Shown: positions 1-64,000 of the stretch, one piece after another | How the letters are laid out: each line of letters opens with the position of its first letter | How positions within the stretch are numbered: position 1 is the stretch's first letter | NCBI GenBank assembly: GCA_902728285.1 | Contig: CACVBU010001358.1 | Span: forward strand, 930,001 to 994,000 | Reading direction: 5' to 3' | DNA from: Clytia hemisphaerica | Lineage: Eukaryota; Cnidaria; Hydrozoa; Leptothecata; Clytiidae | Length of the DNA stretch: 64,000 bases | The notes under the pieces: generated by a model | Databases searched by the model: none | What the model saw: the letters and a program-made list of their open reading frames with translations, nothing else | What the model was told of the DNA's origin: nothing | Program-made: the position numbers and the translations under genes

Positions 1-290
1 TGCCCGGACCTCAGCAATGACCATTTACATGTGCGGAATTTTTTTTACTTTAGCGTATAAACAAGGCCTTAAAAATCGAAGCGCTGTCTCGGGAATTGAA
101 TGACAAATTTTGGTTGGTTGATTTTGGCTGTTGCACGGTTTATTTTGTTTCCAACTTTCAAGTTTTAATTAATATTGTCTTGCAAACTTGATTCAGGTAA
201 CTCTCATCCTTGTTGTTGAAATGTATCCTGTAGATGACTGATGTTGTTTTTTCTGAAAGCTTAATTTCCTAGTGTGACTAACTGCCTGGT
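1..290 (+). repeat. Dispersed repeat, copy 1 (uninterrupted)
   Basis: This stretch matches 60899-62037 over nearly its whole length, with shared landmarks such as CATTTACATGTGCGG, GGCCTTA, GGAATTGAATGACAAA and AACTCTCATCCTTGTTG. Similarity stops just after GTGTGACTAAC. The far copy carries two insertions that are absent here, so this copy serves as an empty-site reference. No coding potential is evident. The family is unknown. Confidence 0.8.
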
Positions 291-953
291 GGATGATATT
301 GTCTGCCAACCGCATGCAAATGCTCACCCCGTTCATTTGCCAGGATGTGCCTGACGGTGTAAAAGCATCTATTATGATCTAGTTTTCTTTTTAGCATCTG
401 GCATCAAGGCTAAAAATGGGGCACTGAGAAGAGTGCAAGCTTTTCCAAGTTTTGACCATTAATATCTAGACAATATATACATGATGGAAATCAGAAAGAA
501 ATTTATGCTCACCTCCTTATGGGAAAAATAAATTCAGCACACACGAGAGAAACTCAGGCAGTCCTCTGAGCTTTACACACAATCATTTGTTTTATTTGCT
601 TTTAGCTGGTAAAAACCCCTGCCATATTTTGATAGAAGGATACTATTTTCTTCCCCGCTAAATCTTCAAGACGATTTTTAGTCACGTGACTGAAGAGCCT
701 AGTCATAATGTGCAGCACGAATGAAGAAAACATTAACATCGAAAATGGACGAAGAAAAGACGGAAAAAGGCCGTTTTAACAAATATTCCCCTATAGTAGG
801 GAAATATTTAATAAGAAGAACTGACAGATTGTAATACAAAATACTAACCTTAGTTGCAAAGTTCCCGAGTATCAATCTCCTCCTTATATTCTTCTGCATA
901 TGATATTTTCTTTATTGCTACCTTTTTTCAAAAAATGAAGACATCAAAGTGTT
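291..953. other. Non-coding upstream region
   Basis: No reading frame or repeat that I can support lies here. It is the region upstream of the first SMARCB1-type exon and may hold its promoter, but I see no clear TATA element. Confidence 0.4.
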
Positions 954-968
954 TTGTTTACGAATAGA

Positions 969-1014
969 GCGCGGGAAAATCTAAAGGCCGGTCTCCACTT
1001 GCGCGCGCGGGAAA
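969..1014 (+). promoter_or_regulatory. Two E2F-like sites upstream of the alternative SMARCB1 exon
   Basis: The decamer GCGCGGGAAA occurs at 969-978 and again at 1005-1014, each followed by AATCTAAA. It contains the E2F-type core (TTTCCCGC on the other strand). The pair lies about 95-140 bases upstream of the ATG at 1107. Between the copies is GGCCGGTCTCCA, which is also the terminal sequence of the element at 20420-20659, so part of this upstream region may derive from a transposon end. Function is inferred from motif and position only. Confidence 0.35.
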
Positions 1015-1106
1015 ATCTAAATCGAACACTCAAACGTTCGAAATTCGAATTCGAATGTTTTGGGGAATTCGAATGTTTTGAACCGCAAAATTCGAATGTT
1101 TTTGGA

Positions 1107-1934
1107 ATGACTAAAATAAATTCCGAAATTCAGAAAAAAAATCAAATCAGGACAGGATCAGGACGCCTGGCATTGAATTGGAAAATGGCAAGAGAAATCT
1201 ATAATGGAAAATATCCAACAATATATCTTTTGGAAGAGCATGGCGAAAAGTTCATGCTCGGAAGTGATGTCGGTGTATTTATGAACTACTACAAAGGTGC
1301 TCTTTACAAGAAATACCCTTCAATGCATCGAAGAATCTTAACATCAGATGAACGAAGTATTCTAAGTGGATTGAGTATGAGAAAACACAGGTCTTTAACT
1401 AATATGGGGACTATGGTAGTGAGAGCTAGCGAAGCCATGAAAATTATGACTGGTCAAGGAGAGCATTTTCGCAACAAATATACCAAAGCTGCTGCCGAAA
1501 ATAACGAAGCAAAGGAAGCTATTAACGTTGCCTTTTGTAGGGCAAGAGCTCAAAGTAAAGACCTACCTAATCTACGAGAGAATTTAGATTTTTTGCCAGG
1601 TGCAAAAGAAAGAAATTTTGAAGCTATGGCCAGGAGACGTGCAAAACAAGAGACTTGTTATGAATTTTGTCCGAAACTTTTGAATTTTGCGACTCGTCAG
1701 GTTGAATATGCAGCTGACTTGTGTCCTGAATCGACAGTCATGAATAGCGTCTCTCTGATCAACAAACCACCATCTTCCAAATTCTCCGAGGACAAAAGAA
1801 AAAGCAAAAGAACGAACAAAAAGGCGATTGAGAACACAGGAGACAAATCTTCGATTGATGAAAATGTTGAAAATATTGAGGATGATAACGTACCACAGAA
1901 ACCTTTAAAGAAATGTTCGAGTCATTTGTGGTAA
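1107..1934 (+). CDS. Divergent SMARCB1-type winged-helix exon (alternative first exon or truncated paralogue)
   Basis: The ATG at 1107 is the first in the frame; the open frame extends further upstream without one. The protein resembles the N-terminal winged-helix DNA-binding domain of SMARCB1 (residues about 30-120): EKFMLGSDVGVFM, GALYKKYPSMHRR and MVVRASE align with [26 protein letters not shown] and MIVRAKE in the canonical exon 1.2 kb downstream. A lysine-rich, acidic-ended linker follows. The frame closes at TGG TAA (1929-1934), but GGTAAGT there is a strong donor. Splicing after TG at 1930 gives phase 2, identical to the donor of the canonical exon, and joining to 8312 would rebuild the Cys codon and yield a 498-residue SMARCB1 isoform. 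It may instead be a tandem, truncated single-domain paralogue. The homology is clear; the splicing is inferred. Confidence 0.75.
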   Translation: MTKINSEIQKKNQIRTGSGRLALNWKMAREIYNGKYPTIYLLEEHGEKFMLGSDVGVFMNYYKGALYKKYPSMHRRILTSDERSILSGLSMRKHRSLTNMGTMVVRASEAMKIMTGQGEHFRNKYTKAAAENNEAKEAINVAFCRARAQSKDLPNLRENLDFLPGAKERNFEAMARRRAKQETCYEFCPKLLNFATRQVEYAADLCPESTVMNSVSLINKPPSSKFSEDKRKSKRTNKKAIENTGDKSSIDENVENIEDDNVPQKPLKKCSSHLW

Positions 1935-2335
1935 GTTTTTGTCGGGTTTTTGTGTTTTTGAAGGAAAATACTGAAAGGTCTAGAAAAGTGGGAATCGCGG
2001 TCTAACTCGGTCTGATTCCGTAGTCTGGGGATGAGCGGAACAGAAAAACTATTCCGGATAAAATGGAATGTCAAGCAGTAGGGTTCAGCCATGCACGGAA
2101 TAAACCAAAAACCAATATTGCGGCAAAATCTGAGTTGTGAGTTGGTGAAAAGACCAACATTTTGGAGGTTTGTAAATCTTACCTTTTTTCTGCTTCAAAG
2201 ACAACATTTACTGTGGTAAAATTGTACATTTTTCCTTTGGAATTGTTATTCACTGTTCTATACTATTTGAGCAATCTGGCTGGATTCATTATTCGTCAGA
2301 GGAAACTGAGTAACTACTGAAGTAAAACTTTGAAA

Positions 2336-5300
2336 ATGCCACCACTTCAAACATATGGCGAAAAGCCAAAATCTTTTCAACTGAGTGAGGGTAGCGATGA
2401 ACTTTTCATGATTGGAAGTGAAGTTGGAACCTATCTACGGATGATGAGGGGTTCTATTTACAAAAGATATCCCTATTTATGGAAACGAATGGCCAGTGGA
2501 GAAGAACGTAAAAAGATGCACAAATATGCAAACCACCCACTACAAGCACATGTAATGATTGTAAGAGCTAAAGAAATTGATGATTTAATTGAAGGGAAAG
2601 ATGCCCAATTTAAGACTGAAAGTCAACAAGCTGCTGCTGCAAGAGATTCACCCTCTACCAGTAGTCGCAAAACAAGACAGACTGCTGGAAAACAAGAATC
2701 TTTTCTACCAACTCTTGGTCCTAATCATTTGGACGCTGTTCCAGCTGGTACACCTATCAGTAGGCATCGTGTTGGCCAAAAAAGAGTTAAAACATTTCCA
2801 ACATGGTAAGATTTTATTACAACCTTCGTGCTTTTTTAGAGCTATAGAGCTTCAGAGCTTTAAACAGTTTGTTCTGTGCTCATTGAAGCACTGTTGGTGC
2901 TATGGTTTACACAGCTTTTTTAAAGCAGCGTAGGTGTAGGCTTTTTCTCATCTTCAATTCTCTCAAACAAGCAGCGATTTGATGCAAGAGTTATAAGGGA
3001 CATTAAAGTAGTAAAATGTAAACATTGCGCGAACCACGTTTCATTAAAGAGAACATCAAAATCACGTGTCCAAAACAAACTTGTAAAACAATTCAACAAT
3101 CAAAATTAGCCATATTTGGTTTCATTTTTTATTTTGACATGTGACATTTGTTTTGATTTTTTATCCACTGTATACAGTTTGTTTACAAATTTCGCAAGTA
3201 CTGTTATGTCCCTTTAAATTGTTAAGAAAGTACTGCAAAGAATCCTCCAATTGAAGAATTTACTATCATAAATATTTTTTTTTGAAGATTTGGGGCAAAA
3301 AAGTGCATATGGTTTAATTAAAATGGGGAAGATTTGGAAAATTTTCTAAGTTTGGTTTTTGGCACAAATCCCTGTAACTATGGGTGAGCAGCCCACTAAA
3401 AACGAAAGTAAAATTGACCCGCACTCCAAATCCCACAATCTTGATGTCTGTTGATATAGGAGTTTTAGTCTTAACTGTATGTAGAGCAATCGGACTTTAA
3501 GTGATATGAAGTGATGTTTTATGTGACAGTTTCTTACTATATTTTTTTTATTATGGCTGCTAACAGCGAAAAATGCATTTTTCATGGTCTCAATAGCAGC
3601 GATGTCACAGCAGATTTTAAATCTTGTTTAGAATAGAAATGAAATTGAGTTACCAATGTATTTATATTTTTGATTTTATCAATTTTTGGACCTACCTCGG
3701 AGGTCCTATAAATTAACCGATGTCCGTTCGTTCGTCCGTCCGTTCGTCCGTTCGTCTGTCCGTCTGTTACCAGCTTTTCTCAGGATTGTCATTAGTTTTT
3801 TTGATTTTTTGCAAAGATGCAAAATGCCCAAAAACGGAGCCCGATTTTCGAAAAAAATTCATTTCCGGCCGAAAAAAATATGCGGAAAAAACCGGTTTTT
3901 GGCATTTTCTCGAGATTTCATCATTAGTTTTTCTGATTTTTGCACAAGATGCGTATTAGCAATGCCTAAAACACATGGATTAGTCCGATTTTTGAGGAAA
4001 ATTCTATTCCGGCTGAAATGCCGGAAATATCCGGAAATCGCCGTTTTTGCGATTTTCATTGGACTTTTTCCTTATATTTCGTTGTTTTTTCACACAAAAA
4101 AACATTATTTTGTAGCAATCCCAAGGCAAGCATAATGCAGCCTTTTTCGCCGGAAAAGAAGGAAACAAAAAAAAACGGCGGTATTTCTTGAATTTCTGAG
4201 TTGTACTTTATATTTTTTCATTGAAATTTTGACACTGATGCAAAATGGCAATACCTAAAATATACAGAGCCTGATTTTCAATTAACGTACTTTTCCGGCC
4301 GAAAATGCCGGAAAATGCCGGAAAAACTGGTTTTTGGCATTTCTCGAGTTCATCATTAGTTTTTCTGATTTTTGCACAAAGATGCGTATTACAATGTTAA
4401 AACATGGCCTAGTCCGATTTTTGAGAAAAATTCTATTCCGGCTGAAAATGCCGGAAAATATCCTGGAAATCGCCGTTTTGCAGATTTCATCGGACCTTTT
4501 CCTTATATTTCGTTGTTTTCCATAAAAACATATTGATAGCAATGCCCACCATCAAGCATGGTTTATTGTCATAAATGATTTTTGAAGCCGGAACTTTCTA
4601 AAAATCGCCGGAACAGCCTATTTTGCCGGAAAAAACGGTTATTCTTGAATTTTCTCGAGCTGTACTTTATATTTTTTCATGAAATTTGCCACACTGATGC
4701 CAAATGACAATACCTAAAAGTGACGGAGCCCGATTTTCGAAAAATATTTTTTCCCGGCGGAAATGCCAGAAAATATGCCGGAAAAAAACCGTTTTTTTTT
4801 TTACATTTTCTCGAATTTTTCTCTTAGCTTTTTCTGATTTTTTGCAGAAACGATGCGATTTGCAATGCTCAAAACATGGCCGAGTTCGATTTGAGGAAAA
4901 AATTTTTTCCGGTTGAATCCGATCAACCGTCTTTGCAGATTTCATTATATGTTTCCTTGTATTTCTATGTTCTTCACACAAAAACATTATTGATAACAAG
5001 CATCAAGCTGATTCCAATAAAAAACTGATTTTTGCGACAGAACTTTCTATTAATTTTTCCCTACAACCCTTCCCTCTCCCCCCATCAACAATCAATGATG
5101 AATTTATTGCGTTATGCATTTTCGCTAAACGATATATTTTCTGACTGATTTTTTTCTCCTCGCATTGCTATCTAACTTTCATCATCAGGTAGGTCCATTC
5201 AGCATCTAGCTTGTTTATGTTTGAATTATATTTGAAATCAAAAAAGTAGCAAGTCAGTTCTGTGACATACAGCTCTTTTCAATGGGCTCTCAAATTGAGT

Positions 5301-8300
5301 GCTTCAACTGCTTTACATGTAATGAATTATGAAAATGATTTTTTGTTTATGCATTGTATTTTGTCATTCTTTATTTTATTAAGAGAAAGGAATGATGAGG
5401 TAAGGAGGGGATCAATGATTTAGATTAGAAATAGTTCGTTGATTAATAGCTAATTTATGTGGAATCAACAATCCTGCCTTTCTTTTTCTGGTTAACAGAA
5501 TCAAAAGGATGAAACCAGTATTTTGGAGCACTGAATTTATAGGGGGCTAGAACTCCAGTAAAAGCCATCTGGAATTGGCTGGTAGTGGATATTTTCTTTT
5601 TGTATACATCAGCCATTAGTTTTTTGGAAGTTGCTAAAAAGTCTTTTTTTATAAATTTAACTCCTGGTAGAATCATGCATGGTATAAGTAAGAAGTAGGA
5701 AGACCCCCTTAAGAGCCATTTTTTTTAAAAATCTTCAGAATAAAGAAAGTGTGATACCTCACCCTCTTAGATTTTGATGAAATTTTGACCAAATGATCCA
5801 TCACACAAGAAAATAAGACCATGAAAATTTCACCTTGATATCTCAAGTAGTTTTGAAGATACAGCGTCTCAAAGATAGGCTACTTAGCGAAAATTGACCC
5901 CTAAAAATCATGAACTCTGGTGGGGAGCGATTTTGAAGCCAATGAATTTTTATTCAAGTAATTAGAAGCTGATTTACAGTGGATTTCAAGAACTTTTTGT
6001 AGGAATCAGAAAAAAAAATTGAGTTCCAAAACTTTTCCCCGAAAATCTTTCCTCTCCGAGAGGCTTCAACTTGTGTAAATCTGGGTTTAGAAGCCTTTTA
6101 GCTGTCTGCTGGAGGTCCTTGGAGCTTTTTTGAAGCAACTTTTGCCTGGAGTGGTTTACTGGTCGGTTTTGGCCAAAAAATAAACATTTTCAGTATTTCT
6201 ATTTGCGTAACCGTCAAAAAATGGGGGCACAAATTGCTTTTTTGCAGCTGGAGCAAAATTCAAGATGGCGTATCTTTTTGACCCCTACAAATTTTTTGAA
6301 ACTCAGTATGCTTTCTTAGTAGGTCTAGTTTTCCCCTCAAAACATCTCAGTGGGGCTTGAAGTCTCTTAAAGATATGACGATTGAAAATTTGCTAACTTC
6401 GTTGTTTTTTCCCTCCTAAAAATGCTAAATCAGGCCCACTTAAGGGCTCTAAAGGTAAATTCTTGTCAAAACTATTGGTTGCTCTTCTCTAGCCAACTAA
6501 TCATTGGCATTAAGGGAAACAACTGTAAAAAAAAATTCAGGTCATTTCCATTAACCGATGACATTTTATGGACTGTTTCTTTATTTTTAAGTATAGAATA
6601 TGTAAAAAAATGAGACTGACATCTGGCCTTTCCTACCATTCCAGGGCCTATATTTTCAGGAAAAAGCCTCAACCTTTCACAGTTTGGTGAATATTATTCT
6701 TAAAATATAAGCAGGTTATTCAATAAATGGGTTTAACAGTACTTAATTCCTATTCAAAAACTTTTTAGATCATTCAGAAATCTACTTTGACAATAATTTG
6801 CGCTTTACCGCAAAATTTCTAAGTCCAAGTGTCGTGATTAACTTTAGACTGTCCAATATCTCTATATTTGTGTACACTGACAGCCTTACTTGTTGATTCT
6901 TAAATAACTAAGCAACATTACTAGGGTGATATTTTATGAGATACTGCAAACAATGATGTTTAAATCTTCTGGACAAGAAATATTGGACAGTCTAAAGTTA
7001 AGTTAATCACGACACTTGGACTTAGAAATTTTGCGGTAAAGCGCAAATTATTGTCAAAGTAGGATTTCTGAATGAGTCTCTAAAAAGTTTTTGAATAGGA
7101 ATTAAGTACTGTTAAACCCATTTAGTTGAAGTAACTGCTTATATTAAGAAAATATTCACCAAACTGTGAAAGGTTGAGGCTTTTCCTGAAAAATATAGGC
7201 CCTGGAATGGTAGGAAAGGCCAGATGTCAGTCTCATTTTTTTACATAATTCTATACTTTTAAAAATAAAGAAACAGTCATAAAATGTCATCTGTTAATGG
7301 AAATGACCTGAATTTTTTTACAGTGTTCCCTTAATGCCAATGATTAGTGGCTAGAGAAGATCAACCAATATTTTGACAAGAATTTACCTTTAGAGCCCTT
7401 AAGTGGGCCTGATTTAGCATTTTAGGAGGGAAAAAAACAACGAAGTTAAGCAAATTTTCAATCGATCATATCTTTAAGAGACTTCAAGGCCCCACTGAGA
7501 TTTTTTGAGGTTATAAACTAGACCTACTAAGAAAGCATTACTGAAAGTTTCAAAAAAATTTGTAGGGGGTTCAAAAAGATACGCCATCTTGAATTTTGCT
7601 CCAGATCTGCCAAAATAGCAATTTTTTCGGGCCATTTTTGACGGTTACGCAAAAATAGAAATCCTGAAAATGTTATTTTTGTGGCCAAAAACCCACCAGT
7701 AAACCACTCCAGGTCAAAATTTTGCTTCAAAAAAAGTCTCAAGGACCATCAGCAGACAGCTAAAAGTGCTTCCAAAACCAGATTACACAAACGTTTGAAG
7801 CCCTCTACAGGAGGTGCTAGAGATTTTTGGGGAAAATTTTGGGAGACTCAATTTGATTTTTTCTGATTCCCTACAAAAAGTTCTTGAAATCACTGTAACT
7901 GTAAATCAGCTTTCTAATGTACTGAATAAAAATTCATTGGCTTTCAAAATCTGCTCCCCACCAGAGTTCATGATTTTTAGGGGTCAATTTCCGCTTAGTA
8001 GCCTATCTTTGAGACGCTGTATCTTCAAAACTACTTGAGATATCAAGGTGAAATTTTCAGGGTCTTATTTTCTTGTGTGATGGATCATTTGGTCAAAATT
8101 TCATCAAAATCCAAGAGGATGAGGTATCACACCCTGAAGACTCTTAAAAAAAATGGCTCTTAAGTGGTAACCCCTTAAAAAGAAATAATTTTGAAATGTT
8201 TGCACATAACTTATGAAGTGCCTCTTGTAGTCTTCCTTCCAAACAGCAGTGATTTTGAATCGATATTTATTAAGCATTTGACTCTTTAAACCTCTTAATT

Positions 8301-11300
8301 TGTTCCCTTAGTTACGATGATCATGACATGGCAGCTATACACGAAGCGGCTAAACAAAATGAAGAACTCATCCCAATACGACTCGATATTGAAGTTGATG
8401 GGCAGAAACTTCGTGACACATTTACATGGAACAAAAATGGTAGGTAACAAACAACAAGAAACTATTGAATTTTGTAACAACAGCAACAAGAAATAACCAG
8501 CTAGTTTTTATATTAAGTACTAGTAATCGTATGGTTTGGAGTGCAATTAACGATTAATCACGAGTAACAAAGGAGAAAATAGTAATTTGCACAAGTCCGA
8601 AGAACGAGTGCAAATTACGGAATTTTCTCCTTTGTTACGAGTGATTAATCGTTAATTGCACGACAAAACATACGATTCCGAGGTAATCGTCAGTAAATAA
8701 TCATTAGTAAATCATAGTTTTTTTAGAAAAAGGGAACATTTTTGACATTCGAATTGCAATGCAACTTATGTACACAAAGCGAATTTCTTTGTTCTTTTTT
8801 ATATTGAAGAAAAAAAATGTCTTTGTTTTTTATTATATAGTAAAAAAAGTCTCTGACACAGGACTTGGGAGAGAAAAGAATAAGGGGACAAAAGTGTCCC
8901 CCCGCCGAAGAGTGCAAAAAGTGGTAATAGTGCAATTAACGATTAATCGCACTCCTCTAAACCAATCAGATTCGAGTAATTTTGCACGGCTGACGATTAC
9001 ATTATAGAATCGGTATAGAATGTTATAATGTGTTATTAACTGGTTGAAGTAAAAGTCGGTCAATACAAGAAAATTCGCTATTTTAATTGGTTCTCTAGCA
9101 GTCAATATAATACGGTAAAGACCACTTCAGTGCTTTGGTCATACTGACGATGATTTTGAAAAGGGAAATTTGTTTTATAGAAAAGTTTCGTCAGTCTGAA
9201 CATGATTTAAAAAACTGACGTTCGTTGCAATGACTTCCCATAAGAAAGTGACGTCAGAATGAATCAAAGAAAATATTGGGTAAAAAAGAAACGAAAAAAT
9301 CATGGAAAATGCATTTTTTTGGCCAGAAACACACAAAGAATGTTCACCAGTTAATAAACACAATAATATAACTGTTTTCTTGGTCAATACGTAAAATATT
9401 GACCTTATCCTGCGCACAGACCTCGCAAGCTCGGTCTGTACTTCGGCTGCGGTCAATATTTTACCGTATTGACCTCCAAACCAGTTATTATTGTATTATT
9501 AAAGAATCGGTAATTCTGAAAAGAAAACTCTCTTAGAGTATATTTGAAAAAATCGCAGTTACCAACAACAAACTTCTCTCACAGGAGAACAAGCTCAGAT
9601 TCATTTTCTTTGAGGTTTTGCTTTCATTTTCAATAAATTTGTTGACATTATCTTCTTGGTGAATACAAGTAAATTCGCCTTGTTTTCATGCGAAACCACG
9701 GTGATTTTGACTATAATTGCGACGTTTTAAAATTACCATATAATTCTTCTTAGAATTAGCTACACTATATAACATAGCTGGCCCCTTTAAAGTGAGGCTA
9801 CTGTGCATTGCTTATGGCTTTGTTACCTTTCAGAGTGCTGTTTAGAAGGTGTTTTACATTTAGACCGATTTGAGACTTACAAATCTGTTATATTTTGCAG
9901 AAATTTTGTAAAGTTGGAAAGATACTAAATCTGAACCCAATATAAAAGTATGATATTAATATTAATTCTCTCTCTCTTTTCGTTTCCTTTACAGAGAAAC
10001 TGATCACATTGGAATCATTTGCAGAAGTATTATGTGACGATCTTGATTTACCAACGCAGAGTTTTGTTCCTCTGATCGTCACCAATATGCAGCAGCAAAT
10101 CAAGCAACATGGTGTAGAATCGGAAATCACGCTCTCTGAAATGACTGACCAAAGAGTGGTAATCAAGGTGTGTACTTTTTTTTATAGGAACCAATAAATT
10201 CGGCTCAGCCTCGGCTGTTGGTAATATTTCGAGGTTTATAGGTTTCAAGTGTTCTTTGTTTGCTTGGTTCGATTACTTATGGAGACTAAAAGAGTACTTT
10301 GATAGCTTTAATTTCTCAGCAATTTCTGAAATTTTAGGCTCAGCTCGTTCTTTTTTTTGAGAATTTGCTTCGGCTAAATTAAATTTCAGCCTTATGTTCT
10401 TTTAAAATTGAATTTTCTTTTGTAGAAGTTAAAGAATTTTCCTGGCCTGATTTTAAAATTTTGAAATAGCTGAAATGAAGTATCGCTTTCAGTTTGGATT
10501 ATTTATTCGCAAAAGTAATTAAACAGCTTTTTTTTTACGTTTTAGTTGAATCTTCATGTCGGTAATGTTTCGTTACAAGATCAATTCGAATGGGACATGT
10601 CAGATCCTCTAAACAACCCAGAACAATTCGCTCTCTCTTTGTGTACAGAACTCGGTCTAGGTGGTGAATTCGTTACAGCTGTTGCTTACAGTATACGCGG
10701 CCAACTGAACTGGAACAAGAAAACATACGTGTTTAGTGAACATCCTTTACCTACAGTTGAAGTTGCCCTTCGCACTGGAATGGATATTGATAAATGGTGT
10801 CCGTATCTCGAAACACTGACAGACGCAGAAATGGAAAAGAAACTGAGAGACCAAGACAGAAACACAAGGTCTGTAGTTTTAATAATAAGTAGTTGGTTTT
10901 TTTTTGATTTGCTGTTGCAGCCGAGAAAACAAAATTGAATGGCTTGATTAATAATAAGAGTCTCAATTCCCCAAAATTAGCCTAATTTAGAACGTATTGC
11001 TGCCTCGTCAAAATAAACTCCTTACCAAATTTAACCTTTTTCTAGAATTTTTACTGTTCGCCAGAATTAGTTCCCTCAAGATAATCCCTAATCACATACC
11101 TGCGTCAATATTTTACGTGAACAATCTGAAATTACTGAACAAAAAACTGTTTTGAAACGAGGAAACCCCTAGTTTGTAGCTGTGACTTACTACTGCGTAC
11201 TACAGAGAAAACTTAGATTGGGTAATGGGGTTCTCTATGGATTCTCCATTTCTCACTTTCATTGATGATTGTCTGATTTTCAAATTTTTTTTTCAGGCGT

Positions 11301-11345
11301 ATGAGACGTTTAGCGAATACTGCACCCTATTCCTTGCAAATATAA
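2336..11345 (+). CDS. SMARCB1: SMARCB1 / SNF5 / INI1, core subunit of BAF (SWI/SNF) chromatin remodellers
   Basis: Exons are 2336-2805, 8312-8439, 9995-10167, 10546-10868 and 11297-11345. All junctions are GT-AG with consistent phases and give 380 residues (human 385). Exon 1 encodes the winged-helix domain ([26 protein letters not shown]) and the HLDAVP linker. Exons 2-3 encode SNF5 repeat 1 ([28 protein letters not shown]). Exon 4 encodes repeat 2 ([38 protein letters not shown]). The last exons encode the basic C-terminal helix ([20 protein letters not shown]), which in the human protein contacts the nucleosome acidic patch. The protein ends APYSLQI rather than APAW. The start at ATG 2336 follows the usual short N-terminus; the TTG six bases upstream is not needed. 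Intron 1 (5.5 kb) carries most of the transposons. The gene acts in the nucleus. Confidence 0.97.
2938..3390 (+). repeat. Dispersed repeat (inverted copy at 56405-56670)
   Basis: TTTTTCTCATCTTCAATT, GATGCAAGAGTTA and CCCTGTAACTATGGG all recur in reverse complement and in the matching order near 56.4-56.7 kb. The copy here is interrupted at 2997-3219 by a short element that the other copy lacks. It lies in intron 1 of SMARCB1. Confidence 0.6.
2997..3219. mobile_element. Short inverted-repeat element nested in the dispersed repeat
   Basis: The ends are AAGGGACATTAA and the near-complement TTATGTCCCTTTA. The related copy at 56.6 kb runs straight across this position (GAGTTAGATTG in place of GAGTTATAAGGG...TTTAAATTG), which supports insertion of about 220 bp. 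It has no coding capacity. Confidence 0.55.
3687..5199. mobile_element. 1.5-kb non-autonomous DNA element with internal tandem repeats
   Basis: The termini are complementary: GGACCTACCT at 3687 and AGGTAGGTCC ending near 5199. Just inside the left end is a (TCCGTTCG)-like simple repeat at 3720-3770. The body contains about three imperfect repeats of roughly 400-450 bp, each with GCCGGAAAAT/CCGGAAATCGCCG motifs and a CTCGAGWTTCATCATTAG-type segment. Short reading frames here are repeat translations, not genes. It lies within SMARCB1 intron 1. Confidence 0.6.
5708..8164. mobile_element. 2.46-kb fold-back (long inverted-repeat) element in SMARCB1 intron 1
   Basis: Two arms of about 1.15-1.2 kb are imperfect inverted copies of each other. 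The outer ends are CTTAAGAGCCATTTTTTTT and its complement. Inner landmarks such as GTCGTGATTAACTTTAGACTG (left, to about 6862) and its complement (right, from about 6976) leave a loop of roughly 115 bp. The arms match throughout with scattered substitutions and small indels. Since it lies in a transcribed intron, the pre-mRNA could fold into a hairpin over 1 kb long. No protein is encoded. Confidence 0.85.
8524..9000. mobile_element. Palindromic short element (hairpin 8524-8677) plus related half-copy to 9000
   Basis: AATCGTATG at 8524 and CATACGATT ending at 8677 bound a near-perfect palindrome containing GTGCAATTAACGATTAATCAC and its complement. A second GTGCAATTAACGATTAATC occurs at about 8930, followed by CTGACGATTAC near 9000, complementary to GTAATCGTCAG at about 8682. 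This looks like two overlapping or nested copies in intron 2 of SMARCB1. Confidence 0.6.
9016..9502. mobile_element. Short inverted-repeat element with 10-bp flanking duplication
   Basis: AGAATCGGTA occurs exactly at 9006-9015 and 9503-9512. The inner ends contain GTGTTATTAACTGGTT and the complementary AACCAGTTATTATTG, and paired TGACC/GGTCAATA blocks lie inside. A 9-10 bp duplication is typical of Mutator-like elements; the assignment is inferred. It lies in intron 2 of SMARCB1. Confidence 0.6.
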
Positions 11346-12444
11346 ACAAACATGAGTCATCCATCATCGAACCTCTTACATAGAATTGAAGTCAATACTT
11401 GTTGGTGTTCATGATATCATCTAAATGGACATTATTTTGTCATTCCGTATATAACAAACAAATGCAAACAAATTAAAAACATGGAACTTATAAATATTAC
11501 ATCGGGTTGTTCGGGAGAGTATCGCTTTACAACCTTCTTAAACCTGTATTTCCTTATTTTTTGAAATGGAGACTTTTCATTTTACGTATTTACAAAGGAA
11601 AATGTTGTGGACGTCATCCTCAAATTGAACAGATATTGACGACAAGATGTCAAGATTAGCAAGAACAAAAGAAAAATGGTTCCCTAAAAACTACATTATG
11701 CAAAAGAATAAACCCATTATTGGAGGATTTTTTAAAAGACTTTCTCAGATTTAGAGAAACACGTATAGTTTCAATGTATATATTGATTTTTAAAACATAA
11801 GTTAAAGAATATCCATTAAAATGTATTCAAAAAATGTAAACTGAAAATTTACTTTGAAAACCATTTTGCTTTTTCAGTTTTACAGCCGAAAGTACCAAAA
11901 CTGTATTTTTTTCTTGTCTTTTGATATACATACCTCTTAAATAGTGTTGGGAGCGAAATAATTTTTCTACTTTTTGTTTGATTGTGATTATAATTATACA
12001 AATAATCATGTTCCTTCTTTTATAGAAGAATGCCCAAAAGGACAAATCCAATTATAGGTATGCACACAGTTAATTATTTCTACAAGAGGAACATTTGTGT
12101 GGTATATTTTCATCTGTTATAATTTTGGTACATGTCAGCTTGGCAGTTCTGGTATTTAAATGTTTGACATACTGTGATTACATTAAAAAACGTCAAACAA
12201 GAAAATTTACAGTCATTCCTTTTAAATAACAATATAAAAAGGGAAAGAAAAGATTATCGAGATTTTCTCATCAAACTTTTAAAACATTTATCATAAAAGA
12301 AAATCAATCTAGATTTGTTGATCGATTTTATAATATATTATAAATTATACAAAAAAAAATACAACAATACAAAAAAGGGATGAGTTTATAAGATTGTATC
12401 AAAAAGAGAGAAAAAATACATCTTAACAATACACTAAACTCAAC
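11346..12444. other. Intergenic region, SMARCB1 3' UTR and upstream of the next gene
   Basis: The first part is the likely SMARCB1 3' UTR with AATAAA at 11707. The rest is AT-rich, with no frame or repeat that I can support. Confidence 0.5.
11707..11712 (+). terminator. Polyadenylation signal AATAAA, SMARCB1
   Basis: AATAAA lies 362 bases after the stop codon at 11343-11345. It is a plausible 3' end signal, not confirmed by transcript data. Confidence 0.45.
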
Positions 12445-15400
12445 ATGGATGTGGATACAATAAATAACAATAATAACGAAAGCAGTAACTTAACTGGGAT
12501 TATCAATCAAAAGAAACAACGCTATTCACAGTCTTCAACAAAAAGTCCTTTTAAAGAGGACTCAGAACTGACCAATGATTATCTAGGACATGGTTATCAA
12601 AAGCATCATCGTTTAAGAGAATCACAATCTTTGAATTCACTTTTTGACGTCTCACCTCTAACTGAACGTTCAGCATCGTTTGAATATCTGACCCGTGGTG
12701 GTTCTGGTAGTGATCTTGTTTTCACCAGCGATTCAGAATTAGCGGACAACGATCTTTTGGCTGCTTTTTCGGACAGTGAAGAAGAATTCCTGAGCATCTA
12801 CTCTGAGAAAAAGTAAGTTTGATTTTTCTTATTTTTTTATTTTTTTGTTCTTTATATTCCTTTTACATCTAAGAAACAAGCATCTTAAACAATTTCTATT
12901 AAAGTAATTTTGAGAAAAGTCACATAAGATTTGGAGGCTAAATAAATGAAAAATAAATTATTTCAAAAAGATTTTCTACTCTGTGTGGGCAAGCCCTAAC
13001 TCACAAAATTTCGATTTAAGAAGAGTTCTTTTGAAGAAATTATCCAGAGCAAGCTATTTTATCAGCAGCTGGGTTCACTCAGTCAGTGTTTTCCAGTGAT
13101 TGATCAAAAACTTTGTTGTATCTTGAGCGGATCATTTTTATTTTACACCATACCATGTCTTTGGCTGCTTTATCGGTATTTGGACTAAGTACATGTTCTT
13201 TTATAAGGGCATCCAAAATTTTTGAAGCCTCCGGATGTTCTTAACTTGTTCTTAACATTTTGGCCATCGAAGCTTTATGTTCTTATATAGTTTGTTCTTA
13301 TAAAAAACTTGTAATTCGCCCCAGTGTTTTGCAACTGGAGCTCCTGATAAAAACTGTTCAACCAACCATTTAGTAGAGTCTCTTTAACTCGAACCTATAT
13401 AACACGAATGTCTCCTAACAAGTTTTCTTATCTCTTCACTTAACAATGCCTTATAACCTTACTCCATAACTCGAATTTTCCTTAACTCGAATAAATACTT
13501 GCTCGTGTTCGAGTTGTATAGAGACTGGCTGTATCTTTGTTACATTTTTAAATAAATAAATAAATAATAGCCTGGGTTACATTTTTCATCCCGTTAGAAA
13601 AAAAGCACTGAAATTTTTTGTGAGGAGCACATATTTGTGAAGGGCGTTTCTTTTCAATCTTAAAAATGTGATCTCTGGATGTCAACCGAAACAGAGACAT
13701 ATTTTTGCATAATGTTTTAGTTTAGTCTATCCAGATAATCTATCTAGATGCCATTCTTTTTATCTAGATTTTATATACTTTGTCTATTAGGTCAAAATGG
13801 AGTTGGTTAAAAATACAGTCAGACAGAATTTAAAGCACGATATTATCTTCTTAGGGTTGTCTTAAATCTTTTATCCTTTTCATTCAAGCTACACGTGTCT
13901 CACTTATGTAATCAAATGTTTTCCAGGAATGACTAACTTTAAAGTGAAGAGGTCATTCTTTTTGGCGGCTGTTCTGCTCCTTGAGACATCTATATCTATC
14001 ATTCCTGTTTCTTTCATATGATGGCTCTACTTTTTTTAAGGTTTTTACTTTTCACTATGTTTGAAATTTGGTAGATGTCTACACTAAATGTTCTAATGTA
14101 CGGTTTTTTGCATCTCACTTTTGTAACAACAAAATCTGCAAAATGCTAATTCTAGGTAAATAGCACAGTAAAAAAAATTACATTGTATATTCTTTGTTTA
14201 ATTCGTCTTGATTCCTTAAATACTGTGTTTACTTATTAGCATGCCCCTCCTTTCCATGAATGGAATTTTAAATGGATGGGCGCTGTATGTCACAGTTATG
14301 TTCAAGTTTTAAATCATTGTCTAGCCCGCCCATCTCAGTAAAGCTCCTTGCCATGCTCAGTTTTACCTGGATATATTGTTTTGCTTTATAATATAAGGCC
14401 ATATTTTATGTTTCATTTTTTTGCATTTCATTGTTTTTCTACAGAATTGTTCTCTCGGTACTGCGCTCTCATTGCGTGAACAAGTCACAGCAAGAGTTCG
14501 TGTTGCTGTTAGTGGCTCAATAATTGATCGAATACTTGTTATACTAAGAGCTCCCCTGATTTGAATCCAACTCAAAGCTCAGTCGTTCAGATGTTCTTAG
14601 TGTATGTATTGGCGTGAATGCATCTAAATCTCAACTAATTAATTTCTCTTGACACCTGTTAACTTTTTAAGCATATCTATACTTTTGCAAGACAACTTCA
14701 ATCAGTTGTCAACTTCAGTTGACAGAATCTGAATTTGCTGAAATTTTGCACACTTTCTCCTTGGGTGAATATCTTAGGTTTTCTATTTTCATTTTTTGAA
14801 ATTTTTATTTCAAGGGGCGTGGTCACGAGTTTAAAGGCTAAAGGCTAAAGAATTTGGAGTAGTTTGGAATGGAGACTTCAAAAATGGTCCATTATATCAA
14901 AAGATTTTTTTTTTGATGTTTACAATTGGGCCTACGAGTAAAAGATACTGAAGTCGAGCCAGTGAGAGTAGCACGTTTGAAAGTCCTAACAGACTAGGTT
15001 TTTTTTGTTAGATTCAAACTTTCGCGCGTCATTGGCAAGATCTTTCTCAAATCGGATATCGGATCCATTTTAAAGTCCCTGATACGGACAAACATACTGT
15101 AGTCTTAATTTAATGCGACGTTCTTTATTTAATCTCAAGAATGTATTTCCTTGATCCACCAAAGAATGTACATGCTTTTTTATAAGGATCAGCAAATTTC
15201 GGCTGAGACTCTGTGGTTCTTATTTTTTGTGGTAAGGTTTTCATGCTTAGATGTTCTTAAATTGTTCTTAATATACTTTCTTTCCAGACTTATTGACTTA
15301 AATTCATTTATATCAATTTCTGAAATTTGAGTTTGGGTTTGTTCTAACTTTCTTAAGTTTTTATTGGAATTGATTCCTCGTGTTCTTGTGAAACTGTTCT

Positions 15401-18400
15401 TATACGAAAAGTTTATATTCCATAACCAAAAGGTCCTTCTCATGAGCAGAATGTTCGTTCTAATTGCACGTTGTATTTTTATAAAAACTAACATAGGTAT
15501 ATTATAAGAACATGAGGCTTCGATGGCTAAGGCTTTGCAAACTCTGAAACACCCGATTTCATAGAGGAAAATTGTAAAAAATACTCGCAAAATGGTGAAA
15601 AGAAGAACATGTTTAAGCTGGTTTAAGAGCATTATTCTAAAACTCCAAAAGTTAAGAATATCTGAAGGCTTCGAACATTTAGGATGTTCTTATAAAAAAT
15701 GTATACTAGAGAGATTATCCAATTCCATTTTCAAAATACCTACTCAATGATTATGATTAGATTAACTACATCGGGCCATCTTTTATCAATCAAATTCTGC
15801 AGATAGGTTGGCATCAGAATTGATTTGATTAAGGTAGATCGAATTTTGATTTCAGTTTGGTAGATCAATTGGATGGTTGAGTATTGTTGTAAATTTTATA
15901 AGGGCTTTAGTGGCTCTCAGTTGGACCAATCTTTTAAAAGTGTGGTTTACTCCTGGGGGGGGGGGGGGGGGTAGGGGGGTAGGGGTGGGTGGTACTTAGG
16001 CAAAATAGGTTCTTGGTATGTGCGGACGGTAAGGGGTCGGGTTTTTTACCTTTCAAAGTCTCTCTAAGGGTCGAAAAATCATAAACTTTAGAATTAGTCT
16101 CTCTAAGGGTCGGAAAATTTTTAGATTTCGAAAGAAAAAGGTGTAAAAAAGTCTCTCTAAGGGTAGGACTTTTTTCAAAAATCAAAGAAAATCAATTGGA
16201 GGACTGAGCATTATTGTAAATTTTGATAAGGGCTTTGTTTTTGGTGGTACTCACGCAGTTGAACGAATTTTTGTAAAGTATGGTTTTAGGACTAATAAGA
16301 CAGTTTGAAATATTATTTAAGGGTGAGAGATTCAGAAAATTACTTAAGTACGCTTCTTACGAAGGCAAGAATAACGATCGAAGCTGTTCCAATTTTTCAT
16401 CATTGAGGGTTAGAACCTTGCTTTGCTTCGCCAGTCTTTTGTATTGTAGTCATTTATTTGGAATTATAAATTCTCTACAATCATTACACAACTTTACCAA
16501 ACTCTAGCTCTTTTGACACTCTAAAGCTCACTACACGTGACATGGTCATATGTGTTAAAACAGGGCGTCTCGCTTCCCATCCGCCACTATTATATTCACC
16601 ACCCGCCACTACACGTTTTTTTATAAGAACATCCAAAATTTTTTGAAGCCTTAGGATGTTCTTTAAATTTTTGAGTTTCAAGCCTAGAAATGTTCTTAAC
16701 GTGTTCTTATTTTCACCATTTTGTGAAAATTGTTGTCCATTTTCCTAAGAAATTAAGTGTTTTAGAGCCTACAAAGCCTTTAAATGTTTCTTGCTTGTTC
16801 TTAATATTTTGGCCGTCGAAGCCTTATGTTCTTATATAGTTTGTTCTTATAAAAAAATCGTGTATATCCATTATCCGCCCTTGTCAATCCATCAACTTCT
16901 CGGATACCCTCTACGTGTCGTTCACATAGTTTAGATTGTCAGACTTTTTATTAACAACCATTTTGCTGTTTACTATGATTAAAACGAAGTTGGATTTAAT
17001 TAGCTTATAGCGTGTCTTAATTCGGGATGAAAAGGTTCTATTAAGACTATTTTGTCGTGATAATGCTAATTATATTTGTAAAGTACAATATGTTGGGTTG
17101 AGTTGAAGTTTCATTGATGGTTTTAATTAGTGAAAGTTGATTGACAGCCATCTTCTTCGGGTTTGTATATGGGAAATTATATCTTTGACCTTTGATGTAA
17201 TTTTGAAAATCTTTTTTTGTCTTTCAAGTTCTTCATCAGCACATCAGTTTATCGAACAGTGAATTATACATATGAACTTTCTTTATTGACTTGACGATTT
17301 GTAGTTTCATATATGTATGTATATAATCCAGTACGAGGCTTGGTTCTAAAACTTTCGCATTGGAAAATCTGAGTCTTAGCAAATCCTGTTTTTCTTATGT
17401 TTATCTACAGTATATCACAGTGAAGTCTCTATAACTCAAACCCCTACAGAGAACACAAATTTGTTCGACTTGAGGAGGCATTCGAGTTATAGAGGTTTGA
17501 TTTAAATATTTTATTTGCAGTTGTAATTGAACACTGTATGTCAGATTCTTTCTTATGATATAAACAATCGGCTTGTCATCTCATCTCTCTTTTACTTGTC
17601 CTTGATGAATTTTTTTTGACAAACTTTTTTTTATTAACAAGATTACAATACTGCTCAGTTAGCTCTGCAGTCAATTCATTCAACTCTACGAACAACAACT
17701 CAGAAAACGTTTAAATTGTTTCTCCTTTCTCATTCTTAAATCTAATTTACAAGAGTTTGCAGGGTATGTCAGGCAAACAGAAAATTGAGATGGATGGATC
17801 ATTTTGTGTTTTTGTGATGATATCGATAAGACTAGAAATTGGATTGGATTGATCTGACATTTTTCTGTCTTTAAGTTTTTGATTTTCGTATATCCCAAGC
17901 AAATCTTTTTTATATCCCAATTCTGGGATTTTCTCTACAGATTGGTTATAAAAGACGTATTTTGGTTTAGGCATTCTATTAAGTTTTGTTTAGGTTTTCC
18001 GAGGCTTTTTTACAATAGTTCCTTAACTATCCCTGTATTTTGATTTTACAGACGAACCAAAAGTACCTCAAGTCAACGTATATCAAGTCAACTTGACGAG
18101 TTAGAAAAAGAAGAAAAACTCGAGATGATGGAAGCCGTAGAATCAACCCTTAACCAATTAAACCAACGTACCAAAGCCATGGGTGAAACGGTGGAACGAA
18201 TCAATAAGAAACACAACAAAACGACCAATGATTTTCGTCATCTCTTGGAAGTGATCAAGGAAATGAGAATGGAAGCACAAGCCTTGCTTAAGAGACAAGA
18301 TAAGATCTCCAAAGACTATAAAGCATTGGAAAGCAAGACTGCATCTTCAAGCACTGGAGGTCTGTAATTTTTGTTTGTTTTACTATATTTTTTTGGCAAT

Positions 18401-21400
18401 ACTTTAAGATCATAATAAGGTATAAACCAGTATCTGGCATTCTTGATTAAACTTCATTTCTAATTTAATGAAATCATAGATATTTACTCTATTTATTAAT
18501 TGAGGCATCTTCTTTATTTATGCCATTTAAATTTTCGGTAAGAAAGATGAAAATGCAAATCAGAGACAATGACACTTGCTTTTGATCTTAAAGAAAGTTC
18601 TATATATCCCCTGAAATATACTAGTAATTCTCCTTCCGACTGGCTTCTCAGGGACCTGAAATCTAGAAAAACAACAGTGGGACTTCTCGTGGTGGAAAGA
18701 GCATACATTTTGAAATCTCAAACTGGAATATCCTGACACAGACTCGTATATAGGTATAGTTAAAATCTCGGACCATCTGATTAATCCTTTAAAGCATTCT
18801 TCTGATTCATTTCTGACCATCTAGCATCTTCAGTCGGTGGTGGATCAACTTATTCCTCTTCTCAACCAACCATTCAACGAAAAGCGAAAACGTACGACTT
18901 TTCCGACGACGACGAAGATGAGCCCGTCGTAACGAAAAGCAAACCGACGAAGACGTACGATTATTCGTCAGATGAGGACGAGACGCCGAAAACAAAAGTC
19001 GTGGCAGCGAAGAAAGAAGCGAAATCTGATAACAGAACACAAAGCGAAATCGAATCGGACGAGGTAACACTTTGCAATGATATTATAATCCAGCTTGCTA
19101 ATACAAATCGTATATTATCCCGTAACAATTATCGTATTACAGAAAGTTTTTTTCCCTTGACGGAGACTAGAAGCAAGTTTGAAATTATAAAAAGATTCGA
19201 ATAATAGAAGTTCGAATAAGTTTGCATCTAAATGGAGAAAGAAAGTTGATCGTCTAGAGCTATTTATTCTCTTTATGGTGTATAATATCTTCACTTTTCA
19301 ATTTCGTTGTTTTTCTTTGAAAGGAATGGGAACGCAAACAAGAAGAAAAACGAAAAGAAAGGGACGCGGTACTGGCTACTGATGATGGCGACGTCGTCGA
19401 AGAGAAGAAAGATGCGCCCAAACCTGTCGATAATCGAACTCAAAGCGAAATTGAATCAGATGAGGTACGCTCGAGTTATTGTTTCGTCTTTTTAACAGCC
19501 TTTATCTTTGAGATGATTATTTTCTTAAAACCATAGTCATTAGGAGAGGGTTTACTCAAATGACCACGGCCCATGGTCATCTTTGTCAAATTTCATCAGA
19601 AGTCATTCTTATTTTCATTTTTACTATCAAAAATCTTTAAGAGAATATTTACCCAATATTTCTGTCATCCTCAGGAATTTGAAAGACAACGAGAAGCAAA
19701 GAAGAAGGAACGAGAAGCTGCACTTGCTGCTGAAGAGGATGAACCAAAACCAGTTGAGGATGAACCAAAACTAATTGAGGATGCACCAAAACCAGTCGAT
19801 AATCGGACACAAAGTGAAATCGAATCTGACGAGGTATGGCGTTTCATTCTTCACTTCTATTTGTCCGGAAAAAAGCGGAATCAATTAAAGAAAAAAATTC
19901 TATCTCTTTTATAAACCTAACATACAGTGTTCAAAGTTCTTCCGTCTAAGTAAAAAATATAAAGAGACTATCCCGTCTCAAAATTCTACATAAATCACCA
20001 AAATTTCAAGATTATGTGTTAACTTGCTGTGTAAAATCCATTTTCCGTCTCAGACTAAAAACCTTGCTGCACATAACTGGATAGAGAAAGGGTCTTCTTA
20101 CTAGTGTATTTTGTATATTGGAAAAAATAACGGATGAACAAAATATTATTAGTCTTCGAGGCAAGAATGGAGAATATTCTGTCATTAAAATGGTCATTTT
20201 TGCTCCACAGCAATCTGAGTTTTATGATTTCAAATTCATCAAATTTATTAAAACGTTATCATTCAGCGCATTATTCAACGTTATCTCTTACCGCCATTTG
20301 CATCATTTTTAAAAACTAGAGAGAACACAAATTTCTGCGTAATTTTGAAAAATTATTCTGTAGATTCTGTTTCGTCAGCACAAATTGTGTTCCTGTAATA
20401 TCTGTGAATATCTGACTTAAAGCCGGTCTCCAATTTTATGCGAAATGGGCGACAGTTTTTTTCTTAACCTTTTTTGCCTGAAGAAAAGATTACGTCATAA
20501 AAAAGTTTCGCGTGAACAAAAAAAATGTTGAAGGAAGTTCTACTTTTTTCATATGTTACGTCAATTTCGACCAATGAAATTGTTTCATTTTTCAAGCAAC
20601 CAATAACATTTTACGTCAAACAGTTTTCGCTCATGTCGCACGGTAGTGGAGACCGGCCTTTATTAATGTAAATCTTTCCATAGGAGTGGGAGAGCAAACA
20701 TGAAGAGAAACGTAAAGCAGCCAAAGAAGCCGAGGAAGCACCGAAAACCGAAGAAAAACCGAAGCCGACTGTCGTTGACGACCGAACACAAAGTGAAATC
20801 GAAAGTGATGAGGTAAACAAATATTTCTAACATAATGCTTCGCTTACCCATTTAATTCATCTAAATTATTGGTAGTTTTTGTCAAAACCCCTCAAGGGAA
20901 AAGAGACCGCGGCTATTTTATGAGTGTTTACCATTCGGAGTGGCTACTACTTTAGGCGTACAAACTTTTGCGAGCTCTTCATCATTGATATCCTCAACCT
21001 TTTGGGAAAAGCCATTCTAAAATTCAACCTAAATTTAACATGTAATGCACACCTGTAGCATAAAATGGCATTTTTGTGAAAGTATTAGGGCCTTACTGGG
21101 TGATTATTGGCACTTAACAGTTAAAAATGCCCTAAAGATGGCATTCTTAGGTTCTGTTGCCTAAATTTCCTGATGGTAACATTCTTAGCATATTCTTACT
21201 TCTTAGCAATTTTCATCATGAATATTCTTATAAATAAGGTGTTTGAACTTGTGTTTTTTAAATTTTTATTATGTGATATTTTTAAATTTATTATACAGGA
21301 ATGGGAACGTGAACAAATCGCTAAGAAGAAACAATTAGAAGCAGAACGAGCCAAAGAATTTGAAGAAGAAGAAGAACGAATTCGTCTTGAAGCTTTAAAA

Positions 21401-21487
21401 CTTGCACAAGAAGAACACGATGACGATTATGATGAAGAACAAGCACGTGCTGCCGCCCAAGCCGCCCTTGCCCAACTCAATGAATAA
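12445..21487 (+). CDS. Uncharacterised acidic coiled-coil-like protein built from repeated exons
   Basis: Exons are 12445-12812, 18052-18359, 18825-19063, 19324-19464, 19675-19833, 20684-20812 and 21299-21487. All junctions are GT-AG with matching phases, giving 510 residues. Exon 1 is Ser/Asn-rich. Exon 2 is a charged helical segment (VESTLNQLNQRTKAMGETV) likely to form a coiled coil. Exon 3 is acidic with two DFSDDD/YSSDED-type motifs. Exons 3-6 all end in the same block, N/DRTQSEIESDE, directly before a phase-0 donor, and exons 4-7 all begin E-W/F-E-R/S followed by Lys/Glu-rich helix. The repeat unit is therefore one exon of 43-53 codons. The C-terminus is a long KKQLEAERAKEFEEEEER helix. 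There is no signal peptide or membrane segment, so it is probably cytosolic or nuclear. I do not recognise the family. Confidence 0.85.
13195..13312. mobile_element. TTTTATAAG...CTTATAAAA element, short copy
   Basis: It begins TTCTTTTATAAGGGCATCCAAAATTTTTGAAGCC and ends TTTGTTCTTATAAAAA. It shares ATGTTCTTAAC and TTGGCCATCGAAGCTTTATG with the copies at 16616, 44243 and 46900. It lies in intron 1 of the exon-repeat gene. Confidence 0.65.
13376..13526. mobile_element. Short element with CTCTTTAACTCGAAC / GTTCGAGTTGTATAGAGAC ends
   Basis: AGTCTCTTTAACTCGAAC at the left is the near-complement of GTTCGAGTTGTATAGAGACT at the right. A shorter relative lies at 17426-17498 (TCTCTATAACTCAAAC ... TTCGAGTTATAGAGG). 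It is a non-coding miniature inverted-repeat element. Confidence 0.6.
15179..15699. mobile_element. TTTTTTATAAG...CTTATAAAAAA element, 0.5-kb copy
   Basis: The termini are CTTTTTTATAAGGA and TGTTCTTATAAAAAA. Internal GTTCTTAAATTGTTCTTAATAT and GAAGGCTTCGAACATT segments are characteristic of this family in the window. It carries no credible gene. Confidence 0.55.
15866..16290. repeat. G-run element with AGTCTCTCTAAGGGT motifs, flanked by about 100-bp direct copies
   Basis: A run of 19 G at about 15955 leads into GGTACTTAGGCAAAAT and three AGTCTCTCTAAGGGT motifs (near 16060, 16097 and 16150), as in the complete element at 33219-33675. This copy lacks the right terminus. ATCAATTGGATGGTTGAG... 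before it (about 15866-15960) and ATCAATTGGAGGACTGAG... after it (about 16190-16290) are diverged direct copies that also share ATAAGGGCTTT. Confidence 0.55.
16616..16857. mobile_element. TTTTTTATAAGAAC element, well-preserved 0.24-kb copy
   Basis: It starts TTTTTTTATAAGAACATCC and ends GTTTGTTCTTATAAAAAAA, giving perfect-looking 13-bp ends. The middle carries ATGTTCTTAACGTGTTCTTATTTTCACCATTTTGTG, shared closely with the copy at 44243. It lies in intron 1 of the exon-repeat gene. Confidence 0.7.
17426..17498. mobile_element. Very short TCTCTATAACTC element
   Basis: TCTCTATAACTCAAAC on the left pairs with TTCGAGTTATAGAGG on the right. It is a shorter relative of 13376-13526. Confidence 0.5.
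20420..20659. mobile_element. 0.24-kb element with AGSCCGGTCTCCA ends and TTA duplication
   Basis: Left AAGCCGGTCTCCA and right TGGAGACCGGCCT are complementary and are flanked by TTA on both sides (20417-20419, 20660-20662). A 3-bp TTA duplication is typical of PIF/Harbinger elements. It ends 24 bases before exon 6 of the exon-repeat gene, so it makes up most of that intron's 3' side. The same end sequence occurs near 985. Confidence 0.65.
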
Positions 21488-22773
21488 GTTAACTTGATTG
21501 ACTATTCGAACTCGAGACGTCCTCGCAAAACTTAACAAATAAACTCTTAATTAACTTTTCTCATAAACTCTTATGGAATAATTGATGGATACCGAATCAG
21601 TTAATTTCAAGGTTTCACGCGAATTTCTGCTCACCTGGTTGAGAATGTTGAATTTTAAGAGCCATCCTTCCTCAACGAACAGATCTTGGTCACCTGTTTT
21701 TCTCGTCTGATTATTGATAGCAGATGACACACTGTATTTGCGATTCATCAACTTGATATAATAAATATGTGGTCACCAGAATGTTATTTGTCCTGACGAC
21801 ATTTCCATTTTTTTGCTAAAGTCAAAGAAATTCTCACTTCTCTCACTCGACTTGGTTCGTTTTAACTACAAATTTTTACGGAGTCACGAATCACAACTTT
21901 TTGGACCACCCTATACATTCTGATTTTTCTAACCTTTATTTTGATGATACAGTAGACAATTTAGTATATTTTTAGGGCGTATTTTAACGATATTTAGACT
22001 AAAACCAATTGTAAATTTTCGGTGTTGTGCATGTCTTATTTTTGTACTAATATATATTTTTTCTTCGGCATTTTTAGGGAAATATCTCATAGGTAGATTT
22101 TGAAATTATTCGTTTTCGAATTATTCGCTGTCTTTTATTTTTAGTTTTTGTTGAATATTTTATTGCCACCCCTGTCACCCTCCAGATTTCCCAAGACATA
22201 GCATGCCTTTGTCAAAATTCATTGAAGCTTGTAAATTGTCCATAAAATCAACTTGCCTTCTGCAACCAATTTTTCCGCGGATAGACCTTTTCATAAGTTA
22301 CGTCACGAACATCACTTGCCTCGTATTCAAACAATTACCATGGTGATTATGTCCCTTGACATTAAATGATTTTTTATGAAAAGAAAGTAGTTTTAATAAA
22401 ATCCCATGATTAAAATGATGATTACACTCTATTTTTATAAGAACACGATGCTGAAAATTGGTCGCAACCGTCGCAACCTGAGAACAAATTAAGAATAATC
22501 TGAGCCTCAGATTTCAGAAATTACTAAGAAAGTACTGATTTTCTCAACCAGAAGCTTTCAATCTAACACAAACAGATTCTGTTGTACTACTTTCACAGAA
22601 AATTTCTGGTGTTTGGCCGGATGCAGGGCCTTCTTTTCTCCAGGGATCATCATTAAGATTATTGTTTGGTCTGCATGAAAACACTGTCGAACCCATCCAG
22701 GTCAATGCTGTTGTTCTCTCGAAATGCCTATACCGGTTTGTCTCTCGTGGCCATCCCGATGAGCTTCTTTTAG
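21488..22773. other. Intergenic region after the exon-repeat gene
   Basis: Possible polyadenylation signals AATAAA are at 21538-21543 and 21758. A TTTTTATAAGAACA half-element lies near 22433. An open frame at about 22552-22863 (GVWPDAGPSFLQGSS, then RFVSRGHPDELLLEI) has no ATG near its start and is not recognised; it could be an exon of the next locus. Confidence 0.4.
21538..21543 (+). terminator. Polyadenylation signal AATAAA, exon-repeat gene
   Basis: AATAAA lies about 50 bases after the stop codon at 21485-21487. Position and motif fit a 3' end. Confidence 0.5.
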
Positions 22774-23374
22774 AAATCACTACCTATTCAACAACGCGAC
22801 TCGCCTTGAAAATATTACAAACTATTTATCAGTTAATAATCGACTATGTTCGTTGGTCTTGTTAAGAATCACAAACTCGGTCATTACGCCGGATTTGAAG
22901 TCCCTCTTACAGAGTGTTTATGAAGAAGTTAGTCGACTTGAAGTGATAAAAGATGCACAAAGTTCCCTTTTGAGTTTGCTGAAGGAAAAAGAAAATTTTT
23001 CACTCGTGTCATCTTTTCTTTTTCCAAATTTGATGTTGCCAATATCAGAGAACTATTGTGGAGCTAGTTCTGATGACAAGACCGATACTGATTCTAGGGA
23101 TGCCGATCTTATTTTGAAGAGCGTTTCCAATTTTTCCGATTTGGATGCTGATGCTCACATTACCGACCCTGACAATGCTGGTTTTGTTACCGAAAAGGAT
23201 CATGATGCCGAGAGCAATTTCGATGAAGAAAAAACTTGCGTTACCGGCTGTGATGTCCACAATGTTACTGAAATCAACTCCTGTGATGTCCACAATGTTA
23301 CTGAAATCAACTCCTGTGATGTCCACAATGTTACTGAAATCAACTCCTGTGATGTCCACAATGTTACTGAAATC
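22774..23374 (+). pseudogene. Unrecognised reading frame with 11-residue coding repeats, cut by an insertion
   Basis: The frame is open from 22763. There is a possible acceptor at CTTCTTTTAG|A (22773) but no ATG near the start, so this is probably an internal exon or a broken gene. The sequence contains a helical stretch (LQSVYEEVSRLEVIKDAQ), an acidic Asp/Ser-rich middle, and four copies of CDVHNVTEINS from 23249. In the fourth copy the frame runs into the 210-bp repeat of a retroelement, so the translated tail (RVSRRSKKDEKR...) is element sequence. A second open segment at about 27500-27984, beyond the element, may be the other half. I do not recognise the protein. Confidence 0.45.
23249..23374 (+). 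repeat. 33-bp coding minisatellite, left array (about 3.8 units)
   Basis: The 33-bp unit starts TGTGATGTCCACAATGTTAC and encodes CDVHNVTEINS. Four in-phase units are virtually identical. The same unit recurs, scrambled, at 26586-27510. Confidence 0.9.
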
Positions 23375-23584
23375 AAGCGTGTTTCTCGGCGATCGAAGAA
23401 AGACGAGAAACGAGTTTCTCAACGGTTTCGCAGGCTAGCGCCTTATGCTGCTTTATATATCTTACGCACGCAGATTGGGACAAGCTGCGCGCATGCGTTG
23501 AAAATATATTTAAAATGGTACCTTTCGATTCTGATAATCCTCGCATTTGCAGAAGAGCGCTAACTGAGATTAGTTAAGTTAACC
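23375..23584 (+). repeat. 210-bp direct repeat, left copy
   Basis: It runs from AAGCGTGTTTCTC to TTAGTTAAGTTAACC, directly upstream of the Gag-like ATG at 23593. It does not begin TG or end CA, so it is not a standard LTR. Confidence 0.85.
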
Positions 23585-23592
23585 AAAACAAA

Positions 23593-24227
23593 ATGGCAAA
23601 TCAAGAGCTTCAAGATCAAATCAAGAAAATTGTCGAGGATGAATTAAACAAGGAAGGAAACGTGGTGACAAAGTTACAACAAAGATTAGAAAGAAAAAGA
23701 TCATACGACCAAACTGAATTTGAAAAAAAGGGCCCCGATGAACAATTCAAACATACAATCAATGTTTTGGAAACTGTCGACGACGCTCTGGATGCACTTG
23801 AAAAGGGTGACAAAACTCAGCAACCGGATTTATGAAACAAGGTAAGAAACTTTTAGAAGACAGAATTTCCATTATCAAATTAGCAGACAAGGAAGGATGG
23901 GGTGTCGTAAAACACTACAAACAAAACCTTCTTCTCTCGACTGGGGACCTCAGTGAGAAACATCTGAAAGAAGCAAGAAAATCGTTCGAGCAATTCAGAT
24001 CGAGAATCGAAACAGAGAAAAAAGCACACAAGGAATCCTCTTTCACTCAAAGTTTAGACGAAATTCAATGCTTTAACTGCAGACGCATGGGACATTATGC
24101 CAGTTATTGTCCTTTAGTTCAAAAAGAGCAACCTCAGGTTCCTGTATCATCAAAAACGTCATCAAGTTCCTCTAGTTCTACATCAAAACATAAATCATCG
24201 ACATCCAAAAGTGGGAAAAGAAATTAA
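23593..24227 (+). pseudogene. Gag-like protein with zinc knuckle, split by a frame change
   Basis: Two overlapping frames make up this region: 23593-23835 (80 residues) and 23832-24227 (131 residues), overlapping at ATGA. The first has FEKKGPDEQFKHTINVLE. The second has SIIKLADKEGWGVVKHY and a CCHC zinc knuckle, CFNCRRMGHYASYC, then a Ser-rich tail. The order (FxKKGxxxQF, then LIxxADxxxxGW, then a charged helix) resembles Gag-like ORF1 proteins of metazoan DIRS/Ngaro elements, where it is usually a single frame. The frame change may be decay, a ribosomal frameshift or restart at the ATGA overlap. The role would be nucleic-acid packaging of the element. Confidence 0.6.
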
Positions 24228-24590
24228 AAGACTGAAAGTGTTTCAAAAAGACATTTCGTCATTATTATGGTTACTTGTTATTAAGTTTTTTAATTGAATT
24301 TTTTATTAGTGTTGAGGAAAGTCTATACTGCTTTCGTTATTAATAAGTCCTTTTATCAACTTGAGAATACTGGGAGAATTGTCAAGGGGGAATTCTTTTG
24401 TCGCTTTATGGTCATCTGCTTATTTTTGGCCTTTACTCACACCTAATGGCACAACTTTCCTGCCTTTTTTTAAACAATTTCTTGTACTTACCTTATTAAC
24501 AATTCTAACTGTTGTTGTATTTTTGATGTTTTTGCGAGTTTTTATTCGCTAGCTTTATACATCGTATTTGATGAATGAAACTATTCCAGA

Positions 24591-25434
24591 TTTATTGTCA
24601 TTTTTTCTGAACATATTTTATTTTCTTTACATGTCATTCTTGATATTTTGACCATCAGCAATTTTCAAACTTTTACAAGGAACTTTGCACTGTGGCAAAG
24701 ACAGGTGTTATTTTCTGCTTTCTCTTGTTTTTCATGTACGAAACGTTACAATTAAATTACGGAGTTGAAACAATTTTGGATATCACTGCCACGTTTGCAC
24801 ATATCAACTTGGAGATGTCAATGCCTCGTTGCACGCATCAATTTAGAGATATGGTTGCCTCGTTGCGCCTATTATTTTGAAAGATATCCCTGCCGTCGTT
24901 GCATATATCGCTTGTTGTTGATCGTGGTGTCAATGCCTCGTTGCACATACCACCTTACAAGGTATGAGAGTTACATTTACATTTTTTCTATATTTTTTCT
25001 TTACCATTCAGAGGCAACTACACAGGATTTATTGTCATTTTTTTCTGAACAGATTTTTATTTTCTTTACATGTCATTCTTGAGATGTTGACGATCAGCGG
25101 TTTTCAAACTTTTACAAGGAACTTTGCAAGGTGGCAAAGACAGGTGTTAATTTCTGCTTTCTCTTGTTTTTCATGTACGAAACGTTACAATTAAATTACG
25201 GAGTTGAAAGAATTTTGGATATCACTGCCACGTTTGCACATATCAACTTGGAGATGTCAATGCCTCGTTGCACACATCTATTTAGAGATATGGTTGCCTC
25301 GTTGCGCCTATTATTTTGAAAGATATCCCTGCCGTCGTTGCATATATCACTTGTTGTTGATCGTGGTATCAATGCCTCGTTGCACATACCACCTTACAAG
25401 GTATGAAAGTTACATTTACATTTTTTCTATATTG
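24591..25434 (+). repeat. 437-bp tandem duplication (two units)
   Basis: TTTATTGTCATTTTTT starts at 24591 and again at 25028, and the units match almost throughout, including TGCCTCGTTGCAC and GAAACGTTACAATTAAATTAC. The second unit ends near 25434. Short parallel frames in both units differ by substitutions and carry no known motif. The duplication occupies the place where a reverse transcriptase would be expected in the retroelement. Confidence 0.9.
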
Positions 25435-25452
25435 TTGACCTTATGACCTTAC

Positions 25453-25692
25453 TTGTTCTGGTGCTGCAGAAGGAGCCTTGACCGTTGCATTCGTTGGGGC
25501 CATCATTCCTCAGGTTTTTATTCTCCTACAGACAACCCTCTAGTGAAGCTTGCGCTTGAAGGTGATAGACATGTCAATGCTAGCAGAAACTTAAATTCAA
25601 AGAAGAACAGCAAGGAACCTTTAACCTCAGATCTTATTCTTATTCGTCATGCTAAAAGATTCCAATTTCCTAGTAACCTTGGCACTTAACGT
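25453..25692 (+). pseudogene. Possible tyrosine-recombinase N-terminal fragment
   Basis: A 78-residue frame contains DNPLVKLALEGDRHVNASRN followed by KEPLTSDLIL. This resembles the segment joining the core-binding and catalytic domains in tyrosine recombinases of DIRS-like elements (NPxVKxxxxG ... KEPLT). The catalytic Arg/His/Tyr region is absent; the frame ends soon after. The match is from family memory and short. Confidence 0.35.
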
Positions 25693-25821
25693 TACGTAGT
25701 TACAACATTTGCGTTTCTTGTCTTTTTTCTCCTCGTGTTCAATGCAATATGATTCCAAAATTAAATTAAGATTTGTTCTTTATATCTTTACCACTCCAAG
25801 CTAAGACGAGAAATAGTGGAG

Positions 25822-26031
25822 AAGCGTGTTTCTCGGCGATCGAAGAAAGACGAGAAACGAGTTTCTCAACGGTTTCGCAGGCTAGCGCCTTATGCTGCTT
25901 TATATATCTTACGCACGCAGATTGGGACAAGCTGCGCGCATGCGTTGAAAATATATTTAAAATGGTACCTTTCGATTCTGATAATCCTCGCATTTGCAGA
26001 AGAGCGCTAACTGAGATTAGTTAAGTTAACC
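25822..26031 (+). repeat. 210-bp direct repeat, right copy
   Basis: This is the same sequence as 23375-23584, with which it can be aligned without visible gaps. It is preceded by the short B-type repeat near 25743. Confidence 0.85.
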
Positions 26032-26585
26032 TTTTCAACTCTTCTTTCCTAATTTTTTCTTATATGTGTAAACCGAGACGAGACGATCAAATTTCTACAG
26101 CCCGTTCGATAAGAAACAAAGACAACGAAATCTGTGAAGAAGTGGTTCGAACAAACGTGAATGTACGATTAGTAACCGAAAATTTACAAATGTAGAATAT
26201 TTTTGTTTAACAAATTGTACGTAAAGGGAGGGAAGACCTTTAACCTCCGAAGGTTGGGGTGACGGATGCCATCGGTTCGGAGATAATTTTCCTCCAGATA
26301 AACAGCCACTGGGGGTTTTTACGCTACATGCTTCGTCACAAACTTTATTTTTTTATATTTTTACGAGTTTTATTTTTGGAATTCTTGTAAACTGAAAAGC
26401 GGAAAAAATTATCATTGTTTTAGTGTTAACCAGATTGTTATGGTGTTACCACTTCAGTATTTTTCACTGGTCGATCGTTCCATAATCATTTAACTTTATA
26501 TCATATGAGCGTGATGTTCAAAAGATAAAATAATGATCGCTTTCCACTTTTCAACTGTATAATGTATGATATTAAAATATACTGT

Positions 26586-27510
26586 GATGTACTGTAATAT
26601 ACTCCTGTGATGTCCACAATGTTACTGTCCTGTGATGTGTTCAAATGCAATATGATTCCAAATAAATCAAGATTGTGTTCCATTTGAAAAAATCTGAACT
26701 CCTGTGATGTCCACAATGTTCAAATGACTGAACAATCAACTCCTGTGATGTCCACAATGTCCTGTGATGTCCAAATCAACTCCTGTGACTGAACTGTGAT
26801 GTACTGAAATCAACTCCTGTGATGTCCACAATGTTACTGAAATCAACTCCTGTGATGTCCACAATTGTCCACTGAAATCAACTCCTGTGATGTCCACCTG
26901 AAATCAATGATGATGTCACTGTGAATGTCCACAACTGAAATCAACTCCTGATGTACTGAAATCAATGATGTCCACAATGTGAAATCAACTCCTGTGTTAC
27001 TGAAATCAACTCCTGTGATGTCCACAATGTGTTACTGAAATCAACTGTGATGTCCTGTGATGTCCTGAAATCAATGATGTTACTGAAATCAACTCCTGTG
27101 ATGTCCTGTGTGATGTCCACAATGTTACTGAAATCAACTCCTGATGATGAAATCTCCTGTCCACAATGTTTCTGAAATCAACTCCTGTGATGTCCACAAT
27201 GTGAAATCAACTCCTGTCCAAATTCTGAAATCAACTCCTGTGATGTCCACAATGTTCAACTCCTTGATGAAAATTACTGAAATCCTGAACAACTCCTGTG
27301 ATGTCCACAATGTTTACTGAAATCAACTCCTGTGATGTCCACAATGTTTACTGAAATCAACTCCTGTGATGTCCACAATGTTTACTGAAATCAACTCCTG
27401 TGATGTCCACACTACTGAAATCAATGATGTCCACAATGTTTACTGAAATCAACTCCTGTGATGTCCTGTTCAATGTGTTTCCACTGAAATCAACTCCTGT
27501 GATGTCTTGT
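26586..27510 (+). repeat. 33-bp minisatellite, right array, scrambled
   Basis: There are dozens of full and partial copies of the unit TGTGATGTCCACAATGTTAC..., many truncated within the unit (TGTGATGTACTGAAATC, CTGAAATCAATGATG). Frame is lost, unlike the left array. A short retroelement-like piece (TGCAATATGATTCCAAATAAATC) is embedded at about 26645. The irregular truncations could be real or an assembly or consensus artefact. Confidence 0.85.
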
Positions 27511-27984
27511 CATGTTCCGAGTGTTTCCGACACCGATCTCCATGTTAAAGATCGGAACGTTGCGACGAAATTTTCAAACGAGCTTACACAAGATTTAGTA
27601 AGCAGACTTGAAGTGTTGGCCTGCCACGAACAAACAACAATGTCATCTGAACCTAACATTAAAGATTTTTTGAGGATCAATAGTTTTCAAATGATGGAAA
27701 AACCGGTCGGTATTGTGAAATATGACGAGTTTATTGACGTTCTAGCGATTAATCGATCTTTAAAAACGCCTTCAACCTACCATGTAGCTAATGATAAAAA
27801 CGATTTGATTGACATAATGGAAGGTTTTAGACATGAATATCAGCAAACACGAAAGAGTAAAACAGATCCACTTACCAATCGAGACTTGATAGAGAAAGCA
27901 GAAATAAACGACTGGGTAGAACTTTGCTTTCTGATGATTTCGATGGCGCTGAGTCATCAAATTTTGATTGGAGACATAGATTAA
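27511..27984 (+). CDS. Unrecognised open segment downstream of the minisatellite
   Basis: An open frame enters from the array and continues through unique sequence to TAA at 27982-27984. It encodes about 155 residues with FSNELTQDLVSRLEVLACHEQ, VGIVKYDEFIDVLAINRS and KSKTDPLTNRDLIEKAEI. The phrase VSRLEV also occurs in the left frame (EEVSRLEVIKDAQ). It could be the C-terminal half of the gene broken at 23374, but it is read in a different frame of the repeat. No known domain is recognised. Confidence 0.4.
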   Translation, partial: HVPSVSDTDLHVKDRNVATKFSNELTQDLVSRLEVLACHEQTTMSSEPNIKDFLRINSFQMMEKPVGIVKYDEFIDVLAINRSLKTPSTYHVANDKNDLIDIMEGFRHEYQQTRKSKTDPLTNRDLIEKAEINDWVELCFLMISMALSHQILIGDID

Positions 27985-29229
27985 TAATTCTGAAATATTT
28001 CTAAAATTTTGGATGACGTTCTAGTTCTGTCGGTTTATTCGTCATTTTTAACCGACGAAATTTTTGACAGGGGTTGTGGAAATACCAAACTTTTATTAAT
28101 TTGATTTGAGGGTCAATTTTTTCCTATTTTCGGTAAGTTTGCGATTGAATCACATTAAATTTATTGTATGTATGTATTTTTTGCACTTTTTGTTCAAGTA
28201 TAATAAGTCTGTTTATATCGAGGAATGTGTCTTTTTTCGTTGGATGAAATTTAGTTAAAAAATTTTCGCCAAAATGATTCGTTGCTTATTCGTCGATTAA
28301 AAATTTCGTCTCAATTAAGTTTAAGGAATAATTTGCATTGTATTGCTTTTAGATTGAGTCGAAAACAATCGATTTGGTAGCGCTCTAATTTAGGTTGGAA
28401 GGGTAGAGTTTTAACTCTGAGTTTTAATATGAGACTGGATCTGAGGATCCAAAAGTTCAAAAATGGTCCAATAAGGCTCATAATATAGCCTGGAGAAGTC
28501 TATAAACCCGATCCAAATTGAAATATTCGATTAAATTTGAGAGATGGCCCAAAATCGACTTTCTCGCCCGAACTCCAAACTTCGAAAAACAATGAAATAA
28601 GCTTCATTCTCAATAAATTTTGATTACCCCTCTTCAAAATCGAAGAGCAAATGAAATCTGACGTTTCGTTTTTGGATTACGTAATCTTTCGCGTTCGAAA
28701 AACAGACAATGTTAGGGTCTAATCTAGCACCATGTCAGGAAACAAAAAGAAGCTGGTAATGCACAGGGCAGGGAACGAGGTTGGCTTGATAGTGTCAGAT
28801 AATATTCTCTAGCGTCCATCAGTAATTTAAATGAAAGCCTGAAATACACGAGGAAGAGGTTGACTTAAGCCTTCACTTTTTCTTGGCTTGAGAAAGGATC
28901 AAATCCAATAGACCTTTTCATAAATTGCGTCACGAACATCACTTGCCTCGTTTTGAAATTATTGCCATGGTGATTAACGGATTTTATCAAAACTACAGGG
29001 TGTCCCTAATTAAAGTATCGAGTTTGAACATGCGATTGAGTAGAAAAGTTTCTGTGTGTTATCGCTAAAATATAAGAACGTTCTCCATCACACAGGCTTA
29101 TTACAAAAGGTAGTTACAACGTATAAATTAATCGTAATGACAAAGAAAAAAGAGGGAGAGCTTAAAATACAATTTTGTGAACACGCACATAAAACTTTCT
29201 ACTCATAGTTGTGCCGGCTACCAATCAGT
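27985..29229. other. AT-rich intergenic region
   Basis: No gene is supported. The phrase TAGACCTTTTCATAAATTGCGTCACGAACATCACTTGCCTCG at about 28910 has a relative near 22285, so a small dispersed repeat is present. Confidence 0.4.
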
Positions 29230-29690
29230 TAATCGGAATTGCCAGATAAGTGTGTAAGGTGTGTACGGAAACATCGTACGAGCTGAAAATTTTGCGCGGG
29301 AAAATGTTTAAAATCACGTGCGTGGTGTTTTTGGAGTGATGATGCACCCTCTGAGGCAGGATCTCCCAGAGCGAAAACCATGTTGTTCTGGATGATTGAA
29401 AATAGCAATCTCCTCAATAAACTTTGTCAATTGTTTTCTTAAGATTTTTTCGAAGATTTTCACTAAGTGGGAGGTGAGGGCTACTGGGCGATATCTTTCA
29501 GGTTGAGTTCAATTTCCTCCTTTGTGGATAAGGGATTTTTTCAGGGTTCAAGGGCTTTGTCCAGTATCCAAGCATTTTCTCCAAAGGATGAAAAGATGTC
29601 TGGACAGTGATTCTTTGCAGTTTTTTTAGAAAGATTACCGGGAAGCCATCTGGACCAGCTGCAGAGGTATTATCAAGTTCATCAATCATA
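29230..29690 (-). pseudogene. LINE reverse-transcriptase fragment
   Basis: On the minus strand, IDELDNTSAAGPDGFPVIFL corresponds to the start of the reverse-transcriptase domain of jockey/CR1-type LINEs (SAAGPDGFP). Shifted frames further on resemble the conserved SLIxKGG, RPVALTSHL and HGFRxGRSC segments. The piece has several frameshifts and stops and lacks the catalytic part. It is decayed transposon sequence. Confidence 0.65.
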
Positions 29691-30109
29691 TACGTTTGTT
29701 TTTTTTTATAAGGAACACGTTTATAAGGTACTTGAGGCTCAAAATGGTCCGAAAAACTAGGAATTGTTAAGGAACTGCTCAGGCTGAGAACAACAAAACA
29801 AGTCAAGTTGAACTTGAATTTGCACACATTTACAAAGCCTAAACACAAAGATAACAAAATGTTGACGAAACAACGTTCAATAAACGTCTCTTTTTGCATT
29901 TTAGTCCATTGTTATACTTATACATAAGTCACATACTGCAAATCCAATCTTAGCAGCTTAGTAAATAAGGAAACTGGATAAGAAACTTTGAAGATTACCT
30001 CGGTTAGGTACTCGGAATTAGGGATTAGGGATTCAAACTTTGATTGAAATTTTTGAAAGACCTAATTAACTTACGACTTTCAAATAAAAAGTAATATGGT
30101 AGAAAACAT

Positions 30110-30565
30110 TCCGAAGTTTCATTTCCACCAAATATAATCGCTCTCCATCGCAGTGTTCGAGCTGTAAAAATGGCAGACTGACGAATTAGGGATTCGCGTA
30201 ATCGTCACCGAGTGAACAACTCTGCCTTGTGTGGAGGAGAGCAGACTTCTGTTGAACTTTTAAATATTGGAATACGGTTAGGAATATTATAAGGTGTCAT
30301 TTCCTTCAAAAATAGTCGCTCTCCATCGCAGTGTTCGAGCTGTAAAAATCGCAGACTGACAAATTAGGGATTCGCGAAATTGTCACCGAGTGAACAACTC
30401 GACCTTGTGTGGAGGAGAGCAGACTTCTGTTGAACTTTTGAATATTCGAATACGGCTAGGAATATTATAAGGTCTCATTTCAACCAAAACTAGTTGCTTG
30501 CTATCGCAGTTTTCGAGCTGTAAAAATGGCAGACCAAAGTATTCGAGATTGGCTATATCGTTAAC
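30110..30565 (+). repeat. 178-bp tandem repeat (about 2.5 units)
   Basis: TTAGGGATTCGCG is at 30186 and 30364. Each unit contains CTCTCCATCGCAGTGTTCGAG and GTGTGGAGGAGAGCAGACTTC. A third, diverged part-unit ends near 30565. It is non-coding, satellite-like. Confidence 0.85.
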
Positions 30566-30937
30566 GAGTGAATGCCGTTTTCACATCTTCCATTCTATGA
30601 CTTTAGGGTTTTTTATATTTGTGCTTTTTGTAATCCTCATTAATTTTAGAAAAACTCACATCCATGTATCATTTTAACATTTCTAATATTTCTAATGGTA
30701 GCTACAAGTTTAAGTTTAACCAACATAAAGTTGCTTTCTTTTTTAAAGATTCAAAATATTTGACCAAAATGTATTTCTCATTTGTGCTTTTGCAGCAGAA
30801 ATTGATTACGATATCTTGAAAAATCTAAAGTTATCCATCTTTATGAGAACAACAAACCCGTTTTTCAGTTTGCTAAAATCTAACATTTTATTTTCAAACT
30901 CGATCACCACCATTGTGCAACGAAAACGTATCAATTC

Positions 30938-32547
30938 TAGTGGCGACCTGGCAGGGGGTGCAGGGTGTGCAGTGCACCACCCAGAAAGATCTGAGAGGGG
31001 CGCCAAAAAAGCTTTTCAAGGGGGCGCCAAAATTTATTGATGTTTAATTGGGTGATGTGGCGTCCTTCGACACGTTTATAGCGCGCCTTCTAAGTTAATT
31101 TTTTTTGCCTGCTGCGCTTCCTTTTATTTTACGCTCTTACATCTTTTCTCTCGAATTTTTTCATCAAACTACTATCAACATTGAATCATGAAAAGTCAAA
31201 GCAAGAGAAGTGTTGTGTATACACCAGGGGTTAAAGAGGATGTTCATCCCCAAAATGAGAGATTGCTAAAAAGATCGAAACTTGATGATGCTCGCTGTGG
31301 TTTTTGTGGTCTTATGATGAATAACTTTCTCCTTTTTATAAGATCTTTTAGGCTGTTTGACCTTTCTTACACCAAAATCTTTTGCCTGCGGCGCCAAATT
31401 TACAACGAACTCTTATTCCGGCCAATTTTGGGCCTCTTTCAGGCCTTTCACCCATTGATCTTTTAAAGAGAGTAAAGTAAGACCAACCGCGGAAAAGTTT
31501 ATCATGTCATTTTTCTGATACATTTTTAGAAAACAAAAGTATAGACCAAATCGACTTACTATGTATAAAATTTCCATTTCAAGTATCAACAGCTCATGTT
31601 TTTTATTTGCTGAGCTTTATTTTTGGTGCTAAATCGGTATAAATTGGGGCATCTTTAGACATTTTAAAAATTGAAAATTAAATTTTTTTCCTTGTTTCGA
31701 AAACTATGAAATTTCAAATTATAACATCTTTGATTGTTTTCCTGTACAATGCCGGACAAAAGGTTGTAGACAAATGAAATTTCAGTGAAAAATGATGAGA
31801 AATAGAGAAAAATGACTCTTCAATGTGTCTGAAAGGGGATGGAAGTTAAGAAAAACACTTTTGAAGTCGTTGCATTGCTTTTGAATTGCTTTTGAGGGGA
31901 CCACAAGCAAAAAATCAGCGTTTTGATACTGGTGTAAGCCAGTTAATCAAGCCCTTGTGGTTTGCCCTTGCGGTTAGACTGCAGTGGGTGACTTTGAATG
32001 AACAGCTTTGGATAGGTTTGGAAAGCACCCAGAGCCTCTTGGGAACTTGTTTTTGATCGATACTGAAGTATTTTGCAAATACTGCAGAAGTCTACAAACC
32101 TTTTGTCCAGCATTGTAAAGTCTGCCATTTATAGTTAAACATATAATATAAACATAAAAGGCTTAGTACTGACATCAAACGAGTCACCAATAATGTCATA
32201 TGATTAGGTTTTTTGTAGTTGAATTAAAAATTGAAAACAAAGAGATCTAATTAGATCTATTCCAACAGAAATACTGATGCTGGTCTTTTATTTACATGCA
32301 TCCGTTTTAAAAATACGTTTTTATCCGTTTTTTAAGTACCCTTTTAACATATAGCATTTAAAATTGGTATTCAAAGACTCTATATTTTGTCATTGACGGG
32401 GTCATTGATGATTAATCTCACTAATCAGATGATTAAAATTCACTTTGTTTATATGCAAAGCATACCTTGCGAAAATAAGGACAAAAATACCAGGGGCGCC
32501 AATTTCATAGTTTGCACCACCAAAAAAATTAAGCCAGGTCGCTACTG
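30938..32547 (+). mobile_element. 1.6-kb non-autonomous hAT-type element
   Basis: The ends are (T)AGTGGCGACCTGGC and GCCAGGTCGCTACTG, matching the hAT-style CAGTGGCG terminus. The inner left end GGGTGCAGGGTGTGCAGTGC and inner right CGCCAATTTCATAGTTTGCACC recur in inverted orientation in the smaller element at 62495-63477. Its internal segment with CTGTGGTTTTTGTGGTCTTATG is shared too. No transposase is present. A clean 8-bp duplication is not visible here. Confidence 0.7.
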
Positions 32548-32906
32548 AAATTCATCAAATCAAATTGTCAAGAATCACTTTTACTAAAATTAAATTTGCA
32601 GGTACATTTTAGTACACTCATCAAAATATTTTTTCGACCTTGTCGTAATTTTTGAAGGGTTGTACTATGTTGCCTAGAGCAACTGCGAACACTGTGAAGA
32701 AGAGCGAAGAATAGATAACCTTCGCTTGATAAAAACAAACAAAAACTTTGCCAACCAAAAGCTGTCAATATCTAGCCTCAGTAGCAGCGACGATGAGCTG
32801 ACGACAAAACATTAGCTTTTTTTCAAATTGTAAAGCAGTGCGAGAAGCAGTGTTGAATTTTATTAGCCTTTGTTGCTACCTTTTTTGTCAACATGAAATA
32901 AACTAT

Positions 32907-32931
32907 TACATACATACATACATACATACAA
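32907..32931 (+). repeat. TACA microsatellite
   Basis: Perfect tandem TACA units, about six copies. No further function is evident. Confidence 0.8.
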
Positions 32932-33218
32932 GTATATTAGAGAATTTCTCCTTGACGGTGACTAACTGGAGAAAATTCGAATCATAGAAAGAATAGAAAA
33001 AGTCCGAGTCTACTGTTATTGGATGAAAGAATTCTCACCGGGTCACATAGGGAATGATTTGATGAAAGCATATACAAAACGGAAGATTTTGGACCATACA
33101 TGAGATTGCGGAACGAAAACCAGATTAATTTTTTTAATTGAATATCATTTGTAAGATAAGTGCATTAGATCATTAGATTGACGCTAATGAAAACGGAAAG
33201 TTTCGATTGTGCCATATA

Positions 33219-33675
33219 CCCGGGGGGGGGGGGGGGGGGGGTACTTAGGCAAAAATGGGTGCTGGGTATGTGTGTGCCTTAAGGGTAGGGTTTTTCACCC
33301 TCCCAAAGTCTCTCTAAGGGTTACCAAAACAACAAAAGTCAAAATCAGTCTCTCTAAGGGTCGGTTTTTTCACAAACTCGGGTCAAAGAAAAGTGAAAAG
33401 TCAAAAAAGTGAGAACATTTTTAAAAAAAGTGAGAAAATTTTTCAAAAATTAGAGAAATTTTTCGAAAATTGGAGAAATTCTTTTAAAAATCGAATTTCT
33501 TTGGCCCATTATAGAAATTTTTTGTGAAAAAGTCTCTCTAAGGGTTGGGTTTTTCTACACTGAGTCTCTCTAAGGGTCACCTTTTCACCAAAATTCAGTC
33601 TCTCTAAGGGTAAGGGTCCAGAGGTCTGGCACGCACATACCCGACACCCATCAATCCTAGTACCCCCCCCCCGGG
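33219..33675. mobile_element. G-run/C-run-ended miniature element with 8-bp target duplication
   Basis: The left end is CCCGGG followed by about 18 more G, then TACTTAGGC. The right end is TAGTACC, a C run, then CCCGGG. GCCATATA is duplicated exactly at 33211-33218 and 33676-33683. Inside are six AGTCTCTCTAAGGGT motifs separated by A/T-rich spacers. The 8-bp duplication suggests hAT-type mobilisation. The 67-residue frame through the G run is not a gene. Confidence 0.8.
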
Positions 33676-34331
33676 GCCATATATTTGATTATTTTGAGAG
33701 TAAACGAGTGCCTGATCGTTAAAATTCTCATTGAAAAGAACCTTTTTTATAAGAATACCAAGGTGAAATTCAAAAAGAAACAAACAAACTGCGCATCAGA
33801 CTTTAGAAAAATGCTCATTTTAAACCTTTGATAAAGTCACTATTTGGCTCGGGTTTCATCTAGATCTTCAACGAGTGCTTTGAATAGAATCGCTTAAGCA
33901 TGTTGAGAACACTTTAAGATTGAAAAAAAGGTTAAGCTAAAATTTGATGACTCTTATAAAAAATCAATTAACTAGAATGAGGTAATCTTAAGTATTCGAA
34001 AGTTGCATGCAAAGCACTTCGTGATCTTTTCATATCTCTTTTTTTAATTGAGTTGTTATCAACGATTAATGAAATATCTCTAATTTCTCAAACACACGAA
34101 AGAATTTTATTATCATATTCGAAAATGGTCTTTTCAATGACGTCAAACTAAGCCTACGTCGACTTTGCAAAGAGAGCTTTCAAATGACTGATTCATTATA
34201 AGGAAATAGTTGCTTGTTAGAAGTGTAGAGAAAATATTGACTTTTCACTGACTTCGCGAAATAATGACGTAGTTAGTTAATGGGCTCATTTAAAACCGGT
34301 AAAACAAGTTTTGTGATTCGGGGTATGGTCA

Positions 34332-34339
34332 TATAAATA
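34332..34339 (+). promoter_or_regulatory. TATA-like element upstream of the membrane-protein gene
   Basis: TATAAATA lies 201 bases before the ATG at 34533 in otherwise gene-free sequence. It would place transcription start near 34360-34370 with a 5' UTR of about 170 bases. Position and motif only. Confidence 0.35.
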
Positions 34340-34532
34340 AAATTCGATGCTAGATTTCATTCATATTCATATCATTGCTTGTTTAGATTACTTGAAGCAA
34401 AGAAAAGGGAAATATTTACTACGCTATACTATCAACTAACTACAACGATTTATTGAAACCTACGATCAGCCAAGGAAACAATATTATTAGAGAGAAAGGA
34501 GTTGGAGAACATCACCAGCTCATTGGACAAAA

Positions 34533-37500
34533 ATGTCTTTAAAAAAGAATGTATTTGGAACATTCTACATCATTAGAAATTTACTGCTCACGCCAGCATT
34601 GCGATTTCTCTTGTTTTTCTGTATCTGCATTCAAACATTCATTGCTTTCTGGGGATTCTACAACATTTGGAATGTGAACTCATGGAGCAACATTTACGAC
34701 GTTACAGAGAATGTTTCGAACTACTTTACCAAGATTATCGAGTGTTTTATATCATTCGCCTTACTCACGTCCGTCCTTGTCAAAACAAAAACATTTCTAG
34801 GTGAACCGGCTAAACTCCGATTTTCCCTATTCAATGATATCGGGTTTCGATCGGTATGGATGGGAATGGGGACATTTTACATCATATGTTGCAGTATCAC
34901 TGATGATGAAGCTATGAACATTCTCACTGAACAAGTTCAGTTCATGGCTACTGACACAGAATCGTTAAAAGAGCAAATCCGATTCGTATATTGGGCAAGA
35001 TATATCTTATGTGTTGCTGGAGTTCTTTGTATCGCCTTCAGCATCTTTTTGAAATTCGGACAAAAGTTACCATGTTGCGGACACTTTTTTGATTTCGGAA
35101 ATGTGGACGATGAAGATGCGCATGCGCGAGTTCAACCCAAGAAATGGACACGTGTTCCAACGAAGATTAACAAACTTTTATTGTTTATCTTCTACTTCTT
35201 TATGATGTCTTTCCCAATCTTTGTCATCAGCGTCCAAATCATTTATCTATACTTCGAATTTAAAGGTAAGTCAAGTCAAAATATGGTTGTTTTTCAAGTT
35301 GGAAGCTTTATTTCGACAACAAAATCTTTTTCCAATTAACTATATTTGAATTTGCTTACTGGATATTTGATAATTTACTTTTAAACTATGAGTTTGTGAT
35401 CGTTAAAAAAGTAATAGTGAGTGAAATACTATGCATATTTCTGCTCATAATTTGCCTGGAAAGGAGACAGATATTCGTTATATCTATCCGAAAATGATCA
35501 TTCAAATTTATTTTGATTTTCAAGGATACACTGTTGCTACAGCAACCACAGCAGGGGAAGTGACAGCTATCGTTGAAGAAGTGGTTGGCGCAAAACTGAT
35601 GTACGGTTTACCAGATCTCGTCCTCGCTCTCGTCATCTTACAAAGATTTGCCAAACAATTCTGGTACAAACCTTATAAACCAGCTCAAAGTATCACCATT
35701 TTGTTGTATGTTTACCAGTTGTTCAGTGTGCACGCGCAAGCTAAGAAGTACAGCACATTCATTGTTCAAGATGGTTGGAATGTTTCTGAAGATTTATTCC
35801 GCAAAGTTTGTTTAGGTATGTGTTTTAAATTCACTTTTAATGATATATTCTTCAGCGATCCAAGTATGTATATATAAAGTATTTAGAAGGGTTTCTTTTA
35901 CTGGCCCTCCCTCATGTAATCACAGCATCTCTTGTGAAACTGAAGATCATCAGAATTTTAAGACGGAAAACCTGCCAACATTTGAGGTTTCAAATGGAAG
36001 AGTTTAGAGAGTTTTTATGAAATTTTTGAACATTTAGCTTTTAACACTGAGAGTAAATGCTTTTGTGAAATCTTGAAATATCCAATTTTTTAAAACTAAT
36101 TTTTTATTCAGGTTTATTGATCACCTACATCGCTTTCCCGATCTTGTTTTGGACCATCTTCATTGTGTTTGGCAAACATCATACCGATGATTTGACATCG
36201 GCAAGTGGGAGTGATACAAACGATTCCATGACACTCATCAAATCTGTTTTCATGAGAATATTCTCACCCATTAGTGCTATTTTTCGTAAATATATCTTCA
36301 AACCTATCAAATGGTACACAGCTATCTATACACTGGCTGTATTATTTGGACTTGCAGGCGGTGTTGCTACAGCGTTGAGTCAAACTTACGAAAAGTTTTA
36401 CATCGATTTTCAAGGTATTTAAACTTTATATGAAAGTTAACATCTCGCAATGACCTTTTAAAAATCTTTTATTCATAAAGATACTTGATGACAATGGATA
36501 AAACCACTTGTCTTTATGGGTAGGGATGCTTTTTCCTCGGAAATACAGTTATTTCCATAGTGTCTTTAATAGAGTTGCAAGTTGATTTTAATTGAATAAC
36601 ATTTCAGTGAACATTTTTCTTTGAAGGTTTAGACGTGCTAAACAAAATCAATGACGACTTTTTGTCCATCAATAACAAAATCGTTGATGTTTCGAATGGG
36701 TTTGTTGTGGTTGCAGCGAATCTAAATCCGTGTATGGATTACACGAAAACATCAAGCGGTGGTTCATCAATCAGCTCTTTGATAGCAAAACAAGTTACCA
36801 CAGCAGGAACTGATGGTCATGCTGGTTCAAACCCAGACTCCTCAAAAACAGTCATCCAACAGCTACACGATGAAAGCTCAGATGCTAATTTTAAGAAAGA
36901 TTGTTTCACAACTGATAAAGGTAAACTAATATACTCAGGTGACACTAAGAATCCAGATTGCAAGAATGTTGAGAATCTATCGAACAATGATTTCGGGATA
37001 CAGGAGTTGAAGGATAAAGAAGCATCAAACACAGAGACTCCACCGAGCTGCCCTGACGAAGCTACATGTTTGGCCAATTCACAATCAGTTATCAAAGATC
37101 AGTATGAATTAACGTTAAATAAAGAATGTGAGAATGCCGCCTGTGGCATCTTCATTGGTGGTCTTGTTGCTGCCTTTGCAGCCTCATTCATCCCGTTTGG
37201 TGGACCTGCAATTGGTAAAGGACTACAAGTTGCCCTGCGTATTACAAAAGGTGTGAAGCAGTTCGGAAAGGTATTCAAAAGAGTCGCCACACAAGTGAAA
37301 TCGAAACTATCGAAGATCAAGAGTTTATACAGCACATTCTCAAAAATTCTTGGTGATAGTAATCTGAAGGTTGTTAACAATTATCAATTCTTCTATTTCC
37401 TGGCTCCAGCGATGCTGTTAATGGTCGTCGCGTTTGGTTTAGGATTCTTCCGACGTCGCAAAGCAAGCAGTGCATCAAAAACAGTTTTCCTATCATTCTT

Positions 37501-38716
37501 TGCATTGGTAGCCGGTGTTTGCGGGACATTCACATATCTTTCTTTTATCTTCACCGACATCTTAACTGAAATGTTCACACCATTCTCAGCCTTCGCTAAC
37601 GTTTCCATCAAAACTGCTGTTGGTATGGATATGATTAAATGGGGATACGCTTTAAGTACTGTATCATCTCTACTGTTCTTACTCGCTGCTGTCTATTCCA
37701 ACATTGCTTACTACATCTTTGGGAAATCATATGATGCGCCATCGAATGACCAACTGAATGAACACGAACGTCAAGAAATGGTTGAGGAAGAAAAGAGACG
37801 TAGGAGAAGAGCGAAAGCGGCCGCCAAACATCCTCAAAAGAAACGCAAAGAGGAATACGTCAACAAATTCTCTGGCTGGTTGGTCGCTTTCATCTTAACC
37901 ATCCCTGTCTATTATCTCATCTTCCTTGCAAACAGTAACCAATCCACTCTTCTAACCATACAACTCACACCATCCGCAGGTCTCGAAGAAGTTCGTGTAA
38001 CGTTCGGTCATACGAACGCACTGGAACGTGAATTCGGTAGTGCCGACGATTTAAACGATGAAACTAACGAAAATTTATGTGACATCGTAGCGAGCGCTGT
38101 CAAGGGTATCATTGATAGCATGAAGCTTCCCATACCCGGTGGCTCAATCAAGGGACTATTTGACGTCAATATCGGTATCCGACAAAACGTCGCTGACGTA
38201 ATCCAAAAAGTTCGTGACGCCGTCACACTCAACGTCAACGGGTTCAACTTATTTGATGGTAATAACTTCCCGACGATCTCGTTATCTTTTGCGTCATGGC
38301 AAATGATCCTCGTATTTGGTGTTTCAATATTCATCGTTGTCGGGACGGCTGTTTGCTTTTTATTTACGTTTATCCAACAAATTGGTTTCCTTCGGGAAAG
38401 TCGAATCTTAGGACAAATAATCATGCCGTTTTTCGAACAAGTCATTATACCAGCTTCGATAGGTTCTTTCTTTGTGCAACTTGCCATTGTTGGTTTGTTT
38501 TCATTCATGGATGGTTTCCAGACTCCTATGTTTTCACTGTCCATGCAAGTTGGCCCTATGGTGACGTACGGATTGCTAGCATCCGTTGTTTGTATGGTGG
38601 CTTCCGTGTTTCGTATCATGACGGAGTACGCTCCAATCGCCGACGACTCGACTGATGGTCTTATCGAAGAGGCGGCAGATGAGGAAGCTGGGATAAGGTC
38701 TACGACCGCAATGTAA
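34533..38716 (+). CDS. Large multi-pass membrane protein of unknown family
   Basis: Exons are 34533-35265, 35525-35815, 36112-36414 and 36627-38716, all GT-AG and all joined in phase 1 within a Gly codon, giving 1138 residues. Exon 1 encodes about five membrane segments (first LRFLLFFCICIQTFIAFWGF). Exon 2 has one or two weaker ones, exon 3 two (LITYIAFPILFWTIFIVFG; TLAVLFGLAGGVATALS), and exon 4 about eight. Exon 4 also holds a Cys-containing loop (NPCMDY, NPDCKN, SCPDEATC, CENAACG) that could be extracellular and disulfide-bonded, a Gly-rich hydrophobic hairpin, a basic cytoplasmic stretch (EEKRRRRRRAKAAAKH), and an acidic C-terminal tail. There is no cleavable signal peptide; TM1 acts as anchor. 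Conservative codon-level structure indicates a functional gene. I do not recognise the family; transporter, channel or scaffold are all possible. Confidence 0.85.
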
Positions 38717-39437
38717 AACATTCACTAGTTCCTCGCAACAAAGTATTTATCGTTATTTAGTCCTGTATAATATTTAGATTTTTTACAGTCAACTTTTAGT
38801 CATTGAATACCTTAAAGGAAGAAATTTTGGCGGAAAGAAAATTTGGCGGATTTAGTTCCTGCCAAAATTTATTTTTTCCGCCATCCGCCAAATTAAACAT
38901 TTTGAAAATATGATCTCTTTTAAGGTGTTTTTGCTATTTTTTCACTGTTTTGACGCCATCTTAAGGTTAAATTTTAAGCGATCGCCAAATTAAATTCCCG
39001 CCAAATTTAGGTTTTTCGTCCATCCGCCAAATTATATTCCCTCCGAAAAAACTTTTTTGGACATCCGCCAAATTAAATTCCCGCCAAAATTTCTTCCTTT
39101 AAGGTATATCAATTATTTTTAACTAACATATAATCGACATATATCTTATATCTCAAACATCTTATTACTGTATATAGTTTATTTATTCCAAAACTATTTT
39201 GGTCAAAAGAAACTTTTAGACTTTAAGACATAACCATTGCTATTTTCACGGTCATCTATTTCTATGTTTAAAAGCTTCCGTTACTTTCCATCGAAATTAG
39301 ATAGTCCTTTACCAGGGCTCCCAGCCAACATTCATAAACTCCTCAACAAAGTAGGAAGTTTCACTAGTGTTTATTTATAGTTATTTAATCCTGTATAATA
39401 TTTAGATTTTTTACAATCAACGTTTAGCCATTGAATA
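38717..39437 (+). repeat. Duplicated 3' UTR segment (38717-38808 and about 39326-39437)
   Basis: TCCTGTATAATATTTAGATTTTTTACA, preceded by CAACAAAGTA and followed by TCAAC...CATTGAATA, appears just after the membrane-protein stop codon and again about 620 bp later. The element 38808-39106 lies between the two copies, immediately after the first. Confidence 0.75.
38808..39106. mobile_element. 0.3-kb miniature element with TA-flanked inverted ends
   Basis: TACCTTAAAGGAAGAAATTTTGG and its exact complement bound the element. Multiple CCGCCAAATT/AATTTGGCGG blocks lie inside. TA at both ends suggests Tc1/mariner-type mobilisation. Confidence 0.75.
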
Positions 39438-40551
39438 TTATTGGATTGTCAATGCGAAAAGATGCTTCTTTACTTTAAGAACAATCCTAGCCTGGATATC
39501 CAAGCTCGAAATTTTAGAAAAAGCTTTACCTCAACATACAAAGTTCTAAAATTATAGAGCTTGGTCTGTCTAGAGAATGAAAGTGCAAACCCATTTTTCC
39601 AAAACTTTCCTAGCCAACACAGGGCAGCAAAACAGAACTTAATAAAAGAAGCCTTACAAGATCTAAAACCATTTAAAACATCCAAAGATTACACCAGAGT
39701 CCATGAACAAGTTTGCATGCATTATCATGACCTACCATCAGACCATGTTTTCTTGGAAAATGAACTTGCCTCTGTTTTCTTCTTTTTCATGTTTTCATGT
39801 TTTGATGCATCTCATTTTTTCGAATTAGTTAACTTGGAATTTTGAGGCAGAAGTTAAATTTTCAGAGCTAAAAAAGAGCCACAAAGACGTGGTTTGATAT
39901 TTATGTTGAAAGTTAGCAAAGCAAAAACGAAAAGCGAAAGGAAGCAAAATCGCAAATTAACAACCCTGCAGATCTTCAAGCAATTCTATTCAAGATTGAC
40001 AATCGCAAATTCGTTTTTCGTATGAAATTAATTCAATTTGAAATATGCGAAAATATGTTCGTAAAAAACACTCTTCAAAGCATTCAAAAAGTAGAAACAA
40101 TGAACTTTTCAAAAATGTATAATATTTTAGGTCCCTTTTGGACAATTTGGTGGTTTTTGCTGCGGTTTCTACTGTGGAAATAGTGAAGGATATATGCGAT
40201 GTCACTGTATTGGAGATTTCATTCAGGTATCCCATTTAAAACTATCGAAATGAAAAGAAAACTTTCAGGGGGCTGTCATTTGCAAATTCATATATGTGTA
40301 CATCTTCAAAGTGACATGGGAAAGCCTGGTGGTTTATTAAAGCTAGCTAGTTTACACAAAGAGGTCAAAGCTTCAAAATCTGAGTTAACTAGCTCGAACA
40401 ACTTAAAAAAGCTTAGAAAAAAACGAGTTAAAATATTCAAAACAAATCATTTTAATAACTCGAAAGTTTTGTCGCGCCTTAATAAGAGTTTGCTAACTCG
40501 AAAAAATCCAGGTGCACCTTAAATATCCGTGTTAGAAAAAATTATTACTCT
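39438..40551. other. Intergenic, no supported gene
   Basis: Short open frames here (for example around 39561-39845 and 40199-40522) have no recognisable motif, no splice context and no base-composition shift. I see nothing else to report. Confidence 0.4.
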
Positions 40552-40825
40552 CAGGTACCTAATAGCCGCCCCCCCCCCCACGCTAATTAATTTTTCAAAA
40601 ATTTTCCACCCAGGGCATTCTTATTCCAACCCCCCCCCCGCTTATTAATTTTTGGGAAAATGTTTTTGAAAGTTCCCTCTTTGTCCTAATTCAGCTGTAT
40701 TAGGCTTCTTTCGAAAAATTTTCCACCCAGGACATTTTTATTCCAATCCCCCTGCTTATTAAGTTTTGAAATTATTTCCAATCCCCTGCTTATTCCAATC
40801 CCCCCCGGCTATAAAGGTACCCGAG
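40552..40825 (+). mobile_element. GGTACC-ended, C-run-rich miniature element, copy 1
   Basis: It runs from TCAGGTACCTAATAGCCG to CGGCTATAAAGGTACCCGAGAGTA. It contains repeated blocks of C run + GCTTATTAATTTTT and TTTTCCACCCAGG. An inverted, better-preserved copy is at 50752-51029. Confidence 0.75.
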
Positions 40826-40954
40826 AGTAAGAGCACCATAAAAATGGAGTTATTTTTTAAAATGACGTCAGGTTTCCAAAACGTCTCAAATAGCTAACTT
40901 GGGTTTTCCAGGCCTCCATTCATTTTACGTCGAAATTGGATTTTGGCTACTATA

Positions 40955-41235
40955 AGCGGCCGTAGCATGAAGGTAGAGTATCCAGCTTCGGTGCGCAAGG
41001 TCGTGGATTCAATCTCTAGCCGTGTTGTATCAAAGACTCCCAAAATGGACCTTCATGCCTCTCTGCTTGATGCTCAGCTACCAAAAGACGGATCAAGGAT
41101 AAGTGGAGAGATCCAGGGAAAGGAGTTACGCCCTCCTGTTTTATGGAGTAGACATCTAGAGAAAAGGAAGCCTTCGGGTCGCCCTCGACTGCGGTTGCTT
41201 ACTTGTTTTAGGCAGAAGTTTAAAGAAATAGAATA
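40955..41235 (+). mobile_element. Possible tRNA-derived SINE
   Basis: TAGCATGAAGG at about 40964 fits a pol III A box, and 45-50 bases later GGATTCAATCT partly fits a B box. A GC-richer body follows (CCTTCGGGTCGCCCTCGACTGCGG), then an A-rich tail (GTTTAAAGAAATAGAATAG). I could not find a clear target-site duplication, so this rests on box spacing and composition. Confidence 0.35.
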
Positions 41236-41244
41236 GAATCAGTC

Positions 41245-41250
41245 TTTATT
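41245..41250 (-). terminator. Polyadenylation signal AATAAA, METTL14
   Basis: AATAAA on the minus strand lies about 110 bases after the METTL14 stop codon. A second is at 41255-41260. Confidence 0.5.
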
Positions 41251-41358
41251 AGACTTTATTTGTTCTATGATATTATTTCTCAGCTATTGATTATTAAAAA
41301 ATTAAAAAATCTATCATTGAAAATTTAAAAATTGAAAACGACTTGAATACAAAACAAA

Positions 41359-44300
41359 TTAATTAGAATAACCACCAGGACGTTGATTAAAATTTCGTCC
41401 ACCAAAACCACCACGCCCTTTATCACCATCACCTCTTCCCCGCCCGCGACCACCTCCCTTTTTATTGGCCGGTGGTGATTTAGGGCGTAATTGTTCAATC
41501 GTATCAGTACTACCAACTAGACAGTCTTCAGGTTTCTGACTGAAATAAGCGTGATACTGCTCAGCGGAATAGTTTGAGCTTGTCAAGTCCGGTCCAACAG
41601 TCACCCAACCAGGGCGTAAAGTATGATCATTCCCAAACACATGTAACCGCCTCCGCCCGAGACAGAAATGTTCAATAATTTTGAAAATCTCTTCCGGTTT
41701 ATCCATGCTTCCGTATTCTTCCTCTTCCGATATAATGATATCTAAATCGACATTGGCATGAATGAAATCACCATCGGTGCTTCGGCGCACGGTACCTTTG
41801 ATACCCATAAGACAATGCTCTTTCGTGTGCTGCATCACGGAATCAGGTTCCATGTATTTGGTGTTGCCAGGACTCAGTTTGTTTGTTTTGATCCAACAAA
41901 TGTCTTCGCATCGTCGAAAACCTGAAAATAGATATGAAAAAATATCCTTACATTATCTCTTTGCAATTCAAAAAATTTGAAAGCTACATAAACTTGGCCG
42001 TGGCAAATCGAATTTTTTTCAAACTTGAAGAAAATTCCTGGTACACCGAGTGCACTGAATAATTATCCCTATTACAAACTTGAATAGGGAAGGCATGGTT
42101 ACTCTTTATCCTAGAAGTCAGGTATGTTTAAATATACTGATTGGGAAGACAAAAAATTAAGGTAAAGAATCATCAAGTCACTAAATTCCTTACCCCAAGA
42201 TTTTAAACATTTTCTTCCTTCATCCAACCCTTCGGCGCTTCCACACCATAAGAAACAAAACCCACGCTGAGCTACAACTTGACCGATATTGAGTCGCACG
42301 ATCTCATCCCATCTCCATGGCGACCAGTTAAATGTTAACCCAGGGCAGCGTCGTTGATATTCTTCTAATGGAGGGTCGATCATACAGACATCAAATTGGT
42401 ATTGAAGTTCAGTGAGATCGAATGTCTCCAAATCACATTGTAGATACCTAGAAAAAAAGTTATTTGAGATATTATCCACTGATAGTCCAACGTGCGCAAC
42501 GCACTGGGCTCAACTTCAGTAGCTTCAAATTATTTATTGGCCCAATTGTAGACCCCCATATTCATCAAAGGAATAAGTGTGCCAAATTTAAGCCAAATCT
42601 GACAATTTTTGAAGTCTCCAGGCTGCCCCAAGTTTTAGCCTCGTTTTGGCGAAAAACTCGTCCCCAGGTCCCAAAAATCAAAATTTTCAAAAAATGAAAG
42701 AAACTCCCCCAGATATTCACCCAAGGAAAAAGTGTGCCAAATTTCAGCCAAATCCAAGCATTTTTGAAGTCTCAGTCTCTCAAAGTTTTTCTAGAATATT
42801 TATTGAAATAAAACCTACAATATAATACACTGCATTGCCTGAATATTGTGCCACATGAAACACCGTGTAGCAATTGTAAGTTAGTTCTTTGTTTCTTGAT
42901 ATTTCCCTCAAACTTTTCACATTTGTGACTCTATTTATTTCACTAGATTTTCAGAAAGAATACTCGATCAATTCCTCGAGCCCTTTATTACCAGAATTCT
43001 GAATCGTAATCACAATCAAATACTTAAAAATATATTAAAAAGATTGCATAACTTAGTTGGGATATTTTCACCTCAAATTTGTGAAGCGGGAATATAAACA
43101 CTTACATCGGTGGTGTTGCGCGTTGAGCAATGATCTCATCCTTCAAACGTATCAATTCTTTCAGTTTCGGATATTCTTCGAACCTATCCGCTATTCCAGT
43201 GTCCCGAATGAAATTATGCGGTCGATGGCCGGTGTCGACAAAATGTTGGCAGTAATCGTTATGAGGATTTTCAGAGTGAGTTCCTTTGGTGAAAAAAAAT
43301 GTTCAGCTTGATCGATCCTACATGCTCCTCTGCTTTTAACTTGAATAACTATTCACCGGTGTAAAAAGCCTTCATTAACTTTAGATCTTAAATCTTCCCT
43401 CGTCGAGAACAAACCCAAATCAGTCGGGAAAAAGTCTCGAAGGTTCTAGACAGGTAAAAAGATTTTCTCCGGCGAAAAAAACTTTCTGATCAACTTCAAG
43501 AGAAGCGTGACAAAGATTTTCAGAAGTGACGAAATTTTCCCCGACCGAAATATTTCCCCGACTAAGTTTTCAGTTTCAAAGTAGGGTCGAAAATAGCCCC
43601 TGTGAAAATAACCGAAGAACTATGTCATGAAAGACTACCTATTTAAAAAATCGACTTAAAACATAAACAACATACCTTTCAAGAAAGTTTTGGAATCAGT
43701 GTACACATTTTCGTCATCTTCTTCACCAGTCCCTTTTTCTTCACTTTTATCTCCGCCATCTTGTTTCGATTTCTTTGCAGATGAGGATCCAGGCGTCTCA
43801 GATTTCTTGTGAGGCGATGCATCAGCAAATTGACCCCCTAAAATATAAAAAAATTTAATGTTTAAGACATCGAGCGTTGGTATAGATAAAATGAACGGCT
43901 CTGACAAACCTGAAAGAGTCAAACAATATCAAATTATACGTAAACCAGGGTATCACAAATACACGATATAATACAATAATACAATACCTGCCCGTTTCAG
44001 AAATCGAAAAATTGACCTCTTGGAATTTAATCGAAAGATTGACTTTCCGAGGCCTCTGTGGCCTTAAATTTGTCTTCAAATGCCTACGGATCGGTGTTTT
44101 GACCCCCCCTCCTTTGACCCCTTTTGTTAGTGAAAATGTTAAATAAAAATCAAACAGGATTTGCATAATTTTACAAGTTATTAGTTACATGAATAGCTTT
44201 CTAAAACTGCGTTACAGTATGACAAAGCTTTGGTACACGCTTTTTTTATAAGAACAACCAAAATTTTCGAAGCCTTTGGATGTTCTTAACTTTTTTAGTT

Positions 44301-47300
44301 TTAAGCCTAAAAGTGTTCTTATTTTCACCATTTTTTGAGTATTCTTGTCCATTTTTCTTATGAAATTGGATGTTTTAGTGTCCGCGAAGCTTTAAAATGT
44401 TCTTAACATTTTGGCCATCGAACATAAGGTTTCTTATGTAGTTTGTTCTTATCAAAAAAAAAAGAAAAACAAGTACATTGAGTCGGAAGAAAATTGCTTC
44501 TACACGAACAAAAATTCCATCAATCAGTGTAAATAGCACGATAGCTATGGGTCACATGATAAAGTAAAACAAGCCGCAATTAAAACATAAACAAAACTGT
44601 CATTCTTGGTTATGTTATAAGCATTAACGATTCAAACAAATGAAAACATTCAATGATACCTTCTCTCTTTACCCGTCTTATAAGCAAAGGTTTTTCAACA
44701 GGAAATCTTCAAAAGATTCCTTAAAGGTTCCAATTATTAAGCGGCTCAAGTTAGGTAGCATAATGAAATCGAAAGATTCAAAGTTTGGAATATTTATATA
44801 ATGCTTACGAATTACGAAGAGACAAATTGAAATTTGATCATAAATTACTGAGAAACAAGAGATGAGGAAATGTAAGCAAATGAAAGCAAACAAACTCAGG
44901 GTTGTCAAGAGAGTCTTGTTAAATCATCTTTTGACAAAAGTGAAAGGACATGGCGGTTTAATGTAATGATTTTTTTTTTAAGTTTCGTGATTGGGGCGTA
45001 TTACCAAAATATTTAGAATTAGTGGTTTCCTTTAAAATGATATCACGTCTGAGTTAATGAGTTAATATATTTAAAATTTGTTTCATTTTTACCAGACTTT
45101 TTTAAAAAATGGAATGAAATCAATTTTCATTCAGAATTATAAATCTATACAAGAAGATTTATAAATCTAAATGAAAATTGATTTCATTCCATTTAACCCT
45201 TTAAGTGCCGATGTCGTATATATACGACATGGGCTATATAGGAGGGCGAAGCCCTCCTGTAATGCCCAGTTTGAGTTAGAAATCGTTATTTTTGGTCGAA
45301 CTCGTAGAAATTAGATTGTCCTTTATGGTCAAGCAAAAAAAAATTCAAAAGTGAGTCTTTCCAGCGAAATTTTAAGCAAAAAAGTCAAAAAAATGCAAAA
45401 AATTGACAAAAATTCAGTTTTTTGAGATTCTGACCGTTTTTTGACTATTTTTGGTCAACGAGTGATCCAAGAACCTCCAAATTTGGCCTTGTTTTACTTT
45501 ATTCTGTCTTCTAGTGAATTGATTTGAAATTTTACCACTGGGCACCTTTTCATCAGTTCAGTCAGGTCCGCGCAGCGGGCCTGACTGCTTTAATTCCCTA
45601 ACCTACCCCCCCCCTTGGCCGCCGCCCACCACGCCCTTCCTAAATCGGGCGGCGCCGAAGGCGCCCAAAAGAAAGAAGAGACTCTAAGCTATCCAACGAG
45701 CTATATACGAGCTTCTAATTCCTTCTAGATCAGGAGATATAAGCCCTTAAAGTTTGAATTAGCGATTTTTTTAAAAAAACTTAGAAAAAAGGACCCTGGC
45801 ACTCAAAGGGTTAAATCAATCTAGTCTAGAAGTCAAATAAATCAAGAATCTAAATCAATTTTGTCACATTGGAAGTTTATCGTGGCTTGGATCACGAGCT
45901 TTACGTTTGGCTATTACGGTTTGTTTGTTATTACTAAGTACATCTCGAACCATAGACATTATGGAAAAGACACCACCACCATTCAATACAGGACTTGACG
46001 AAGCCCAACAAAACATAAACACAATTTCATCAGAGGAACAACCGACAGATTGTTGCCAAGACAACGAAACGGTACAAAACCAAATCGACAACCGAGAGGA
46101 ATCTGGTGACAGAATCAACATTTCGGAACGTTGTACTTTATGTTTGAACCAAATCGAAAGTGAAAGTAGCATCACACAAAAACAGTCCTTGAAATGTTTG
46201 AAATGTTTAAAAATCATTGAATCGGTACCGTCAGGTTTTCCATTCGAAATGACGGCAAGTTATACTGTAAAGGAGTACGAGTGTCCCATTTGTTTGGTGC
46301 TGATAAGAGATGCAACCGAATTACCGTGCAAACACTTGATGTGTAGAGAGTGCTTGATTCATTATGAAAATGGCGTCATGGGAAAATCTGCTGATGAAAG
46401 GTCGGTTTAAGAAACTCTTTTAGAAAACCAATGAAAATCAGATTTTTCACTTATTCTAACATTGGGTATCGTTGTTTTCTGTGCATAGTCAGCGTAAAAT
46501 ACACCGATATACTGGAAAGCTATTAAAAGTATATACAAAATGCGTTCGTTTTTTTTTCAGTCAACCCAAATTCATATGCAGCATATGTCAAGCAGAATAT
46601 CGAATGGAAGAGGTAAAAACAATTTCTAAATTCGTCAAGCTTCTTTAAACAAGACAATGTTTAAATCTTTCTTTCCTTAAAGATTAATACTGACAAATAC
46701 CTTTACCTAATGATGCAAGACTTATTTAAATTATGTTTTTCTTTTTAGAAATTTGAGGTAAAATCAACCGACCGAATCATTCAAACTTCGTTACCAGTCT
46801 ATTGCAAGCAAGCTACGAAAGGTTGCCAATGGACCGGATGTATAAAGGACTATCAGGTGGATGGATAAACTTCTTGGTATTTAAAAGTTCTCAATAAACT
46901 GTTCTTAATTTCCGGTTTTTTTTAAGACCTTACATTTTTTGCTGACTGGCTCTTGAACTAGTCCATCCCTTAGATCCAGTGAAGAAGTATCATTGACTAA
47001 CTACATGTTAAAATCTTAAGTCTTTGAATGTTTTTCTTAATTTTTAATTAAATGTTCTTAATTTTACTATTTTGTTGGTATTTTTAGTAATCCATTATAT
47101 TCATGACGTAATGTTTTCTACGAAAAGGCCCGGTTTTAGCCAGTAGTGGCAAATTTAAACTAGACAAAAGTTGTATAAAATTTGCCACTACTGGCAAAAA
47201 CCGGGGTCTTTTTGTAGAAAACATTACGTCATGAATATCATGAATTTCTCCAAGAGATTGAATGTTGATTGAATCTGTTCTTATAATATTTCGGCAATCG

Positions 47301-50300
47301 AAGCTTTATGTTCTTATATAGTTTTTATAGTTTGTTGTTATAAAAAATTGTGTATCTAATTTTCATTAGGACCATACGAAGTATTGTGACTACCTATTGG
47401 TACCATGTCCAAATGAAGGATGCGTGGAAGAAATCATGCGTTTAAATCTGATCACACACAAAAACAACTGCCAATTTCGAAACGTGGCATGTCCTTTTTG
47501 TAAGCAAATGATTTGCTTCAATGAACTATGGGTAAGATTGAATCATTTTCGAAACTCTTTGTTGGCATTTTTGATATGGGGTAAGAAATTGTTTGCCAAT
47601 GTTACATTAATCCAGAATATAATATTAAATATTCATACATGGAGGTTTAAACCCAAACGTCATAAGCCCCCAAACAAGAAAAAGAAAGCTAGCGACATGT
47701 GCGTTACATTATTTTACTTTCATGGTAGCTTATCTTAAACATTTCAACATTTTAAACAAGTGGTAATAAAATAATCGTTTTTCTCTCTTAGAGACATCAT
47801 GGTGTGTGTCCGAGATTCAAAATCCCTTGTCCGAATAAAGGTTGTATGGCATTTGTCAAAAGGTCAAAGGTAACAACATGCTGAAGAATTTTGAGTAGGG
47901 ACATTAAGAAGAGAAATTTTCAGCTCGACGCATAATTATGATAACGGGGCCTGGCAGTACAAGGAAAAGGGCTTTGTTCTTAATGAGTCAGATTTTAGAT
48001 TGAACATAATGTTAAGGATAACCAACTCAATTTCATATCGAAATGGAGGGCGACCTACAACTGACTAAGCTTAAACCAGGATAAGAGCTATGAAACCATG
48101 CGACATCTGTTTTATTGTTAGGTTCCAAAGCATTGCCAGGAAGAATGTGAATTTCAATTGGTTCAATGTCAGTATTCAGACCTTGGTTGCTCGTTGAAAG
48201 TGAGTGCTCTATCAAAAATGTCAATACGTGCAAAGTAAAATGAGCAAGGTTTCTACAATTTTCTTAAGACGAATTTTCCTGTCATCGTAACATGAAAAAC
48301 CTTCCCTAATTTTTCGCTTCGTAAATGGTTTTCCTAGAATCAGTAATAAGTCAACGAGTCATTGGTCAAGTATTATATTTCAACTTAATCACAAAATCGA
48401 TTGTCATAAACAACTTTGGGTACTGCATTAAATGTAACATCTGTTTTTCCTAGATGATTCAGTTGAGAGAATAATGAAGATGAGTAAACAATGAATTAGG
48501 TAATATTCTTCATTTTTACAGGTTTTAAAGAAAGACATCCACATTCACATGAAAGAGGAAAAATTCAAACACGAATTACTTCTCTTGAGCACTGTCAAAG
48601 AAATGAAACTAAATGAACAAGTATACCAAAACAAAATTGAAAACCTCGAAAAAATGATTGTAGTGAAAGACGAAAAATTGAATAAAACACAGAACAAATT
48701 GATGGAAGTACAATTGCAGTTGTCGCAAACAGTTTCCAAATTGACCAACATTGATATGGAAGTCGAGAATCTGAAATCTTTTGCGAACATATCCAGTATG
48801 ATGCATTCAGTTCTTAGCCACCCGATGTCACAAATGAAGATCAGCCACGGTGAAACACTTTTCCAACGCAACTACTGGCGAAGTGAGAATGTGCAGAAAT
48901 GGCGATGTCTGATGGACCAAATCTCTATACATCCTCCAAAGAAAAGTCACCAAGAATCTGAACCTGAAATGTCGAATGAAAAGCTTGAAGTTTGTATAAA
49001 GAACAGTGAACTTGAAGCGAGAAACATAAATGAAGACACAGAACAAGTAGAAGAAAAAGTCACAAAACGACAAGAGAACGCACCTTCTGAGAAACAAGCG
49101 AACAAAGATAATACCACCCCAACAAAGCCTTCAAAAGAATGCAACTATCTGAAAACTCTCTACCAAGCCTTAGAGCAATACAGCAAGACCATACATTGTC
49201 CCACATACAGCGAGCGTCTATGGCAATTATATTTCAATACTGAAAGTGGTCACGTTTCAGTGGATGGAGAATTCATGAAAATCAGCTGTCCGTTCCATGC
49301 TAAGACAATCAAACTGAAAACCTTTTACGATTTGCAGCAATACAATCAAGAGATCCATCAAAGTAAACATAAATGGTGTCAAAATTCTTATTACTTGGCA
49401 TGGAGGTTAAATCAAGATGGCGGATTAGAAGTTAACTTGTTTTTGACGCACGAAAAATATGTTTGGTTATTGCACCGGGAAGAGGAGCACCGGCGAATAC
49501 CACTTACGGAAGATGGTACGGAACAGTTGATTAATAGCGGTTATATCATTATCGATTCCATTATATTAGCAACGGAATGGTGCAGCAACATATTACAGAC
49601 CTACCAGTCTAATTCTCCCAACAAAGAACAAGGTAACTTAGACAAAACCACAGGGAAAATAGTCCAATTGCAAAATATCTTTCACGGAGTAGAAACTTCA
49701 TCGATGTTTTAAGAGCATATCACTTACAGAAGACGGAACGGAACAGTTGATTAATAATGAGTATATTATTATCATTTTTTATTATTGATGACAAAATGTC
49801 AAAGTGGCTGTCATCTTATTTTATGGACTCAACTAGTAAAGTAATCATTTTTTATTAGTAGTGACGATTATGGACCAAAATTAGCCGATTGGTAGTGTGA
49901 AGGTTTTGATCACAGACTTGCACAGTAATGGACTGTGTTCGAATCCCAACCACTTTCAGGCAGGGTGTTAGGGAAATATGGTGACAGACTCTCTACCTTC
50001 ACTCATATATTACTCTCTCTCTCAATCCGGCTGATAATCGAAGTATCGATTGACGTCAAATGAGCTTAGTAAAGCACGATAAGCTCGATATATATGGACC
50101 AAAATGTTTATACAATCTTTTTGTTTACTTTTGAATGTAAAACCTCTAACAATAGGAACTAAAGTAAACAAAATCAAAAAAAATCTATTACCTGAGGTCA
50201 AATCAGTCCTGCTACCGAATGGTGTCTTAGCGAACGCGCTTCCTTCGCTTTGATTGAGCGCTGTTGCAGATTCTGCTTTGTTAATGCCTTCTTGTTTACC

Positions 50301-50408
50301 AAGCACTGAACTGAAATCTTTCTCATCCGTTGTTCCAAATTGTTGGGCCAATAATTGACGCCGTAATTTAGAGCGTTCTTTTAATTGCTTGAGGCGATCT
50401 GAACTCAT
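41359..50408 (-). CDS. METTL14: METTL14, RNA-binding partner of the m6A methyltransferase METTL3
   Basis: Minus-strand exons in coding order are 50408-50192, 43837-43676, 43283-43106, 42447-42194 and 41921-41359. All are GT-AG with consistent phases, giving 457 residues (human 456). Exon 1 has the N-terminal helix [17 protein letters not shown]. Exon 3 has [20 protein letters not shown]. Exon 4 begins the methyltransferase fold ([17 protein letters not shown]). Exon 5 continues with [31 protein letters not shown] and [13 protein letters not shown], then an RGG-type tail ([18 protein letters not shown]) that binds RNA in the family. The family's EPPL is DPPL here (42366-42377). METTL14 scaffolds METTL3 in the nucleus and contributes RNA binding, not catalysis. 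Intron 1 is 6.4 kb and contains a whole gene on the other strand. Confidence 0.97.
42557..42785 (+). repeat. Imperfect tandem repeat in METTL14 intron 3
   Basis: AAGTGTGCCAAATTTAAGCC ... TTTTTGAAGTCTC near 42565 recurs as AAGTGTGCCAAATTTCAGCC ... TTTTTGAAGTCTC near 42728, with a period of about 160 bp. It lies between exons 3 and 4 and is non-coding. Confidence 0.7.
44243..44459. mobile_element. TTTTTTATAAGAAC element, METTL14 intron 1
   Basis: It begins CTTTTTTTATAAGAACAACC and ends GTTTGTTCTTATCAAAAA. The interior matches 16616-16857 (GTGTTCTTATTTTCACCATTTT, TTGGCCATCGAA). Confidence 0.7.
45108..45196. repeat. Short perfect-stem palindrome
   Basis: AATGGAATGAAATCAATTTTC and its complement flank AGATTTATAAATCT-type sequence. 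The stem is about 25 bp or more. It directly abuts the TTAA of the next element. Confidence 0.7.
45197..45810. mobile_element. 0.6-kb piggyBac-like non-autonomous element
   Basis: TTAA flanks both sides (45193-45196 and 45811-45814). The ends are CCCTTTAAGTGCC and the complementary GGCACTCAAAGGG. A TTAA duplication with CCCTTT termini is characteristic of piggyBac. Inside are a GTCGTATATATACGAC palindrome and the paired GGAGGGCGAAGCCCTCC hairpin. No transposase is present. Confidence 0.8.
45961..49712 (+). CDS. TRAF-like RING and zinc-finger protein, nested in METTL14 intron 1
   Basis: Exons are 45961-46400, 46561-46612, 46749-46856, 47370-47531, 47792-47869, 48122-48199 and 48522-49712, all GT-AG, giving 702 residues. 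The ATG at 45961 is the first in frame. A CTLC...CLKC pair (about residue 60-85) precedes a RING finger split over exons 1-2 ([23 protein letters not shown]). Exons 3-6, all phase 0, carry TRAF-type zinc fingers ([19 protein letters not shown]...[24 protein letters not shown]). Exon 7 has a coiled coil (about 310-375), an acidic linker and a C-terminal domain with [19 protein letters not shown] and [11 protein letters not shown]. This may be a very divergent TRAF-C/MATH domain, whose YLNGDG and YIxDDTIFIK strands it loosely echoes. The likely role is ubiquitin ligase or receptor adaptor in the cytosol. Confidence 0.85.
46890..47346. mobile_element. TTATAAAAA-ended element with nested hairpin (47098-47238)
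   Basis: The interior carries the family's GTTCTTAAT repeats and TCGAAGCTTTATGTTCTTATATAG, and it ends TTGTTATAAAAAATTG. Within it, 47098-47238 is a near-perfect palindrome (ATTCATGACGTAATGTTTTC ... complement) that the other copies lack, so it is a later insertion. It lies in intron 3 of the TRAF-like gene. Confidence 0.6.
49720..49780 (+). repeat. Partial duplicate of the TRAF-like exon 7, just after its stop
   Basis: CACTTACAGAAGACGGAACGG, then AACAGTTGATTAATA, closely match the coding segment near 49500-49545 (CACTTACGGAAGATGGTACGG). It is a local duplication of about 55 bases that lies outside the reading frame. Confidence 0.65.
49882..50092 (+). mobile_element. tRNA-derived SINE with exact 13-bp target duplication
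   Basis: TATGGACCAAAAT occurs exactly at 49869-49881 and 50093-50105. Directly after the left copy comes TTAGCCGATTGGTAGTGTGA (an A box, TAGCCGATTGG), and about 45 bases later TGTTCGAATCC (B box). The 3' body includes CTCTCTCTC and GATAATCGAAGTATCGATTG. It lies in METTL14 intron 1, about 100 bases from exon 1, between METTL14 exon 1 and the nested gene's 3' end. Confidence 0.85.
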
Positions 50409-50751
50409 TTTTGTAATTTGTTGTATTATTTTCTATCAATTTATTTCTTTGTTTGTACTATTATATCATCTGAAAAATGAAAATGAGAATATTAAATAAA
50501 ATTGAGCATAAAATCTTCACATTACATTTTAGAAATATTTTCATAACACAAATTAGAGATAGGAACGTTCAGAATGGGTGTCAAACAGAGTAGAATATAT
50601 AATACACCTATGTAGTAACTCAAATTTTGTTTTCACTTTTGAAATTTACATTTTAAATACAATACAAAAGCAACTATTATGTACAAAAGCCTTGATAAAA
50701 TAATGTGTTCTAATTAAACTTTTTAAACATTTATTTACACCTCCCCTACTC
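50409..50751. other. Upstream region of METTL14
   Basis: AT-rich sequence upstream of the METTL14 start on the minus strand, presumably holding its promoter and 5' UTR. No distinct motif is supported. Confidence 0.4.
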
Positions 50752-51029
50752 TCGGGTACCTAATAGCCGGGGGGTTTGGAATAAGCGGGGGGATTGGAAA
50801 AAATCTCAAAACTTAATAAGCGGGGGGGTTGGAATAAAAATGTCCTGGGTGGAAAATTTTTGAAAAGGAGGCTAATACAGAAAAGCTATTAGAATTAGGA
50901 CAAAAGAGGGAACTTTCAAAAACATTTTCCCAAAAATTAATAAGCGGGGGGTTGGAATAAGAATGTCCTGGGTGGAAAATTTTCGAAAAATTAATTAGCG
51001 GGGGGGGCTATTAGGTACCCGAGAGTAAT
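50752..51029 (-). mobile_element. GGTACC-ended, G-run-rich miniature element, copy 2
   Basis: CTCTCGGGTACCTAATAGCCGG at the left and CTATTAGGTACCCGAGAG at the right form complementary ends of about 18 bp. Four G-run + TTGGAATAA blocks and GTCCTGGGTGGAAAATTTT match 40552-40825 in inverse orientation. Confidence 0.85.
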
Positions 51030-51129
51030 CAAGAGACCTCTCGTAAAATTCTTACGTTCAAGGGACAGAAATTTCCGAAATCAACACAAATTTGGGGACT
51101 AGTGTTTAGTAATTTCCAAACAATAGTCT

Positions 51130-51135
51130 TTTATT
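51130..51135 (-). terminator. Polyadenylation signal AATAAA, MND1
   Basis: AATAAA on the minus strand lies about 85 bases after the MND1 stop codon. Confidence 0.5.
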
Positions 51136-51219
51136 TACAAAAAAATTAATTCCAAACGAGTTGCTTCATCAGGAAATAGTCTGATCAGATTTCCCTGTTT
51201 TCCTACTTCTAGTCTACGC

Positions 51220-54200
51220 CTATTCCTCAATATAATCAAAATCTTCAGGTATTCCAAACTGCTTATCAATCTCTTTCCCATCGATTCCAAACTTCTTAGT
51301 ACACCATGACTTTACTGCAAAAACATTATCAGTCCATCTGTTGGCAGCCTCCAGTGCAGTCTTCCCTTGTTCTTTTATCTCTGCAATGACTTCTGGGTCA
51401 CATTCTTTATATTGCTCCAAGACAGAAATGAGCTTGGAATTCTCTTCTTTGAATTTTTCGTATTGAGATAAAAGCTCAGTACGTTGATCCTAAAATTACG
51501 ACAAAAATATCTGTGAATTGAATGAATACTTATAGTTGTCATATGTCAAAAGAGTAGAGTCAACATGAACAGTTAAAAGTTTCTTTTCAGGCTTTCAGGC
51601 TCTTAACTTTAAATAAAATAGATTGAAAATTAGGCAGATTTCCCTGTTTGAAAGTATTGCTTTATGTTGACCTCCTCCTTCATCAAGAGGCATTCCTTTC
51701 TTTATACCCTCTTCCTTTAAAGAAAAAATATTACCCCCTTAGGCTGGACTTAAAAAATTGTTAGTTTGCCGTCACCCGACCCTAGATTTTGGAGGTGGGT
51801 CGATCGGTCGGAAATTTATTTTATTTTGACGATTTATGAAATTTTCGTACATGGAAGGGTTAAAACAGTTTGTTTACATTTAGGTAATTTTGAATGGAAA
51901 ACAGAAGAGCGCTAGCAGGGAATTCACGATTCTTATGCTTGAGACAGACTAGATACAAGTTTTGATTTGATTGTTTGAAGTTTTTGAAGAAAAAAAAATT
52001 TCTTCTTTAAAATGGCAATAAATTTTTTTGGGTCGGCAGGTTTTAAGGTAGGGTCGGTCGGGTGACGGCAAATCAACAATTTTTTAAGTCCAGCCTTACT
52101 TGGAGTTTTCAAAAGGTACCCTCCTCAAAACTGAAAACCTAGATACTTAAGTGGCAGTTAATAACCAGATATTCAATAGGTAAAAGTTGGTTATTGAGAT
52201 TTATCAACCCGAGGTGATGTAATATACATCACCGAGGGTTAATAAATCTAATAACCAACGAAAATCTATTGAATATATGTTTTATTATATACCTAGAGGC
52301 AAAAACAAAACATCAATTATGTCAATAGTCGAACGTTTCACTTAAAACACTCCCATAATCGAACGTTCAAATGTTTTTCTTTTTTAATGATTTTCTTAAT
52401 TACTTTGAGTCATAAAATTTGTTCATGAAATTGACAATAGATTTATTTTAATGAATTTCTTTGATACAACAATAGCGACAAAAAAAATCAAACTTTGAAA
52501 GCAAAATTTGAAAAAAAAAATCTACCGTGGTATAAAAGCCATGGTATATCAGGAATCATTCAATGGCTGTTTTTGCCTACAGGTATACCGGGTGACCCAC
52601 GAAAAAGTATAAGAGTTTGGAGGGTAACTGTGTCCGAAAAAAATTGAATTTTAACTAAATTCTTTTTTCATGGTAAAGAGGAAAGGCAAACTTAAATTTT
52701 GATGTATCATTTTTTAGTTTTGGAAAAGTAGTTATCGAGATATGGAGGTATAAAGTCAAAAGTCATTATAAAAAACAGTTAAAAAACGTCAAAAAGACAG
52801 TATCAAAAAAGAAAAAGAGAATTTAGTTAAAATTCAATTTTTTTCGGACACAGTTACCGTCCAAACTTTTATACTTTTTCGTGGGTCACCCAGTATAATA
52901 ATATGTTATGTCTTATTTCAAATCGGTACATAAATTTAAGATTATCATGAATTATTATCAAATAGCTTAGTATTGACAATCCAAACTAAATAGATCCCGT
53001 TACAAGGCAAGTTTTGATTTGAATGTTGAAATAACATTAAATAGGCGACTCTAATCTATCAAAGATGAATATATGAATAATCTTACACTTTCTTCTTTTC
53101 CAACTTTCACTTGGTTCAACTTTTTATCATTTTCGCAAATCTTTGTTTGACAATTATCCACTTGTTCTTGAAATGCAGAAACCCTTTGTCTTTTCTTGAA
53201 TAATAAAATATTGAAATAATGTGTCTTGGAGGATATTTCTCATTATAATTTGCTTTCAGTATTGCAAAGGCTGTCTGAATAATTGAGAAAGTTTTTAAAA
53301 TAGTTTTCTTTCCAAAAAAGTAGGAAGCTCTGATCCTAAACATTGACATAGAGAAAGGGGCTATGAATTAAGTAATTAAACATCTACATTTATATCTATA
53401 TTTGTGGGCAGTAAAGGGAGAAAATAAAAAAGAATCATCTAATTGGCTGATATAGATTTGAGTTTATTGTTATAACAATAACTAATTATTACTTACTGTG
53501 TTAATTACTTTACTTGGGTACGACCAGAAATAATTTGAAGTTCCAATACGCTCTTGGTCAACTAAATTGTCATCCACCAAACTTTGAAGAACATCTTTAC
53601 TGACATGGGTGCTAAAAACATTTAAAGAAGTCTCTATCAGCCAACTCCCTGGAAAATGTGTATACACCAAAAGTACTATTTTAACAGATCTTGAAAGGAG
53701 TTGCCTGGTTGTGTCTTTTTTGAAAATTTATGAATCTTTAAAACTCTTGTTAAAGACAATGTATTCCTGATTATTGAATGGTATAAACATACTTATCCCC
53801 TTTTCTTTTGGTGCAATCTTCTCAATTTCTTTCAATTGGAAAAAGGTTTTCTAAAAAATCATAAACTTAACGTTATTTTTGCATTTTTTCTCAAGACAAT
53901 TGCTTTCAAAAAGGGAAACTTGTAAGAGGTATTATTATTTTACCCAATACCTGGTTATAACCAAAAGGAATACTTGTAACTTTAAAGTAAAAACAAATGC
54001 TAGTCACAGCTTGTCTGATAGGGGTCAGCATTGTACTTCTACTGAAGTAAATGCTATGACTACTTTCAACTTTTGACGACATAGATAGATATTTTGAATC
54101 AGTAAGCCTAAACCATTGTGTCTGAGGTAAAAAAACTGAAGTAATTCTACTTTAAAAAACTTGATATAATATAAGCCTTGATACCCTTTCATGAAATATC

Positions 54201-54389
54201 TCCAACATTCTTTGCCGTTTTTCATCAAGACTCAAACCACGCTTTTTAGACTAAAAATAAAAAAAAGTTCAACTTATGAAATAAAAAGTCAAATGACAAT
54301 ATCATTTTAATGAATTCTATGCGATACATTTTAAAATCAAAATATCCGTTCAATAAATGTAAAAAGTGTAATAAATATAGACTTACCAT
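51220..54389 (-). CDS. MND1: MND1, meiotic recombination cofactor, with an apparent 1-nt deletion
   Basis: Minus-strand exons in coding order are 54389-54387 (the ATG alone), 54250-54185, 53850-53793, 53611-53497, 53194-53087 and 51489-51220. They give about 206 residues once one missing base is allowed for (human 205). Exon 2 starts [19 protein letters not shown]. Exon 3 has [16 protein letters not shown]. Exon 4 is the winged-helix part ([20 protein letters not shown]). Exons 5-6 are the coiled coil, ending [20 protein letters not shown] and [15 protein letters not shown]1 pairs with HOP2 (PSMC3IP) to stimulate DMC1/RAD51 strand invasion. Canonical splice sites give ITPMSVK, then the frame slips at 53593-53598 where GTAAAGAT lacks one base. 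This may be a sequencing error or a null allele. The family call is secure. Confidence 0.93.
51742..52095. mobile_element. 0.35-kb PIF/Harbinger-like miniature element in MND1 intron 5
   Basis: GGCTGGACTTAAAAAATTG and its complement are flanked by TTA on both sides (51739-51741, 52096-52098). GCCGTCACCCGACCCT and its complement extend the inverted ends to about 45 bp. It has no transposase. Confidence 0.8.
52158..52287. repeat. Palindromic hairpin element
   Basis: ATATTCAATAGGTAAAAGTTGG pairs with its near-complement across the centre CCGAGGTGATGTAATATACATCACCGAGG. The arms are about 55 bp with few mismatches. It lies in MND1 intron 5. Confidence 0.75.
52584..52897. mobile_element. TACCGGGTGACCCACGAAAAAGT-ended element, 0.31-kb form
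   Basis: The complementary ends are ACCGGGTGACCCACGAAAA and TTTTCGTGGGTCACCCAGT inside TATA. The inner region is also palindromic (GTGTCCGAAAAAAATTGAAT and complement). The ends, but not the interior, are shared with 58985-59596. TA target use is inferred (Tc1/mariner-like). Confidence 0.8.
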
Positions 54390-54429
54390 ATTTTTTGTTT
54401 GTTTTTATTTACTAAAAGAAAATAATGAG

Positions 54430-57099
54430 ATACATAGTAGAAATAATTGTTTTAGCTTTTTAAACATATTAAATATGTTTAAACTCTTGTTAATTATATA
54501 TACAATTATTTAGGATTTATCTCTGCAAATTTCAAAAGCTGAAAATGATAGAAAGGTCAAAACTATTTTTTTTTCCTTAGTTGTTAGTGCTATTGTGTAT
54601 ACCATTTTCGGCCAAAGAAAATTAACTGACGAATCATCTGAAACTAACCCAATAAGATCAAACCTAATCGAATAGGATCAACAAATTGAACGTGATTGAA
54701 TCAATAATCAAATACAATCAGACTCAAATTTGTTGTAATATTCAATCAATTCAATTATATTTGACAATAGATGAATTATATGCAAAAGTAAAGAAACGAA
54801 TTAAAGCCGTGGTTGGATTTAGTTGGAAAATATGCAAAACATATGCAAGTTTACACAAAGATTAAGGAAACAAAGCATCTTATAAACAGCCATTTCGATT
54901 GAAAAACTTATTTGCCATACTCATCAATTTTGCCAAATCTTAAATTTTGATGTCAAAAGATTAGTTTTTTGGTGAAATTCTACACTCCATACACCGCCAT
55001 TTTGATTTCCATTTCGTGATGTTTTGTTAGCAGTTTTTGTGAAAGAAACATTTATGGGTTCCGAAGGCTTTACATGCCAGAGCATTATTTTAACCAATCA
55101 AATTTGTTGTTTGTTTGCCAAAATTGCCAAAAATTGTTGTTCGAAAACCAAAAAGAACACTGTTCTGGCAGGAAAAGTGCTTTGCATGGAGATAAGTTCC
55201 AAAAGTGCCAAAAATGACATTAAAAAATTATGCTGACAATGCAAATATTCTGCCAATTAATTAAATGCGAAATAAGTGGCAATCAGGGCAAAATCGTGAT
55301 AATTTGAAGTTAATTAAATTAGATTACATGTGAGCATCGCTCTTCTAATGTCTTTCAAGTGTCATGGTATAAGGCAAGGCTTGGCAGCTTGCGTCTGTCA
55401 AGTCGCAGTGTCTATCATATCTAATCAAGGTCAAGCCCAACACGTTAGTAAAAGCCAGGGGTTCAGTGATTTGATCATTTGGCGGTTCTATTCCCAGGAG
55501 AATAATTTACCGTCAGCCGAATAAGGATTTTTTTTTAACTTTTACCTTGAGTTTAGGTCTAACGTTATGGTTTTTTTGAAGTGCTTGTTCTAAGAGATGA
55601 GCTAATTTAATTATCTTTAGTTTTCAAGAGAAGCAAATTTAATCTTTCATCTACAAGATTACACTTTAATATGATGCCAATTATGCATGTAAGTTTTATA
55701 TTAATACATTTCTTTTTGCATAGGTTTTGCATATTTTCAATACCATCTCACCACGGCAATTCGGCCACCATAATTTTTGCATACAATTCAATATGGCGGA
55801 TGGAAAGGCGAAAATGTCTATTGAAAGCAGTAATTATGACGTCACACATTCTATTAAAACCCCTGTTTTAATATACAAGGCCGAACCCAACATTAGTTGA
55901 GATTCAGGGGGTTCAGATCAATGCTTTGATTTTATCATGCAATTCCCAGGAGAATAATTCACCATCAGCAGAATAAGAATTATTCTTGTACCTTCCCTGT
56001 CAGCCAGCGTGGAAATGGTCCACAGTACGCCAAATATATTCAGAGTGAGGCAGTAATAATTTTTCGCTTATTGCATTGGCGTAAGGACCAATATTTACCT
56101 TATTTTTGGGTTTTCAGAAGTACAATTTCCAACCCCTACCCGGCAATTAGGCCCCTATTTATTACAATCTCGAAAAATTTCCAAACCCTCCCTCCCCCGT
56201 TTATTTTGAACCTAAGAGTAAGATGTATTTTGGTCGGTTCTATTACTATAATTTGTTCAATCGTTGATTCAGTTTGATTGAGATCAGTTAGTCACACTAG
56301 TGTCCCACCAACAGTATAGACTTAAACTTGTATATCAAGATTACGGGATTTCGAGTACGGGCCGATTTTACTTTTGTTTTGAGTGGTTTCATTTTTGATT
56401 TCAAGTCAATATCTTAGCAACGGGGTGCTCGCCCATAGTTACAGGGGTTGGTGTAAAAAAATAAACATAGAAAGATTTCCAAATCCCCTATTTTGATTGA
56501 ACCAATAAAAAATAAAACTTTTCTATGTTTCACTTTTTTGCACCTATTCTTCAAAATAAAAATATTTAAGATTTTTAAAGTTTTTTTTTATTCAATTTTT
56601 TACGGCACTTTGTTGACAATCTAACTCTTGCATCAAATTCCCGCTTTATTCAGTAAATTGAAGATGAGAAAAAACGGATCACGGATTGAAACAAATATAT
56701 GAGGGGTGGGATATTACAGCCGCCCATTGTGCAAGGCACTGAGAGGCCACGGGTGCCAAAAAGAAGGGCCGTTTGAAATGCGGCAACCTCATTGGTGGAA
56801 GTTTGATAAACAGCTGCAAAGGAGCGCTGGGAAGCAATCAGCAGAAGAGATCACTTATGTTTTTTGTTGCAGATTTCGATATAAACTTCTCTCAGGGATT
56901 ACTTGTCAATGTACATGTACATATGTCTTGTGTCAACTTGTCAGCATTGCAGAGCATCGTATTGTTGTAAAGGGAAAGATAAAAGAGGTAAGACTAGCCT
57001 AGTTTCTAATCCTGATATAGGAGTTTAAGTTTAGACTGACCAAAATGTTACTTACTTGTGTTACTTGTGTGGTTGTTCGAGCATCCTGCTTCAGGTAAG
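54430..57099. other. Intergenic region with degenerate repeats
   Basis: No gene is supported. Two related segments end in TTCCCAGGAGAATAATTYACC (55490-55515 and 55945-55970) with similar sequence before them. The inverted relative of the intron-1 repeat is at 56405-56670. A GC-richer patch at 56706-57000 has short frames with a possible internal GCAG acceptor, but nothing recognisable. The remainder is AT-rich. Confidence 0.45.
56405..56670 (-). repeat. Dispersed repeat, inverted copy of 2938-3390
   Basis: GCCCATAGTTACAGGG, TAACTCTTGCATCAAATTCC and AATTGAAGATGAGAAAA match the copy in SMARCB1 intron 1 in reverse complement. It lacks the 2997-3219 insertion. Confidence 0.6.
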
Positions 57100-57127
57100 G
57101 TTCTTGGTGAACCACGCCTCTGTGTGA

Positions 57128-60100
57128 TCAATCTGTCGAGAGAAGAATCTCGCAGATCTTTTTCATGTGTTTATAATTGGAATTAGCTCTCCTGCACCCA
57201 GAAATGGATCTGGGGTTATCTGGGATAGACTTAAGGTGTGTGTCCAGGGCTCTTTTGAATTTATCGATAGAAATGTTTTTGAGGTTTCTGATGCTCTTTG
57301 GCATAGCATTAAAAAGTTTTGCACCTTGCACTGCAGTGTGCTGTCTCTAAATTGATGTTGGTTCTTTGGATGACAGTGTACACTCCGGCCCAGCCGGGGG
57401 TTTTCAGTGGTTTTAATACCATTTACAGTAGGTACAATCTTTTCCATCACCTTCCAGACGTACATTATTCTGTAGCGTTCTCTTCGCCTTTGAAGTGAGT
57501 AAATTTTTGTCTGTTTTAGACACTCCCAATAATTGTTTGGGGTGCCATTTATCTTTCTAAGAAGCTTTTGAATATCTTCAAGCTCTGAAGAGACGCAACT
57601 GCATTGGGCTCCACGAAGGAGCATATTCTAATATTGGTATCACCAAATGATTATATAGTACGGTCACAATTTAAAGATCGTGAAGAAAAAGTTCTCAGGC
57701 CGTTTAAGTTTTTAGCCTTTTCGATTACTGCAGTAATTTGCTTCTGAAATGTGCAATTACTGTCCATAAGGATCCAAGGTCTTTCACACCATCTTTGTTT
57801 TCAATCTCAACACCAGACGGTGATGTATAGCTTGTTTGAGTCTTCATCTCATGGTTCTTTCCATAGCGCAAGAGTCAAATTTTATATCATTCAGCTTCAT
57901 GTTGTTGTCATCCGTCCTTTATATATTCTATCAAGATCTTTTTGAAGTAGGACAGATCTTCTAGAGTTTGACTTCTTTGTGGCCGAGTGTCCATCAGCGA
58001 AGGATTGAGAAAGCTGTGCAGCACTTCCTTGTCAATATCCCCAATCAATATGAGGAAAATCAAAGGTCCCAAAACACTACTTGAGGGACTCCTGAAATGA
58101 CCTGTTGTGATTCAGAAGTGACACCATTCACTAGCACTGATTGTTTTCTCTCTGTTAGGAAGGACTTTAGCCACTGTAGTATTTTCATCTATTCCTAGTT
58201 TCTTTATTTTTCGTAGGACAATTGAATGGTCTACTTTGTCAAAAGCCTTTGAAAAATCTAGGTACCAACATCCGCATTAGCATCTTCGTCCAATATATTT
58301 AGTATCAGGTCATATTGTTCCAAAAGCTGACTCAAACATGAACGCCCGCTTCTGAATCCATGTTGATTGGGATTGAACAGATTATTTTCATCCATGTGCT
58401 TTACAACATGTGCTCTGAGTACTTTTTCAAATATCTTGATGACATGGGATGTTAGGGCTACTGGTCTATAATTTGATGCCAGTGATCTGCTACCTCCCTT
58501 TGTGGATTGGTGTGATTGTGCTCGTTAAGTTCGGTCTGGGACAATCCTTGTCAAAACTTTGTCTCCAGAGGATCAAAGGGAAAGAAAGTTCTTCTTTGCA
58601 TTGTTTGAGAAAGGTTGCAACCATCGGGACCTGGTGCCAGTTTGGGACAGATCATTGTGCGTTTATTAAATCATCTTCTGTAACTTGTATCTGAATGATA
58701 TCTTTGACTCTGTATTACATCGAATGGTTTTGGTGCACTGAAGACGGAAACATATTGTCTTGACAGAATTTCAGCCATTTCTTTGCTTCGTTGCGTCAAT
58801 TCACCATTTGTGTTCAGCAGAGGGCCAATTTTCGTTTTTATCTTTGCTTTCTTTCTCGCATAAGCAAAGAAATATTTTGAGTTTTTCTTTATGGAATTGA
58901 TTGCTATATTTTCAACATAACACTTGGAATCCCTAAATGATTTTTGTAAGTCCTTTTCAATTGTCAAAAGTTCCTTTATTATTATACCGGGTGACCCACG
59001 AAAAAGTTCGGACCTTTCTCGGCGTCTTGAGGCCGAACAAATGTCCCAAAGTGCTCAGAATTTTGGTATTTAAAAAGTAGATATCCTAACTTAAAATTTG
59101 AGCTATCACTTTTTAAATTTGACCAACTAGTTCTCTACTTAGACCTTTAAACTCAAAATTCACTTTTCGGAAAGTGAAAAAACACGAAAAAGAGGTATTA
59201 ATTAATGCAATCAATTAGAAAAATCTCAATTGACTTATTTAACGAGTTTTTATGACAAAATAATTATTAAAACACCTTTGAAAGTATTTTTTGTTCAACA
59301 CAAGACTAGTTTATCAAAATTGGCACTTTCAAGGAATTTTCTCAAACTGTAATATCAAACACTCTAAAAATACCTAATTGCTACCCCTTTTTTCCCTTTT
59401 TACACTTTCCGAAAAGTGAATTTTGAGTTTAAAAGCTCATAACTAGGGAACTTGTGCGTCAAATTTAAAAAGTAATGGCTCTGATTTTAAGTTAGGATAT
59501 CTACTTTCTAAATAATAAAACTCCAAGCACTTTGGGACATTTGTTCGGCCTCAAGACGCCGAGAAACGTCCGAACTTTTTCGTGGGTCACCCGGTAGTCT
59601 TCTTTGATTGGGACGTGCATTTTAAAAATTGCTTTGCAATTTTTCTTCTTCTTTTCGTAAGAGATCGGCGATATCTTTCAACTTTTGATTTCTTCCTGGT
59701 ATCTTTGGTTGTTCTGATTGGTATTCGTCCTCTGCATACGTCCAAACATATTTGATTGATACTTTCAAGAATTTCTTGTGGATCATCACTGTTAAGTTTT
59801 ACATCCCAGTCAATTTGATTCAAATCTTCCTTTAACTTATTCCAATCAATTTCATCTGAGAAGAAATTCAAAGCGTTGAATTTGGAACGTGGTTCTGGTT
59901 TATCATCATTACTAGAAAAATTTTGAACTTTGAGCCTAGTTGATACCATAACAATACTGTGATGTGAAGTGCTTTGTAACACTGGTAAAATTGAGTAGTC
60001 ATGTATAAGATCTTCATTATTTGTGAAGACAAGGTCTAGGGTGTTCCCATCTTTGTGTGTGGGTTGATTGACATATTGGGACATGAACAACTCGTTGCAA

Positions 60101-60585
60101 AATCGATTTAGATCATTCAGCATTGATCTTTCTTCCATAGAGCATCCAGTTTTGGGTAGTCCATCAGGCCATGTTGACTTTGGAAGATTGAAATCGCCAC
60201 CAAAATTATGTTTGGGACAGGTTCCAAGGCGGAAAGGGCTTGTTTCGCACCTTTGAGCGGTGTAAGAAGGTCTTTAGCTGTTGATGGATTTCCATTACTC
60301 TTGTCGTCATGCTGTCTATATATTACAAGCATAGCCAAGTTTTCAGTCTTTGAGTAAACACAAAGGAGTTGTACACTTGGTGATTTATGGGAGTAGATTA
60401 TTTCACATGAAGCAGCTATATCATCTCTTATGTAGAAGCAGACTCCTCCAGTTGCTCTCCCTCTTGATTTTTTCTTGCGTGATGAATCACATTTGAACAA
60501 AGTATAACCTTCTACTTTTAGTTCTGTATCTTTATGGTTGTTGAGCCATGTTTCTGATAGGCCAACAAACAGTAAACCAGCCTAT
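57128..60585 (-). pseudogene. Decayed jockey/CR1-like LINE (endonuclease and reverse transcriptase)
   Basis: Read on the minus strand from 60.5 kb: an APE-type endonuclease portion (GGVCFYIRDDI, then in another frame the DFNLP region, then DGNTLDLVFTNNEDL), a linker, the pre-RT segment (NSKYFFAYARKKAKIKTKIG, EMAEILSRQYVSVFS), reverse-transcriptase pieces around 58.4-57.7 kb with several stops and frameshifts, and the C-terminal block (LQRRRERYRIMYVWKVME, NPRLGRS, KLFNAMPKSIRN). The catalytic FADD is degraded. A 612-bp DNA element (58985-59596) interrupts the part between endonuclease and reverse transcriptase. The 5' end is missing. The element is inactive. Confidence 0.85.
58985..59596. mobile_element. 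TACCGGGTGACCCACG-ended element inserted in the LINE
   Basis: TACCGGGTGACCCACGAAAA at the left and the exact complement TTTTCGTGGGTCACCCGGTA at the right. The inverted ends run about 60 bp inward (GGCGTCTTGAGGCCGAAC, CAAATGTCCCAAAGTGCT), with complementary pairing also in the interior. It splits the LINE frame between KQFLKCTSQS and LLTIEKDLQK, so it arrived after the LINE. Confidence 0.85.
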
Positions 60586-61039
60586 GTGTATCAAAGATTA
60601 ATGTTGTGAAAGCGCTATATCGTTTACTTGACTCGCAAGCAAAAAAATGTGCCGCAAAACTTGTAAAGGGATTCATGAAAAAATAACCCAGCGCTTTTTA
60701 ATGAAATTAACATTTTCAAAAACTATGAGAAATTGCCTAAAATTTGAGCCATAGATGAAAAAATTTGACCCAAGCCAGGCCAAGCCAACCTTTAAAAAAC
60801 TAATTTAAAGATCAACTTCCCAAGAATAAAAGATCTACAGGAGAGACGGAACCCACCTAAATCCGCGAACCACCGGATAGGCTATTTCCCGGAAATTTTG
60901 CCGTACCTCAAACACTGACCCATTTACATGTGCGGAAATATTGTTACTTTCGCGTATAAAGAAGGCCTTAGAAATCGATGCGCTGTGTCAGGAATTGAAT
61001 GACAAAATTTGATTGGTTGATATTCTGGCTGCTGCACAC

Positions 61040-61298
61040 CCAGTTTTCAGAGCATGTCATGGTTGCCTCCAAGGAAAATTTCCAACATAAAACTCTGCCC
61101 CTAAGATCCGTTTCCCACCATAAAAAAAGCTAGAAAAACAGGTAAATATAGCCAGTTTTCATTGATTTTGCCCCTGAACTGTACAGTAGATATTATCAAA
61201 ATTTTGCCCCTACCCTTGAAAAGTGAGCAATCTCTGCCGCCCCCCTTGCCTTGAGATCTCGATGATTCCTGCATGCCATACTATACTCTGAAAACTGG
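61040..61298. mobile_element. CCAGTTTTCAGAG-ended nested element
   Basis: CCAGTTTTCAGAG and CTCTGAAAACTGG are exact complements. The flanks CTGCACAC and CGGCACAC match at 7 of 8 bases. The segment is absent from the copy at 1-290. It is hAT-like by duplication length. Confidence 0.75.
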
Positions 61299-61430
61299 CG
61301 GCACACCACGTTCGCAATCGGTCATTTTGTCTCATTCTAAGTTTTCAAGTTTTAATTAATTGTCTTGAGAACTTGGTAATTCAGGTAACTCTCATCCTTG
61401 TTGTTGCAAATACATCCTGTAGATGATATG

Positions 61431-61963
61431 CCGGGGGGGGGGTACTACCATAAGTTGGTCTAATGTCGACACCTGTTTTCTAATTTCGACATCCTACTTT
61501 ATAGATAGGAATAAAAAGAAGGTCGAAATCACTGATAGACTAAAGATTTTTCCTCTCATTGCGCTAATCAAAGTCAATCAGCGATTCTGACCTTCCTCAG
61601 TTTCTATATTGTTCCTATCTCTATAAAAGAAGGGTGTCGAAATTAGAAGACGGATGTCGACATTATTAGTCCAACTTACGGTAGCCTTGTCGACCGACGG
61701 GGGTGCTCCGCTGAGGTTTGAAAAATGGACCCTACGTGGGACTCGAAATTTGCAAAAAAAGTGACCCTGAATGGGACTTAAATTTTCTACTTTTTCCCCA
61801 AAATTTTCCAAAAATAGGCACCCTACGTACGTTACGAGAGACTGATTTTTCTATTTTGGTGTTTTTGCGACCCTACCTGGGACTCGTGGAGGTTAAAAAA
61901 GGTACCCTGACCAGCGGAGTATCCCCGTAACCCATCTTGCCCTAGTAACCCCCCCCCCCCGGG
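61431..61963. mobile_element. G-run/C-run-ended nested element with 8-bp duplication
   Basis: The left end is CCGGGGGGGGGTACT and the right end AGTAACC + C run + GGG. ATGATATG flanks both sides (61423-61430 and 61964-61971), and the empty-site copy near 230-245 lacks the insertion. It is similar in ends to 33219-33675 but with a different interior (paired TCGACATC/GTCGACAT and ATAGGAA segments, GACCCT-xxx-GGGACT repeats). Confidence 0.85.
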
Positions 61964-62379
61964 ATGATATGACTGATGTTGTTTTTTCTGAAAGCAAGCT
62001 TGATTTCCTAAGTGTGACTAACACTGGACTAGTCTGGAGTATAAACAGGACTGAGAGGTAAATTACTGTATGATCGAAGATCAAAGAATTTTACCACATT
62101 TGAAGCATAATGACACGAACAGAAGATCGAAAATAAAATTCATATTTACAGTACAATCCAGAGATGCTGCTCCTAAAAAAAACCTTGCTGGCGTTGGCGC
62201 CATTTTATCTTTACTGAAACCGAAAGTTGTTGTGAACTATGACTTTAACTTTGAGGCGTTTTAATTATACCCGCCTTTCCGCCCGAAATTAGCTTAAAGA
62301 AAATCATGATGCTTTGGTTTTGGTTGGTTTGGTTTGGATTTTCGCGATTCTTCGACTCCTCATTATTTTTGTATAGTTA

Positions 62380-62460
62380 CTTTAATGGGATAAACTTTCG
62401 CGGAGATTATATGACACCCAAATCCGCGAAATCCGCGAAAGTTTATCCCATTAAAGTATA
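62380..62460. repeat. Short palindrome
   Basis: TACTTTAATGGGATAAACTTT with CGCGGA pairs with its complement around an ATGACACCC loop. The stem is about 29 bp. Confidence 0.75.
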
Positions 62461-62494
62461 TCCCAGAAGAACCGCAACAGAGAATAGGGCTATT

Positions 62495-63477
62495 CAGTAG
62501 CGGCCCGGCCGGCTTAATTTTCTTGGTGGTGCAAACTATGAAATTGGCGCCCCTGGTATTTTTTTCCTTATTTGCGCCCTCCATCATTAAAAGTGAAAAT
62601 GTTAAACTGTAAGAGCAGTGACTGGTTGAAAGTAACGCCCCTAATCTTTGAAATGGAAATTTTATACCTAGTAAGTCGATTTAGTCTATATTTTGCTTTC
62701 TAAAAAACTCTTATCAGGAGAATTACCTGATAATCTTTAAACTTTTGTGCTGCTGGTCTTACTTTACTCTCCATTAAAGATCATCTGAAAGAGTCCCCCA
62801 AAATTCAGAAGTTGGGAAGAAGGGTTCGTTCAAATTTTGGCGCCGCAGGAAAAAAATTTTAGTGTAAGAAAGGTCAAACAGCTTAGAAGATCTTCTAAAA
62901 CGGGGAAAGTTAGTCAGTATTAGACCACAAAAACCACAGCGAAAATCAACAAGTTTTGATCATTTTGACAATCTCTCATTTTGGGGGTGAGCATTTGTAA
63001 CTAGGGGAAAGTGAGCAATAAATTTGAGTCGAATCGAGTTTGCTAAATAATGTTAAATTTCTCTTCTTGCAACAAAACTTAGATGTCGAATGAAACAACA
63101 GCCGCCATCTTGAATTTCCATTAAACTGACTTTCGTATCCGTCAAACAAACATTTCTAGCGGGCCGCGGAAGAGCACTCTCATACGCCCAATTCATAAGG
63201 GCGACAGATTCTCTTTAACCCCTGGTGGACACTAGGTTTCAATATTGATAGAAGTTTTGAAAAAATCGAAGAAAAAGGATGGAAGAGGGTAAAATAAAGC
63301 GCCACAGGCGAAAAAAAATAAACATTGTACTCATAGAAGGCGCTATAAACGTGCCAAATTGCCCAATTAAACATTAACAAAATTTTAGCGCCCCCTTGAA
63401 AAGCTCTTTTGGCGCCCCTCTCAGATCTTTCTGGGTGGTGCACTGCACACCCTGCACCCCCTGCCAGGCCGCCACTG
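62495..63477 (-). mobile_element. 0.98-kb non-autonomous hAT element with 8-bp duplication
   Basis: GGGCTATT is duplicated exactly at 62487-62494 and 63478-63485. The ends are CAGTAGCGGCCCGGCC and GGCCGCCACTG. The sequence is the inverse of 30938-32547 in both terminal parts (GCAAACTATGAAATTGGCGC; GGTGGTGCACTGCACACCCTG). No transposase frame is present. Confidence 0.85.
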
Positions 63478-63485
63478 GGGCTATT

Positions 63486-64000
63486 ATGTCTGTGTGAGGA
63501 ATTTTGCGTGGGTCTTACCAGTGAACTGTTATCAGATAGAATAATATCTCACTTTGGCTACTTCATCATCTATTCAGATTCCCTTTGTTAAAAGTGATTA
63601 TTAGTCGTAAAAACAGTTTCTCAAAATCTGATGCGTGGATAGAAATCTCTTTATATATAAGGGTATGTTTGCACGGTATTTTTTCTCAGTTACGAGACTT
63701 TTAGTTTTGGAAAACGATTCATTTACAAATCTATTTTAGCTTAGAATCTTGAATTTGAGGAGCTGAAATTTAGTGATTCCATCGATTTAAACTCCTAAAA
63801 TTAAAAAATTAATTTTAGTCTATACGGAAAGAATAACTAATTTAGGTGAAAACTTGACACGTTTTCAAATAGTTTTCAACACTGGTCAATCTATAAAATG
63901 AGCTGATTTCAAATATGTAATTTTTATTTGCATTGAGGGGACCGAAGTGCCCGAAATTTCCAGTTGAAAATAATCAAATTATGTGCTGAAATGTGTTTCG
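63486..64000. other. AT-rich terminal stretch, nothing recognised
   Basis: No gene, splice structure or repeat shared with the rest of the window is visible. Confidence 0.4.

Follow-up and report, generated by a model that had tools for sequence, protein, structure and literature searches.

The question raised by this locus is what an open reading frame encoding a second SMARCB1-type winged helix is doing directly ahead of the SMARCB1 gene of the hydrozoan Clytia hemisphaerica. SMARCB1 (INI1, SNF5) is a core SWI/SNF subunit and a tumour suppressor, and the role of its winged helix is still unsettled. The stretch of DNA analysed here (the window) comprises 64,000 nucleotides of contig CACVBU010001358.1 (positions 930,001 to 994,000). 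Its canonical SMARCB1 gene lies on the plus strand, with a first coding exon at 2336-2805 that matches both the Pfam family INI1_DNA-bd (PF21459; 98 bits, E 3.5e-28) and human SMARCB1 (8.9e-30). This is followed by exon 2 (8312-8439), exons 3 (9995-10167) and 4 (10546-10868), each carrying part of the SNF5-repeat region, and a last coding exon at 11297-11345. The original prediction was that the upstream frame on the same strand (ORF1, 1107-1930) is a tandem first exon of this gene, encoding an alternative winged helix and able to share the acceptor of exon 2, or, failing that, a truncated paralogue.

ORF1 is indeed open from the Met at 1107, but a second Met at 1185 is the likelier start of translation: it lies in an AAAATGG context, aligns with the starts of the canonical and human SMARCB1 proteins, and stands at about the same distance from the domain as they do, giving a putative coding exon of 1185-1930. 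The domain itself (1215-1457; contig 931215-931457) matches PF21459 with 70.9 bits (E 1e-19) against a curated cut-off of 27 bits, and the solved structures of human SMARCB1 with a best E of 5.3e-13; these Pfam and sequence matches point to a winged-helix fold. Beyond it, a linker (1458-1646) can be aligned to that of SMARCB1 (LPxL...LDxxP...RRxK) by BLASTP, phmmer and a two-sequence profile. The remaining 94 residues (1647-1930) are a different matter. Apart from a weak alignment at the start of this tail (TCYE to TCYD), neither BLASTP nor the two-sequence profile found a counterpart in the canonical exon, and the single Pfam match scored 14.1 bits, below that family's cut-off of 25. The description of the whole frame as a winged-helix exon thus holds to about residue 180, where demonstrable homology stops, 94 residues short of the donor.

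Up to that point the homology to SMARCB1 is far beyond chance, even though ORF1 and the canonical first exon are only 26% identical across 155 aa (BLASTP; protein identities for ORF1 range over 26-30%). ORF1 is an intact but diverged relative, nearer to SMARCB1 than to PHF10. PHF10 (BAF45a) carries a homologous domain, according to PMC4509781, and could in principle be the source; indeed, human PHF10 scores higher with ORF1 (14.9 bits) than with the canonical exon (5.8 bits). Yet ORF1 scores far better with human SMARCB1 (53.4 bits) and with the canonical exon (49.0 bits), and at C342 the assembly has a separate PHF10 locus, where there is a linker exon of its own and the beginning of the PHF10 winged helix is weakly matched. 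On these grounds we rejected a PHF10 origin, which we consider highly improbable. All three distinct solved chains matching ORF1 at E ≤10 were SMARCB1 and none of the three was PHF10, in a library that includes PHF10 chains.

Seven DNA-contact or wing residues of SMARCB1 were taken from PMC4509781; T88, an eighth residue named there, was left out of the count, as no Thr stands at that place in the human numbering used. ORF1 is identical at four of the seven (S30, K45, R52 and T56) and has similar replacements at two (E31D and R40K), while the contact residue R37 is lost, with Asn in its place. The positions mutated in schwannomatosis (P14, P48 and R53) are kept, three of three. Sites shared by ORF1 and the canonical exon only number 11, and those shared by ORF1 and human SMARCB1 only number 16. 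In the best tree the canonical exon pairs with human SMARCB1, although the test does not reject a tree that groups ORF1 and the canonical exon (AU 0.173); with four sequences on long branches, the tree does not separate a recent from an old copy.

In the 417-Mb assembly, four matches to INI1_DNA-bd were found, of which the two over the cut-off are ORF1 and the canonical exon. The only two SNF5-repeat matches are both exons of the canonical gene, and no second SNF5-repeat region was found in the assembly. With two winged-helix exons and one set of SNF5-repeat exons, all of them in the window, ORF1 therefore comes without its own SNF5 half, and the two SNF5 repeats can be placed downstream of it only by a splice from 1930 to 8312. 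From 1185 on, the DNA of ORF1 occurs once in the assembly, so that we rejected a dispersed repeat or transposon; the six further matches, 28 to 61 nt long on the query, all fall in its upstream part (query 28-159, or window 977-1108). Two TTTCCCGC sites, which we take to be E2F-like, lie on the minus strand at 971 and 1007; we set them aside as a promoter sign for ORF1 because they fall partly inside this short repeated stretch. No relatives were found in viral contigs (with ORF1 or with a two-sequence alignment) or in prokaryote genome contigs (with the two-sequence alignment), searches that are uninformative for animals. A search for innexins gave 42 matches, which points to an animal source, and one for GFP gave none, its control likewise staying silent.

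The splice signals bear out what was first proposed for them. Both exons end TG/GTAAG in phase 2, with GT at 1931 (GTG/GTAAGT; the donor spans 1931-1936) and at 2806 (ATG/GTAAGA), and reading straight on in either frame gives as the next codon the TAA inside the donor, which at 1932-1934 would be the stop of ORF1 if the donor were left unspliced. Either exon fits the acceptor at 8312, rebuilding the same Cys codon (TG+T) ahead of YDDHD, and the joined frames are open to the end, giving 380 aa for the canonical product and 472 aa for ORF1 read from Met 1185. Among the 6466 GT sites of the window, the donor at 1931 ranks 24, ahead of the gene's own donors at 10168 (34), 2806 (65) and 8440 (72). 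Of the 7370 stop triplets in the window, 21 lie within a donor of the quality of the one at 1931 (the looser motif GTRAG makes this less rare, at 142), and GTRAG closes 10 of the 249 open frames of at least 60 codons, both SMARCB1 frames included.

Could ORF1 simply be the relic of a tandem copy, open by luck? It is diverged, and one of its seven contact or wing residues is gone. Against this, its core residues are mostly retained, and few simulations of neutral decay (5000 per distance, for substitutions without indels) leave the canonical exon with an open frame: 9.8% for 0.1 substitutions per site, 1.4% for 0.2, 0.1% for 0.5 and 0.02% for 1.0. As neutral openness is this rare while ORF1 is intact at 26-30% identity, the comparison suggests that the exon has been preserved by selection; decay to a neutral relic is unlikely, and we give it very little credence. 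Codon usage does not decide the matter. ORF1 from 1185 on, divided into its three parts, scores 0.083, 0.116 and 0.041, above 45 of the 46 presumed non-coding open frames (-0.382 to 0.206), and ten presumed coding stretches score from -0.004 to 0.226 when left out one at a time (0.042 for the canonical first exon). The tail's 0.041, however, is lower than the values for two alternative frames there (0.110 and 0.113), and we regard the score as unreliable because the presumed non-coding stretch 957-1106 reaches 0.171.

What does survive of the truncated-paralogue fallback is a separate gene for a winged helix only. ORF1 would then be a SMARCB1 paralogue lacking the SNF5 repeats; its frame would close with the TAA at 1932-1934 and its mRNA receive a poly(A) tail before the canonical gene begins, with transcription driven by a promoter of ORF1 itself or with ORF1 as the first gene in a two-gene transcript. 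Such a protein may act independently or vie with SMARCB1 for binding to DNA or to partners. The stop is real and closes the frame, and the homology covers the linker and is absent at the donor end. An AATAAA stands at 2099-2104, although at least one would be expected by chance in 403 nt with a probability of 0.40. An acceptor-like site (CCTTTTTTCTGCTTCAAAG/ACAAC, first base after it 2201, score 3.44), 266 nt past the stop, could receive a trans-spliced leader; the one Hydra operon tested in PMC3273482 has 417 nt from stop codon to trans-splice acceptor. Weighing on the other side, the stop lies within a donor that is among the best in the window, and a Hydra-type spliced-leader pattern allowing up to 3 mismatches had no matches in the assembly. 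Spliced leaders vary among hydrozoans. We consider such a gene a distinctly less likely but serious contender.

The same site at 2201 allows another outcome, in which the donor at 1931 is used but joined to 2201 (or to 2300) within the SMARCB1 leader. The join from 1930 to 2201 removes 270 nt and reads a stop at once (TG+A, or TGA), so that the mRNA would carry a winged-helix-only frame ahead of canonical SMARCB1 and limit or regulate its translation. The acceptor-like site outscores the SMARCB1 acceptors at 10546 (3.14) and 8312 (3.07), but chance sites of its quality are not rare: 2.6% of the AG sites in the window reach or pass its score. A long upstream frame is also expected to bring poor translation of the SMARCB1 frame behind it and exposure to nonsense-mediated decay. 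We therefore think this arrangement improbable, though better placed than a relic.

The ends of the two exons bear on their relationship as well. Homology reaching the shared donor, as in exon duplicates homologous throughout, was not found by end-anchored alignment (p 0.29 to 0.57). The weak TCYE to TCYD alignment would instead carry ORF1 past the canonical splice point with no intron; if real, the donor at 1931 would not be homologous to that at 2806. This extension is not significant (p 0.074, 0.076, 0.116 and 0.197; about 0.07 at stricter gap costs), and we do not claim ORF1 as a retrocopy reading through the canonical junction. The prediction of two tandem first exons accordingly comes through in part: two intact winged helices, phase-matched donors, a strong upstream donor and the lack of a second SNF5-repeat match speak for it, while 2201 scores like 8312, ten further sites between 1945 and 8311 exceed 2201, better-scoring ones occur in intron 1, the tail is unmatched and the alignment past the junction, weak as it is, is intronless.

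Taken together, an alternative first coding exon of SMARCB1 is the best single reading of ORF1, partly supported by the strong donor and by the single SNF5-repeat region, and we judge it about as probable as all else combined. A transcript with ORF1 would start from its own upstream promoter, with coding beginning near 1185; ORF1 would supply a second, diverged SMARCB1-type winged helix and a longer linker; and splicing from 1930 to 8312 would yield a SMARCB1 protein some 472 aa long, with unchanged SNF5 repeats and C-terminus and a different DNA-binding domain, which may enter a second kind of BAF/PBAF complex with altered contact to DNA or nucleosomes. The canonical first exon at 2336 would open a separate transcript for the 380 aa product.

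Compared with known systems, ORF1 resembles the metazoan SMARCB1/INI1/SNF5 winged helix (PF21459) in its domain, start position, linker motif, splice phase and site directly ahead of SMARCB1; it differs in sharing only 26% identity with the other copy in this genome, in having Asn for R37, in a linker longer by 94 residues, and in having no SNF5 repeats without a splice to the shared exons. The 27 nt by which the human SMARCB1 isoforms differ probably lie, as judged from exon borders, within the winged-helix domain. As described in PMC12343709, isoforms 1 and 2 contain exon 2 in a long or a short form, 27 nt at the end of one exon being retained or skipped; splice choice thus alters the N-terminal part of SMARCB1 in both cases, whereas here the whole domain would be swapped. 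PHF10/BAF45a is likewise a winged-helix subunit (of PBAF) whose N-terminal variants are alternatively built into the complex, but, according to PMC5514133, these are set apart by 47 residues at the N-terminus and by their C-terminus rather than by an additional winged helix. The Hydra RFC140/flp operon is the model for a two-gene transcript at this locus, with two genes arranged head to tail, separated by a few hundred nt that include a putative polyadenylation signal and a pyrimidine-rich acceptor; as presented in PMC3273482, its genes are unrelated and their trans-splicing was shown, whereas the two winged-helix frames here are related and any trans-splicing is hypothetical. Alternative winged-helix exons of SMARCB1 did not appear among the titles and abstract beginnings surveyed from the open literature, weak evidence of novelty given that subscription journals fall mostly outside it.

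The wider proposal is that mutually exclusive first exons swap the whole winged helix of SMARCB1, giving two kinds of SWI/SNF with different contact to DNA or nucleosomes, and that this choice is old and has been kept by selection in a subunit of which this genome has one copy; we hold it tentatively, at a shade under even. For the winged helix itself, DNA binding, probably without sequence choice, has been argued in PMC4509781. Paralogues supply variation for many BAF subunits, whereas a single SNF5-repeat gene was found here. Either product, a naturally occurring SMARCB1 with its winged helix exchanged or an independent winged-helix protein encoded beside the gene, would be a natural experiment on what that domain contributes.

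On the forward strand, two reading frames encode a SMARCB1 winged helix, with 401 nt between the stop of one and the start of the next. The upstream frame is ORF1 (1107-1930, with 1185 as its likeliest start), and the other is the canonical first coding exon of SMARCB1 (2336-2805). The original prediction of two such exons is borne out, since both exceed the 27-bit cut-off of the Pfam family INI1_DNA-bd (70.9 bits, E 1e-19, for ORF1; 98 bits, E 3.5e-28, for the canonical exon). When solved structures were searched with ORF1, every hit with E no greater than 10 was human SMARCB1 (three distinct sequences, the best at E 5.3e-13; the canonical exon reaches E 8.9e-30 against the same chain). ORF1 and the canonical exon are 26% identical over 155 aa; if the comparison is confined to the winged helix, 33 of 92 ORF1 residues match human and 27 of 91 match the canonical exon, which itself shares 47 of 88 with human, so that ORF1 is not marked as a recent copy of its neighbor, and a four-sequence tree does not settle the age of the copy. 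Just upstream of ORF1 (969-1021), the unit GCGCGGGAAAATCTAAA occurs twice, each time with TTTCCCGC on the minus strand, and short forms of the stretch between and around the copies recur elsewhere in the assembly.

ORF1 is open for 275 codons. When the canonical exon was evolved neutrally (5000 simulations, indels not counted), its frame was still open in 9.8% of runs at 0.1 substitutions per site, 1.4% at 0.2, 0.6% at 0.3, 0.1% at 0.5 and 0.02% at 1.0; that ORF1 is a relic seems to us very unlikely. At seven DNA-contact and wing positions listed for the SMARCB1 winged helix (PMC4509781), ORF1 is identical at four, similar at two (E31D, R40K) and has lost one (R37N), the canonical exon being identical at five of the seven; an eighth listed residue, T88, was left out because the numbering used did not place a Thr there in the human row. 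The positions mutated in schwannomatosis (P14, P48 and R53) are all kept. Given the intact frame and these retained residues, the ORF1 product is very likely a folded domain, perhaps with altered DNA contact.

Both exons end in a donor in phase 2 (GTG|GTAAGT at 1931, ATG|GTAAGA at 2806) whose own TAA is the next in-frame codon, and joining either to 8312, the acceptor of canonical exon 2, gives the same Cys codon (TG+T) followed by YDDHD. The original prediction had read the shared phase, the donor stops and the Cys codon correctly. With the remaining exons of the joined frame (8312-8439, 9995-10167, 10546-10868 and 11297 on, all on the forward strand), the predicted proteins would be 380 aa for the canonical form and 472 aa for the ORF1 form from Met 1185. 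A simple generic donor matrix, applied to both strands of the window, places the 1931 donor 24th among 6466 GT dinucleotides and the canonical donors 2806, 8440 and 10168 65th, 72nd and 34th (the fourth, 10869, was left out). Stop triplets fall within a donor scoring at least as high as that at 1931 in 21 of 7370 cases, and within any GTRAG in 142 of 7370; 10 of 249 open frames of at least 60 codons end within GTRAG, both SMARCB1 frames included. Judging from the donor sequences and joined frames, 2806 is the one among the gene's four canonical donors at which read-through meets a stop immediately. For an ORF1 spliced at 1931, a stop within the donor is ordinary; for an unspliced one it would be a coincidence of some 0.3 to 4% by these counts. 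It is mainly this that favors splicing, although the figure is no clean test because the hypothesis was raised after the motif had been seen.

Intron 1 of SMARCB1 holds a large fold-back (5708-8164; arms 5708-6863 and 6976-8164, about 90% complementary), which stops some 150 nt short of the 8312 acceptor and could form a long hairpin there in the transcript. Intron 2 contains a 61-nt inverted repeat that pairs 8520-8580 with 8622-8682; the 20-nt word AGTGCAATTAACGATTAATC also occurs there, at 8540 and again at 8929 (8929-8948).

Across the assembly (417 Mb, 951 contigs, the window being C928:930001-994000), four matches to INI1_DNA-bd have an E of 10 or less, and the two above the cut-off are ORF1 and the canonical exon; with ORF1 itself as query, three places turned up, of which the last has E 5.9. 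Both matches to the SNF5-repeat family fall within exons of the canonical gene, and therefore ORF1 is without a detected SNF5 half of its own in this assembly. Fourteen control genomes had no match in either family search and are thus uninformative as controls, and intron 1 (2806-8311), queried with the SMARCB1 and ORF1 proteins, gave no match at E up to 10. The same assembly (G000) holds an innexin-like cluster on one contig (C94:1071896-1130703) with 10 of its 42 innexin matches.

The best acceptor-like site between 1931 and 2336 is 2201, whose score of 3.44 compares with 3.07 at 8312 and 3.14 at 10546, and a join from 1930 to it reads TGA immediately; between 1945 and 8311, ten sites score higher still, reaching 6.98, and all of them are in intron 1. 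Acceptor scores alone therefore do not single out 8312, which is singled out as the acceptor of the canonical gene. Use of the 1931 donor to join ORF1 into the SMARCB1 leader we regard as improbable. Of the ten joins to the higher-scoring sites in intron 1, nine stop within 20 codons, and that to 3784 (score 6.41) stays open throughout the 101 codons inspected. The latter site lies in degenerate repeats of TGCCGGAAAA...TTTTTGGCATTTTCTCGAG units (3680-5000) comprising several direct-repeat families. Somewhat more credence, still well short of an even chance, goes to a winged-helix-only gene, separate or in an operon: an AATAAA at 2099 and the pyrimidine-rich site at 2201, 266 nt past the stop, are reminiscent of the Hydra RFC140/flp operon, whose stop codon and trans-splice acceptor are 417 nt apart (PMC3273482). 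However, an AATAAA arises by chance in 403 nt with probability 0.40, and a Hydra leader pattern, which may differ from this animal's, is absent from the assembly at up to three mismatches. The same domain is present in PHF10/BAF45a (PMC4509781), but an origin of ORF1 there is scarcely credible: the score of ORF1 is 14.9 bits with the PHF10 stretch, compared with 53.4 for human SMARCB1 and 49.0 for the canonical exon, and PHF10 has its place elsewhere in the assembly (linker exon C342:477840-477965, 52% identical, best of five matches). Upstream of that linker exon, the beginning of the PHF10 winged helix is weakly matched (L015:6360-6461, E 0.024).

Clear homology between ORF1 and the canonical exon stops near ORF1 residue 180. 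The remaining 94 residues up to the donor have one Pfam match, below its cut-off, and a codon score of 0.041, with two other frames of the stretch scoring higher. Tblastn extends the ORF1 match by TCYE against TCYD, crossing the canonical junction without an intron; at the four gap costs used, p was 0.074, 0.076, 0.116 and 0.197, so that we take this as no more than a hint. The alternative, homology of the last residues before both donors, gives p 0.29 to 0.57. Hence the identical TG|GTAAG may come from a common ancestor, the linker having been enlarged, or may be coincidental.

That the two winged helices are alternative first exons, as originally proposed, is thus partly supported by the strength of the donor, the shared phase and the lack of an SNF5 half for ORF1, but is weakened by the end of homology 94 residues before the donor and by acceptor scores that do not choose 8312; as a candidate alternative first exon of SMARCB1, ORF1 has about an even chance. 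Among the open-licence papers listed, none reports a second whole winged helix as an alternative SMARCB1 first exon. In human SMARCB1, 27 nt of exon 2 distinguish the two main isoforms (PMC12343709), and the four isoforms of PHF10, alternatively incorporated in PBAF, are set apart partly by 47 residues at the N-terminus (PMC5514133), whereas here the difference would be a whole winged helix.
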